Below are positions 1 through 40,328 of a stretch of 40,328 bases of DNA, piece after piece. The notes beneath the pieces are model-generated. The model was not told where the DNA came from. It ran no database searches and was given only the letters and a program-made list of their open reading frames with translations. Position 1 is the first letter of the stretch; the number at the start of each line of letters is the position of its first letter. The stretch comes from Candidatus Roizmanbacteria bacterium RIFCSPHIGHO2_02_FULL_37_13b. GTDB lineage: Bacteria > Patescibacteriota > Microgenomatia > UBA1406 > HO2-37-13b. The stretch covers positions 9,961 through 50,288 of the forward strand of contig MFZK01000001.1 of assembly GCA_001789395.1 (NCBI GenBank). Direction: 5' to 3'. The translations under genes were made by a program, and so were the position numbers.

Positions 1-85
1 TAATCCTTTCGGAAATACCCATCCTTTATGTTGTGAGTGCTGGCAAATTAACCATACAATATCAGTTTTGACATTTGATATTTGA
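1..85 (+). CDS. possible C-terminal end of a truncated upstream gene
   Basis: An open frame enters from the left edge and stops at TGA 83-85. It encodes about 27 residues with a Cys-rich stretch (CCECW). Its last residues (SVLTFDI) lie in AT-rich sequence resembling a dispersed repeat. I do not recognise the family. It may be a gene tail or chance reading. Confidence 0.2.
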   Translation, partial: NPFGNTHPLCCECWQINHTISVLTFDI

Positions 86-102
86 CCCCGATTAAATCGG
101 GG
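86..102. repeat. perfect palindrome CCCCGATT-A-AATCGGGG
   Basis: Eight-base arms around one central A. The flanks (66-85 and 105-120, with gacatttga and gaattttgag strings) recur inside the FemAB-like gene near 26309-26341. This suggests a dispersed intergenic repeat family rather than a terminator, as there is no T-tract. Confidence 0.5.
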
Positions 103-222
103 TTGAATTTTGAGCTTTTTGAAGACTATTCCCCCGGCTGATATTTCATGCTTCATATTTTATTATCAGTCATCTTTATAATTAAGTCACTTTATATAGT
201 CTTAACGATACAAACAGGTTTG
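103..222. other. non-coding AT-rich spacer
   Basis: No convincing gene. A short hairpin (ACAAAC-AG-GTTTGT, 210-223) lies at the 3' end of the small minus-strand gene, but it lacks a T-tract and is weak. Confidence 0.3.
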
Positions 223-411
223 TCATTTGTTCTTTTTATGATTTTTTATATAACTCTCAGTGACAGTGCCGCCAACGTATTTCAACGCACCACCGGCAAC
301 TAACGTCGCGCTACCCAATACAGCACCTAAACCAATTAAACCAACGGCAATAAGTTTACCAAAATGAATAAGTTTCTCCGCGACGCCTTTTTTTTCTGTC
401 TCAACACCCAT
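223..411 (-). CDS. small glycine-zipper membrane protein, unknown function
   Basis: 62 residues: a charged N-terminus, one hydrophobic segment (about residues 19-46) rich in small residues with GxxG/GxxxG spacing (GLIGLGAVLGSATLVAGG), and a Lys-rich tail. The layout fits a single-pass or helix-packing membrane peptide. An extended -10 (TGATAAAAT) on the minus strand ends 9 nt before the ATG and there is no clear Shine-Dalgarno, so the mRNA is probably near-leaderless. It is a stand-alone gene divergent from the tRNA. It could be a holin- or toxin-like peptide, but nothing in the sequence decides this. Confidence 0.5.
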   Translation of the reverse strand: MGVETEKKGVAEKLIHFGKLIAVGLIGLGAVLGSATLVAGGALKYVGGTVTESYIKNHKKNK

Positions 412-420
412 ATCTTACCT

Positions 421-429
421 ATTTTATCA
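421..429 (-). promoter_or_regulatory. extended -10 of the small glycine-zipper gene
   Basis: On the minus strand it reads TGATAAAAT, with 9 nt to the ATG at 411. No good -35 is seen, consistent with an extended -10 promoter. Confidence 0.4.
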
Positions 430-481
430 TTTGGATTGTACTGTTTTATTAAGTAAAATATATTCAATTGTATTTTAGCTT

Positions 482-565
482 GGAGGGTTGGCCGAGCGGT
501 TTATGGCGCAGGTCTTGAAAACCTGTGGGCGCAAGCCCTCAGAGGTTCGAATCCTCTACCCTCCG
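482..565 (+). tRNA. tRNA-Ser(UGA)
   Basis: Acceptor stem GGAGGGT (482-488) pairs with ACCCTCC (558-564), discriminator G565. The anticodon arm CAGGT-CTTGAAA-ACCTG gives anticodon TGA. A long variable arm typical of class II tRNA-Ser (TGGGCGCAAGCCC region) and a T-arm with GGTTCGAATCC are present. The 3' CCA is not encoded. It reads UCA and neighbouring Ser codons. Confidence 0.95.
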
Positions 566-585
566 CCTGTTGGGAAATGAAGTCA

Positions 586-615
586 TCGGCTCGCCCTGAG
601 CTTGTCAAAGGACTC
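586..615. repeat. dispersed palindromic repeat (cctgagct..gtc.aaggac type)
   Basis: The core is shared with 25725-25748 inside the FemAB-like gene (common pattern cctgagct, gtc, aaggac). It abuts and replaces the 5' half of the XRE gene remnant that follows. Confidence 0.45.
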
Positions 616-724
616 TACCCTCGCTAAAATTGAGAGTAATGTTATAATGAGGCCAAACGTCCAAACAATGGCGAAAATCGCCAAAGCTTTTGGCGTTTCA
701 ATAGAGAATTTGTTAAAATCGTAA
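611..724 (+). pseudogene. 3' remnant of an XRE-family (Cro/C1-type HTH) regulator
   Basis: The frame ending at TAA 722-724 translates to the second half of an XRE helix-turn-helix: STLAKIES (recognition helix end and conserved Ile-Glu), then MRPNVQTMAKIAKAFGVS and IENLLKS, matching the family pattern (stLskIE, Ps.etl.kiAkaLgvs...Ll). The N-terminal helices are missing: upstream is a dispersed repeat and an in-frame stop at 578-580. An ATG at 647 would yield only 25 residues, without the DNA-contact helix. It sits just after tRNA-Ser(UGA), a common insertion site for mobile DNA, and just before FecR-1. It is almost certainly non-functional as a regulator. Confidence 0.75.
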
Positions 725-745
725 TATTAAAAGGGGAAATATATA

Positions 746-2068
746 ATGGGAAAAATTAAAAAAATAGTATTTGTTCTCGCGGTCTCTTTCTTTATCTCTT
801 CTCAAATTGATGGTTCTGCTTTTGCTCGGGAACCCGGAATCGAAAGTGGATTTACTTTACGATCCGTTCCTGGCCCAATGATCGAAGGAGATTATCTCGG
901 CAACATGTGGAGAGATCTCTACAAAGGCGCTTCGATCGTTGTCAAAGATAATGCCTTCGATACCAGCTACAGTTCACGATACAATCTGGGTCCAGGCACC
1001 GGAGATACTAACTCTTCGGTACATCTCAAAGGAACCTATGACCCCGAAACGGAAATGCTCAACGCTCAATGTGAAATGACCAGGGAACTACTATATTCGA
1101 GTAAGGGCGACAAGCAAAACAGTGTCTACACCGGTACCGGCAGCGTAAAAATTACCAATCAGGATTTTGGAAAAACAGTAAACCTCCAATGCAAAGTTGA
1201 TATTACTTACGTTGAGTCCTCAAGATATCGCATGGGGAAGAGTACCTGGTCTGACTGGAAGGAAACTAAAAGAGAGACATATCCGACAGTATTGAATGTA
1301 ACGTATCAAGTGGATAAAACAAAAAGTACCGAGGACTCCGAGGCAGGAGATACAAATAACGAAAATGCTGAAGGAAAACAGGATTTCAGTGACCTTCCGG
1401 ATGTAGAGTATCAACCCGATAAAGACAGCGGCGCAAGATTTACGAGTATCCAGGGCGAGGTAAAAAGTTATCCGGATGGCAATCCGGAAGATATATCATT
1501 TCCAAAATTTGGCATTAAAATTGCCCCCGGTACGCATATCTTCACCGGTGAAGAAAGTAGCGTTACTTTAACATTTGCTGATTTGTCTACATATAAAGTG
1601 CCGCCAAACTCAGAAATTGTTATTAGATCAGGCGATCCAAAAGGTCCTCTTTCTCTTACGGCGGGGAAAATATGGGGTAATATCAAAAAGATTGCCAGCG
1701 GTGAATCAATAGAAATCAGGACTAACCAGGCAGTGACGGGTATAAAAGGCACTACATTTGTGTTGGAAGAAAATAATGGCAAAACTGTTTTGAAGGTGAT
1801 AGAAGGTGTGGTTTCTTTCATATCTCAAAAAACCGGTGGCACACAAGAAGTCAAAACTGGAGAATCTTTATCTGCCGACGTAAACGGTCTGGGACAAAAA
1901 AATACTTTTGATGTGGCTGCCGAACAGGCAAGCTGGGATGTTTTGGAAAAAGAAGCACGTAAATCAGCCCCCAAGTTAAATAATTTGGTTTATGTCGGTT
2001 TGGCAGTACTTGTTGTGATTATTATCGGAACTGTTTTGAAATTCAGAAAGAAAAAAGCAGGAAAGTGA
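746..2068 (+). CDS. FecR-domain secreted/membrane-anchored protein (copy 1)
   Basis: 440 residues. It has an N-terminal signal peptide (about 1-27, ending SAFA), a Ser/Thr-rich extracytoplasmic region, a FecR-type beta domain (about 230-370) with the hallmark stretch VTGIKGTTFVLEE, and a C-terminal membrane helix with a basic tail (FRKKKAGK). A purine-rich Shine-Dalgarno (aaggggaaa) precedes the ATG, which is unusual in this window. In other bacteria FecR domains act as anti-sigma or signalling modules; no FecI-type sigma factor or TonB receptor lies nearby, so here the domain more likely belongs to a surface protein. Its C-terminal half is clearly paralogous to the next gene (shared NGLGQKxTFDV). 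Confidence 0.8.
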   Translation: MGKIKKIVFVLAVSFFISSQIDGSAFAREPGIESGFTLRSVPGPMIEGDYLGNMWRDLYKGASIVVKDNAFDTSYSSRYNLGPGTGDTNSSVHLKGTYDPETEMLNAQCEMTRELLYSSKGDKQNSVYTGTGSVKITNQDFGKTVNLQCKVDITYVESSRYRMGKSTWSDWKETKRETYPTVLNVTYQVDKTKSTEDSEAGDTNNENAEGKQDFSDLPDVEYQPDKDSGARFTSIQGEVKSYPDGNPEDISFPKFGIKIAPGTHIFTGEESSVTLTFADLSTYKVPPNSEIVIRSGDPKGPLSLTAGKIWGNIKKIASGESIEIRTNQAVTGIKGTTFVLEENNGKTVLKVIEGVVSFISQKTGGTQEVKTGESLSADVNGLGQKNTFDVAAEQASWDVLEKEARKSAPKLNNLVYVGLAVLVVIIIGTVLKFRKKKAGK

Positions 2069-2081
2069 TAATATAGGCTGG

Positions 2082-2207
2082 TTATATCTGAAGTTTCTTA
2101 ATTTCCTCCCACCTCTGTCTTAATTCCCCAATATATTTCAAATCCTGAAATGCCTGAATAATTGGGGCATAATCTATCGTTATATTAATCCTAGACTTGG
2201 GGAGCAA
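2082..2207 (-). pseudogene. possible gene relic or small ORF on the minus strand
   Basis: A 41-codon frame (TTG start at 2207, TAA at 2082-2084) encodes a plausible protein tail with IDYAPIIQAFQDLKYIG and RWEEIKKL, amphipathic and charged, unlike random AT-rich translation. There is no promoter or Shine-Dalgarno and an in-frame stop lies just upstream. It may be the 3' end of a decayed gene between the two FecR paralogs. Family not recognised. Confidence 0.3.
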
Positions 2208-2258
2208 TTTCTACGGCTTTGATTTTCTTTTATTGTGTACTTTTATCTGCATTTCATC

Positions 2259-2264
2259 TATAAT
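2259..2264 (+). promoter_or_regulatory. -10 box of FecR-2 (leaderless)
   Basis: Consensus TATAAT with 7 nt to the GTG at 2272. The predicted transcription start falls on or next to the start codon. Confidence 0.5.
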
Positions 2265-2271
2265 CCCCATA

Positions 2272-3405
2272 GTGTTTAAAAAACTATTCCTTTTAATATT
2301 ATTTTTAGTAATTACCACTCCAGCTCAAGCTGTTGTTAGTTGGCCACCTGAGGTTAAACCGGAACAGGGTAAAGCATCCGGTACGTTGGGAACTGGGGAT
2401 ACACAATTAACCGTCAATATTGAGTTTTGGAACGTTGGTGAAGTTGGAGGGTATGGAGAAGTAACAATTGGCTCTGTATGTCCGCCCGAAATGGTTAGTG
2501 AGGGATGTGTATCGAACGAAGGGATTGGAACTTTTAGCGGTGGGCCTAACGGGGAAATTACTGCAAATGGAAAAAAGACAGGTATCCAACTGGTTAATGG
2601 TAAATCTTTTAAATCTAATCTGGAGAAAACTTTTCAAGCAAATGTAGAAAATCCGGAAATATTCTCAAAATACAGATGGAGTATGGATGAATCCGTTCCG
2701 GATCTCGAAATTAAAAAAGGAAAATACGAAGTAGAGACCATAGGTTCTGCCCGTTTCGGTGATCTTTCGGGACAGGTGGAGGTAAATATGCCAAATCCAG
2801 ATGGAACCTATGACGAGCAGGCTTGGGATACTGCCAAATTAGATATGGAATTACCGCCGGGTACGCGAATAATTGTACGTGAGAAAAGCGGATTAATTCT
2901 CGTATTTCCCGACACCCAAACGAATATTACGGTTGGACCGGGAACAGAAATTATACTGGTTTCACCGGACCCGCAAAAAAGCAAGATTAGTCTGCCGTGG
3001 GGAATATTAAAAGCGAATGTCCAGAAGATGATGAAAGATGGCTCGATGGAAATTGAGATGAGCCAAGCTGTAGCCGGAATAAAGGGAACCCAATTTGTAT
3101 TAAACGAAACCAAGACGGAATCTTCAGTAAAGGTTATTGAGGGAAGTGTTTCTTTCAAATCAAAAGCCAATGGTCAAACTGAGATGGTTAATGCGGGAGA
3201 AACCATGACTGCTGACAAAAACGGTCTGGGACAAAAAACAACTTTTGATGTAAACGCGGAAAACGCCGATTGGAAGAGCTTAGAAAGTAATTTCGGCAAA
3301 ACCAGTGCCGACTCAAAAAAGTATCTGTACTACTTGGGAGTTCCGATTTTACTCGTTGTTGTTGCGATCGCATTCGTGATCAAGAGGAGAAAAAGTAAAG
3401 TTTAA
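2272..3405 (+). CDS. FecR-domain secreted/membrane-anchored protein (copy 2)
   Basis: 377 residues from a GTG start. This start gives a textbook signal peptide (MFKKLFLLILFLVITTPAQA, cleavage after AQA) and lies 7 nt after TATAAT. An ATG at 2197 is also in frame, but it lies upstream of that -10 box and adds an odd second hydrophobic stretch. The body has a beta-rich N-terminal part, a FecR domain (about 190-330, with VAGIKGTQFVLNE and VKVIEGSVSFKS) and a C-terminal membrane helix ending KRRKSKV. It is a paralog of the preceding gene in the same orientation, separated by about 200 bp. Probably a surface-anchored protein; ligand unknown. Confidence 0.8.
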   Translation: MFKKLFLLILFLVITTPAQAVVSWPPEVKPEQGKASGTLGTGDTQLTVNIEFWNVGEVGGYGEVTIGSVCPPEMVSEGCVSNEGIGTFSGGPNGEITANGKKTGIQLVNGKSFKSNLEKTFQANVENPEIFSKYRWSMDESVPDLEIKKGKYEVETIGSARFGDLSGQVEVNMPNPDGTYDEQAWDTAKLDMELPPGTRIIVREKSGLILVFPDTQTNITVGPGTEIILVSPDPQKSKISLPWGILKANVQKMMKDGSMEIEMSQAVAGIKGTQFVLNETKTESSVKVIEGSVSFKSKANGQTEMVNAGETMTADKNGLGQKTTFDVNAENADWKSLESNFGKTSADSKKYLYYLGVPILLVVVAIAFVIKRRKSKV

Positions 3406-3476
3406 CTTACAATCTGCCGCCCTACAAATTTTGGCGTAATCTGTTCGAATTTTTTCAAATGCACACCGCCAAGAGT
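3402..3476 (-). pseudogene. possible 3' gene fragment on the minus strand
   Basis: A frame of 24 codons closed by TAA (3402-3404) reads GGVHLKKFEQITPKFVG and resembles a genuine protein C-terminus. An in-frame TAG lies immediately upstream, at the palindrome 3475-3493. It has no start of its own. Family not recognised. Confidence 0.25.
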
Positions 3477-3493
3477 CTATAATCATTATAGAC
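3475..3493. promoter_or_regulatory. palindrome carrying a -10 box in both directions
   Basis: GTCTATAAT-C-ATTATAGAC, perfect 9-base arms. Each arm contains TATAAT on its own strand. It lies 13 nt before the HNH gene start. It could be a promoter/operator or the edge of an inserted element. Confidence 0.4.
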
Positions 3494-3506
3494 AGTTTAA
3501 TAAGAT

Positions 3507-3827
3507 ATGAACAAATGGAATATTCCCAGCAATCTTGAAGACAAAATTAGAGATCGTGATAAATTTTGCGTTTATTGTCATTCAGAATTTAATAGAAATT
3601 CATATACAAAACGAGCAACATGGGAACACATAGACAATAATGCAAAAAACATATCTGAAACTAATATAGCCTTATGTTGTGCTTCATGTAATGCAAGCAA
3701 GGGTACAAAAAAAATATTATCTTGGTTTAATGCACCATTCTGTCGAAAAAATAAGATAAATATGGAGTCTGTAGCTGATATGGTAAAAAGTCAATTAAAT
3801 TTACAGAAGTGTAACTTATATATATGA
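3507..3827 (+). CDS. HNH endonuclease family protein
   Basis: 106 residues. It shows the compact zinc-stabilised HNH fold: CxxC at 21-24 (CVYC), the catalytic-type WEHID at 39-43, and a second CxxC at 58-61 followed by NASKG. The expected function is metal-dependent nicking or cutting of DNA. It stands alone between FecR-2 and a conserved unknown, without a recognisable methylase, terminase or intron around it. It ends with TGA and lies in a relic-rich stretch, so recent acquisition is plausible. Confidence 0.8.
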   Translation: MNKWNIPSNLEDKIRDRDKFCVYCHSEFNRNSYTKRATWEHIDNNAKNISETNIALCCASCNASKGTKKILSWFNAPFCRKNKINMESVADMVKSQLNLQKCNLYI

Positions 3828-3883
3828 GATTTACTGGCTCCAGACCCACATGCTCCGCAACGTAAAAAAACAATAATCTGCGT
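3815..3883 (-). pseudogene. possible zinc-ribbon relic (serine-recombinase-like)
   Basis: The minus-strand frame between stops includes FLRCGACGSGASKS, which resembles the recombinase zinc beta-ribbon pattern (rCGeCG). Only about 23 codons remain and they overlap the end of the HNH gene. Weak evidence; it could be chance. Confidence 0.15.
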
Positions 3884-3908
3884 TTAATTATAAATTTAAA
3901 AAAACATT

Positions 3909-4394
3909 ATGATCCATAAAAATATCAAGCCAACCGGGTGCTGTGATCCGTTTGACCCTACACCCTGGGAAGATAAGGAAATTGCGTGGGATAAAAAATT
4001 GTTCGTTAAAGATCGAGTGACAAGTTTTTTACATATTCCTTTAAATATGGGTCAAAAAGTGGTTAAGAATATGAAACTTATTGAAAAAGCCGCTGCCAAA
4101 ACAACATATCAACTCATGTTAACCGATGAAAAATCGCTTTGGGGCACAGATATTTATATTTATGTCACCAAAGATGTCCCCGGATCGCAAATGGCCACTC
4201 TTTCCGGTGTGTATTTAACAAAAGTATTTGAAGGTCCATATCAAATGGTAGGTAAATGGGCTAAAGAGATGATGGAATATGTTAAATCGAAAAATAAGGA
4301 ATTAAAGAAACTCTATTTTTCCTATACAACATGTCCTAAGTGCGCAAAGATCTATGGCAAAAATTACGTCGTGCTTTTTGCACAAATAACTTAA
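3909..4394 (+). CDS. conserved protein of unknown function with C-terminal CxxC
   Basis: 161 residues, soluble, no signal peptide. The sequence is typical of a well-conserved family, with GCCDPFDPTPWEDKE near the N-terminus, a central LTDEKSLWGTDIYI segment, KVFEGPYQMVGKW, and a C-terminal CPKCAK that could bind metal or act in redox. The CC pair at 12-13 is also notable. I recognise the pattern as that of uncharacterised homologs sometimes loosely named hydrolases, but no catalytic motif supports that name. It stands alone, 81 nt after the HNH gene, with no Shine-Dalgarno. Confidence 0.65.
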   Translation: MIHKNIKPTGCCDPFDPTPWEDKEIAWDKKLFVKDRVTSFLHIPLNMGQKVVKNMKLIEKAAAKTTYQLMLTDEKSLWGTDIYIYVTKDVPGSQMATLSGVYLTKVFEGPYQMVGKWAKEMMEYVKSKNKELKKLYFSYTTCPKCAKIYGKNYVVLFAQIT

Positions 4395-4456
4395 TCACAA
4401 ATAACACCAGACATTGTTGGTTATTACTTCCAAAGATGCATTAATCCCAAGTCTGC

Positions 4457-4486
4457 TTGACAATTAGCTAACAAATATTCTATCGT
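4457..4486 (+). promoter_or_regulatory. promoter of the dockerin-like gene (leaderless)
   Basis: TTGACA (4457-4462), 18-nt spacer, TATCGT (4481-4486), then 6 nt to the ATG. Confidence 0.45.
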
Positions 4487-4492
4487 GATATT

Positions 4493-6118
4493 ATGGAGGG
4501 TATTACGGAATTAAAAGATAACGATAATAATCCAAAAAAAATTCTTCTATTGATAATAGCTGTATTTATCTTATCCTCGTTTGCATTCACTACGATAATT
4601 ATTACCAGATTAAACAATAGACGAGCTTTGTTGGATAAACCTTTTGCTGCTATTCCGGAGAATATTACTCCAATTTTGACACCAACGCCCACGATTATTC
4701 CGGGTGGAAGTATTGAATATGGCAGGTTTGATTTAAATAATGATTCATATATTAATGCCGTTGACACTGGAACATTGGTCAGTAATTGCATCTTTGGTGA
4801 CAATGAAAAAAAGAAAACCTGTTGGCCAGATGGCGACTTCTCCAAACCACCTTTAAATGGTGATTGCAATTATGATTTAAAAATTGATGCCGGAGATACC
4901 TCGTGTTATGGTATCAGAATAAGCCAAATGGGCAATCTCAATTATTCATCACTTGATTTAAGTATCGATAAAATCATAAATAAATCCGACGTCGATCAGC
5001 TAATCTCAGACTGTATTTTCGGGGATAATGAAAAAAAGAAAACCTGTTGGCCAGATGGCGATTTCACAAAACCACCACAAAATGGCGACTGTAATAATGA
5101 TTTAATAATTGACGCTGGAGATATATCGTGCTTTGTATTTAAAATCAATACTTGGGTTCAGGCAATTCCTACCCCAACTCCATCACCAACATTACCTCAA
5201 TTTGTTGAGATAACTCCAATGCCATATCATTATCTTTGTGATTGGGGCAGACGAGATAAATTCTTTACCGAATCCGATGTATTACCTCTATTTAATTGTA
5301 TTGAAAATTATTCCTTCTGTGCCCGAAGTGATATAAATGGAGACGAAGAATATAATATTTTAGATCTCAATGCTGCAAAAAAATGCATTAATAACTTTAA
5401 TGCCTATCCAAATTGTCGGCTTATTGATTTTGATGCTCCATTTAATCAGATAACTGCTCAAGAATATATGAAAATAATCATGTGTTATCGTTCAAGTTGC
5501 ATGACTGATCCCGATAGAAATACAGACTTATCTATAAATGAAAATGATCTTAGATATTGTTATCAACATTTCTACCCGATTCAAAAACCACTTTCAAGTA
5601 ATTTCAATTGTAATCAGGCAGATTGGAATGGTGATAGACTAATAACTCGATATGAAATTGAGAATTATATGACCAATATGTGTATTTTTGGAAAGAATCA
5701 AAATGAACTAAAATATTGCTGGATCCAAGGAAATAATAATAGACCCAACTTCATGGGTAATGTTAATAATTCAGGATCACAAGGTCAAGAAGTGGATGCT
5801 GGCGATATCTCTGCGGCAGTCCTTTGTGCCAATGTGACACCGACTCCAACCCCAACAATAGATCCTTATAAATTGGGTCAGTGTGATCTAAATAATGACT
5901 CAAAAATAAATTATTCTGAGATATCAGATATTAATATTTCGTGCGTCAATCGAAAAGCCGTAAATAAATGTTGGAACTCCGTAGGAGCATATCGTTATGG
6001 TGGTTCATTCAGCGGTGGTTCGATGGGTTGTCCTTTTAAAGGGGATCCAAATAAGGACTGTAAAGTAGATAATCTGGACATTCGAGATTGTTTAATGCTA
6101 ATGCTTCAATATTATTGA
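4493..6118 (+). CDS. dockerin-like / EF-hand repeat surface protein
   Basis: 541 residues. An N-terminal membrane anchor (about 16-38) is followed by a Pro/Thr linker (TPTPTIIPGG) and a long extracellular part with many dockerin-type calcium loops (DxNxDxxI): FDLNNDSYINAVD, GDCNNDLIIDAGD, SDINGDEEYN, ADWNGDRLI, CDLNNDSKIN, GDPNKDCKVD. Further Pro/Thr linkers (PTPTPSPTLP, TPTPTPTIDP) separate blocks. Frequent cysteines suggest disulphides. A 120-bp block is directly duplicated inside the gene. Dockerins bind cohesins in cellulosomes; no cohesin is seen here, so the likely role is calcium-dependent surface binding. The start follows from the promoter just upstream. Confidence 0.75.
   Translation: MEGITELKDNDNNPKKILLLIIAVFILSSFAFTTIIITRLNNRRALLDKPFAAIPENITPILTPTPTIIPGGSIEYGRFDLNNDSYINAVDTGTLVSNCIFGDNEKKKTCWPDGDFSKPPLNGDCNYDLKIDAGDTSCYGIRISQMGNLNYSSLDLSIDKIINKSDVDQLISDCIFGDNEKKKTCWPDGDFTKPPQNGDCNNDLIIDAGDISCFVFKINTWVQAIPTPTPSPTLPQFVEITPMPYHYLCDWGRRDKFFTESDVLPLFNCIENYSFCARSDINGDEEYNILDLNAAKKCINNFNAYPNCRLIDFDAPFNQITAQEYMKIIMCYRSSCMTDPDRNTDLSINENDLRYCYQHFYPIQKPLSSNFNCNQADWNGDRLITRYEIENYMTNMCIFGKNQNELKYCWIQGNNNRPNFMGNVNNSGSQGQEVDAGDISAAVLCANVTPTPTPTIDPYKLGQCDLNNDSKINYSEISDINISCVNRKAVNKCWNSVGAYRYGGSFSGGSMGCPFKGDPNKDCKVDNLDIRDCLMLMLQYY
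4787..4906 (+). repeat. internal direct repeat, copy 1 (dockerin block)
   Basis: A 120-bp block coding for CIFGDNEKKKTCWPDGDF through a Cys-ended calcium loop. It is nearly identical to 5012-5131, offset exactly 225 bp in frame. A diverged third copy lies around residues 398-445. Confidence 0.85.
5012..5131 (+). repeat. internal direct repeat, copy 2 (dockerin block)
   Basis: Second copy of the 120-bp block. The central stretch (aatgaaaaaaagaaaacctg onward) is nearly unchanged at the DNA level, suggesting recent duplication or gene conversion. Confidence 0.85.
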
Positions 6119-6165
6119 AATCAGCTCAGATTTTAATTTATTTCATAGATCTTTAGTCTCGATTA

Positions 6166-6174
6166 TGTTAGAAT
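6166..6174 (+). promoter_or_regulatory. extended -10 of the YkuK-like gene
   Basis: TGTTAGAAT, 8 nt before the ATG; predicts a leaderless transcript. Confidence 0.45.
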
Positions 6175-6182
6175 AATCCATC

Positions 6183-6653
6183 ATGTTTACTAGTCCTACA
6201 TTTGGGCAAGTAACTCCTAACAGTTTAAAAAAAGTCATCTCAGATTTTATGGCTGTCAATAAATCCGCAATTTATAGAATCATAGTTGGTTCTGATTCAC
6301 AAAAAGTTAAAACTGACACTCACGATTTTGTATCCGCTTTAATTATTCATCGAGTCGGAGAAGGAGGAATTTACTTTTGGGAACGACATCTGGTTAATCA
6401 GAAAATGGGTTTGAAAGAACGTATTTATAGAGAGGCGATCGGGTCTTTGGAAACGGCGGAGTATTTTGTAAATTTATTTCGTGGTAATGGTATATCCAGA
6501 TATAATATCGAAATCCACGTTGATATCGGCAACAATGGTGAAACAAGAGGTCTGATTAATGAAGTTGTAGGAATGATTAGATCAAATGGTTATCAGGTCA
6601 AGACAAAACCGGATTCGTTTGGCGCTTCTAATGTAGCAGATAGACACACGTAA
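6183..6653 (+). CDS. YkuK/DUF458-family RNase H-like protein
   Basis: 156 residues, full length for the family. Landmarks are IIVGSDSQKV (first acidic residue of an RNase H-like core), HDFVSALIIHRVGEGGIYFWER, an acidic Glu in the helix KERIYREAIGSLETAEYF, the strand IEIHVDIGNNGETRGLI, and the C-terminal IKPDS/SNVADRHT-like motif (KTKPDSFGASNVADRHT). The family has an RNase H-like fold and is named after Bacillus YkuK; its substrate is not established. It is convergent with the Lon-like gene with one base between the stop codons. The start is set by the extended -10 just upstream; no Shine-Dalgarno is visible. Confidence 0.8.
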   Translation: MFTSPTFGQVTPNSLKKVISDFMAVNKSAIYRIIVGSDSQKVKTDTHDFVSALIIHRVGEGGIYFWERHLVNQKMGLKERIYREAIGSLETAEYFVNLFRGNGISRYNIEIHVDIGNNGETRGLINEVVGMIRSNGYQVKTKPDSFGASNVADRHT

Positions 6654-6654
6654 T

Positions 6655-7743
6655 TTATTCAATAAATTCTTTTGCGTTAAACTCATTGATTAAAAATTGT
6701 GTCCCTTCACCCGAAACAAATTTAAAGGCGACTTTTCTGACAATCATCTCAATTTTCCGCTCCACCGATCGAAGCCCCGGATCATATCCTGACATTCGAG
6801 CTATTTTTTGCCAAACTACGTCATCTACTTTAACGTTCTCTTCAAGTAAACCACTTGTCTTGACAGCACGAGGGAATATATATGATTTTGCAATAACCAC
6901 TTTTTCTTCATCGCTGTATGAAGGTAATTGCACTACTTCCATTCTATCCATGACGGCTGTAGCAATGTTATTTGTGTTGTTTGCAGTAGCAATAAAAATT
7001 ACTTTAGATAAGTCAAAAGGGTAATCAATATAATGATCGAGAAAACTATTGTTTTGTTCGGGATCCAAGAGTTCAATCAACACCCCCATAATTTCTCCTT
7101 TTGCTTCAGGTGAAATCCTATCCAACTCATCCAAGAGTATTACCGGATTTTTGCTATTGACACGTCTCAAAGCTTTAATGATAAGACCAGGCTCCGCCTC
7201 GGGTTGAATCTTAGACATGCCTCTTAAATCTAAAGCATTCGATAATCCACCGAAAGGAATTCGTATATATGTCCGACCCAAAGTCTCGGCTATGGAACGA
7301 GCAAAAGTAGTTTTCCCTGTGCCAGCCAAACCGGTGAAAAAAAGTACCGGCGCGTGATAATTGGAAAAATCCGTTTTTTTACTTTGTAGAATTAATATTG
7401 ATAAATATTCCAAAATTCTTTGTTTGATATCGGTCAAGCCATAGTGATTCTTATCCATTATTTGTTTGGCTTTATTGACATCAAGAATATCATTAGTCGC
7501 GCTATTCCATGGCAATGAAGCAATCCATTCAATATATTTGGTAGTGTTATCTATTTGATTTAATCCTGCTCCATATCGAATTGCTAAAGATACTCGTTGA
7601 AGCTGACTCTTGGCTTTTTCTGTTAGATCTGTTGGTAAAGCAGCTTTAGCTATTAACTCCTCAAGTCGTTTTATCTCGATCAAACCATCCTGAACGCTTT
7701 TCATTTGAGAATCGCTCGAACCGTTAGTTATAGATACATCCAT
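6655..7743 (-). CDS. Lon-like AAA+ ATPase lacking the protease domain
   Basis: 362 residues. The Lon linker signature is clear (YIEWIASLPWN about 70-80, then HYGLTDIKQRILEYL 100-114), followed by the Lon AAA+ core: Walker A GLAGTGKT (138-145), Walker B ILLDE (202-206), LIELLDPEQN, and IFIATANN sensor. The lid ends near residue 345. The Lon N-terminal substrate domain and the whole Ser-Lys protease domain are absent, and the next gene runs convergently one base away, so nothing follows. Lon normally unfolds and degrades proteins; this form may act only as an unfoldase or chaperone. It is divergent from groES-groEL, which supports a protein quality-control role. Confidence 0.85.
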   Translation of the reverse strand: MDVSITNGSSDSQMKSVQDGLIEIKRLEELIAKAALPTDLTEKAKSQLQRVSLAIRYGAGLNQIDNTTKYIEWIASLPWNSATNDILDVNKAKQIMDKNHYGLTDIKQRILEYLSILILQSKKTDFSNYHAPVLFFTGLAGTGKTTFARSIAETLGRTYIRIPFGGLSNALDLRGMSKIQPEAEPGLIIKALRRVNSKNPVILLDELDRISPEAKGEIMGVLIELLDPEQNNSFLDHYIDYPFDLSKVIFIATANNTNNIATAVMDRMEVVQLPSYSDEEKVVIAKSYIFPRAVKTSGLLEENVKVDDVVWQKIARMSGYDPGLRSVERKIEMIVRKVAFKFVSGEGTQFLINEFNAKEFIE

Positions 7744-7786
7744 TTTTTTACATTAACTTATAGTAATTAGCAGACAACAATACCAC

Positions 7787-7815
7787 TTGACAAAAAAGTC
7801 AAATTTCGCTATTAT
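7787..7815 (+). promoter_or_regulatory. groESL promoter
   Basis: TTGACA (7787-7792), 17-nt spacer, TATTAT (7810-7815). The predicted start near 7822 gives a leader of about 50 nt. No CIRCE element (TTAGCACTC/GAGTGCTAA) is present. Confidence 0.75.
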
Positions 7816-7851
7816 TTACACGTCCAATTCATATCCATTATAAGTTATATC

Positions 7852-7869
7852 AATTAATATATATTAATT
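7852..7869 (+). promoter_or_regulatory. inverted repeat in the groES leader
   Basis: AATTAATAT-ATATTAATT, perfect 9-base arms, 5 nt before the groES ATG. Being in the transcribed leader, it could fold over the start region (thermosensor-like) or bind a repressor. It could also be chance in AT-rich DNA. Confidence 0.35.
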
Positions 7870-7874
7870 TCAAT

Positions 7875-8174
7875 ATGAAACAAAAAATAAATATCCAACC
7901 AACTTTCGATTATGTTTTGGTTAAACCTTTAGAAAAAGAGGAAGTTCTACCTTCCGGAATTGTTCTTCCCGACAGCGCCAAAGAAAAACCCCAAATGGGT
8001 GAAGTAATGGCTACTGGACCAGGAAGTATCAATGATGAAGGAAAGAAATTACCTATGCATTTTAAAGTGGGACAAAAAGTACTTTATAAAAAATGGGGTG
8101 GCAATGAAGTGAAAGTAGGCAGTGAAGAATGGCTGCTGATCGAACAAAAAGACATAATGGCTCTAGTCAATTAA
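7875..8174 (+). CDS. groES: co-chaperonin GroES
   Basis: 99 residues, normal length for Cpn10. It shows the family start (IQPTFDYVLVKPLEKEEVLPSGIVLPDSAKEKP), the mobile loop around residues 20-32 (contact to GroEL), the GEVMATGPG roof region, and the VGQKVLYKKWGGNEVKVG C-terminal core. GroES caps the GroEL cage in the cytosol. It is followed 29 nt later by groEL in the classic operon. There is no Shine-Dalgarno before the ATG; the promoter lies about 60-90 nt upstream. Confidence 0.97.
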   Translation: MKQKINIQPTFDYVLVKPLEKEEVLPSGIVLPDSAKEKPQMGEVMATGPGSINDEGKKLPMHFKVGQKVLYKKWGGNEVKVGSEEWLLIEQKDIMALVN

Positions 8175-8188
8175 ATTATAAGTTCTAA

Positions 8189-9841
<1,653 letters not shown>

Positions 9842-9856
9842 TTTCGTCAATAAATT

Positions 9857-9889
9857 AAAAAAAAGCGGTCTGTAAAGGCCGCTTTTTTT
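9857..9889 (+). terminator. rho-independent terminator of groESL
   Basis: Stem AGCGGTC (9864-9870), loop TGTAAA, stem GGCCGCT (9877-9883) with one G-T pair, then a T-tract to 9889 and an upstream A-tract. It is the only clear intrinsic terminator in the window. Confidence 0.9.
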
Positions 9890-9890
9890 G

Positions 9891-9907
9891 TTGTAGAATA
9901 TCTACAA
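9891..9907 (+). promoter_or_regulatory. -10 box within an inverted repeat before the RodZ-like gene
   Basis: TTGTAGA-ATA-TCTACAA (7-base arms). It contains TAGAAT (9894-9899), 11 nt before the ATG. The symmetry over the -10 suggests an operator. Confidence 0.4.
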
Positions 9908-9910
9908 TTC

Positions 9911-10534
9911 ATGTTAACAACTGGTACCATCTTAAATAAAGAAAGAATTAGAAGGGAACTTTCCATCGAGGATGTAGAAAAAAAAACGAGAATAAGAAAA
10001 AAATATTTATCGGCGATAGAGAATGATGACTGGTCGATCTTCCCCTCGAAGACTTATATCTTAGGCATTCTTAAATCTTATGGTAAATTCTTAGATCTGG
10101 ACGGCGATAAATTAACTGCATTTTTTCGTCGAGAATATGAAAAAAAAGAGGAGATCCGCTTCAAAAGAAAAGTCCCCAAAACATATTTGACACCGAACAC
10201 TAAACGAGCTCTTTCAACCTTAATGTTTATTTTCATATTATGTTTTATTGCTTATTTTGGATTCCAACTTAAACTACTGTTTTCAACTCCCAATGTTGAA
10301 ATTTTATCACCCACGAAAAATTTATTCATAAAAGAAGAATTTGTAGAACTCGTAGGTAAAACAGATAAAGAAACGATAATTATTGTAAATGGTGAAAAGA
10401 TTATCCCTGATAAAAATAGTATTTTTAGAACAAAAATTCCGCTAGCAGCAGAAGTCAACAAAGTCGTAATAGAGGTTACCGGAGCCAATGGCAGAAAAAC
10501 AATATTGACTAGATATTTCGAGAGAAAAAAATAG
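9911..10534 (+). CDS. RodZ-like membrane protein (HTH_25 domain)
   Basis: 207 residues. The N-terminal HTH_25 domain (about 1-75; LSIEDVEKKTRIRKKYLSAIE, YILGILKSYGKFL) is that of RodZ, which links cell-shape machinery to the membrane. A basic juxtamembrane stretch, one membrane helix (about 98-120) and an extracytoplasmic beta-sandwich-like domain (PNVEILSPTKNLFIKEEFVELVG onward, Ig/Big-like) follow. The architecture and length match small RodZ homologs. No mreB is in the window, so the partner is unknown; with its HTH it might instead bind DNA. It has its own near-leaderless promoter and is convergent with rmlB, one base apart. Confidence 0.75.
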   Translation: MLTTGTILNKERIRRELSIEDVEKKTRIRKKYLSAIENDDWSIFPSKTYILGILKSYGKFLDLDGDKLTAFFRREYEKKEEIRFKRKVPKTYLTPNTKRALSTLMFIFILCFIAYFGFQLKLLFSTPNVEILSPTKNLFIKEEFVELVGKTDKETIIIVNGEKIIPDKNSIFRTKIPLAAEVNKVVIEVTGANGRKTILTRYFERKK

Positions 10535-10535
10535 T

Positions 10536-11546
10536 TTAATCCTTATATTGCATTTGATAATATTCTTTAAACTCCCCGGATTTTATTTTCTGCCACCAAT
10601 CAGTGTTTTTTTTATACCAATCGACCGTTGTTGATAAAGCTTGAGTAAAATTATATTGTGGTTGCCACCCTAGGTCACGTTTTATTTTACTCCAATCTAT
10701 AGCATATCGCCTGTCATGACCTGGTCTATCTTTAACAAATTCTATTTGCTTTAAAGTCTCACCCATCATGCTCAGGATTTGCTTTATCACATCAATATTT
10801 GAAACGTCATTACCCGAAGCACCGATAAAATACGTCTCACCGATTCTCCCTTTTTTCAATATTAGATCAATTGCTGTGATATGATCCGTGACATATAACC
10901 AGTCGCGAATTTGCTTACCGTTCCCGTAAATTGGTACTTTTTTCCCCTCCAAAATATTAGTAATCGTTAGAGAAATTAATTTTTCTGGAAATTGATATGG
11001 GCCAAAATTATTCGAGCAGTTAGATATAGTCACTGGTAAACCATAAGTGATGTTAAAGACACGTACTAAGTGATCTGAAGCTGCTTTTGATGCTGCATAT
11101 GGACTTCTCGGATTATATGGAGTTTTTTCATTAAATTTTTCTTTTGAAGCTAATGGCAATTCTCCAAAAACCTCATCCGTTGAAATATGATGAAATCGTT
11201 TTATTTTGTATTTTAATGACGATTCTAAAAGAACGTGTGTACCAACAATGTTAGTTTGTATAAACGGCGCCGAATCATGAATTGACCTGTCAACATGTGA
11301 TTCAGCAGCAAAATGAACCACCAAATCCACCTCTTTAATCAATGAATCGACTAAATTTTTATCACAAATATCGCCTTTTACAAAACGATAATTCTGATTA
11401 TTTTCAATCCCTTTTAAATTATCAGGATTACCAGCATAAGTTAATTTATCAAGATTGATAATTTGATCTTCAGGATATTTATCTATCCAATATAAAACGA
11501 AGTTTGAACCGATAAAACCACTCCCGCCAGTTACTAAAAGCTTCAT
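10536..11546 (-). CDS. rmlB: dTDP-glucose 4,6-dehydratase RmlB/RfbB
   Basis: 336 residues, normal length. It has a Rossmann NAD site GGSGFIGS at the N-terminus, LDKLTYAGN, the catalytic segment STDEVFGEL, the YAASKAASD Tyr-Lys pair, and RPGHDRRYAID near the C-terminus, all typical of RmlB. It makes dTDP-4-keto-6-deoxyglucose from dTDP-glucose for rhamnose or other deoxysugars of surface glycans. The rmlA, rmlC and rmlD partners are not in the window. The start chosen is ATG 11546 (MKLLVTGG); an upstream in-frame ATG at 11594 would lie before the -10 box and adds 16 unrelated residues. Divergent from the clpC-like gene. Confidence 0.93.
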   Translation of the reverse strand: MKLLVTGGSGFIGSNFVLYWIDKYPEDQIINLDKLTYAGNPDNLKGIENNQNYRFVKGDICDKNLVDSLIKEVDLVVHFAAESHVDRSIHDSAPFIQTNIVGTHVLLESSLKYKIKRFHHISTDEVFGELPLASKEKFNEKTPYNPRSPYAASKAASDHLVRVFNITYGLPVTISNCSNNFGPYQFPEKLISLTITNILEGKKVPIYGNGKQIRDWLYVTDHITAIDLILKKGRIGETYFIGASGNDVSNIDVIKQILSMMGETLKQIEFVKDRPGHDRRYAIDWSKIKRDLGWQPQYNFTQALSTTVDWYKKNTDWWQKIKSGEFKEYYQMQYKD

Positions 11547-11556
11547 AACTGACCAA

Positions 11557-11562
11557 ATTATA
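11557..11562 (-). promoter_or_regulatory. -10 box of rmlB (leaderless)
   Basis: TATAAT on the minus strand, 10 nt before the ATG at 11546. Confidence 0.5.
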
Positions 11563-11587
11563 TCATAATGAATGATCCAGCAATCGG

Positions 11588-11616
11588 TTGACAAATGTTT
11601 TTTTATTATTCATAAT
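11588..11616 (+). promoter_or_regulatory. consensus promoter of the clpC-like gene (leaderless)
   Basis: TTGACA (11588-11593), exact 17-nt spacer, CATAAT (11611-11616), 7 nt to the ATG at 11624. This is the best example of the leaderless pattern in the window. Confidence 0.7.
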
Positions 11617-11623
11617 GTTCAAT

Positions 11624-14600
11624 ATGGCAGTATTTGATTTATTTAAAAAGAAAACACCTACAAATCATCAACAACCAACTACTCAATCGGGACAAACAGT
11701 AGTCACACAGACAGAAAGTCAGACTGTCTCGAGTCAACCACAAGCATATTCGGGTATTGGTAACCCTCCAGGTGGTCATGCTTACTCTGGTATCGGAAGC
11801 CCGCCAAGCGGTCAAGCTTATTCAGGCATAGGAAATCCACCTGCTCCGATGGCGACAACGACTACTCAAACTAATACACAAGATTTATCGCCCCAATCAC
11901 CTCCTATAGATAAGTCAAAATCAAATCTATCTACAGATAAACCAACTAATGCAGATACAAAAAAGACCACTACCCCAACAAATAATAATCAGCCACTAGG
12001 ATCAACGATTGATGGAAAAAAACGTGAAGAGTTAGATCTGATGACTCACTTGACACAACGATCAAATCGAGTTTTTCTGACGGCACAAAATAAAGCAAAA
12101 GAACTAAAAGATGACTATGTTGATTCAGAACATCTTCTTCATGGGCTTCTCTCTGATCCAGAAATTTATAAGCTGTTTACCGAAGCTAAAATTCTACCCC
12201 AAATCATTGAGCAAGAATTGGAAAAAATATATAAAAAGGGGGAATCGGCTAAACTACCAGGATTGTCACCACGGATCAAACGTATACTGGATAATTCATT
12301 GGTGGTAGCGCGCAAACTTGGTTTTGATTTCATCTCTCCGGAACATATTTTATTGTCATTATACGAAGAAGGCGAAGGTGCTGGAGCTCGAGTCTTAGCT
12401 AAGCTCGGTGTTAAAAAAGAGGATTTGAATAAAAAAATTATCGGTAAAAAAGAAGGATTGGCTACAAAAGAAGGCACTGGTGAGACAAGGCATCAAAGCG
12501 TGGTTGAACAATACACGGTCGATCTGACTGCTAAAGCAGCACAAGGACTTCTTGATCCCGTCGTTGAAAGATCAGACGTGATTGAAAGAGCGATTCATAT
12601 TCTATCCAGAAGAACTAAAAATAATCCTGCCCTTGTGGGTGAAGCGGGGGTTGGTAAAACAGCTGTGGTTGAAGGATTAGCTCAAAAGATTGTTTCCCGA
12701 TCTGTCCCTGAATCACTTCTTAACAAAAAGGTCCTGCAACTTGATCTTATGAGTATTTTAGCTGGAGCATCACACCGAGGAGAATTTGAAGAACGGATGA
12801 AGAATCTAATCGAAGAGGTCGTCGCTTCAAAAGGACAAATCATATTATTTATTGATGAGATACACAACTTAGTTGGAGCTGGTGCAGGAGGCGAGGGCGC
12901 AATGGATGCATCCAATTTCTTAAAACCATCTCTTGCCCGAGGAGAACTGCAGATAATCGGTGCCACAACATTGACTGAATACCGACGTTATATAGAAAAA
13001 GACCCGGCGCTAGAGCGTCGTTTCCAACCAGTGATAGTTCCTGAACCCAGTGAAGAACAAGCCGTAAAAATGTTGAAAGCACTAAAAAATAAATATGAAG
13101 CTTTCCATCGCGTGAAAATTCCTGATGAGACAATTGAAGCTGCTGTTAAGTTATCAAAAAGATATATTGGCGATAGATTTCTACCTGATAAAGGAGTTGA
13201 TCTCATAGATGAGGCTGCATCAGCTGTCAGACTACCATTAATTTCCCTACCTGAAGAAATTCGGTCAATCGAAGAACGTGTATCTCAATATAAACAAGAG
13301 ATTCAAGAAGCTGAGAAATCCGGTAATCGAGTCAAAGCTAATATTTTAAAAAATAAACTAGAGGAAGTGGATACCCAGTTGAAGGAAAAACAAGAAAGTT
13401 TTAACGTTAGAAAATCTCAGACTACAAGTAGCGTATCGATTCAATCAATTAAAGATATTGTCTCACGATGGACAGGAATACCGGTATCCAAAATAACGGA
13501 ATCGGAGTTGGAGAAGTTAAAGAAGCTTGAAGACATCATGCATCAGCGACTCATCAATCAAGAAATTGCTGTCTCAAGTGTATCTCAAGCAGTACGACGA
13601 GGCCGTGCCGGACTGAAAAGTACTCAAAGACCCATTGGAAGCTTTGTCTTTTTAGGACCAACGGGTGTAGGTAAAACCGAACTTGCTAAAACTTTAGCAG
13701 AAATTCTTTTTGGTCAAGAAGAAGCAATGATTAGATTTGATATGACAGAGTATATGGAGCGTCATGAGGTGGCTAAATTGCTTGGGGCACCACCAGGATA
13801 TGTCGGCTATGAAGAAGGTGGTAAATTAACCGAAGCGGTTAGAAGAAAACCATATTCAGTAGTGTTATTTGATGAGGTAGAAAAAGCGCATCCGGATATT
13901 TTTAATATTCTCTTGCAGATTTTAGACGATGGCCGCCTGACCGATAATAAAGGTCACACAATTTCTTTCAAAAATTCTGTAGTCATCTGTACGTCAAATA
14001 TCGGAACATCGCTTATCCAGGATGAAATAATGAAATCAGGCAAAATGGATATTCAGGAGCCGACAATTCTTTCAACGTATACTTTCTCTCCCCGGGGCAG
14101 AGAAATAATGACCATTATGGGTAAGATTTTTCAGCGAGAATCAAAAGATGTCGGTGAATGGCAAGCATCAATGTTGCTTGATTATTTTTCAGGTCAGAAA
14201 TTGGAGTCTCAAGATGAGAAAGAAGATGACGCACAATTTCCTATTCAAGGATTTGATACCCATGCCATATCAGCAAAAGGAGTTGAATTTATATCCAGCA
14301 AAGATTCAGTATTTTATCGCACCTCAACCACATCAAAGATCTGGAAATTGACTAATCTTATAGACTATTTTAAGGATAATGTCGTCATCAATGCCCTACC
14401 TGATGCTCCCGAACAGCAATTACCTACTAGTAGGTTAAAAACACATGCCTTGAGCCTGGATGAATATGAATATGTAACTTCAAAGGACCGTTACTGGCGT
14501 CGAAAAGAAGGTACGACTGATTGGGAAACAGGCATGTTAAAAGATTATTTTAACGGGCATACCGTCCAAAGTCCAGCTGATGTAAAATCGGCACAACCGG

Positions 14601-15628
14601 TTAAAGAAGAACAAAAAAACGTTGCTAAAGATGAAAAAGCTGCGAAAAAAACGAATCAACCCGAAGTTGGTTTACCCATAAATTATTGGGATGTCCATTC
14701 ATTCTCTCCTGACGGAAAAGAACTTATTATTGTCGGTGACCGACTTTGGATTCGACAGTCGAGCGAAAAATCATGGAAAACACTAATGTTGAAAGATTAC
14801 TTTGGACAAAACTTCCCTCTTGAAAAAGAACTGGATGAAAAGAAAAAAATTGAGAATGAACTCGATAAAAATCAATATCTCAGAACAAAAATCAAGGTTA
14901 TGAATGAGCTTCGTAAATTTTTCCGGCCTGAACTTATTAATCGTTTTGATGAAGTAATCATATTTGAACCTCTTAAATATGAACACATGCTCAAAATTGT
15001 TGAGTTACAATTGAAGGCTCTAAAGAAATTATTAGAAGATCAAAATATCGGATTTAGTTGGACTCCCGCTGCGGCAAAAGAGATAGTTCGCGCTGGATTT
15101 GATCCTTTATACGGAGCTCGACCTCTTAAACGAACCATTCAAAAATTAATTGAAAATCCCCTTTCTAGTTTGATAATAGAGCAGAAAGTCAAAGATTCAG
15201 ACACTGTTATCGTTGATTTTGACGGTGATAATTTTATCTTCAATATCGAAAAGGTAGAACTTGTTGATGTCTCTAAGCTAAACGTAGATCAGACTAAACC
15301 AATCCGATACTTTTGCGAAAAGTGCGGAAATAAATTCGAGACATTAAAATTAAAAAACAGCACGGTCATTTGTTCTAAATGTGCTTCGAACCAAGTTCAA
15401 CAAGTTGCTGCGGAAAAAGAGGAAAAAATGGAGGAACCTACTTCAAAAGGCGTTACTGATAAACCGCTCGAACAAAATCCGCAAGTTGATTTAAAAATAG
15501 CCGATGCGGCAAAAACCGGTCAAGAAAAAAAAGATCAAAAAGAGCAACCTGACAAGACACAAAACGGATTTTTGAAAAAAGATACAGCAGGATTTAGCAG
15601 AAATACTCAATCACCGGTCACCGCCTAA
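11624..15628 (+). CDS. ClpC/ClpB-type AAA+ unfoldase with large repeat insertion in D2
   Basis: 1334 residues; relatives are usually 810-870. Order: disordered N-terminus with three AYSGIGxPP repeats (about 41-73); Clp_N domain (about 140-290); D1 with Walker A GEAGVGKT (339-346) and [12 protein letters not shown]; short middle coiled coil (about 543-594, ClpC-sized rather than ClpB-sized); D2 with Walker A GPTGVGKT (678-685), [10 protein letters not shown] and sensor TSN (790). A ~300-residue insertion follows with four ~40-residue repeats; then D2 resumes at [11 protein letters not shown] (1100). A C-terminal zinc ribbon (CEKC 1231-1234, CSKC 1250-1253) and a charged tail end the protein. 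No clpP is in the window. An upstream in-frame TTG overlaps the -35 box and cannot be the start of this mRNA. Confidence 0.9.
11744..11842 (+). repeat. three tandem 36-bp repeats in the clpC-like gene
   Basis: Two full and one partial copy coding [12 protein letters not shown]-type 12-residue units in a disordered N-terminal region. Third-base differences between copies suggest the peptide is what is kept. Confidence 0.85.
14075..14812 (+). repeat. four ~40-residue protein repeats inserted in ClpC-like D2
   Basis: Copies at 14075-14197, 14258-14380, 14441-14560 and 14693-14812 (residues 818, 879, 940 and 1024 onward). Common pattern: THxxS..G.E.i....d..W.R.....W....LkDYF. The first three start exactly 61 residues apart. 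The copies are well diverged in DNA, so the repeat is old and under protein-level constraint. Confidence 0.85.
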
Positions 15629-15635
15629 ATCAGAC

Positions 15636-16001
15636 ATGAACAACTTTCTCTGTCAAAAATTAATAATTAGTCTTGAGCCTGATCCGACTGGAGGAGCTTC
15701 TTCAGGTCCATTCGAAATTCAAGGACCATTAGTTGGCCCAAACGGGACTCCAATTAATACAATGGCTGATGTCATCAGTATCGTCCTCAAATTCTTGATT
15801 CCCTTTGCAGGAATATTACTTTTTGTATATCTTGTCTGGGGAGGATTTACTCTACTTACTTCCCAAGGTGAACCAGAAAAAATTGGGTCAGGAAAGAAAA
15901 AAATTACTTATGCTATTTTTGGATTTATCCTTTTAGTTTTTTCTTATCTTCTTGTCGGTATAATTTCAAGAATACTAGGAGTGGGATTAGGAATATTCTA
16001 A
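15636..16001 (+). CDS. TrbC/VirB2-like two-helix membrane protein
   Basis: 121 residues. A short polar N-terminus is followed by two long hydrophobic helices (about 46-72 and 90-116) separated by a polar loop TSQGEPEKIGSGKKKITYA. That loop and helix pattern is typical of the TrbC/VirB2 pilin-like family abundant in CPR genomes; VirB2 proteins form conjugative or type IV secretion pili. No other secretion genes are nearby, so function is open. It follows the clpC-like gene by 7 nt and probably shares its transcript. No Shine-Dalgarno and no clear signal peptide are seen. Confidence 0.7.
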   Translation: MNNFLCQKLIISLEPDPTGGASSGPFEIQGPLVGPNGTPINTMADVISIVLKFLIPFAGILLFVYLVWGGFTLLTSQGEPEKIGSGKKKITYAIFGFILLVFSYLLVGIISRILGVGLGIF

Positions 16002-16010
16002 TTAGATTTA

Positions 16011-16019
16011 TGATAGAAT
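16011..16019 (+). promoter_or_regulatory. extended -10 before the kinase-methyltransferase gene
   Basis: TGATAGAAT, 25 nt before the ATG at 16045; predicted leader about 17 nt. Confidence 0.4.
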
Positions 16020-16044
16020 AGTATAAAGTAGACGGTATTTTTGT

Positions 16045-17376
16045 ATGTTTCCGGACAAAAAAACTCAAGAAACAATTGTTCTTTCTGTCGGCGGAAGTCT
16101 CCTCGTCCCCAATGGTGGAGTTGATACTTTATTTTTATCGCAACTTAATTCTTTCATTAGAAAACACATAAAAAAAGGTCGAAAATTCTTTATTGTGGTT
16201 GGCGGAGGCAAAACAGCTCGGAGATATCGCGATGCAGGCAAACAAGTTATAGGAGAGTTAACCGCTGACGATTTAGATTGGCTCGGTATTCATGCTACAA
16301 GATTGAATGCCCATCTCCTGAGAACCATATTCCAAGATATCGCTCACCAACGAATTATTGAAAATTATCATAAAAGACTCAGAAATTGGAAAGAATCGGT
16401 CGTCATTGGAGCAGGTTGGCTTCCCGGTCATTCGACAGATTATGATGCCGTTTTATTGGCCAAAGAATATCGCGCTTCAGTACTTATCAATTTAAGTAAT
16501 ATAGATTGGGTCTATGATAAGGATCCTCAAAAACATAAAGATGCTAAACCTATTGAACGAACTACTTGGGAATACTTTGAAAAAATAGTTGGTAAGATCT
16601 GGGAACCTGGGATCAATGCACCATTTGATCCTGTTGCCTCCCAACTCGCAAAAAAAATAGGACTGACAGTCATAATTGCCAATGGAAATAACTTCTCTAA
16701 TTTAGATAATATTTTAAACGGTCACCCTTATAAAGGTACGATGATAACCCCTCTAAAAATTGATGCTGATTTTTTTGACCGGGAATATTTTGAGAGGCAG
16801 AAAGGTGAATACCGACTCGCCTATACGGAATCCACTTTAGGTAGTTTCTTTCAGACAATCGCTAATTGGTATCGTGCATTGTGGATAAAATTCTTTCTTG
16901 ATCCTAAAGATGTTCTGGATGTTGGCTGCGGAACAGGTAAGCTCGTTGGCACATTAAGAAGATTAGGAATTAAAGCATATGGAATAGATATATCAAATTA
17001 CGCATTGGAAAAGGTTAAACCAGAACTTCAACCATTTATAAAAAACGGCGATATTATCAAAATTCCTTTCAAAAGTGAATCATTTGAACTAGTTGTAAGT
17101 TTTGATGTATTGGAGCATTTGGAGAGGTCGAATCTACAACGCGCTATTAAAGAAAGTGCTCGAGTATCAAAAAAATGGATTCTCCATAAAGTCTACACCA
17201 AGGAAAACAAATGGATCACCTTCTTACATGGTCATGACTTGTCACATATGTCAGTATTATCTCATCAGTATTGGTTAAATCTTTTTAAATATATTGACAA
17301 TATCACCGTAGTAAGAAAAGGACTAATAAAATTGCCTTCTTTTTTTGAAAGTATGTTCCTCTTAAAGAAAAAATAA
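16045..17376 (+). CDS. fusion of archaeal-type UMP kinase and SAM-dependent methyltransferase
   Basis: 443 residues. Residues 1 to about 235 form an amino-acid-kinase fold of the archaeal UMP kinase type: IVLSVGGSLLVP, VVGGGKTARRYRDAG, DDLDWLGIHATRLNAHLL, GWLPGHSTDYDAVLLA, NLSNIDWVYDKDP. It should phosphorylate UMP to UDP. Residues about 240-443 form a class I methyltransferase: DVLDVGCGTGKL (about 289-300, SAM motif I), GIDIS, and FDVLEHLE, close to Methyltransf_11. Its substrate is unknown. The reading frame is continuous through the junction. It is followed after 4 nt by recF. Confidence 0.85.
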   Translation: MFPDKKTQETIVLSVGGSLLVPNGGVDTLFLSQLNSFIRKHIKKGRKFFIVVGGGKTARRYRDAGKQVIGELTADDLDWLGIHATRLNAHLLRTIFQDIAHQRIIENYHKRLRNWKESVVIGAGWLPGHSTDYDAVLLAKEYRASVLINLSNIDWVYDKDPQKHKDAKPIERTTWEYFEKIVGKIWEPGINAPFDPVASQLAKKIGLTVIIANGNNFSNLDNILNGHPYKGTMITPLKIDADFFDREYFERQKGEYRLAYTESTLGSFFQTIANWYRALWIKFFLDPKDVLDVGCGTGKLVGTLRRLGIKAYGIDISNYALEKVKPELQPFIKNGDIIKIPFKSESFELVVSFDVLEHLERSNLQRAIKESARVSKKWILHKVYTKENKWITFLHGHDLSHMSVLSHQYWLNLFKYIDNITVVRKGLIKLPSFFESMFLLKKK

Positions 17377-17380
17377 AATA

Positions 17381-18433
17381 ATGATACTTAAAAGTATCGA
17401 GCTCACTAATTTTCGAAATTTTGACAAGGCAAGATTCAATTTTAATCCATTCCTGACTGTCATAGTTGGAAATAATTCTGTCGGTAAGACAAATTTGATC
17501 GAAGCGATACATTTTCTCCTCTATGGTAGTGGCTTTAGAGAAAGCCAGCGTCAGGAACTTTTTTTAACAAACACAACTCAACTTAACGTTGAAGGTTTAT
17601 TTATTCAAGCGGAAGAAAATAATCTTTTTCGGATTATTCTCGAAGCAAGAAATGGTGTTATTTATACATCTCTTGCGATTAATAAAATCAAAAAAAGACT
17701 ATTTGATTATCTATCATATTGTCCTATCGGAGTTATATTTTCCCCTTTCTTAATTTATGCAATCGATGGCCAACCTTCCGACAGAAGAGAGCTTATAGAC
17801 AAGGTTTTGACCAAACTTGATATCGAATATAAAAAACATTTAACCAGTTATGAAACTGCCTTAAAAAAAAGAAATAAATTATTAGAAAAAGAAAAAAATC
17901 CCGATAAATTAAAAGACTCATTAACGTTTTGGGATGGATACCTTATTGCAGAAGCAAAATATATCCAGGAGAAAAGATCTGAATTCGTAGAATTTTATAA
18001 TCAACATCCTAAACTTGATAACAAAGAATTTTCGCTTGAATATAAACCTAATTTGATAAATCACGATACCCTAAAAGCGACTTTTGAAAAACAACTCTAT
18101 ATAAAAAAAACTCTTGTCGGGCCACAACGTGACGATTTCCAGATTTATATTAAAAAAAATGAGTTAAATATTAACGTTCATCATTTTGGATCAAGAAGCG
18201 AGCAACGATTGGCACTTTTCTGGTTTATCATCAACCAAATTAAGTTAATCGAACAAACAAAAAACACAAAACCAATTTTACTTTTAGATGATATTTTCTC
18301 CGAACTTGATCTAAGCAATAAGGCGCTGATTCTAAAGCTTATTACTAATTACCAGACGATTGTCACTACGACTGAAATTCATCTTGAAGAAATCATCGAT
18401 TTTCCTCATACGATCATAAAATTGAAAAGTTAA
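17381..18433 (+). CDS. recF: DNA replication/repair protein RecF
   Basis: 350 residues, normal length. SMC-like ABC ATPase: N-terminal LTNFRNFDKARF, Walker A GNNSVGKT (30-37) followed by NLIEAI, RecF-specific DRRELIDKVL, signature FGSRSEQR, and Walker B PILLLDDIFSELD with the D-loop. RecF marks single-strand gaps next to duplex DNA and helps load RecA. It is last in the group with the kinase-methyltransferase gene (4-nt gap), not in the classical dnaA-dnaN-recF-gyrB order. The tRNA-Ser(CGA) with its own promoter follows. Confidence 0.93.
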   Translation: MILKSIELTNFRNFDKARFNFNPFLTVIVGNNSVGKTNLIEAIHFLLYGSGFRESQRQELFLTNTTQLNVEGLFIQAEENNLFRIILEARNGVIYTSLAINKIKKRLFDYLSYCPIGVIFSPFLIYAIDGQPSDRRELIDKVLTKLDIEYKKHLTSYETALKKRNKLLEKEKNPDKLKDSLTFWDGYLIAEAKYIQEKRSEFVEFYNQHPKLDNKEFSLEYKPNLINHDTLKATFEKQLYIKKTLVGPQRDDFQIYIKKNELNINVHHFGSRSEQRLALFWFIINQIKLIEQTKNTKPILLLDDIFSELDLSNKALILKLITNYQTIVTTTEIHLEEIIDFPHTIIKLKS

Positions 18434-18454
18434 AATACCCTCCAAGTCATCTGA

Positions 18455-18463
18455 TGGTAGAAT
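18455..18463 (+). promoter_or_regulatory. extended -10 of tRNA-Ser(CGA)
   Basis: TGGTAGAAT, 11 nt before the mature tRNA 5' end. Confidence 0.5.
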
Positions 18464-18474
18464 ATATATTATAA

Positions 18475-18561
18475 GGTGAGGTGCCGGAGAGGCCAATCGG
18501 CCAGGTCTCGAAAACCTTGGGAGGCGCAAGTCTCACGCGAGTTCGAATCTCGCCCTCACCG
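18475..18561 (+). tRNA. tRNA-Ser(CGA)
   Basis: Acceptor GGTGAGG (18475-18481) pairs with CCTCACC (18554-18560), discriminator G18561. The anticodon loop CTCGAAA gives CGA (reads UCG). Long class II variable arm and T-arm GTTCGAATC are present. CCA is not encoded. The last bases overlap the stop end of the minus-strand gene 18556-18912. Confidence 0.95.
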
Positions 18562-18912
18562 CTGATTCGATAAGAATTCAAGGAGTTTGTCTTTTTGCTC
18601 TGAAGTTAAAGTCGGCATTATCTTCTCAATATATTCAGTAAAATTCTCTTTGGTTATATCAATTAGCGTTCGCTGATATTCATCAATATTCTGATATTCA
18701 CGTAAAACGGAAGTAATTTTGTTTTGATCTTTAGCCTTTTTTATTTTCTCTTGAATTTCTTTTTGTTTTTCGATTGGGAGATTTGCAAGAACCTTAGCAG
18801 AAGTTTGCGCCATACACATGGTTAAAAATTCCTGGGCAAATTTCTGTTTATCATCAGCATATCCGATTATATTCAAAATTTGAATCATGAATTCTAGAGG
18901 ATTTTGATTCAT
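18556..18912 (-). CDS. small helical protein, unknown function
   Basis: 118 residues, soluble, predicted mostly alpha-helical and charged (KQKEIQEKIKKAKDQNK; TSEQKDKLLEFLSNQR). No known motif. Cys only at position 33. It is translated downstream of the Ala/Gly-rich membrane protein gene (3-nt gap), so the two form a likely operon. Its stop codon lies inside the last bases of tRNA-Ser(CGA) on the other strand, giving convergent overlapping transcripts. Function not recognised. Confidence 0.6.
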   Translation of the reverse strand: MNQNPLEFMIQILNIIGYADDKQKFAQEFLTMCMAQTSAKVLANLPIEKQKEIQEKIKKAKDQNKITSVLREYQNIDEYQRTLIDITKENFTEYIEKIMPTLTSEQKDKLLEFLSNQR

Positions 18913-18915
18913 AGA

Positions 18916-19476
18916 TTAATGTCGGTGTCTCATTGCTAATGCAGTTGAGCCTATTGATAAACCTACAGCAAGGGGAATTGCCCAAGGCGCTTGAGTAAAG
19001 GCTCCAACTGAAGCTAAAATCGGAGCTGCTATTTTTATACCGGTATATAAATTTCTCTCAAGCGAACCGGCATTTTTTGCTCCCTGCCATCCAATTTCAT
19101 TACCGATCATCCATGACAGATATCCTACGGCTGAAGTGATATACGGATGTACGCTTGCCGAATCTATTACAAATTTGGATGCTTCTGCAAGATAAGGTAT
19201 ATGTGGTGCAGCGGCTGCAAGTGACGAAGCAACGCTTGCTATCGGAGCAGTCAGATTTTTAGTATGGTATATAAAAGTAGGCAAGGCTAAAGCTCCGGGG
19301 ACTGCAAGCCCTTCTCCGAAGGCTGTACGAAAAGCATGTCCAATACCTCGACCAACTTTTTCTACTAGAAAACTGTTAGATGTTTCTGTGGCTAAATTAG
19401 TACCCTTTACTTCAGGATGAAATCCAACTTCTCCTTCTACCTTTTTGTATGCCACCGAAGATGCCTCTGCACTCAT
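18916..19476 (-). CDS. Ala/Gly-rich membrane-associated protein, unknown function
   Basis: 186 residues from the ATG at 19476 (MSAEASSVAYKK). A hydrophilic N-terminus is followed by several weakly hydrophobic Ala/Gly/Ser-rich segments (around 60-85, 90-110, 120-140 and 150-180), with a basic end MRHRH. The start is chosen because TATAAT on the minus strand ends 10 nt upstream; the in-frame ATG at 19500 lies ahead of that box. It leads a two-gene operon with the helical protein. No family recognised; a multi-pass or peripheral membrane protein is likely. Confidence 0.55.
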   Translation of the reverse strand: MSAEASSVAYKKVEGEVGFHPEVKGTNLATETSNSFLVEKVGRGIGHAFRTAFGEGLAVPGALALPTFIYHTKNLTAPIASVASSLAAAAPHIPYLAEASKFVIDSASVHPYITSAVGYLSWMIGNEIGWQGAKNAGSLERNLYTGIKIAAPILASVGAFTQAPWAIPLAVGLSIGSTALAMRHRH

Positions 19477-19486
19477 ATTATGGGAT

Positions 19487-19492
19487 ATTATA
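19487..19492 (-). promoter_or_regulatory. -10 box of the Ala-rich protein gene
   Basis: TATAAT on the minus strand, 10 nt before the ATG at 19476. Confidence 0.45.
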
Positions 19493-19527
19493 TCATACAT
19501 AACTGATTATATCCACCTATAGTATAG

Positions 19528-19548
19528 ATCCTGAAACAAGTTCAGGAT
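19528..19548. repeat. hairpin repeat ATCCTGAA-ACAAG-TTCAGGAT
   Basis: Perfect 8-base stem, 5-base loop, no T-tract, between divergent genes. It resembles the dispersed tcctgaa..ttcagga intergenic element common in CPR genomes. Confidence 0.5.
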
Positions 19549-19602
19549 GACAGAAGCGTAGACTTTGTACTTGGTGCTAGTCTTTTTTAAGTAGATTTTA
19601 TG

Positions 19603-19611
19603 TGTTATGAT
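19603..19611 (+). promoter_or_regulatory. extended -10 of dnaG
   Basis: TGTTATGAT. It overlaps an in-frame ATG at 19607, which therefore cannot be the start if this promoter is used; the transcript would begin near 19618. Confidence 0.4.
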
Positions 19612-19645
19612 TATGCCACTACACGTTTTTTTTGAAATACCAGCC

Positions 19646-21424
19646 ATGGCAAGCGACGTTGAAGAAATCAAGAAGAGAATCGATATTGTTGATTATCTCG
19701 GTGCATTTATCACGCTTAAAAAAGCCGGGCGGAATTATAAAGCTCTTTGCCCCTTTCATAACGAAAAAACTCCCTCATTCATAGTCTCTCCCGACAGGCA
19801 AACCTGGCATTGTTTTGGAGGATGTCAAGAAGGAGGAGACGCAATTAAATTCCTGATGAAGTGGGAAAATATGACATTTTTTGAAGCGCTTAAAGAGTTG
19901 GCTGAGAAAACGGGTGTTAAACTACAGAAACTTGATTTTGAAGACAAGATTTGGAAAAAAAAGGAGCGTCTTTTTGCGATAAATTCCCTGGCAGAGGAGT
20001 TTTTTCATTTTCTACTAACTAAACATAAGATAGGAGAAGAAGCCCGTCAATACTTATCAAAAAGAAATATATCATCGAAGGTCATCGAGACCTTTAAATT
20101 AGGCTATTCTCCTTCTTCTTGGGAATCGCTATCAAAATTCTTAATTAAAAAAAATTACCAAAGTTTAGATCTAATTGAATCAGGACTCGTTGTACAAACT
20201 GAAACTAATAGGACCTATGATCGATTCCGCCACCGGTTAATTTTCCCGCTGAAAGACCCTCGTGGTAATACTTTGGGCTTTTCCGGCCGGCTGTTTACCG
20301 ATGAAAAAGAAGCCAAATATGTTAATACACCTGAGACTCCCGTATATCATAAAAGAGAAACCCTTTTTGGATTGAACATCACTAAAGAAAATGTAAAAAA
20401 GAAGGAACAGGTAATTGTCGTTGAGGGTGAATTTGATATGCTTACCTGCTTTCAAAATGGCATCTCAAATGTCGTGGCTGTCAAAGGCTCTGCAGTAACT
20501 CGCGATCAATTAATGCTACTTAAAAGATATACCAATAAAATGATTCTCGCACTTGATGCAGACTCAGCTGGAGAAGAAACCACCAAGCGTGCCATTTCAG
20601 ATGCTGAGGCACTTGATTTTGAAATTTATGTAGCAGACTACAATTATGCTAAAGATCCCGATGAAGCAATCACGACTGACTTAGCACGTTTTAAAAAAAT
20701 TATTGATGAACCGGTCGTATATTACGATTTCATAATCTCCCGTGCATTTAATAAATACCATGCCGGCGATGCCTTCTCAAAAAAAAATATTGCTACGGAA
20801 GTGGTTAATTATTTAGTCGATATTCAAAATCCGATCGTGAAAATTCACTATATAAAAAAATTATCTTCGATGATCGATGTAGATGATAAAACTATTGAAA
20901 ATTTAATGAATAAAGAAATTATTAAAAGAAAAAAGAAGAATTTGACAAAAGTAATTGTCAATAAAGCCGTTGAAATAAACCGCTTTGAATTATTACAAAG
21001 ATATGTTTTAAGCGTACTATTTCAAAATTCCGATCCAAAAAAAACAATAAAACAAATATTAAAAATTGTCCAACCCGAGAATTTTTCAATTCCATCATAT
21101 CAAAAATTACTTGAACGATTCGGAAACTTCATAGAAAAACGCGAATCCATGGATTTTAATATTAAACAATTTATTCAAACTTTAAGCAGTGAGTTAATAC
21201 CCGTCTTTGATGAAATCTATCTTTTTGATATTGCGATTTTTGATAAAACTATAGAAGAAATTGATTTAAATAAGACACTAATGGAGATAAAAAAACTCGC
21301 TCTAAAAAAGCAAATAAAGGAAAAAATCACTAATATCGGCGACAATGATGAAGAAGATAAACACTCCGTAAATCAACTCGTTGAACAACTTTCTAGCCTA
21401 GAAAAGAAAATATCAATGGTATAA
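19646..21424 (+). CDS. dnaG: DNA primase DnaG
   Basis: 592 residues. N-terminal zinc-binding domain (CPFH, then HCFGGCQEGGD), RNA polymerase core with SGRL and KYVNTPETP.Y.K, TOPRIM motifs VVEGEFDML and LALDADSAGEE, and a poorly conserved C-terminal helicase-binding region. It makes RNA primers at the replication fork. The last zinc-ligand pair is spaced C-x3-C instead of the usual C-x2-C. Start MASDVEEIKKRIDIVDYL chosen to match the family N-terminus and the promoter; in-frame ATGs at 19607 and 19613 are upstream alternatives. It is followed by rpoD as in the classical macromolecular-synthesis arrangement. Confidence 0.93.
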   Translation: MASDVEEIKKRIDIVDYLGAFITLKKAGRNYKALCPFHNEKTPSFIVSPDRQTWHCFGGCQEGGDAIKFLMKWENMTFFEALKELAEKTGVKLQKLDFEDKIWKKKERLFAINSLAEEFFHFLLTKHKIGEEARQYLSKRNISSKVIETFKLGYSPSSWESLSKFLIKKNYQSLDLIESGLVVQTETNRTYDRFRHRLIFPLKDPRGNTLGFSGRLFTDEKEAKYVNTPETPVYHKRETLFGLNITKENVKKKEQVIVVEGEFDMLTCFQNGISNVVAVKGSAVTRDQLMLLKRYTNKMILALDADSAGEETTKRAISDAEALDFEIYVADYNYAKDPDEAITTDLARFKKIIDEPVVYYDFIISRAFNKYHAGDAFSKKNIATEVVNYLVDIQNPIVKIHYIKKLSSMIDVDDKTIENLMNKEIIKRKKKNLTKVIVNKAVEINRFELLQRYVLSVLFQNSDPKKTIKQILKIVQPENFSIPSYQKLLERFGNFIEKRESMDFNIKQFIQTLSSELIPVFDEIYLFDIAIFDKTIEEIDLNKTLMEIKKLALKKQIKEKITNIGDNDEEDKHSVNQLVEQLSSLEKKISMV

Positions 21425-21425
21425 T
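21417..21425 (+). promoter_or_regulatory. extended -10 of rpoD embedded in the dnaG stop codon
   Basis: TGGTATAAT, a perfect extended -10. The dnaG stop TAA (21422-21424) lies inside it; 14 nt to the rpoD ATG. Confidence 0.6.
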
Positions 21426-21439
21426 ACTAAAAGATACAT

Positions 21440-22531
21440 ATGAGTTATCAAAAAATTCCAAAATCTACTAAAGAATTACTCCGACAAGGAGAAGAAAATG
21501 GTTTTTTGGTTCAAGATGATATTTTCTTTATTTTCCCTGACCCGGAACATCATATAGAAGAAATTGATGATTTTTTCAATACTGCGATGTTGAAGAATAT
21601 CGATATTTTTGAAAATGTTTCCTCATCTGAAGAAGAAGATGTAAAAAAATCTGTAGAAGAGATTGAAAAAGAAATCAAGCTAATTATTAACCTTAAGCAT
21701 GGTGAATCACTTGATCCAATAAAGATGTATTTAAAGGAAATTGGCAAACATCCACTATTGACCTTTGAACAAGAAGTCGATCTTGCAAAAAAATATGAAA
21801 AATCTGATTTAAAAGCACGTGAACTATTAATTAAATCGAATCTTCGCCTGGTTGTTTCTATAGCCAAAAAATATCTGGGTCGACGGCTATCATTTCTTGA
21901 TTTAATACAAGAGGGTAATCAAGGATTGATAAAAGGGGTAGAAAAATATGATTGGAGAAGGGGTTATAAATTTTCAACCTATGCAACTTGGTGGATCAGA
22001 CAAGCGATAACTCGTGCTATTGCTGATCAATCAAGAACGATTAGAATTCCAGTCCACATGGTTGATCATATCAACCGTTATTATAAGACACAACGAAAAA
22101 TGATCCAAAAACTCGGGCGGGAACCGAATAACGATGAAGTAGCTAAAGAATTAGGCATGACAGTCAAAGAAGTAGAAAATCTTATTAAAATTTCTCAACA
22201 CCCGAAGTCCCTATCAACCCCAATTGGTGATGATAAAGAGACAACATTAGAACAGTTTGTATCTGATCGGGATCAACCGACTCTATACGATAACGTTTCT
22301 AAAGAGTTTTTAAAAGACTACCTTAATGAAGTATTAAATACTTTATCTGATAGAGAACGTAAAGTTCTCATTATGCGTTTTGGACTTGACGACGGTAAAA
22401 GTAAAACTTTGGAAGACGTCGGCAAAGAATTCAATGTCACCCGAGAACGTATTCGCCAGATTGAAGCCAAAGCCATCAGAAAACTTCGCCATCCAACCCG
22501 CGCTAAAAAACTCAAAGACTTTGTGGAATAA
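21440..22531 (+). CDS. rpoD: primary sigma factor RpoD (sigma-70)
   Basis: 363 residues. A short acidic N-terminus; region 1.2 ([17 protein letters not shown]); region 2 with [43 protein letters not shown] and the -10 recognition segment [31 protein letters not shown] split across 2.3-2.4; region 3; and region 4 with [22 protein letters not shown] for the -35. It directs RNA polymerase to housekeeping promoters like those listed here. It has its own extended -10 besides read-through from dnaG. Region 1.1 is reduced to a short acidic stretch. Confidence 0.95.
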
Positions 22532-22547
22532 AAAATAATCCTCCGCT

Positions 22548-22577
22548 TTGCGTCACTCGCTTTTCAATTGTTATAAT
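22548..22577 (+). promoter_or_regulatory. promoter of the UvrD-nuclease gene (near-leaderless)
   Basis: TTGCGT (22548-22553), 18-nt spacer, TATAAT (22572-22577) with the extended TG at 22569; 10 nt to the ATG. Confidence 0.55.
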
Positions 22578-22587
22578 AGTCCTTGCC

Positions 22588-25524
22588 ATGCAACTTACGC
22601 CTTCACAAAAAAAAGCAGTCGCTTATAATAAAGGACCTCTTCTTATCATTGCCGGAGCCGGAACGGGAAAAACAACAGTATTGGTTGAAAAAATAAAATA
22701 TATTCTTAAGAAAAAATTGGCCAAACCTGAAGAGATACTTGCATTGACTTTTACTGAAAAGGCAGCAACTCAAATGGAAGAGAGAGTAGACAAAGCTCTT
22801 CCTTACGGCTATTTTCAAATGAATATTTCAACTTTTCATTCTTTTTGCGATAAAATATTGCGTAGCGATAGCATACACATTGGACTTTCATCGGGGTATA
22901 AACTATATTCCCAGGCTGAATCAATAATCTTTTTGAAACAAAATCTATTTCATTTTAATTTAGACTATTTTCGTCCGCTTAGCAATCCAAATAAATTTTT
23001 GGAGGGCATCCTGCAGCATTTTTCAAGATTAAAGGACGAGAATGTAGCGCCCTATCAATACATTGATTGGGCTAAATCCATATGTCAAAACTCAAAAGTT
23101 CAAAATCGGGAAACAAAAATTGAATGTAAAAAATATCTTGAACTGGCTAACGCTTATAAGCAATATCAGAATTTGAAAGTAAAAAAAGGGATTTTTGATT
23201 TTTCTGATCTGATTTTTTTTACGATTAAATTATTTACGGATCGTCCTAATATTTTGAAAAAATACCAACAGCAATTTAAATATATTCTCATTGATGAGTT
23301 CCAGGATACTAATATCGCTCAATATGAACTTATTAAACTACTAGCTCCGATAAAAAATAAACCCAATCTTACTGTCATTGGAGACGATAACCAAAGTATT
23401 TATAAATTCAGGGGTGCATCAATATCGAACATTCTACAATTTATGGATGATTATACCACTTCAAAAAGCATCATTCTTACTGAAAGTTTCAGATCAAATC
23501 AGCAAATTTTGGACACTGCTTACCGCCTGATAAAACATAATGACCCGGACACTTTAGAAGCAAAACTTAAAATTCCAAAAGAATTAAAAAGTAGAACAGG
23601 TAGGGGAAGCGAAAAAAGTGTCAGGTTTCATTTAAGCGACAGAGTAGAAGAAGAAGCTGAATATATCACAACACAAATTCAGAAATTGAAAGATAACTAT
23701 AACTTCAACGACGTTGCCATTTTAGTAAGAGCAAATAATCACGCCGATCCTTTTGTAAGAGCACTTTCACGCAAAGGAATTCCCTACCAATTTTTAGGCC
23801 CGGGAATGCTTTTTAAACAGCCTGAAGTAAAAGATCTCATGGCTTTTTTTAATGTTTTGGTAGATATTAATGATTCAACTGCTTTTTATAGGGTTTTGAC
23901 AATGGATGTTTTTGATCTTGATAATCGCGATATAGCAAGCCTAATTTCATTTTGTAGAAATACTGGTAGATCGCTCTTTGAAACAATGGAAATTTATCTT
24001 TCATTTTTCTTTACAGATCTCAAAAATGATGAGTTTTTACCATATAAAGAAAATCTGTTCTTGACGAAAAAAGAATCTCAACAAATACTTTATAAAATTT
24101 ATCAGGTTATTAATCGAGCCTTGTCACTTCTAAAAAAAGAAACCGCTGGGCAGATACTTTATTTCTTTTTGGAAGAATCAGGATACTTGCAAAAATTAAT
24201 GAATCATACTTCAGAAAAAGATGAAAGAATTGCCTTAAACATATCAAAATTTTTTGATCGATTGAAAACATTTGAAATTGAACATGAAGACGCTTCGGTT
24301 TTTACTACGACAGATTATCTAACTATGTGCATGGAACTCGGAGACTCACCAACTTCTCAACAAGTCGATATGACAGAGTATGATGGAGTAAATATTCTGA
24401 CGGTCCATGCCGGCAAGGGTTTGGAATTCCCGATTGTATTCTTGGTAAATCTTACTCAAGAGCGATTTCCAACTCGACAGAGAAAAGAACAGGTTCCCAT
24501 TCCAGATGCGTTAATTAAAGAAATTCTGCCTCTTGGTGATTATCATATGGAGGAGGAACGTCGACTTTTTTATGTTGGATTAACTCGTGCAAAAGATTAT
24601 TGCTTCATGACGTCATCAAACTTCTACGGGGAGGGAAAACGAGAGCGAAAAATATCACCATTTATCTTTGAATCTATAGGGAAGGATAATGTTCAAAAAA
24701 TTGTCGGAAAAGTCGATAATATGAAAAAACAATTATCTTTTTTTGATTTTAAAAAGATAGAAGAAAAAGAACCTAAAAAAATAATAATCCAATCTGATAC
24801 TTTTTCTTATTCACAACTTGAGACATATAAAATATGCCCCCTGAGATATAAATATCAGTATATAATCAAAATTCCTATTCCACCAAATCCGGCCGGTTCA
24901 TTTGGAGAAACAGTCCATATAACTCTTCAGAAATTTTACGAACTGTATTCGAGTGGAAAACATATTGATTTCAATAAAATGATGACTATTTATCATGATG
25001 CCTGGATTCCACAAGGTTTTACTTCGAGACGTTATGAAGAAAAAATGAAATTACAGGGCGAAAAAATGTTAAAGATTTTCTATAAAGAACATCATAATAA
25101 AGAAATAAAAATTATGGATTTAGAACGTCGTTTTAAAATTAAACTGGAGCAAAAAATCTATTTAGTGGGAAAAATTGATAGGGTTGATAAAAAAAATAGA
25201 CAATATTTGGAAATTATTGATTATAAGACCGGGAAAGTACCGACCGAACCAAAGTTAAAAAAAGACTTACAAATGGGGATATATGCTCTGGCAGCGAAAA
25301 ATCCCGGACTTTATGATAAAAAATTAACTGAAATTACTCTGAGCTTTTATTTTCTTCAAGAAAATAAAATAATCTCGCTTCATAAAACATCGAAGGAGTT
25401 GGATAAAGTTACGGAAGAAATAATAAAGATCGTCAACGAAATAAATATAAGTAAATTTCAACCAAAAGTAGGAATTTGGTGTAACTTCTGCCCTTTTAAA
25501 ATCAACTGCGAAGCGTGGCAGTAA
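22588..25524 (+). CDS. UvrD-family helicase fused to PD-(D/E)XK nuclease with Fe-S cysteines
   Basis: 978 residues. Superfamily 1 helicase: Walker A GAGTGKTT near residue 23, motif Ia ALTFTEKAA, motif II DEFQDTN, motif III GDDNQSIYKFRGA, motif V TVHAGKGLEFP and motif VI LFYVGLTRAK. The C-terminal ~260 residues are a RecB/AddB-like nuclease: YSQLETYKICPLRYKYQY, GKIDRVD, EIIDYKTGK (catalytic D and K) and a terminal CNFCPFKINC; with the earlier Cys these could hold a 4Fe-4S cluster as in AddB/Cas4. Likely a DNA end-resection enzyme replacing RecBCD/AddAB, whose other subunits are not seen. Own promoter; convergent with the FemAB-like gene. Confidence 0.88.
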   Translation: MQLTPSQKKAVAYNKGPLLIIAGAGTGKTTVLVEKIKYILKKKLAKPEEILALTFTEKAATQMEERVDKALPYGYFQMNISTFHSFCDKILRSDSIHIGLSSGYKLYSQAESIIFLKQNLFHFNLDYFRPLSNPNKFLEGILQHFSRLKDENVAPYQYIDWAKSICQNSKVQNRETKIECKKYLELANAYKQYQNLKVKKGIFDFSDLIFFTIKLFTDRPNILKKYQQQFKYILIDEFQDTNIAQYELIKLLAPIKNKPNLTVIGDDNQSIYKFRGASISNILQFMDDYTTSKSIILTESFRSNQQILDTAYRLIKHNDPDTLEAKLKIPKELKSRTGRGSEKSVRFHLSDRVEEEAEYITTQIQKLKDNYNFNDVAILVRANNHADPFVRALSRKGIPYQFLGPGMLFKQPEVKDLMAFFNVLVDINDSTAFYRVLTMDVFDLDNRDIASLISFCRNTGRSLFETMEIYLSFFFTDLKNDEFLPYKENLFLTKKESQQILYKIYQVINRALSLLKKETAGQILYFFLEESGYLQKLMNHTSEKDERIALNISKFFDRLKTFEIEHEDASVFTTTDYLTMCMELGDSPTSQQVDMTEYDGVNILTVHAGKGLEFPIVFLVNLTQERFPTRQRKEQVPIPDALIKEILPLGDYHMEEERRLFYVGLTRAKDYCFMTSSNFYGEGKRERKISPFIFESIGKDNVQKIVGKVDNMKKQLSFFDFKKIEEKEPKKIIIQSDTFSYSQLETYKICPLRYKYQYIIKIPIPPNPAGSFGETVHITLQKFYELYSSGKHIDFNKMMTIYHDAWIPQGFTSRRYEEKMKLQGEKMLKIFYKEHHNKEIKIMDLERRFKIKLEQKIYLVGKIDRVDKKNRQYLEIIDYKTGKVPTEPKLKKDLQMGIYALAAKNPGLYDKKLTEITLSFYFLQENKIISLHKTSKELDKVTEEIIKIVNEINISKFQPKVGIWCNFCPFKINCEAWQ

Positions 25525-25529
25525 TTCTG

Positions 25530-25565
25530 ACACCCGTCGGGTGTACTTTGCTTTGCACCCTACGG
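25530..25565. terminator. hairpin between convergent genes
   Basis: ACACCC-GTC-GGGTGT (25530-25544). A longer alternative stem pairs CCGTCGGGTG (25534-25543) with CACCCTACGG (25556-25565) with one mismatch. No T-tract follows on the plus strand before the next stop codon, so termination is plausible but unproven; it may be a repeat element. Confidence 0.4.
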
Positions 25566-25571
25566 ATATTA

Positions 25572-26705
25572 TCAAAGTATTTTTTTTCGTATTGCATTGA
25601 CAATATTATAGCCAGTGTATAACAACTGGTTAATTACCAAATCGAAACTTTCGACAAATTCAACAAACTCAGTCCCATAACCTTCTTTGAAGCGTGTAAA
25701 GCCTATCCAATCTTTGTTTAGATTGGTCCTGAGCTCCGTCGAAGGACCGACCGACGATAACTCTTTGTATTCGAGACCTAATGATCCCCACATATCAAAT
25801 TTCTTAGCGCCAGATCGTTTAGCAAACTTAATAGCTTCCCACATTAGCAAATTTGCTCCCATTAAATTCCGGTTTTCAAGAGCGGAACCACCATATGGAT
25901 AATAACAGACGTCGTTAAATGTAAATAGCTCGAATGACGATAGGGGAGTCATTTTCCCTTTTTCGGGATAAAACGCTACAAAGATATGCGCGATTTTATC
26001 TTTCAGTGTTTCAAATATGATTTGATGATACTTATATGTATGCCCCCTATACCCCTGTCTTCTGCAGGTATCAAAATATAATTTAGCAAATATTCCAAAA
26101 CCCTCATCATTAGTCATCTCTCTGATCTCTACTCCTTTTTTTTCAGCCAATCTTATGTTATAACGCGTTTTCTGATGCATGTTTTTCAAAAGCTCATCTT
26201 CGGATTTTGTAAGATCGATCAGTTGAGTCCAAGAGGGAAATAAAGGATGAGATGAAATTGTCACATTGTTCAATTGTTTGATTGTTAAATCGCTTTCCGT
26301 TTTACGTTGGAATTTTGAGTCTTGAGCTTTGACATTTGAGCTTATCACATATGGTTCTATTTTTATAAAGATACAATTCCTCTTTTTAGCTTCGTTTTTT
26401 AGAAAATCTAAGACTTGTCTTGAGGGTATCACTGACCGTGGTAGATATCCAATTGTGAATCTCGTATACGGGATCTTATGGAAAGTTAATTGAAAAACAT
26501 TTTTCAGCGCAAATTCTTTATCTCGCTCAGAGGATGATCCGCCTCTAGCGGAAAATTCACCAAGTCGTAGAACTTCAATCCCCATTTTTTTTCTCGCCTC
26601 ACCCCATTCCCAGGATTGAAGAGGATTGATAGCCAAATTATTAAATCGCTCTGCATCAGTTTTTTCAGAAATAATCTTGATTTCCATAAGTTGGTTCTGA
26701 ATCAT
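25572..26705 (-). CDS. FemAB-type aminoacyltransferase (peptidoglycan bridge or related)
   Basis: 377 residues from ATG 26705, or 371 from the in-frame ATG at 26687 (MEIKII), which matches the family start better. Two GNAT-like lobes: NPLQSWEWGEARKK at the N-terminus, then LIDLTKSEDELLKNMHQKTRYNIRLAEKKGV (the classic FemAB substrate-pocket motif), YPYGGSALENRN, and FDMWGSLG. FemX/A/B enzymes add amino acids from aminoacyl-tRNA to lipid II stem peptides. Three stretches without family character (residues about 52-65, 122-150 and 319-328) correspond to dispersed DNA repeats inserted in frame. It overlaps the end of the upstream helicase gene by 23-41 nt, so the two are co-transcribed. Confidence 0.85.
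   Translation of the reverse strand: MIQNQLMEIKIISEKTDAERFNNLAINPLQSWEWGEARKKMGIEVLRLGEFSARGGSSSERDKEFALKNVFQLTFHKIPYTRFTIGYLPRSVIPSRQVLDFLKNEAKKRNCIFIKIEPYVISSNVKAQDSKFQRKTESDLTIKQLNNVTISSHPLFPSWTQLIDLTKSEDELLKNMHQKTRYNIRLAEKKGVEIREMTNDEGFGIFAKLYFDTCRRQGYRGHTYKYHQIIFETLKDKIAHIFVAFYPEKGKMTPLSSFELFTFNDVCYYPYGGSALENRNLMGANLLMWEAIKFAKRSGAKKFDMWGSLGLEYKELSSVGPSTELRTNLNKDWIGFTRFKEGYGTEFVEFVESFDLVINQLLYTGYNIVNAIRKKIL
25725..25748. repeat. palindromic repeat inserted in frame in the FemAB-like gene (3)
   Basis: GGTCCT (25725-25730) and AGGACC (25743-25748) flank gagctccgtcga. Same core as the repeat at 586-615. It encodes VGPSTELRT. Confidence 0.6.
26258..26343. repeat. low-complexity repeat inserted in frame in the FemAB-like gene (2)
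   Basis: Contains gaattttgag, gctttgacatttgag and attgttcaattgtttgattg strings typical of dispersed AT-rich repeats. Related to 66-85 and 105-120. It encodes about 28 polar residues absent from typical family members. Confidence 0.5.
26538..26552. repeat. palindromic repeat TCCGC-CTCTA-GCGGA inserted in frame in the FemAB-like gene (1)
   Basis: Five-base arms. It encodes part of SARGGSSS at residues 52-59, a family-atypical stretch. Confidence 0.5.
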
Positions 26706-28449
26706 TAATCAGGAAACGCGAAATTTGGCTAGTTCCTCTTCTGCCAAAAAAAAATCGGCGTTTAGTATGAGTAATATATAATTTTTTCATTGCTCTAGTA
26801 ATTCCGACATAAAATAAGCGACGTTCTTCTTCAAGACTGGAAAGATCATCCATAGATCTTGAATGTGGCAGTATACCATCTTCGACCCCCACGATAAACA
26901 CATAAGGGAACTCGAGACCTTTTGCTTGATGAAGCGTCATCATATATACCCCTTTTTTTTCTTTGTTAATTTTTTCGCTTTCAGAATATTCAGATTCAAC
27001 TAAAGCAATTTGTTCTAGAAACTCAGTCAAATTAGGAAAATTGATCGCAACTGATCGCAACTCCTTAATATTTTCCAATCTTGCAATATCGTCTTCGCCG
27101 TCAGTTTTATATAAATCTAAATAATTAGTCTTTTGTAGAATTTTCTCGATTATTACAGAAGTAGAATCTTTGATTATTTCTGTCTTAAGATCTTCATATA
27201 ATGACTTAAATTTAGCTAGTCTTCCTTTTCCAATTTTTACTGCTCTTGAATACGATATATCATCATTTGGATTAACAATTAGTCTCAAATATGAAATAAT
27301 ATCTTTAATTTCTTTTCTTTCATAGAAACGAGTGCCACCTATTAAGACATATGGTATACCCATATGTAAAAATGCCTCTTCAATGACTCTTGATTGAGCA
27401 TTGATGCGATATAGGACTGCTACTGAACTGTAATCGCCATTCCCCATGACCGATCTCTCAGCTTCATCAGCTATATAAAGAGCTTCATATTGTTCATTTT
27501 CAAGTTCTTTAATCTCAATATTTTCTCCTTTTTTATTGGTCGTGTACAGCTTTAAAATTGGATGACTTTGGTTTTTCGAAATTACATTATAAGCAAAATC
27601 CAAAATATTTTGTGTTGATCGATAATTTTTCTCCAAAGAGAACGATTTTGTATTTGGAAAATCTTCTTTAAATTTCTCTAAATTTCTCAGTTCAGCTCCT
27701 CTCCATGAATATATGCTTTGAGAAAAATCTCCAACAACAGTGATATTTCTATATTTTTCACCTAAATATTTCATTAATATATACTGTGCATGATTGGTAT
27801 CCTGAAATTCATCAACCAAAAAATAATGATATTTATTTTGATATTTATCTAGAATAACTTCATTTTTTAAAAAAAGCATGACTGTCAGATAAATTAAATC
27901 GTCAAAATCTACTGCATTGTTTTTTTTTAGTTTTTTTTGATAATTTTTATATACCTCAACGACTTCATTTTTTGAGTAAATAGAGGCCAATTTTGAGTAT
28001 TGTTCCGGTGACATAAGCTGGTTTTTAGCTGCCGAAATCTGATTTAAATAGTAGTTAATACTATGTCTTTGAAGATTACTATCCTCCATTATTAGCTTTT
28101 TTAATAGCTGTTTTTGATCGTCTTCATCATATATAACAAAATTTTCTTGCAATCCGATATGATCACCATCAATCCGCAAGACTTTCACACAAAAACTGTG
28201 AAAGGTTCCAATAAAACCCAAAGAATGAGAAACGCGCTTTTTCATTTCGCTAGCGGCTTTATTAGTAAAGGTAACCATCATTATTTTTTTTGGATCGACA
28301 GCACAGTTTTTTATTAGATTGAGGACTTTATGAGTTAAAACCCGAGTCTTACCAGAACCTGCGCCAGCTAAAATAATCGATGGTCCCTCTGTATGTTTGA
28401 CAGCTTCAAGTTGTTGATCGTTTAAACCACTTAAAAAATCGCCCTTCAT
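26665..28449 (-). CDS. UvrD/PcrA/Rep-type DNA helicase
   Basis: 594 residues, shorter than UvrD/PcrA (about 720). All SF1A motifs are present: Walker A GAGSGKT near residue 30, MVTFTNKAASEMKKR, GTFHSFC, DEFQDTNHAQY, VVGDFSQSIYSWRGA, YRS, TLHQAKGLEFPYVFIVG and EERRLFYVGITRA. A 3'-5' helicase acting in repair or fork restart. It ends soon after motif VI (FLIND), so the C-terminal tail that binds RNA polymerase or UvrB partners is missing. It leads an operon with the FemAB-like gene, and an extended -10 (TGATAAGAT) ends 8 nt before its ATG. Confidence 0.93.
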   Translation of the reverse strand: MKGDFLSGLNDQQLEAVKHTEGPSIILAGAGSGKTRVLTHKVLNLIKNCAVDPKKIMMVTFTNKAASEMKKRVSHSLGFIGTFHSFCVKVLRIDGDHIGLQENFVIYDEDDQKQLLKKLIMEDSNLQRHSINYYLNQISAAKNQLMSPEQYSKLASIYSKNEVVEVYKNYQKKLKKNNAVDFDDLIYLTVMLFLKNEVILDKYQNKYHYFLVDEFQDTNHAQYILMKYLGEKYRNITVVGDFSQSIYSWRGAELRNLEKFKEDFPNTKSFSLEKNYRSTQNILDFAYNVISKNQSHPILKLYTTNKKGENIEIKELENEQYEALYIADEAERSVMGNGDYSSVAVLYRINAQSRVIEEAFLHMGIPYVLIGGTRFYERKEIKDIISYLRLIVNPNDDISYSRAVKIGKGRLAKFKSLYEDLKTEIIKDSTSVIIEKILQKTNYLDLYKTDGEDDIARLENIKELRSVAINFPNLTEFLEQIALVESEYSESEKINKEKKGVYMMTLHQAKGLEFPYVFIVGVEDGILPHSRSMDDLSSLEEERRLFYVGITRAMKKLYITHTKRRFFFGRRGTSQISRFLINDSEPTYGNQDYF

Positions 28450-28457
28450 AAGTTATA

Positions 28458-28466
28458 ATCTTATCA
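28458..28466 (-). promoter_or_regulatory. extended -10 of the Rep-like helicase gene
   Basis: TGATAAGAT on the minus strand, 8 nt before the ATG at 28449; no good -35. Confidence 0.4.
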
Positions 28467-28484
28467 AATTGTAAGTTCTTAAAT

Positions 28485-28490
28485 TATAAA
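28485..28490 (+). promoter_or_regulatory. candidate -10 of tpiA
   Basis: TATAAA, 15 nt before the ATG. A weak -35 candidate TTATCA lies at 28461-28466 with an 18-nt spacer. Confidence 0.3.
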
Positions 28491-28505
28491 TCAACCTAGT
28501 TAACT

Positions 28506-29162
28506 ATGAAGTACGTAATTGGCAATTGGAAAGCTAATAAAAACATTTCTGAAACAAATCTCTGGTTAAATACTTTTCTAAATTTTGATTTCTCCCATAT
28601 TCAAAATCGCTCGACATTGATAATATGCCCACCCTTTCCACTTATTCCTTTAGTTAAAGAAAAACTTACTGGCATTTCTTTTATCAAAATTGGCTGTCAA
28701 AACGTCTCTTTTTATAATCAAGGTGCTTATACGGGTGAGGTACCCGCTCATACGCTTGTGGGACTCGTTGACTATGCAATCGTTGGACATAGCGAGAGAC
28801 GTCAACATTTTAATGAAAATGATGACTATTTAATATCTAAGGCAAAACATCTTCAAAGTCTTAATATTGAACCGATTTATTGCGTCAGAGGAGTTGATGA
28901 TTCTATTCCTGAATCGATTAAATTTGTAGCTTATGAGCCTGTATTTGCCATCGGCACCGGAGAATCAGATACTTTAGATAATATCATTAGCATTAAACAT
29001 AAGTTAAAATTGCCTGATAAATGCCTATATATTTATGGTGGCTCAGTCACTGATCAAAATGCCTTTCACTTTTTGGAGCAACACGAAATTGATGGAGTTT
29101 TACCCGGGGGAGCATCACTCGATCCAAAAAAACTTTACGAAATATTAAATGATTGTCCTTAA
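28506..29162 (+). CDS. tpiA: triosephosphate isomerase, short form
   Basis: 218 residues; bacterial enzymes are usually about 250. Catalytic residues are present: N7 and K9 (GNWKANK), H95 (VGHSERR) and E144 (YEPVFAIGTG), plus the phosphate-binding YGGSV and LPGGASLDP. It interconverts dihydroxyacetone phosphate and glyceraldehyde 3-phosphate. The missing ~30 residues lie mainly between His95 and Glu144, a region also short in archaeal enzymes. The LCP gene follows with no gap (stop TAA then ATG), so the two form an operon. Confidence 0.93.
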   Translation: MKYVIGNWKANKNISETNLWLNTFLNFDFSHIQNRSTLIICPPFPLIPLVKEKLTGISFIKIGCQNVSFYNQGAYTGEVPAHTLVGLVDYAIVGHSERRQHFNENDDYLISKAKHLQSLNIEPIYCVRGVDDSIPESIKFVAYEPVFAIGTGESDTLDNIISIKHKLKLPDKCLYIYGGSVTDQNAFHFLEQHEIDGVLPGGASLDPKKLYEILNDCP

Positions 29163-30173
29163 ATGAAAAAAAAATTCCTTATTTCTTTTATTGTCATTTT
29201 ATTGGTCCTTGTTTTTCTTGTTAAACCATATTACGACTTAGTTGCCGAAATTACCGGAGTTTCTCCACTCAAAATACTACTTTTACCCGGGAATTTTACA
29301 AAATTTAACGACAAGGTCAATATAATTTTATTAGGTAAAGCAGGACTGAAACACGATGGACCTAATTTAACGGATTCTATCGCTGTTGCTTCATTAGACT
29401 TAAACACAAAAAAGATCACTCTGATTTCTATCCCACGCGATATTTGGAGCGATACACTACAAGATAAAATTAATGCTGCCTATGCCTATGGGGAGGCAAA
29501 ATTGCCGGGCGGTGGTATAAAGCTGGCAAAATCAGAAATAAGCGCCGTCGTAGGGTTTCCGATAAGTTATGGCATCGTAGTCGATTTTAATAAATTTAAA
29601 AACATTGTTGATTTTTTAGGCGGTATTGATGTCAATGTTAACAAAGATTTTGTTGATAACAAATATCCGATCGATGGACGTGAAAATGATGAATGTAATA
29701 ATGATCCAGAATTAAAATGTCGTTATGAAACTATAATTTTCAAATCTGGTTTGCAACATTTTAATGGCAACACAGCGTTGAAATATCTCAGATCGAGAAA
29801 CTCAGAAGGCAGTGAAGGTACGGATTTTGCCCGCACTAATCGACAACAACAGGTGATAAACGCGATCGCTACCAAAATTTTAAATATTGTTAAGAAAATG
29901 AATTTAACTAAAATTAGAACTCTTTATTCCTTAATTGACAAAAGCGTTGAGAGAGATGTTAAAAACGCTGATATTGCTTATATTGGAAAATACTATTTAA
30001 GAAAGACCAAGATTAACGAAATTGCTTTAAGTGAAAATTTATTTATTGTTCCACGTAAACAGAATTATTATGGTAAATATGTATTAATTCCTAAAGATAG
30101 CAATTACACTCAGATTCATCAATTTATCGATTGCATGATAAACTTTGGCACAGATAAATGTAAAATCAAATGA
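29163..30173 (+). CDS. LytR-CpsA-Psr (LCP) family glycopolymer ligase
   Basis: 336 residues. One N-terminal membrane helix (about 4-22), then the extracytoplasmic LCP domain: VNIILLGKAG, DSIAVASLDLNTKKITLISIPRDIW, INAAYAYG, VDFLGGIDVNV, and ALKYLRSRN with the Arg cluster DFARTNRQQQVI that binds the lipid pyrophosphate. LCP enzymes attach glycopolymers from undecaprenyl carriers to peptidoglycan or proteins. Directly abuts tpiA; its stop is 7 bp from the end of the convergent surface-protein operon, and no terminator is visible. Confidence 0.92.
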   Translation: MKKKFLISFIVILLVLVFLVKPYYDLVAEITGVSPLKILLLPGNFTKFNDKVNIILLGKAGLKHDGPNLTDSIAVASLDLNTKKITLISIPRDIWSDTLQDKINAAYAYGEAKLPGGGIKLAKSEISAVVGFPISYGIVVDFNKFKNIVDFLGGIDVNVNKDFVDNKYPIDGRENDECNNDPELKCRYETIIFKSGLQHFNGNTALKYLRSRNSEGSEGTDFARTNRQQQVINAIATKILNIVKKMNLTKIRTLYSLIDKSVERDVKNADIAYIGKYYLRKTKINEIALSENLFIVPRKQNYYGKYVLIPKDSNYTQIHQFIDCMINFGTDKCKIK

Positions 30174-30180
30174 TGTAGAG

Positions 30181-30702
30181 TTATAGAGCTAACGAGATAA
30201 AGATTAATCCGATAGAAGCTGCAACTAATAAAAAGGATGGTAGCATCAACCCTGACTTAGGCAGTGTTTCATTTGTAGGAATCGTAACCTTAATAGTCGG
30301 TGCGATGGTAGTTGTGATCTCCGATCCAGAATCAGAGGAATAATAATCATCGACCTGTTGATTTTCATTCAAAGCTACAAAAACTGGGCTTGAAGGACTT
30401 ATTATTGGAGTAATTATATCCTTTTTCTGAATCGTATCAGTAATACTTGGATTTATAGTTACGATAATATTATTTGTTTCTTTCACCGGTAATCGTACCA
30501 CTTTTTCGTAAGTTTTAGTCTCGGCTTTAATCTTTGTCGTCGTCTTATTTCCCTCTTTTTTTAAATTAAGTACAAGAATAATTGTCAACACTCCCAATGT
30601 TATAAGAACTATTAATAAAGTAATAGCAAAAATATTTTTACGAGATTTTTGATGCTTATTGACCAAGCCAACCATCTTCCTTAGAGTGAAGCTGTGCTTC
30701 AA
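30181..30702 (-). CDS. surface protein with LPKSG sorting-like tail
   Basis: 173 residues from ATG 30702; an in-frame ATG at 30675 (MVGLVNKHQKSRKN) is an alternative. A basic cytoplasmic start, a membrane helix (about 23-45), a Thr/Ser/Pro-rich extracellular stretch (with TTIAPTIKVTIPT), then LPKSG followed by a hydrophobic segment that ends without the usual basic tail. Sortases cut at LPxTG-like motifs; the LPxSG form and missing Arg/Lys tail are atypical. Last gene of the rpsT-pil operon; overlaps its upstream neighbour by 20-47 nt. Confidence 0.65.
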   Translation of the reverse strand: MKHSFTLRKMVGLVNKHQKSRKNIFAITLLIVLITLGVLTIILVLNLKKEGNKTTTKIKAETKTYEKVVRLPVKETNNIIVTINPSITDTIQKKDIITPIISPSSPVFVALNENQQVDDYYSSDSGSEITTTIAPTIKVTIPTNETLPKSGLMLPSFLLVAASIGLIFISLAL

Positions 30703-31309
30703 TTTTTAATACTGATTCAGTACTGGCAACTTTGTATTGACGATAAAATATGTTTTTTTGTTTATCAAACAATATAGTTTCATCATTCGATACCCATCCA
30801 TCATTATTAACCCGTATTCTTGCTTTATCAATATCTCCTCCCTGAACATTAGCTAGTGTTATATATATTAAATCTCCGGACTTTATACTGCCAATTTCTA
30901 CACCATCTAATTCTTTCCACTGCATGTTATAAAGTTTTATCCCTGATGACGAAATTATCTTTACAGTCGTTTTTTCTCCACTGGTAGTATTTGTTAACTC
31001 CAAATCAGATACTTTTAATATAAAACCCATAGCATAAATAATTCCAAAAGTTATGAGAATGATAAAAAGAATTATTATAAGTCTCTTGTTTGGTCTACTT
31101 AGAATAATATTTTCATGCTTAGATTGTAATCTTGCCACCTTTACAGAAGGAATTTTATTTGAGCCACGAAAATCAGGGATGATGGGTTTTGCTGATTGAT
31201 TTTTTTCATTCACCAACAAATATATTTCATAAATAATAGCAATAAAAGTTATTAAAAAAGCTATTATTGCAATCTTATTTACCGATTTAAATATTAATAA
31301 TAGGTCCAT
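30656..31309 (-). CDS. two-helix membrane protein of the pilus-like operon, unknown function
   Basis: 217 residues. Two hydrophobic helices (about 10-32 and 76-98) with a basic cytoplasmic loop between them, then an extracytoplasmic beta-rich domain of about 115 residues (LELTNTTSGEKTTVKI, IRVNNDGWVSND). No known motif. The start is set by the 1-nt gap to the gene upstream. Its position between two LPxSG-tailed proteins suggests part of a surface or pilus assembly. Confidence 0.6.
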   Translation of the reverse strand: MDLLLIFKSVNKIAIIAFLITFIAIIYEIYLLVNEKNQSAKPIIPDFRGSNKIPSVKVARLQSKHENIILSRPNKRLIIILFIILITFGIIYAMGFILKVSDLELTNTTSGEKTTVKIISSSGIKLYNMQWKELDGVEIGSIKSGDLIYITLANVQGGDIDKARIRVNNDGWVSNDETILFDKQKNIFYRQYKVASTESVLKIEAQLHSKEDGWLGQ

Positions 31310-31310
31310 A

Positions 31311-32582
31311 TTAGAAAATCAAAATCATCATGGCACCTAAAATAACGACACCAAAACTTATTAATGTCAATGGCAATATCGTGATACCACTGCCTGGCAG
31401 ATCTGACCTCGGAGTTGTCTCTACAGTTGGTTCTTCAAGGGGTAGTGGAGTGGCTGTTGGTTCCTCAAAGATCGTTGGCGTTAACTGGGCTGACGGCGTG
31501 GCATCTCCCAAGACAGATTCACCACTTTTCGCAATACTGAATCTTCTAATAATGGTTTTCCCCTTATTAAATTCATCTTTAGCCTTTATTGTTAATTCAT
31601 ATTTTCCGGCGACCAAATCATATTGAGGTGTGAAACTCCATATTCCATCACTTGAAGTTGTTGTATTAAAAAATTTCTTTAGTGGTTTAATATCGGCCTC
31701 AAACTTAGTTAATTCTAATGTGACTAAAGTCCCCGACGCAGCCGCGCCTTTAAATAAAGGACGAAAACTGGGAATCGATGCATTTGCTTTGGGAAAAATA
31801 ACATCAACGTCATTCAACTTCTCAATTGTTTCTGATGTTTCTTCTCCCAAAACCACGGATTTGACCTGAGTAAAATTATAATCATTTCCTAAAACAATAG
31901 TTTTCTGTATTTCTTCAACATTACCATAGATTACTGATACAAATGTCGATTTTCCTTCATCATCAATTATTTCCAATTCAAATGGATCTTCTTTACTAGG
32001 TATTTTACTAAGATAATGAAGTGGTAAAAGCCAGTCACCGTTCTTTACTAGGGTTGATAACTTTTCCGTCTTAAAAAAACGCGCCAAAATGATACCAGTT
32101 TGTGGTTTATCACCATTTTTTTTCATCAGTTTACCCCATAAAGGTGTTATTTTTTGAGACTGCATTAATTGTTTTATACTAAATTTTGATATGGCAAAAT
32201 TATCTGATTTTTCTGTGGAAATCGGTTTCATATAGTATTCATTGTCCTTTAGATCTCTTAAGTTAAAATAATGACAATATTTCGACTCAGGATTGGTAGA
32301 TAAATCTCGATCATCGTATGATGATTGATTCATTTCATCTGAATTTGGACCATAGATTAAGTGAAGGGATTTTTTTTGAGCGAGACATACAATTGCAGTC
32401 GCTGAATTTGCTGCTTTATTTGTTATTTCAATTCTGGCTGATAATACGTCCTTTAAATTCTCACCAGTTCTTTTTTCTTTATTACCCACAAAAAAAATTA
32501 TTGTCAAACCTAAAAATACGATTAAACCAAGCGCTAAAGGAGCGGGAATTAATTTTTCGTCTCGATAAAATCGATCGTACAT
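31311..32582 (-). CDS. large surface protein with Ig-like domain and LPGSG tail
   Basis: 423 residues. A basic start and a membrane helix (about 13-32), a long extracytoplasmic region, an Ig/Big-like domain near 265-355 (PKANASIPSFRPLFKGAAASG, GKYELTIKAKDEFNKG), a Pro/Thr/Glu linker, and C-terminal LPGSG plus a hydrophobic helix with no basic tail. The Ig-like domain and proline-rich spacer are typical of cell-surface proteins. It shares the LPxSG-plus-helix ending with the last gene of this operon, so both may be handled by the same sortase or simply be anchored at both ends. Function unknown. Confidence 0.65.
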   Translation of the reverse strand: MYDRFYRDEKLIPAPLALGLIVFLGLTIIFFVGNKEKRTGENLKDVLSARIEITNKAANSATAIVCLAQKKSLHLIYGPNSDEMNQSSYDDRDLSTNPESKYCHYFNLRDLKDNEYYMKPISTEKSDNFAISKFSIKQLMQSQKITPLWGKLMKKNGDKPQTGIILARFFKTEKLSTLVKNGDWLLPLHYLSKIPSKEDPFELEIIDDEGKSTFVSVIYGNVEEIQKTIVLGNDYNFTQVKSVVLGEETSETIEKLNDVDVIFPKANASIPSFRPLFKGAAASGTLVTLELTKFEADIKPLKKFFNTTTSSDGIWSFTPQYDLVAGKYELTIKAKDEFNKGKTIIRRFSIAKSGESVLGDATPSAQLTPTIFEEPTATPLPLEEPTVETTPRSDLPGSGITILPLTLISFGVVILGAMMILIF

Positions 32583-32584
32583 AA

Positions 32585-32770
32585 TTATTTTTTGTTAATT
32601 ATTTTCTCAAAGACATCTATATCGATATTAACGTTTATCGGCTTCAGATATTCAGGTCTAGCAGCATCAACTTTTTGAGTATTAATTACATGATTAATAT
32701 CAGCAACAATCCATGCTATTAATGTTAAAAAAACCGTTAATGAAATTATTAGTAGTTCTCTTTGTTTCAT
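32585..32770 (-). CDS. small single-pass membrane protein of the pil operon
   Basis: 61 residues: one N-terminal membrane helix (about 6-25) and a short extracytoplasmic tail (PEYLKPINVNIDIDVFEKI). It sits between pilO and the large surface protein with 6- and 2-nt gaps, where pilP or a minor factor is often found. Too short and divergent to call PilP. Confidence 0.5.
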   Translation of the reverse strand: MKQRELLIISLTVFLTLIAWIVADINHVINTQKVDAARPEYLKPINVNIDIDVFEKIINKK

Positions 32771-32776
32771 AAAATT

Positions 32777-33358
32777 TTACCGATAAAACCCTGATATATT
32801 AACGGTTGATGAAAGATTAGCGCTTTCACTTGCCACTTCGTCATTTACTGCTATAGAAATCTGGTTAATCGATTTTAATCTACGTTGATTTAAAATTTCT
32901 TTGGTAAACAGAACAACAGAAGAATAATCTCCTTTAAGTTTTAAACTAATTTCTACATCGGGTAACGCATCTTTTTTATCTCCACTAATCAACTTGACTT
33001 GATTAACATTAATGACTTCTACTATAAGCCTATGAGCTGTGGCTGAAGAAATTATGTGGCTCAGCATTTCATCTGTTTGAGGTTTGAGAGGTATTGCCTC
33101 ATCTAGTAAATATTTCTTGTCACGTGAAAGCTCAAGATTTGACTGAATTTCTAGCAACTTCATAATATTGTTTTCATATATCGTATTAACCTTCTTTAAA
33201 TCTACGGCTTCACGACGCAAAGTAAATGCTATTGACAGTGCCGGTTTTACGGCAAAATACATGAAAAAAGATGCCGTCAACAAAAACATTATGGCATAGG
33301 TATAATCAGATAACTCTTTTTTACCCAACAACGCTTTTAATAATGCTTTTCTATCCAT
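32777..33358 (-). CDS. PilO-like type IV pilus assembly protein
   Basis: 193 residues. A short cytoplasmic start, one membrane helix (about 22-42), a coiled-coil (about 45-80) with the typical YLLDEAIPLKPQTDEML, and a ferredoxin-like C-terminal domain (LEISLKLKGDYSSVVLFTKEIL-type segment, split by a few changes; RRLKSINQISI). PilO pairs with PilN in the periplasmic alignment complex of type IV pili. It follows PilN by 3 nt. PilM, PilB, PilC and a pilin are not in this window. Confidence 0.7.
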   Translation of the reverse strand: MDRKALLKALLGKKELSDYTYAIMFLLTASFFMYFAVKPALSIAFTLRREAVDLKKVNTIYENNIMKLLEIQSNLELSRDKKYLLDEAIPLKPQTDEMLSHIISSATAHRLIVEVINVNQVKLISGDKKDALPDVEISLKLKGDYSSVVLFTKEILNQRRLKSINQISIAVNDEVASESANLSSTVNISGFYR

Positions 33359-33361
33359 TTT

Positions 33362-33880
33362 TTATATGTCTATATTTATAGCGAATGACAGACCACTTGA
33401 CTCACGTTTTATGGTACTAAGAACAATTGATTTAAATTGTTTATCATATTTAACTTTTTCAATGAATATCTTTATTATATTAATATTCGTAGCTAATCCA
33501 TCAATAGTTATATGCTTATCATCTAAATTCATTTTTTTTAAAACTATTTCTTCCGGAATTGTCGATAACAGATAATCAAAGGAGTGACTAAATTTTAATT
33601 GCCGATTTAATACACTTTTTGTATCGGTTATTTTTTTATTAACCTCTTTTGCTTCTGTGATTAGTGATGTGGTTACGTTAAAAATTTCCTCTTTCTGTGC
33701 GATATTCTCTTTGAGATCAATAATCTCTTGATCTACCTGAAACCTGAAGAAAAAAACGCCTATTACCACAATTTGTGTTAATACAATAATATAACGCAAA
33801 TAATGTAAAGCAAAATATACTAATTTATCTACAAAATCCTCCTTTTTTTTTGTAACTAAATTTATTCGATATTTCTTCAT
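33362..33880 (-). CDS. PilN-like type IV pilus assembly protein
   Basis: 172 residues. The N-terminal IN-like motif of PilN (YRINLVTKK), one membrane helix (about 30-48), coiled coil (about 50-90), and a small C-terminal domain (IPEEIVLKKMNLDDKHITIDGLATN) matching fimbrial assembly PilN. It couples cytoplasmic PilM to periplasmic PilO. Its ATG overlaps the TGA stop of rpsT (ATGA), so it is translationally coupled to a ribosomal protein gene, an unusual pairing. Confidence 0.72.
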   Translation of the reverse strand: MKKYRINLVTKKKEDFVDKLVYFALHYLRYIIVLTQIVVIGVFFFRFQVDQEIIDLKENIAQKEEIFNVTTSLITEAKEVNKKITDTKSVLNRQLKFSHSFDYLLSTIPEEIVLKKMNLDDKHITIDGLATNINIIKIFIEKVKYDKQFKSIVLSTIKRESSGLSFAINIDI

Positions 33881-34110
33881 TTAGTTTTTTTTGTAATCTG
33901 TGACTTTAAACGTGCGGCTTTATTTGCATGGATAATACCCTTTTTTACCGCTTTATCAATAGAGGAAACTGCTTTTTTTATATTTTCAGTGTTTTTATTA
34001 GTCTTGGCCTCTTTTAACAAATCTTTATATTTTTTTTTGTACCCCAAATTTAAAATCCGTCTCTTTTTATCTTGACGCAATTTCTTTTTAGCTGACTTTA
34101 TTATTGGCAT
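33877..34110 (-). CDS. rpsT: 30S ribosomal protein S20
   Basis: 77 residues from ATG 34110 (MPIIKSAKKKLRQ). Lys/Arg-rich, all-helical, with the family signature KSAKKKLRQDKKRR and KAVKKGIIHANKAARLKSQ. S20 binds 16S rRNA early in assembly. The start is fixed by a near-perfect Shine-Dalgarno (AAGGAGGTGATT, 34114-34125), extended to match almost the whole 16S 3' end; an ATG 9 nt upstream lies inside this region. It leads the pilN/pilO operon. Confidence 0.92.
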   Translation of the reverse strand: MPIIKSAKKKLRQDKKRRILNLGYKKKYKDLLKEAKTNKNTENIKKAVSSIDKAVKKGIIHANKAARLKSQITKKTK

Positions 34111-34113
34111 AAA

Positions 34114-34125
34114 AATCACCTCCTT
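34114..34125 (-). promoter_or_regulatory. extended Shine-Dalgarno of rpsT
   Basis: AAGGAGGTGATT on the minus strand, near-perfect complement of a standard 16S 3' end. It contrasts with almost all other genes in the window. Confidence 0.85.
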
Positions 34126-34157
34126 TTATATTTTAAGTGTAACAAAAAACCGACTGC

Positions 34158-34163
34158 ATTATA
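34158..34163 (-). promoter_or_regulatory. -10 box of the rpsT-pil operon
   Basis: TATAAT on the minus strand; predicted leader about 40 nt including the Shine-Dalgarno. No good -35. Confidence 0.45.
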
Positions 34164-34176
34164 CAACAATATTAGC

Positions 34177-34182
34177 TATAAT
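34177..34182 (+). promoter_or_regulatory. -10 box of the murJ operon
   Basis: TATAAT, 26 nt before the murJ ATG. Confidence 0.35.
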
Positions 34183-34208
34183 CTGTTAATACTACGTAGG
34201 TTATTTTT

Positions 34209-35843
34209 ATGGAAAAATTATTGAATACCACAAAGAAAATCATATTTCATCGGCAACAAGACATCCTATCTTCGACGCTAATTTTATCCGGCATGTTCAT
34301 CATTTCTCGTTTTTTTGGAATTTTACGGTATCGTATTTTCTTCAGCTTCTTTACAAAAGAAGAGTTTGGTTTGTTTTCAATTGCATTTAGAATTCCCGAT
34401 TTTGTATTTGAGATTCTTATTACCGGAGCGCTCAGTGCCGCTTTTATTCCACTATTTATTAAAAATAAGAATAACGAAGAAAAGACCGCTGATACTGTTT
34501 CAACAATCTCGAATTTTATTATTATTAGCTTATTAATTCTAATCGTAGTTCTATATGTTCTCTTGGCTCCAATAATTAAATTAATGACTCCTACCCTACC
34601 ACTCCGCGAACTGAACTTGGTGATTTCCATGTCAAGAATATTATTAATATCACAATTGCCGTTTTTAGTGTTGGGTAGTCTAATTTCAGGGATCGCACAA
34701 GCCAACAAGATTTTTATCTTAACCGCAATAGCACCGGCATTATACAGTCTCGGAGTAATTGCAGGTACGATAATCTTTTCATCATCCTTAGGGTTATTCG
34801 GTCCAGTCATTGGCGCGACAATAGGCGCTTCCCTATTTTTACTAGTTCAATTACCGATAGTTTTTGTACTTAAAGTAAAATATCGGCCTTTTAAGGTTAA
34901 TGTAAAAGTACTGAGCGAGTTTATCAATTTATTTATTCCCCGGCTTTTAACTGTCATTACTACTCAAATCGATCTAACTATAGATCTATTTTTAGCAGTG
35001 TTTGTTCTTGGCGTTGGAGCCTTTGCAACATTTGATATCGCTCAACAGTTCCAGTTTGTACCAATAACATTTATCGGCATTGCTTTTGCCCAAGCAGCTC
35101 TACCTTATCTTTCTGATTTGTTTTCGGAACAAAAAATTGATGAGTTTAAAAAAATTTTCGTCAATTCCATATTACAACTCGCTTATCTGATCATTCCGAT
35201 ATCTTTCATGTTAATTATCATGAGAACTCCGGTTATCCGGTTATTTTACGGGGGTCATAAATTTGACTGGGAAGGAACTGTACAAACAGCCAAAACTTTA
35301 TCTTTCTTTAGTTTGGCGCTTCCTTTTCATACTATTTTCTATTTCATTACTAGAGCTTTTTATTCAGCTCATGATACCAAAACACCATTTAAATTAAATA
35401 GCTTATCAGTATTAATCAATACCGCTCTGAGCATTATATTCTTGGTTTTTTTCCATTTGCCGATTTGGTCTCTAGCATTGGCTTTTTCAATAGCAATCAC
35501 TATCAATGTATCGTTATTATTAATTTTTTTCTATAAGAATATTACTCCGTTTGATTATCACAAACTTATATTTAATGTAATCAAAATCTATATAGCTGGA
35601 CTTATAGCTGCTTTAGTTTCATATCCAACAATGAAATTAATTGATGGATTAGTTATAGATACCACTCGTACGATCAATGTTTTCTTCCTGCTCATTACCA
35701 TATCCGCCGTCTTTGGCATGATTTATTTATTACTTTCATGGATTTTTAATATTGAAGAAATCTATCTCTTTGCCAAATTAATCAGGAAAATGAAACAAAT
35801 TAAAAAAATTGTCATTGAGCTCTATACTGACCTAGGCATTTAA
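34209..35843 (+). CDS. murJ: lipid II flippase MurJ
   Basis: 544 residues, about 14 membrane helices, MVF/MurJ family of MOP exporters. The N-terminus shows SRFFGILRYRIFFSFF and FRIPDFVFEILITGALSAAFIPLF; later LPFHTIFYFITRAFYSAHDTKTP matches the conserved helix 11-12 region. It moves lipid II across the membrane for peptidoglycan synthesis. It heads murJ-AMP phosphorylase-mltG with gaps of 1 and 4 nt. No clear Shine-Dalgarno. Divergent from rpsT with a promoter on each strand. Confidence 0.93.
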   Translation: MEKLLNTTKKIIFHRQQDILSSTLILSGMFIISRFFGILRYRIFFSFFTKEEFGLFSIAFRIPDFVFEILITGALSAAFIPLFIKNKNNEEKTADTVSTISNFIIISLLILIVVLYVLLAPIIKLMTPTLPLRELNLVISMSRILLISQLPFLVLGSLISGIAQANKIFILTAIAPALYSLGVIAGTIIFSSSLGLFGPVIGATIGASLFLLVQLPIVFVLKVKYRPFKVNVKVLSEFINLFIPRLLTVITTQIDLTIDLFLAVFVLGVGAFATFDIAQQFQFVPITFIGIAFAQAALPYLSDLFSEQKIDEFKKIFVNSILQLAYLIIPISFMLIIMRTPVIRLFYGGHKFDWEGTVQTAKTLSFFSLALPFHTIFYFITRAFYSAHDTKTPFKLNSLSVLINTALSIIFLVFFHLPIWSLALAFSIAITINVSLLLIFFYKNITPFDYHKLIFNVIKIYIAGLIAALVSYPTMKLIDGLVIDTTRTINVFFLLITISAVFGMIYLLLSWIFNIEEIYLFAKLIRKMKQIKKIVIELYTDLGI

Positions 35844-35844
35844 T

Positions 35845-37107
35845 ATGAATAAACAATTGAATCATGAACAATTAGCTCTTTCGGCCATCAAAAAAAAGTT
35901 GTTGGGAAAAAAACTGAATTATCATGAAGTTTTCGGTCTTATGGATGAAATATCGCATCGAAGATTAAGTGACGTCTTAACTACATACTTTGTCGCCGCT
36001 TCATTTAAAGAAGGATTTAGTGATGATGAGCTTTACTATTTGACAAAATCAATGGTAGAAACTGGTAATAAGATATCTTTTTCCGGAATTGTTGCTGATA
36101 AACATTCAACCGGTGGCGTATCTGGAACACGGACAACAATGATCATCGTCCCTATAGTTGCCGCTTGCGGTTTCAAGATTCCTAAACTATCCTCTCGTGC
36201 AATAACAGCAGCAGCGGGAACAGCTGATGTCATGGAAGTTTTGGCTCCGGTAACTTTAACACTGCCAAAATTGAAATCTGTCGTTGAAAAAACAAATGGT
36301 TGTGTTGTCTGGAATGGAGCAATGGGATTAGCTCCAGCAGATGATATCATCATCCATCTTGAGGAACCATTAGCGTTTGAATCTTTTGATAAAATAATAG
36401 TCTCGATCATGGCGAAAAAAGTCGCCGTCTCAACCAATCATTTAATCCTTGATATTCCAGTTGGCCCAACAATGAAAATTCGCCATTTCCATGACGCAGA
36501 TAAAGTAGCTAGAAAATTTAAAAAATTAGGAGAGCGTTTTAATATTCATGTAGAAACGGATGTAAATGAAACATTCGAGCCGGCAGCAAGGGGAATTGGT
36601 CCGATGCTTGAAGCCAAAGATGTTTTTAATGTTTTGGAACAAAAAAGGGACCGTCCATTAAAATTAGAAAACAAGGCTTTAAGACTTGCCGGTAGACTTC
36701 TTCAGATGTGTTATAAAGATGCCAATATAAATAAAGACGGTGAAGAAGAAGCCAAAAAAGTATTATTCGAGGGTAAAGCATTGAAAAAGTTTATAGAAAT
36801 TATAAAGGAACAAGGTGGACAGCCCGATGTATCTTCATCATCGTTAGTAATGCAATCACACAAACATGAAATAGAATCAAATTACGGAGGTCGTATCCAT
36901 AAAATCAACAACTACAATATTAATACTTTAGCAAGAATATTAGGTTCGCCTCACGATATGCAGGCGGGAATTTATTTATTAAAAAGACTAGATGAAGCCG
37001 TACATAAAAAAGAAGCTTTAATGATTTTTTATTCATCCGATAAATATCGACTAAAAGAAGCCATAGACACGCTGCTAAATTTACCAATTTATGAAATAGA
37101 AAAATAA
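35845..37107 (+). CDS. nucleoside/AMP phosphorylase of the DeoA family (AMP-phosphorylase-like)
   Basis: 420 residues. Pyrimidine nucleoside phosphorylase fold: KHSTGGVSGTRTTMIIVPIVAACG, SSRAITAAAGTADVMEVLAPVTL, GCVVWNGAMGLAPADDIII and AKKVAVSTNHLILDIPVGP. The segments VLAPVTL, CVVWNGAMGLAPADD and the SIMAKK/IPVGP block match archaeal AMP phosphorylase better than bacterial thymidine phosphorylase. The ~85-residue N-terminal domain of archaeal AMP phosphorylase is missing, giving a thymidine-phosphorylase-like length. AMP phosphorylase frees adenine and ribose-1,5-bisphosphate; neither R15P isomerase nor RuBisCO is in this window. Sits between murJ and mltG. Confidence 0.75.
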   Translation: MNKQLNHEQLALSAIKKKLLGKKLNYHEVFGLMDEISHRRLSDVLTTYFVAASFKEGFSDDELYYLTKSMVETGNKISFSGIVADKHSTGGVSGTRTTMIIVPIVAACGFKIPKLSSRAITAAAGTADVMEVLAPVTLTLPKLKSVVEKTNGCVVWNGAMGLAPADDIIIHLEEPLAFESFDKIIVSIMAKKVAVSTNHLILDIPVGPTMKIRHFHDADKVARKFKKLGERFNIHVETDVNETFEPAARGIGPMLEAKDVFNVLEQKRDRPLKLENKALRLAGRLLQMCYKDANINKDGEEEAKKVLFEGKALKKFIEIIKEQGGQPDVSSSSLVMQSHKHEIESNYGGRIHKINNYNINTLARILGSPHDMQAGIYLLKRLDEAVHKKEALMIFYSSDKYRLKEAIDTLLNLPIYEIEK

Positions 37108-37111
37108 ATAT

Positions 37112-38077
37112 ATGAAAAAAATTTTGGTGATCTTCATTGTCTTTGTGTGTGTAATCTTAATTACAACGATATTTTATTTAGAAGGATCATTACCTGTTAA
37201 CAAAAAAGACAAAACGTCTAAAATATTCGTAATTTCCCGTGGGGAAAGTGTAACTCAAATTGCTAGAAAACTAGAAAAACAAGATCTTATAAGAAATAGG
37301 ATTGTTTTTTATTTAATTGTGAAAAGATTGGGTATAGATCAAAAAATTCAAGCGGGTGATTATAGGCTTTCCTCAAGTATGGATGCAACCACTTTAGCAA
37401 AAAATTTGACTAAAGGCACTTTAGATCTCTGGATAACAATAATTGAAGGATTGCGTAGAGAAGAAATTGCACAAACCATAGGCTATGAACTACAGATTCC
37501 TGAAAACGAATTTATTATGCGATCAGAAGAAGGTTATCTATATCCTGACACATATTTAATTCCAAGAAATTCATCGATTAATACGGTTTTAGATGTCTTT
37601 AAATCTAATTTGGAAAAAAAGTATAACTCTTCATTACAGTTGAGAGCACAGGAAAAAGGCATCACTAAGACAGAAGTATTCACATTGGCATCTCTTGTTG
37701 AAAAAGAAGCTAAGACAAATCGTGATAAACAAATTGTTGCTTCAGTCCTTTATAAACGTCTCAAACAAGAATGGCCACTTCAAGTTGATGCTACAGTTCA
37801 ATACGCTTTGGGGTATCAACAAGATCAAAAGACTTGGTGGAAGAAAAATTTGACTAAAGATGATTTAGAGATTGAATCAGACTATAACACTTATAAGCAT
37901 CAAGGACTCCCCCCTGGTCCTATTGATAGTCCAGGACTGAATTCTATCATGGCAGTACTTAATGCTAATGAGAATACTCCTTATTGGTACTATATTTCCT
38001 CACGTGACGGTTCTAAAATGTATTTTGCCAAAACAATTGAAGAACACAATCAAAATATCGACCGGTATTTAAGGTGA
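37112..38077 (+). CDS. mltG: endolytic murein transglycosylase MltG
   Basis: 321 residues. One N-terminal membrane helix (about 4-24), a LysM-like fold (ISRGESVTQIARKLEKQDLIRN), and the YceG catalytic domain: GYLYPDTYLIPRNSS, LASLVEKEA (catalytic Glu about 197), VLYKRLKQEWPLQVDATVQYALG, YNTYKHQGLPPGPIDSPG. It cuts nascent glycan strands and sets their length. Last of the murJ operon; its TGA stop is 2 bp from the end of convergent ftsK. Confidence 0.94.
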   Translation: MKKILVIFIVFVCVILITTIFYLEGSLPVNKKDKTSKIFVISRGESVTQIARKLEKQDLIRNRIVFYLIVKRLGIDQKIQAGDYRLSSSMDATTLAKNLTKGTLDLWITIIEGLRREEIAQTIGYELQIPENEFIMRSEEGYLYPDTYLIPRNSSINTVLDVFKSNLEKKYNSSLQLRAQEKGITKTEVFTLASLVEKEAKTNRDKQIVASVLYKRLKQEWPLQVDATVQYALGYQQDQKTWWKKNLTKDDLEIESDYNTYKHQGLPPGPIDSPGLNSIMAVLNANENTPYWYYISSRDGSKMYFAKTIEEHNQNIDRYLR

Positions 38078-38079
38078 GA

Positions 38080-40203
38080 CTATTCTTGCTCGACTGTTTG
38101 GGTCTGCTCTTGCCGACGTAAAATAAAGTCGCGCGCTTTAGAACCTGTGGAAGGACCGACGTATCCTTCAGCTTCTAGTTGATCAAGTATGCGTGCTGCT
38201 CGTGCGTAACCGATTGACAAACGACGCTGCAAAAGCGAAGCCGAAATCTGACCAAGCTGTGTCCCGAGATTCAAGGCTTGATTGAAAAAAGCGTCCTTAT
38301 CGGATGTAGAAAACCCTATTCTACCTCCACTTCTCCCGGAGACTTCTTGATTAATCACCTCTTCGGTATAGTGAACTTGTGGTATTTTGTTTTTAAGAAA
38401 AGCAACAACATCCTGCACTTCCTTTTCGGTAATATATGGTCCTTGTATCCTTTTTGGTTTCGCTTGATCCGGAGGTAAGTAAAGCATATCTCCTTTTCCT
38501 AAGAGTTTTTCCGCACCTGGCATATCAAGTACTACCCGTGAGTCGATCATCGAAGCGACATTAAAAGCAATTCGCGCTGGAATATTTGCTTTCATTAAAC
38601 CTGTTATTACATCGACGGAAGGGCGTTGTGTCGCTAAAATTAGGTGTATTCCTGTTGCTCTAGCCATCTGGGCAATTCGAGTAATAAGTTCTTCAGCATC
38701 ACCCGGGGCAAAAATCATCAAGTCGGCTAGTTCATCGATGATAAAAAGTATGTAGGGAATTTTTTCAATATCTTTTATTTTGTTGAAGCTTTCTATATTC
38801 CTCGCTCCTGCCTTGGCAAAAATTTTATATCGATTCTCCATTTCACCAACCGTCCATTTTAAAGCGCTTATGATCTTATCCGGTTCGATAATTACTTCAG
38901 TCAAAAGATGTGGTATGCCATTGTATATACTCAATTCAACGCGTTTTGGATCGACCATAATTATTCGCAAATCCTCAGGTTTGGTCCGAAACAAAAATGA
39001 ACATATCCATGAGTTTAGCAAGACTGATTTACCAGAACCGGTAGTTCCCGCAATGAGAATATGCGGCATTTTTTCTATTGTTGTTGTAAGTGGTAGACCA
39101 GAGACATCAAGACCCAACGGAGCTAACAAAGTTGCATTACTCTCTGTCATAACAGAAGATGTGATTAACCGCTTTAAAGTAACAATTTCTGCTTTTTTAT
39201 TGGGTATTTCGATACCAACCAGCGAGCGACCTGGAATCGGCGCTTCGATACGAACTTGACCTGTCGTAGCGGCTAATGCTAAAGCTAGATCATTAGATAA
39301 AGACGTTATTTTTGATAATTTCGTACCTCTTACGATTTCAAGCGCATATTGTGTCACTGTCGGTCCACTATTGACTTCAGCCACTCGCGCTTTTATCCCA
39401 AAACTGTCAAGAGTTTTTTCGATAATGTCGGAATTTTTTTTGACATCTCCCCGATCGGCTGCTGCTTGATCAATGTCAGCCAATAAACTAAGTGGAGGAT
39501 ATACCCATGAGCTTTGAGATTCTTTTGATATGGGTTTAATCGTCAATTGCGGTTTGCCTAAATCAGAAGTTTGTGATTGGGTAGAAACATTTATAACCGG
39601 AGACGGTCGTTTGTCTTTTATGAAATCTTGAGAGATGCCTATTTCTTTTTCCTTGCCCTTATCATGTTTTACAAACAGACTTCTAAGTAAATATTTTTGA
39701 ATCAATTCAATAATTCCTGTAATTGTTTTAATTATAAATAACAAAAATACGTCGACCGATGTGTTCAAAAATAATATTAAACCAACAATAAAACACAGTG
39801 TAATTATCAAATATGCACCTAATTTTGAGAAATCTTGTTGGAGATTGTCAAAGATAATCACTCCAGATAATCCTGTTTGTAAAATGCCTAGTATCGATAC
39901 AAAAATTAGTGTTAGACCCAAACTGATATTAAATCTTATAAATTTAAGTTTCTTTGTATTAAAAAAGTGAGCGCTGTAGAGAATCAAAAGTAATGGAGCA
40001 ATCAGGGACGTTATACCAAACCAATCTGTCAACTTAATATTAATAGATGAAAGTATTTCACCACTTTGAATATATGACAATAATAACAACAAACCACTTC
40101 CAAAAAGAATAAATCCTATGATATTAAACCAAGTCTTTCGATTTATTTTTAGTTTTAAAAACGGAAGTTTGAATTTCTTTCGGTATTTTCTTCTATGCCA
40201 CAT
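38080..40203 (-). CDS. ftsK: DNA translocase FtsK/SpoIIIE
   Basis: 707 residues. Four N-terminal membrane helices (about 25-155), a short linker, and the alpha/beta motor with Walker A GTTGSGKS (about 385-393), HLLTEVIIEP, Walker B ILFIIDELADLM, ARATGIHLILATQRPSVDVITG; then the C-terminal winged-helix gamma domain (LLQRRLSIGYARAARILDQLEAEG) that reads KOPS-like sequences. It pumps chromosomal DNA through the division septum. It has a promoter whose -10 ends 6 nt before the ATG. Confidence 0.95.
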   Translation of the reverse strand: MWHRRKYRKKFKLPFLKLKINRKTWFNIIGFILFGSGLLLLLSYIQSGEILSSINIKLTDWFGITSLIAPLLLILYSAHFFNTKKLKFIRFNISLGLTLIFVSILGILQTGLSGVIIFDNLQQDFSKLGAYLIITLCFIVGLILFLNTSVDVFLLFIIKTITGIIELIQKYLLRSLFVKHDKGKEKEIGISQDFIKDKRPSPVINVSTQSQTSDLGKPQLTIKPISKESQSSWVYPPLSLLADIDQAAADRGDVKKNSDIIEKTLDSFGIKARVAEVNSGPTVTQYALEIVRGTKLSKITSLSNDLALALAATTGQVRIEAPIPGRSLVGIEIPNKKAEIVTLKRLITSSVMTESNATLLAPLGLDVSGLPLTTTIEKMPHILIAGTTGSGKSVLLNSWICSFLFRTKPEDLRIIMVDPKRVELSIYNGIPHLLTEVIIEPDKIISALKWTVGEMENRYKIFAKAGARNIESFNKIKDIEKIPYILFIIDELADLMIFAPGDAEELITRIAQMARATGIHLILATQRPSVDVITGLMKANIPARIAFNVASMIDSRVVLDMPGAEKLLGKGDMLYLPPDQAKPKRIQGPYITEKEVQDVVAFLKNKIPQVHYTEEVINQEVSGRSGGRIGFSTSDKDAFFNQALNLGTQLGQISASLLQRRLSIGYARAARILDQLEAEGYVGPSTGSKARDFILRRQEQTQTVEQE

Positions 40204-40209
40204 TTGATA

Positions 40210-40238
40210 ATTCTAGCCAATCTTGAAGCAAAAGGCAA
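40210..40238 (-). promoter_or_regulatory. ftsK promoter (leaderless)
   Basis: On the minus strand TTGCCT (40233-40238), exact 17-nt spacer, TAGAAT (40210-40215), then 6 nt to the ATG at 40203. Confidence 0.6.
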
Positions 40239-40328
40239 ACGATAGGTTCTAAAACGAAGTGCAACACTTGTTGGTAAAATAGCCAATGAGAAATGCACAA
40301 AAAGGTGGGTATAATCACGTTTCATTAG
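40239..40328. other. right-edge region, no gene assigned
   Basis: A minus-strand frame runs from the edge through the ftsK start in another phase, but it overlaps the ftsK promoter and is not convincing. A TATAAT near 40310-40316 could be the -10 of a plus-strand gene beginning beyond the window. Confidence 0.3.

Follow-up and report, generated by a model that had tools for sequence, protein, structure and literature searches.

A predicted four-bladed beta-propeller at the ClpP-docking site of a ClpC-like Hsp100 unfoldase from a Roizmanbacteria-type genome

Hsp100 motors are commonly divided into two kinds, one feeding ClpP and the other releasing the chain. The window, which is the whole stretch of 40,328 nucleotides of DNA that was analysed, encodes a ClpC-like Hsp100 of a Roizmanbacteria-type CPR genome, in which an array of repeats interrupts the second AAA+ module (D2). 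The locus raises the question of what the array is, which part of the motor it stands for, and where a chain would go from there. A predicted folded domain at the exact protease dock, in genomes that are mostly without ClpP, turns the fate of the chain at the exit of the motor into a testable question.

The open frame spans positions 11588–15628 of the forward strand, is continuous, and has TTG at 11588 as its first codon. The ATG at 11624 is the likely start codon, favoured because relatives open with the same MAxxDFxKK, and the predicted protein has 1334 residues. The protein contains two Clp_N repeats and the D1 and D2 AAA+ modules characteristic of ClpC, and its best solved relatives are the ClpCs of B. 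subtilis and S. aureus. The region between D1 and D2 shows no large gaps when aligned to B. subtilis ClpC, which corresponds to a short ClpC-type M-domain. The protein is not a ClpB by the NCBIfam ClpB equivalog model, which it matches with 944 bits (cut-off 1232.1), nor by its M-domain, which is short. The Walker motifs of D1 and D2, sensor 1, the arginine finger, and the GAR sensor 2 are intact; the original prediction of intact catalytic motifs on both sides of the array and of a continuous frame is borne out. We name the protein ClpC-like, not ClpC, because the loop with the docking tripeptide is missing. The features of the gene and of its downstream neighbour, all on the forward strand, are as follows.

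11624..15628, + strand: ClpC-like Hsp100 gene (Clp_N, AAA, AAA_lid_9, AAA_2, and ClpB_D2-small matches; conserved start)
11744..11842, + strand: N-terminal low-complexity tail with three YSGIG(N/S)PP motifs (sequence; pattern search of genomes)
12638..12661, + strand: D1 Walker A, GEAGVGKT (motif)
13655..13678, + strand: D2 Walker A, GPTGVGKT (motif)
13859..13876, + strand: D2 Walker B, VVLFDE (motif)
13991..13999, + strand: D2 sensor 1, TSN (motif; invariant across alignments A1 and A2)
14021..14875, + strand: inserted segment of 285 residues standing for ClpC residues 667–681, the ClpP-binding loop (phmmer alignment to B. subtilis ClpC)
14069..14188, + strand: blade 1, ends LLDYF (repeat profile, AlphaFold2 model)
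14252..14371, + strand: blade 2, ends LIDYF (repeat profile, AlphaFold2 model)
14372..14434, + strand: linker between blades 2 and 3, 21 residues, fixed length (highest conservation within the insert)
14435..14551, + strand: blade 3, ends LKDYF (repeat profile, AlphaFold2 model)
14552..14686, + strand: low-complexity linker between blades 3 and 4, 5–145 residues among relatives (pLDDT down to 48)
14687..14803, + strand: blade 4, ends LKDYF (repeat profile, AlphaFold2 model)
14819..14920, + strand: long helix of 34 residues from the propeller back to the arginine-finger segment (H277-310 of the AlphaFold2 model)
14921..14944, + strand: FRPELINR with the D2 arginine finger (motif)
14972..15214, + strand: ClpB_D2-small domain with GAR sensor 2 (family match and motif)
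15308..15406, + strand: C-terminal zinc-ribbon-like tail, CEKC...CSKC (PF09723, under cut-off)
15636..16001, + strand: small membrane protein of the T4SS_pilin family (family match; 7-base gap after clpC)

Counted from the ATG at 11624, TSN is located at residue 790 and FRPELINR at residue 1100, with 307 residues between them, and the four copies of the repeat start at residues 818, 879, 940, and 1024, the first three spaced by 61; all of these values had been predicted exactly. The unit, predicted to be of about 40 residues, is indeed present in four copies, and its length can be refined to 39–41 residues. Any two copies share 12–16 identities and align with scores of 49–79, compared with 9–26 for the best of 1000 shuffles (z 7.4–10.0). 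The profile of any single copy recovers the positions of the other three in 32 of 32 relatives, and every relative carrying the insert has four copies. A misassembly is ruled out, since dozens of independent MAGs carry the insert in frame. A recoded TAG was considered for G198 and rejected, as the aligned gene shows no in-frame stop.

The insert belongs to no sequence family in Pfam, NCBIfam, or the PDB sequences. Neither the 32 insert members searched against the hemopexin family at E up to 10 nor the repeat profile searched against the PDB gave a match, and other propeller models of Pfam gave none above cut-off. A match to WD40 proteins in the PDB with an E of 1.9e-12 consists of many identical 14-residue FSPDG strand matches, worth 2–3 bits per repeat and summed, and membership of WD40 was rejected; the WD40-type class has six or more blades, and all relatives have four copies. 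The structure of the insert was predicted by AlphaFold2 from alignment A1, which contains the window protein and 31 loci from related genomes. The model has a mean pLDDT of 85.4. A value of 90 or more is reached by 189 of its 318 residues, and the blades lie for the most part above 90; the poor regions are mainly the linkers and the ends. Every copy is modelled as four strands and a short helix. Hemopexin-like four-bladed domains are among the best Foldseek matches in the PDB, with TM scores by target length of 0.59–0.73 (MMP12 0.73, gelatinase A 0.71), whereas designed six-bladed propellers, which lead by E-value, superpose poorly (TM 0.38–0.44 by target length). Because the hemopexin-like scores are high and those of the six-bladed designs low, a single closed beta-propeller of four blades is the best reading of the array, with the hemopexin-like fold as the nearest. 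The predicted blade-like character of the repeats is supported by the four four-stranded blades of the model and by the prominence of hemopexin-like folds in the Foldseek list; disorder, set beforehand as evidence against the prediction, did not appear, as a repeat fold was modelled with confidence. When D2 was modelled with the insert in place, the AAA+ core fold was kept, with a TM of 0.82–0.83 to the D2 of ClpB.

The phmmer alignment to B. subtilis ClpC extends to residue 666 of the latter and resumes at residue 682, and the 15 residues 667–681 correspond to 285 residues of the window protein (812–1096). Residues 660–680 of S. aureus ClpC form its ClpP-binding loop, with an AGF tip at residues 671–673, and mutation of the tip abolishes ClpP binding (PMC12521514). 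LGF or VGF is present at the docking site in 19 of 20 Clostridial ClpCs. No hydrophobic-Gly-Phe/Leu docking tripeptide was found between sensor 1 and the arginine finger in the window's lineage, with or without the propeller. The insert-less relatives contain 35–143 residues at the site, a mostly charged linker that is hypervariable. By homology, the propeller would be found where ClpP docks, on the exit face of the D2 ring. The anatomy, a four-bladed propeller for the ClpP dock in a ClpC-like motor, is well supported. The original prediction had placed the array on the ring surface, possibly as an adaptor; its site is the ClpP-docking loop, and so would lie on the exit face and not on the entry side, where MecA, an adaptor of ClpC, acts (PMC12521514).

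Among 48 related loci with readable sequence, the insert is present in 31 and absent from 17. The expectation that the family does not normally carry such an array thus holds for ClpC and ClpB at large and fails for the window's own clade. Across the class, the insert profile has matches in 46 of 373 genomes, almost always within ClpC-like frames of 1100–1660 codons, and the matches fall in families f1–f4, f21, and f25. In a sample of 380 genomes from the phylum, all matches come from genomes of the order itself, apart from an unrelated protein of 257 residues. The insert in ClpC is in this sample a feature of a CPR clade, as had been proposed, and the wide occurrence in ordinary ClpB or ClpC that had been named as telling against this was not observed. 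Among the papers searched, none dealt with the ClpC of Roizmanbacteria or with insertions in the ClpC of Patescibacteria.

The tree of the motor, calculated with the insert left out, needs five changes between presence and absence, two of which are forced by well supported branches, and a wider motor tree needs six. Families f18 and f31 lie outside the group, and their orthologues have neither insert nor docking motif. In the simplest history, the direction of which we infer, the docking loop was lost and the propeller was gained once and then lost several times. The insert is ancient in part of the Microgenomatia and has been lost repeatedly; it is not indispensable, since several lineages lost it with ClpC kept intact. 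The dN/dS of the insert is 0.09 and 0.05 in two close pairs (dS 1.1–1.6, and a dS above 1 makes these figures rough) and 0.12 in another close pair. The insert is under purifying selection.

The linker between blades 2 and 3 (NALPDAPDEQLPT) has a mean pairwise identity of 0.72, compared with 0.49–0.64 for the blades. Its motif is present in 39 of 41 cases and is recognisable in families f4, f21, and f25; the remaining linkers of the insert vary widely, one of them from 5 to 145 residues. In genome G002, a remnant of the gene is preserved as a syntenic, intact frame of 353 codons (L159:1665-2723) near rmlB and an amino-acid kinase gene. In this remnant, Walker A has changed to GPTGPAKT, Walker B is lost, the arginine finger is absent, and there is no D1 or N-domain. 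All four repeats are retained, and the linker between blades 2 and 3 is missing. Because the dead motor keeps the repeats without the linker, the remnant weakly suggests a role for the linker in the working motor and a separate use for the propeller itself.

A few Microgenomatia genomes also encode secreted proteins with the same four-copy repeat. L158:3-2372 is a DUF2961 protein with internal repeats and a dockerin-like tail; L194:715-2883 and L195:1097-3604 have N-terminal repeats and a dockerin-like tail. A search with the L158 domain recovers the ClpC inserts with E down to 2e-15, and L158 and the inserts find each other. The three secreted CPR proteins share the pattern and the four copies with the ClpC insert but do not have the NALPDAPDEQLPT linker. 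Because related four-copy domains are found in a few secreted CPR enzymes, the ClpC propeller looks like a captured domain. The ends of a propeller lie together, which makes its insertion into a loop easy. The protein would be a clear case of a small propeller captured in an AAA+ module with the ATPase core unharmed.

A search for the ClpP family in 80 genomes of the order returned a match of any kind in eight, three of which are convincing (the window genome, G033, and G077), and no convincing ClpP in the other 77. The same search found ClpP in 12 of 14 control genomes, and several of the ClpP-negative genomes are 98–100% complete. Neither HslV nor a proteasome beta subunit was found in any of 12 genomes searched. 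A role of the propeller as a dock for ClpP was rejected, as ClpP is missing from nearly all carriers. The window genome encodes a divergent ClpP-like protein of 176 residues (L196:308-838 on contig 21; PF00574, 76 bits), and ClpP independence is therefore a statement about the lineage.

Of the 48 related loci, 43 contain the T4SS_pilin-family gene that lies downstream of clpC: 27 of the 31 that carry the insert and 16 of the 17 that do not. A link between the propeller and this gene was rejected, as the linkage is equal without the insert; because the gene is linked regardless of the insert, its product probably lies outside the working of the propeller. A fusion of an amino-acid kinase domain with a methyltransferase domain (window positions 16045–17376) is conserved next to clpC, and in most related loci this fusion and a RecF-like gene come next. 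At G000:C16:2250-3920, a frame of about 766 codons encodes another Clp-type AAA+ protein, with 25–38% identity over the ATPase parts; its counterpart L010 has, close to the N-terminus, hydrophobic stretches that resemble membrane-spanning segments.

We regard it as an evenly balanced proposition that the protein is a ClpC-type two-ring Hsp100 unfoldase that acts independently of ClpP and uses propellers on its exit face as a binding platform. In this mechanism, the docking loop on the exit face of D2 would be replaced by the four-bladed propeller on two tethers, the linker after sensor 1 and the long helix that leads into the arginine finger. In a hexamer, presumably a ring of six, the propellers would be positioned around the channel exit or would cap it. 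At the place of ClpP, the platform may bind a partner or else the unfolded chain as it emerges. This arrangement suggests a motor remodelled to do without ClpP, with the unfolded protein handed to something else. More tentatively, and with the balance somewhat against it, such proteins may form a class of ClpP-free Hsp100s in which the dock was swapped for a captured propeller and a six-propeller ring at the exit receives or delivers the chain, possibly regulated by the motors' own YSGIGNPP tails.

The original prediction proposed that the array may recruit substrates or a partner. Binding of either stands as a possible role, and the variable low-complexity tethers (5–145 residues) would give reach to a built-in adaptor that brings substrates to the motor; propellers are, moreover, common recognition domains, and the related domains of secreted enzymes may bind polymers. 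However, a substrate-recruiting adaptor is not our first choice because the array would be on the exit face, whereas adaptors of the MecA type are on the entry side (PMC12521514). The Clp_N domains are also kept, and we consider this role doubtful. That the propeller instead entered, by its adjoining ends, a loop that the loss of ClpP had left free, and persists there as tolerated, passive decoration, would fit the hypervariability of the loop in insert-less relatives (35–143 residues) and the several losses of the insert. This is improbable given the dN/dS of 0.05–0.12, the four copies maintained throughout and persisting even in the dead-motor gene of G002, and the fixed-length linker conserved above the blades.

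Propellers commonly bind short linear peptides, and a peptide is at hand in the YSGIGNPP-type tail, a candidate ligand by its pattern of occurrence, which shared descent could explain. The GIGxP motif is present in 26 of 37 insert-bearing proteins and in 1 of 15 insert-less ones (Fisher p 3e-5, uncorrected for kinship). It is private to the clpC protein, to which 13 of 14 matches of the YSGIGNPP-type pattern in 22 genomes belong; the sole match outside clpC is a chance frame of 28 codons, and the idea of GIGNPP as a tag on many proteins was rejected. The propeller might accordingly bind the tail of its own or of another hexamer, resulting in autoinhibition or head-to-tail stacking. We find such an internal lock or coupling unlikely, as the correlation is confounded by descent, with most insert-less proteins forming one clade; 11 insert-bearing proteins do not have the motif (of these, two carry variants and one is truncated), and it is present in the insert-less L083. 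The motor could also still feed a protease, with the propeller as a dock for an unrecognised or very divergent peptidase. The insert is at the protease-docking site and the window genome has its one divergent ClpP-like gene, but the 77 genomes of 80 with no convincing ClpP, the lack of HslV and proteasome matches in 12, and the lack of a linked peptidase gene among the neighbours checked make this a very improbable arrangement. The ClpP-independent motor with exit-face propellers is the reading that we prefer.

ClpC (MecB) of Bacillota and Actinomycetota shares with the window protein the pair of Clp_N repeats, D1, the short M-domain, and D2 with intact motifs. The window protein differs in that the docking loop with its hydrophobic-Gly-Phe tip is swapped for the 285-residue insert, and in its additional long N- and C-terminal tails. 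The ClpB/Hsp104 disaggregases and ClpIb, the latter being ClpP-free ClpC-like enzymes of Actinomycetota (PMC10149685), resemble the window protein in having no ClpP-docking motif, and an independent unfoldase action is expected. The M-domain of the window protein is of the short ClpC type, unlike the long coiled coil of ClpB, and the loop of ClpIb at the docking site has about 5 residues, whereas the window protein is predicted to have a folded domain there. The hemopexin-like propellers of matrix metalloproteinases, vitronectin, and plant albumins are similar to the model of the insert in having four blades of four strands, with a short helix after each blade, at a sequence identity of about 10%. 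The disulphide that closes hemopexin-like propellers between blades 1 and 4 is impossible in the window insert, which has no cysteine, and, unlike those propellers, that of the window protein sits within an ATPase.
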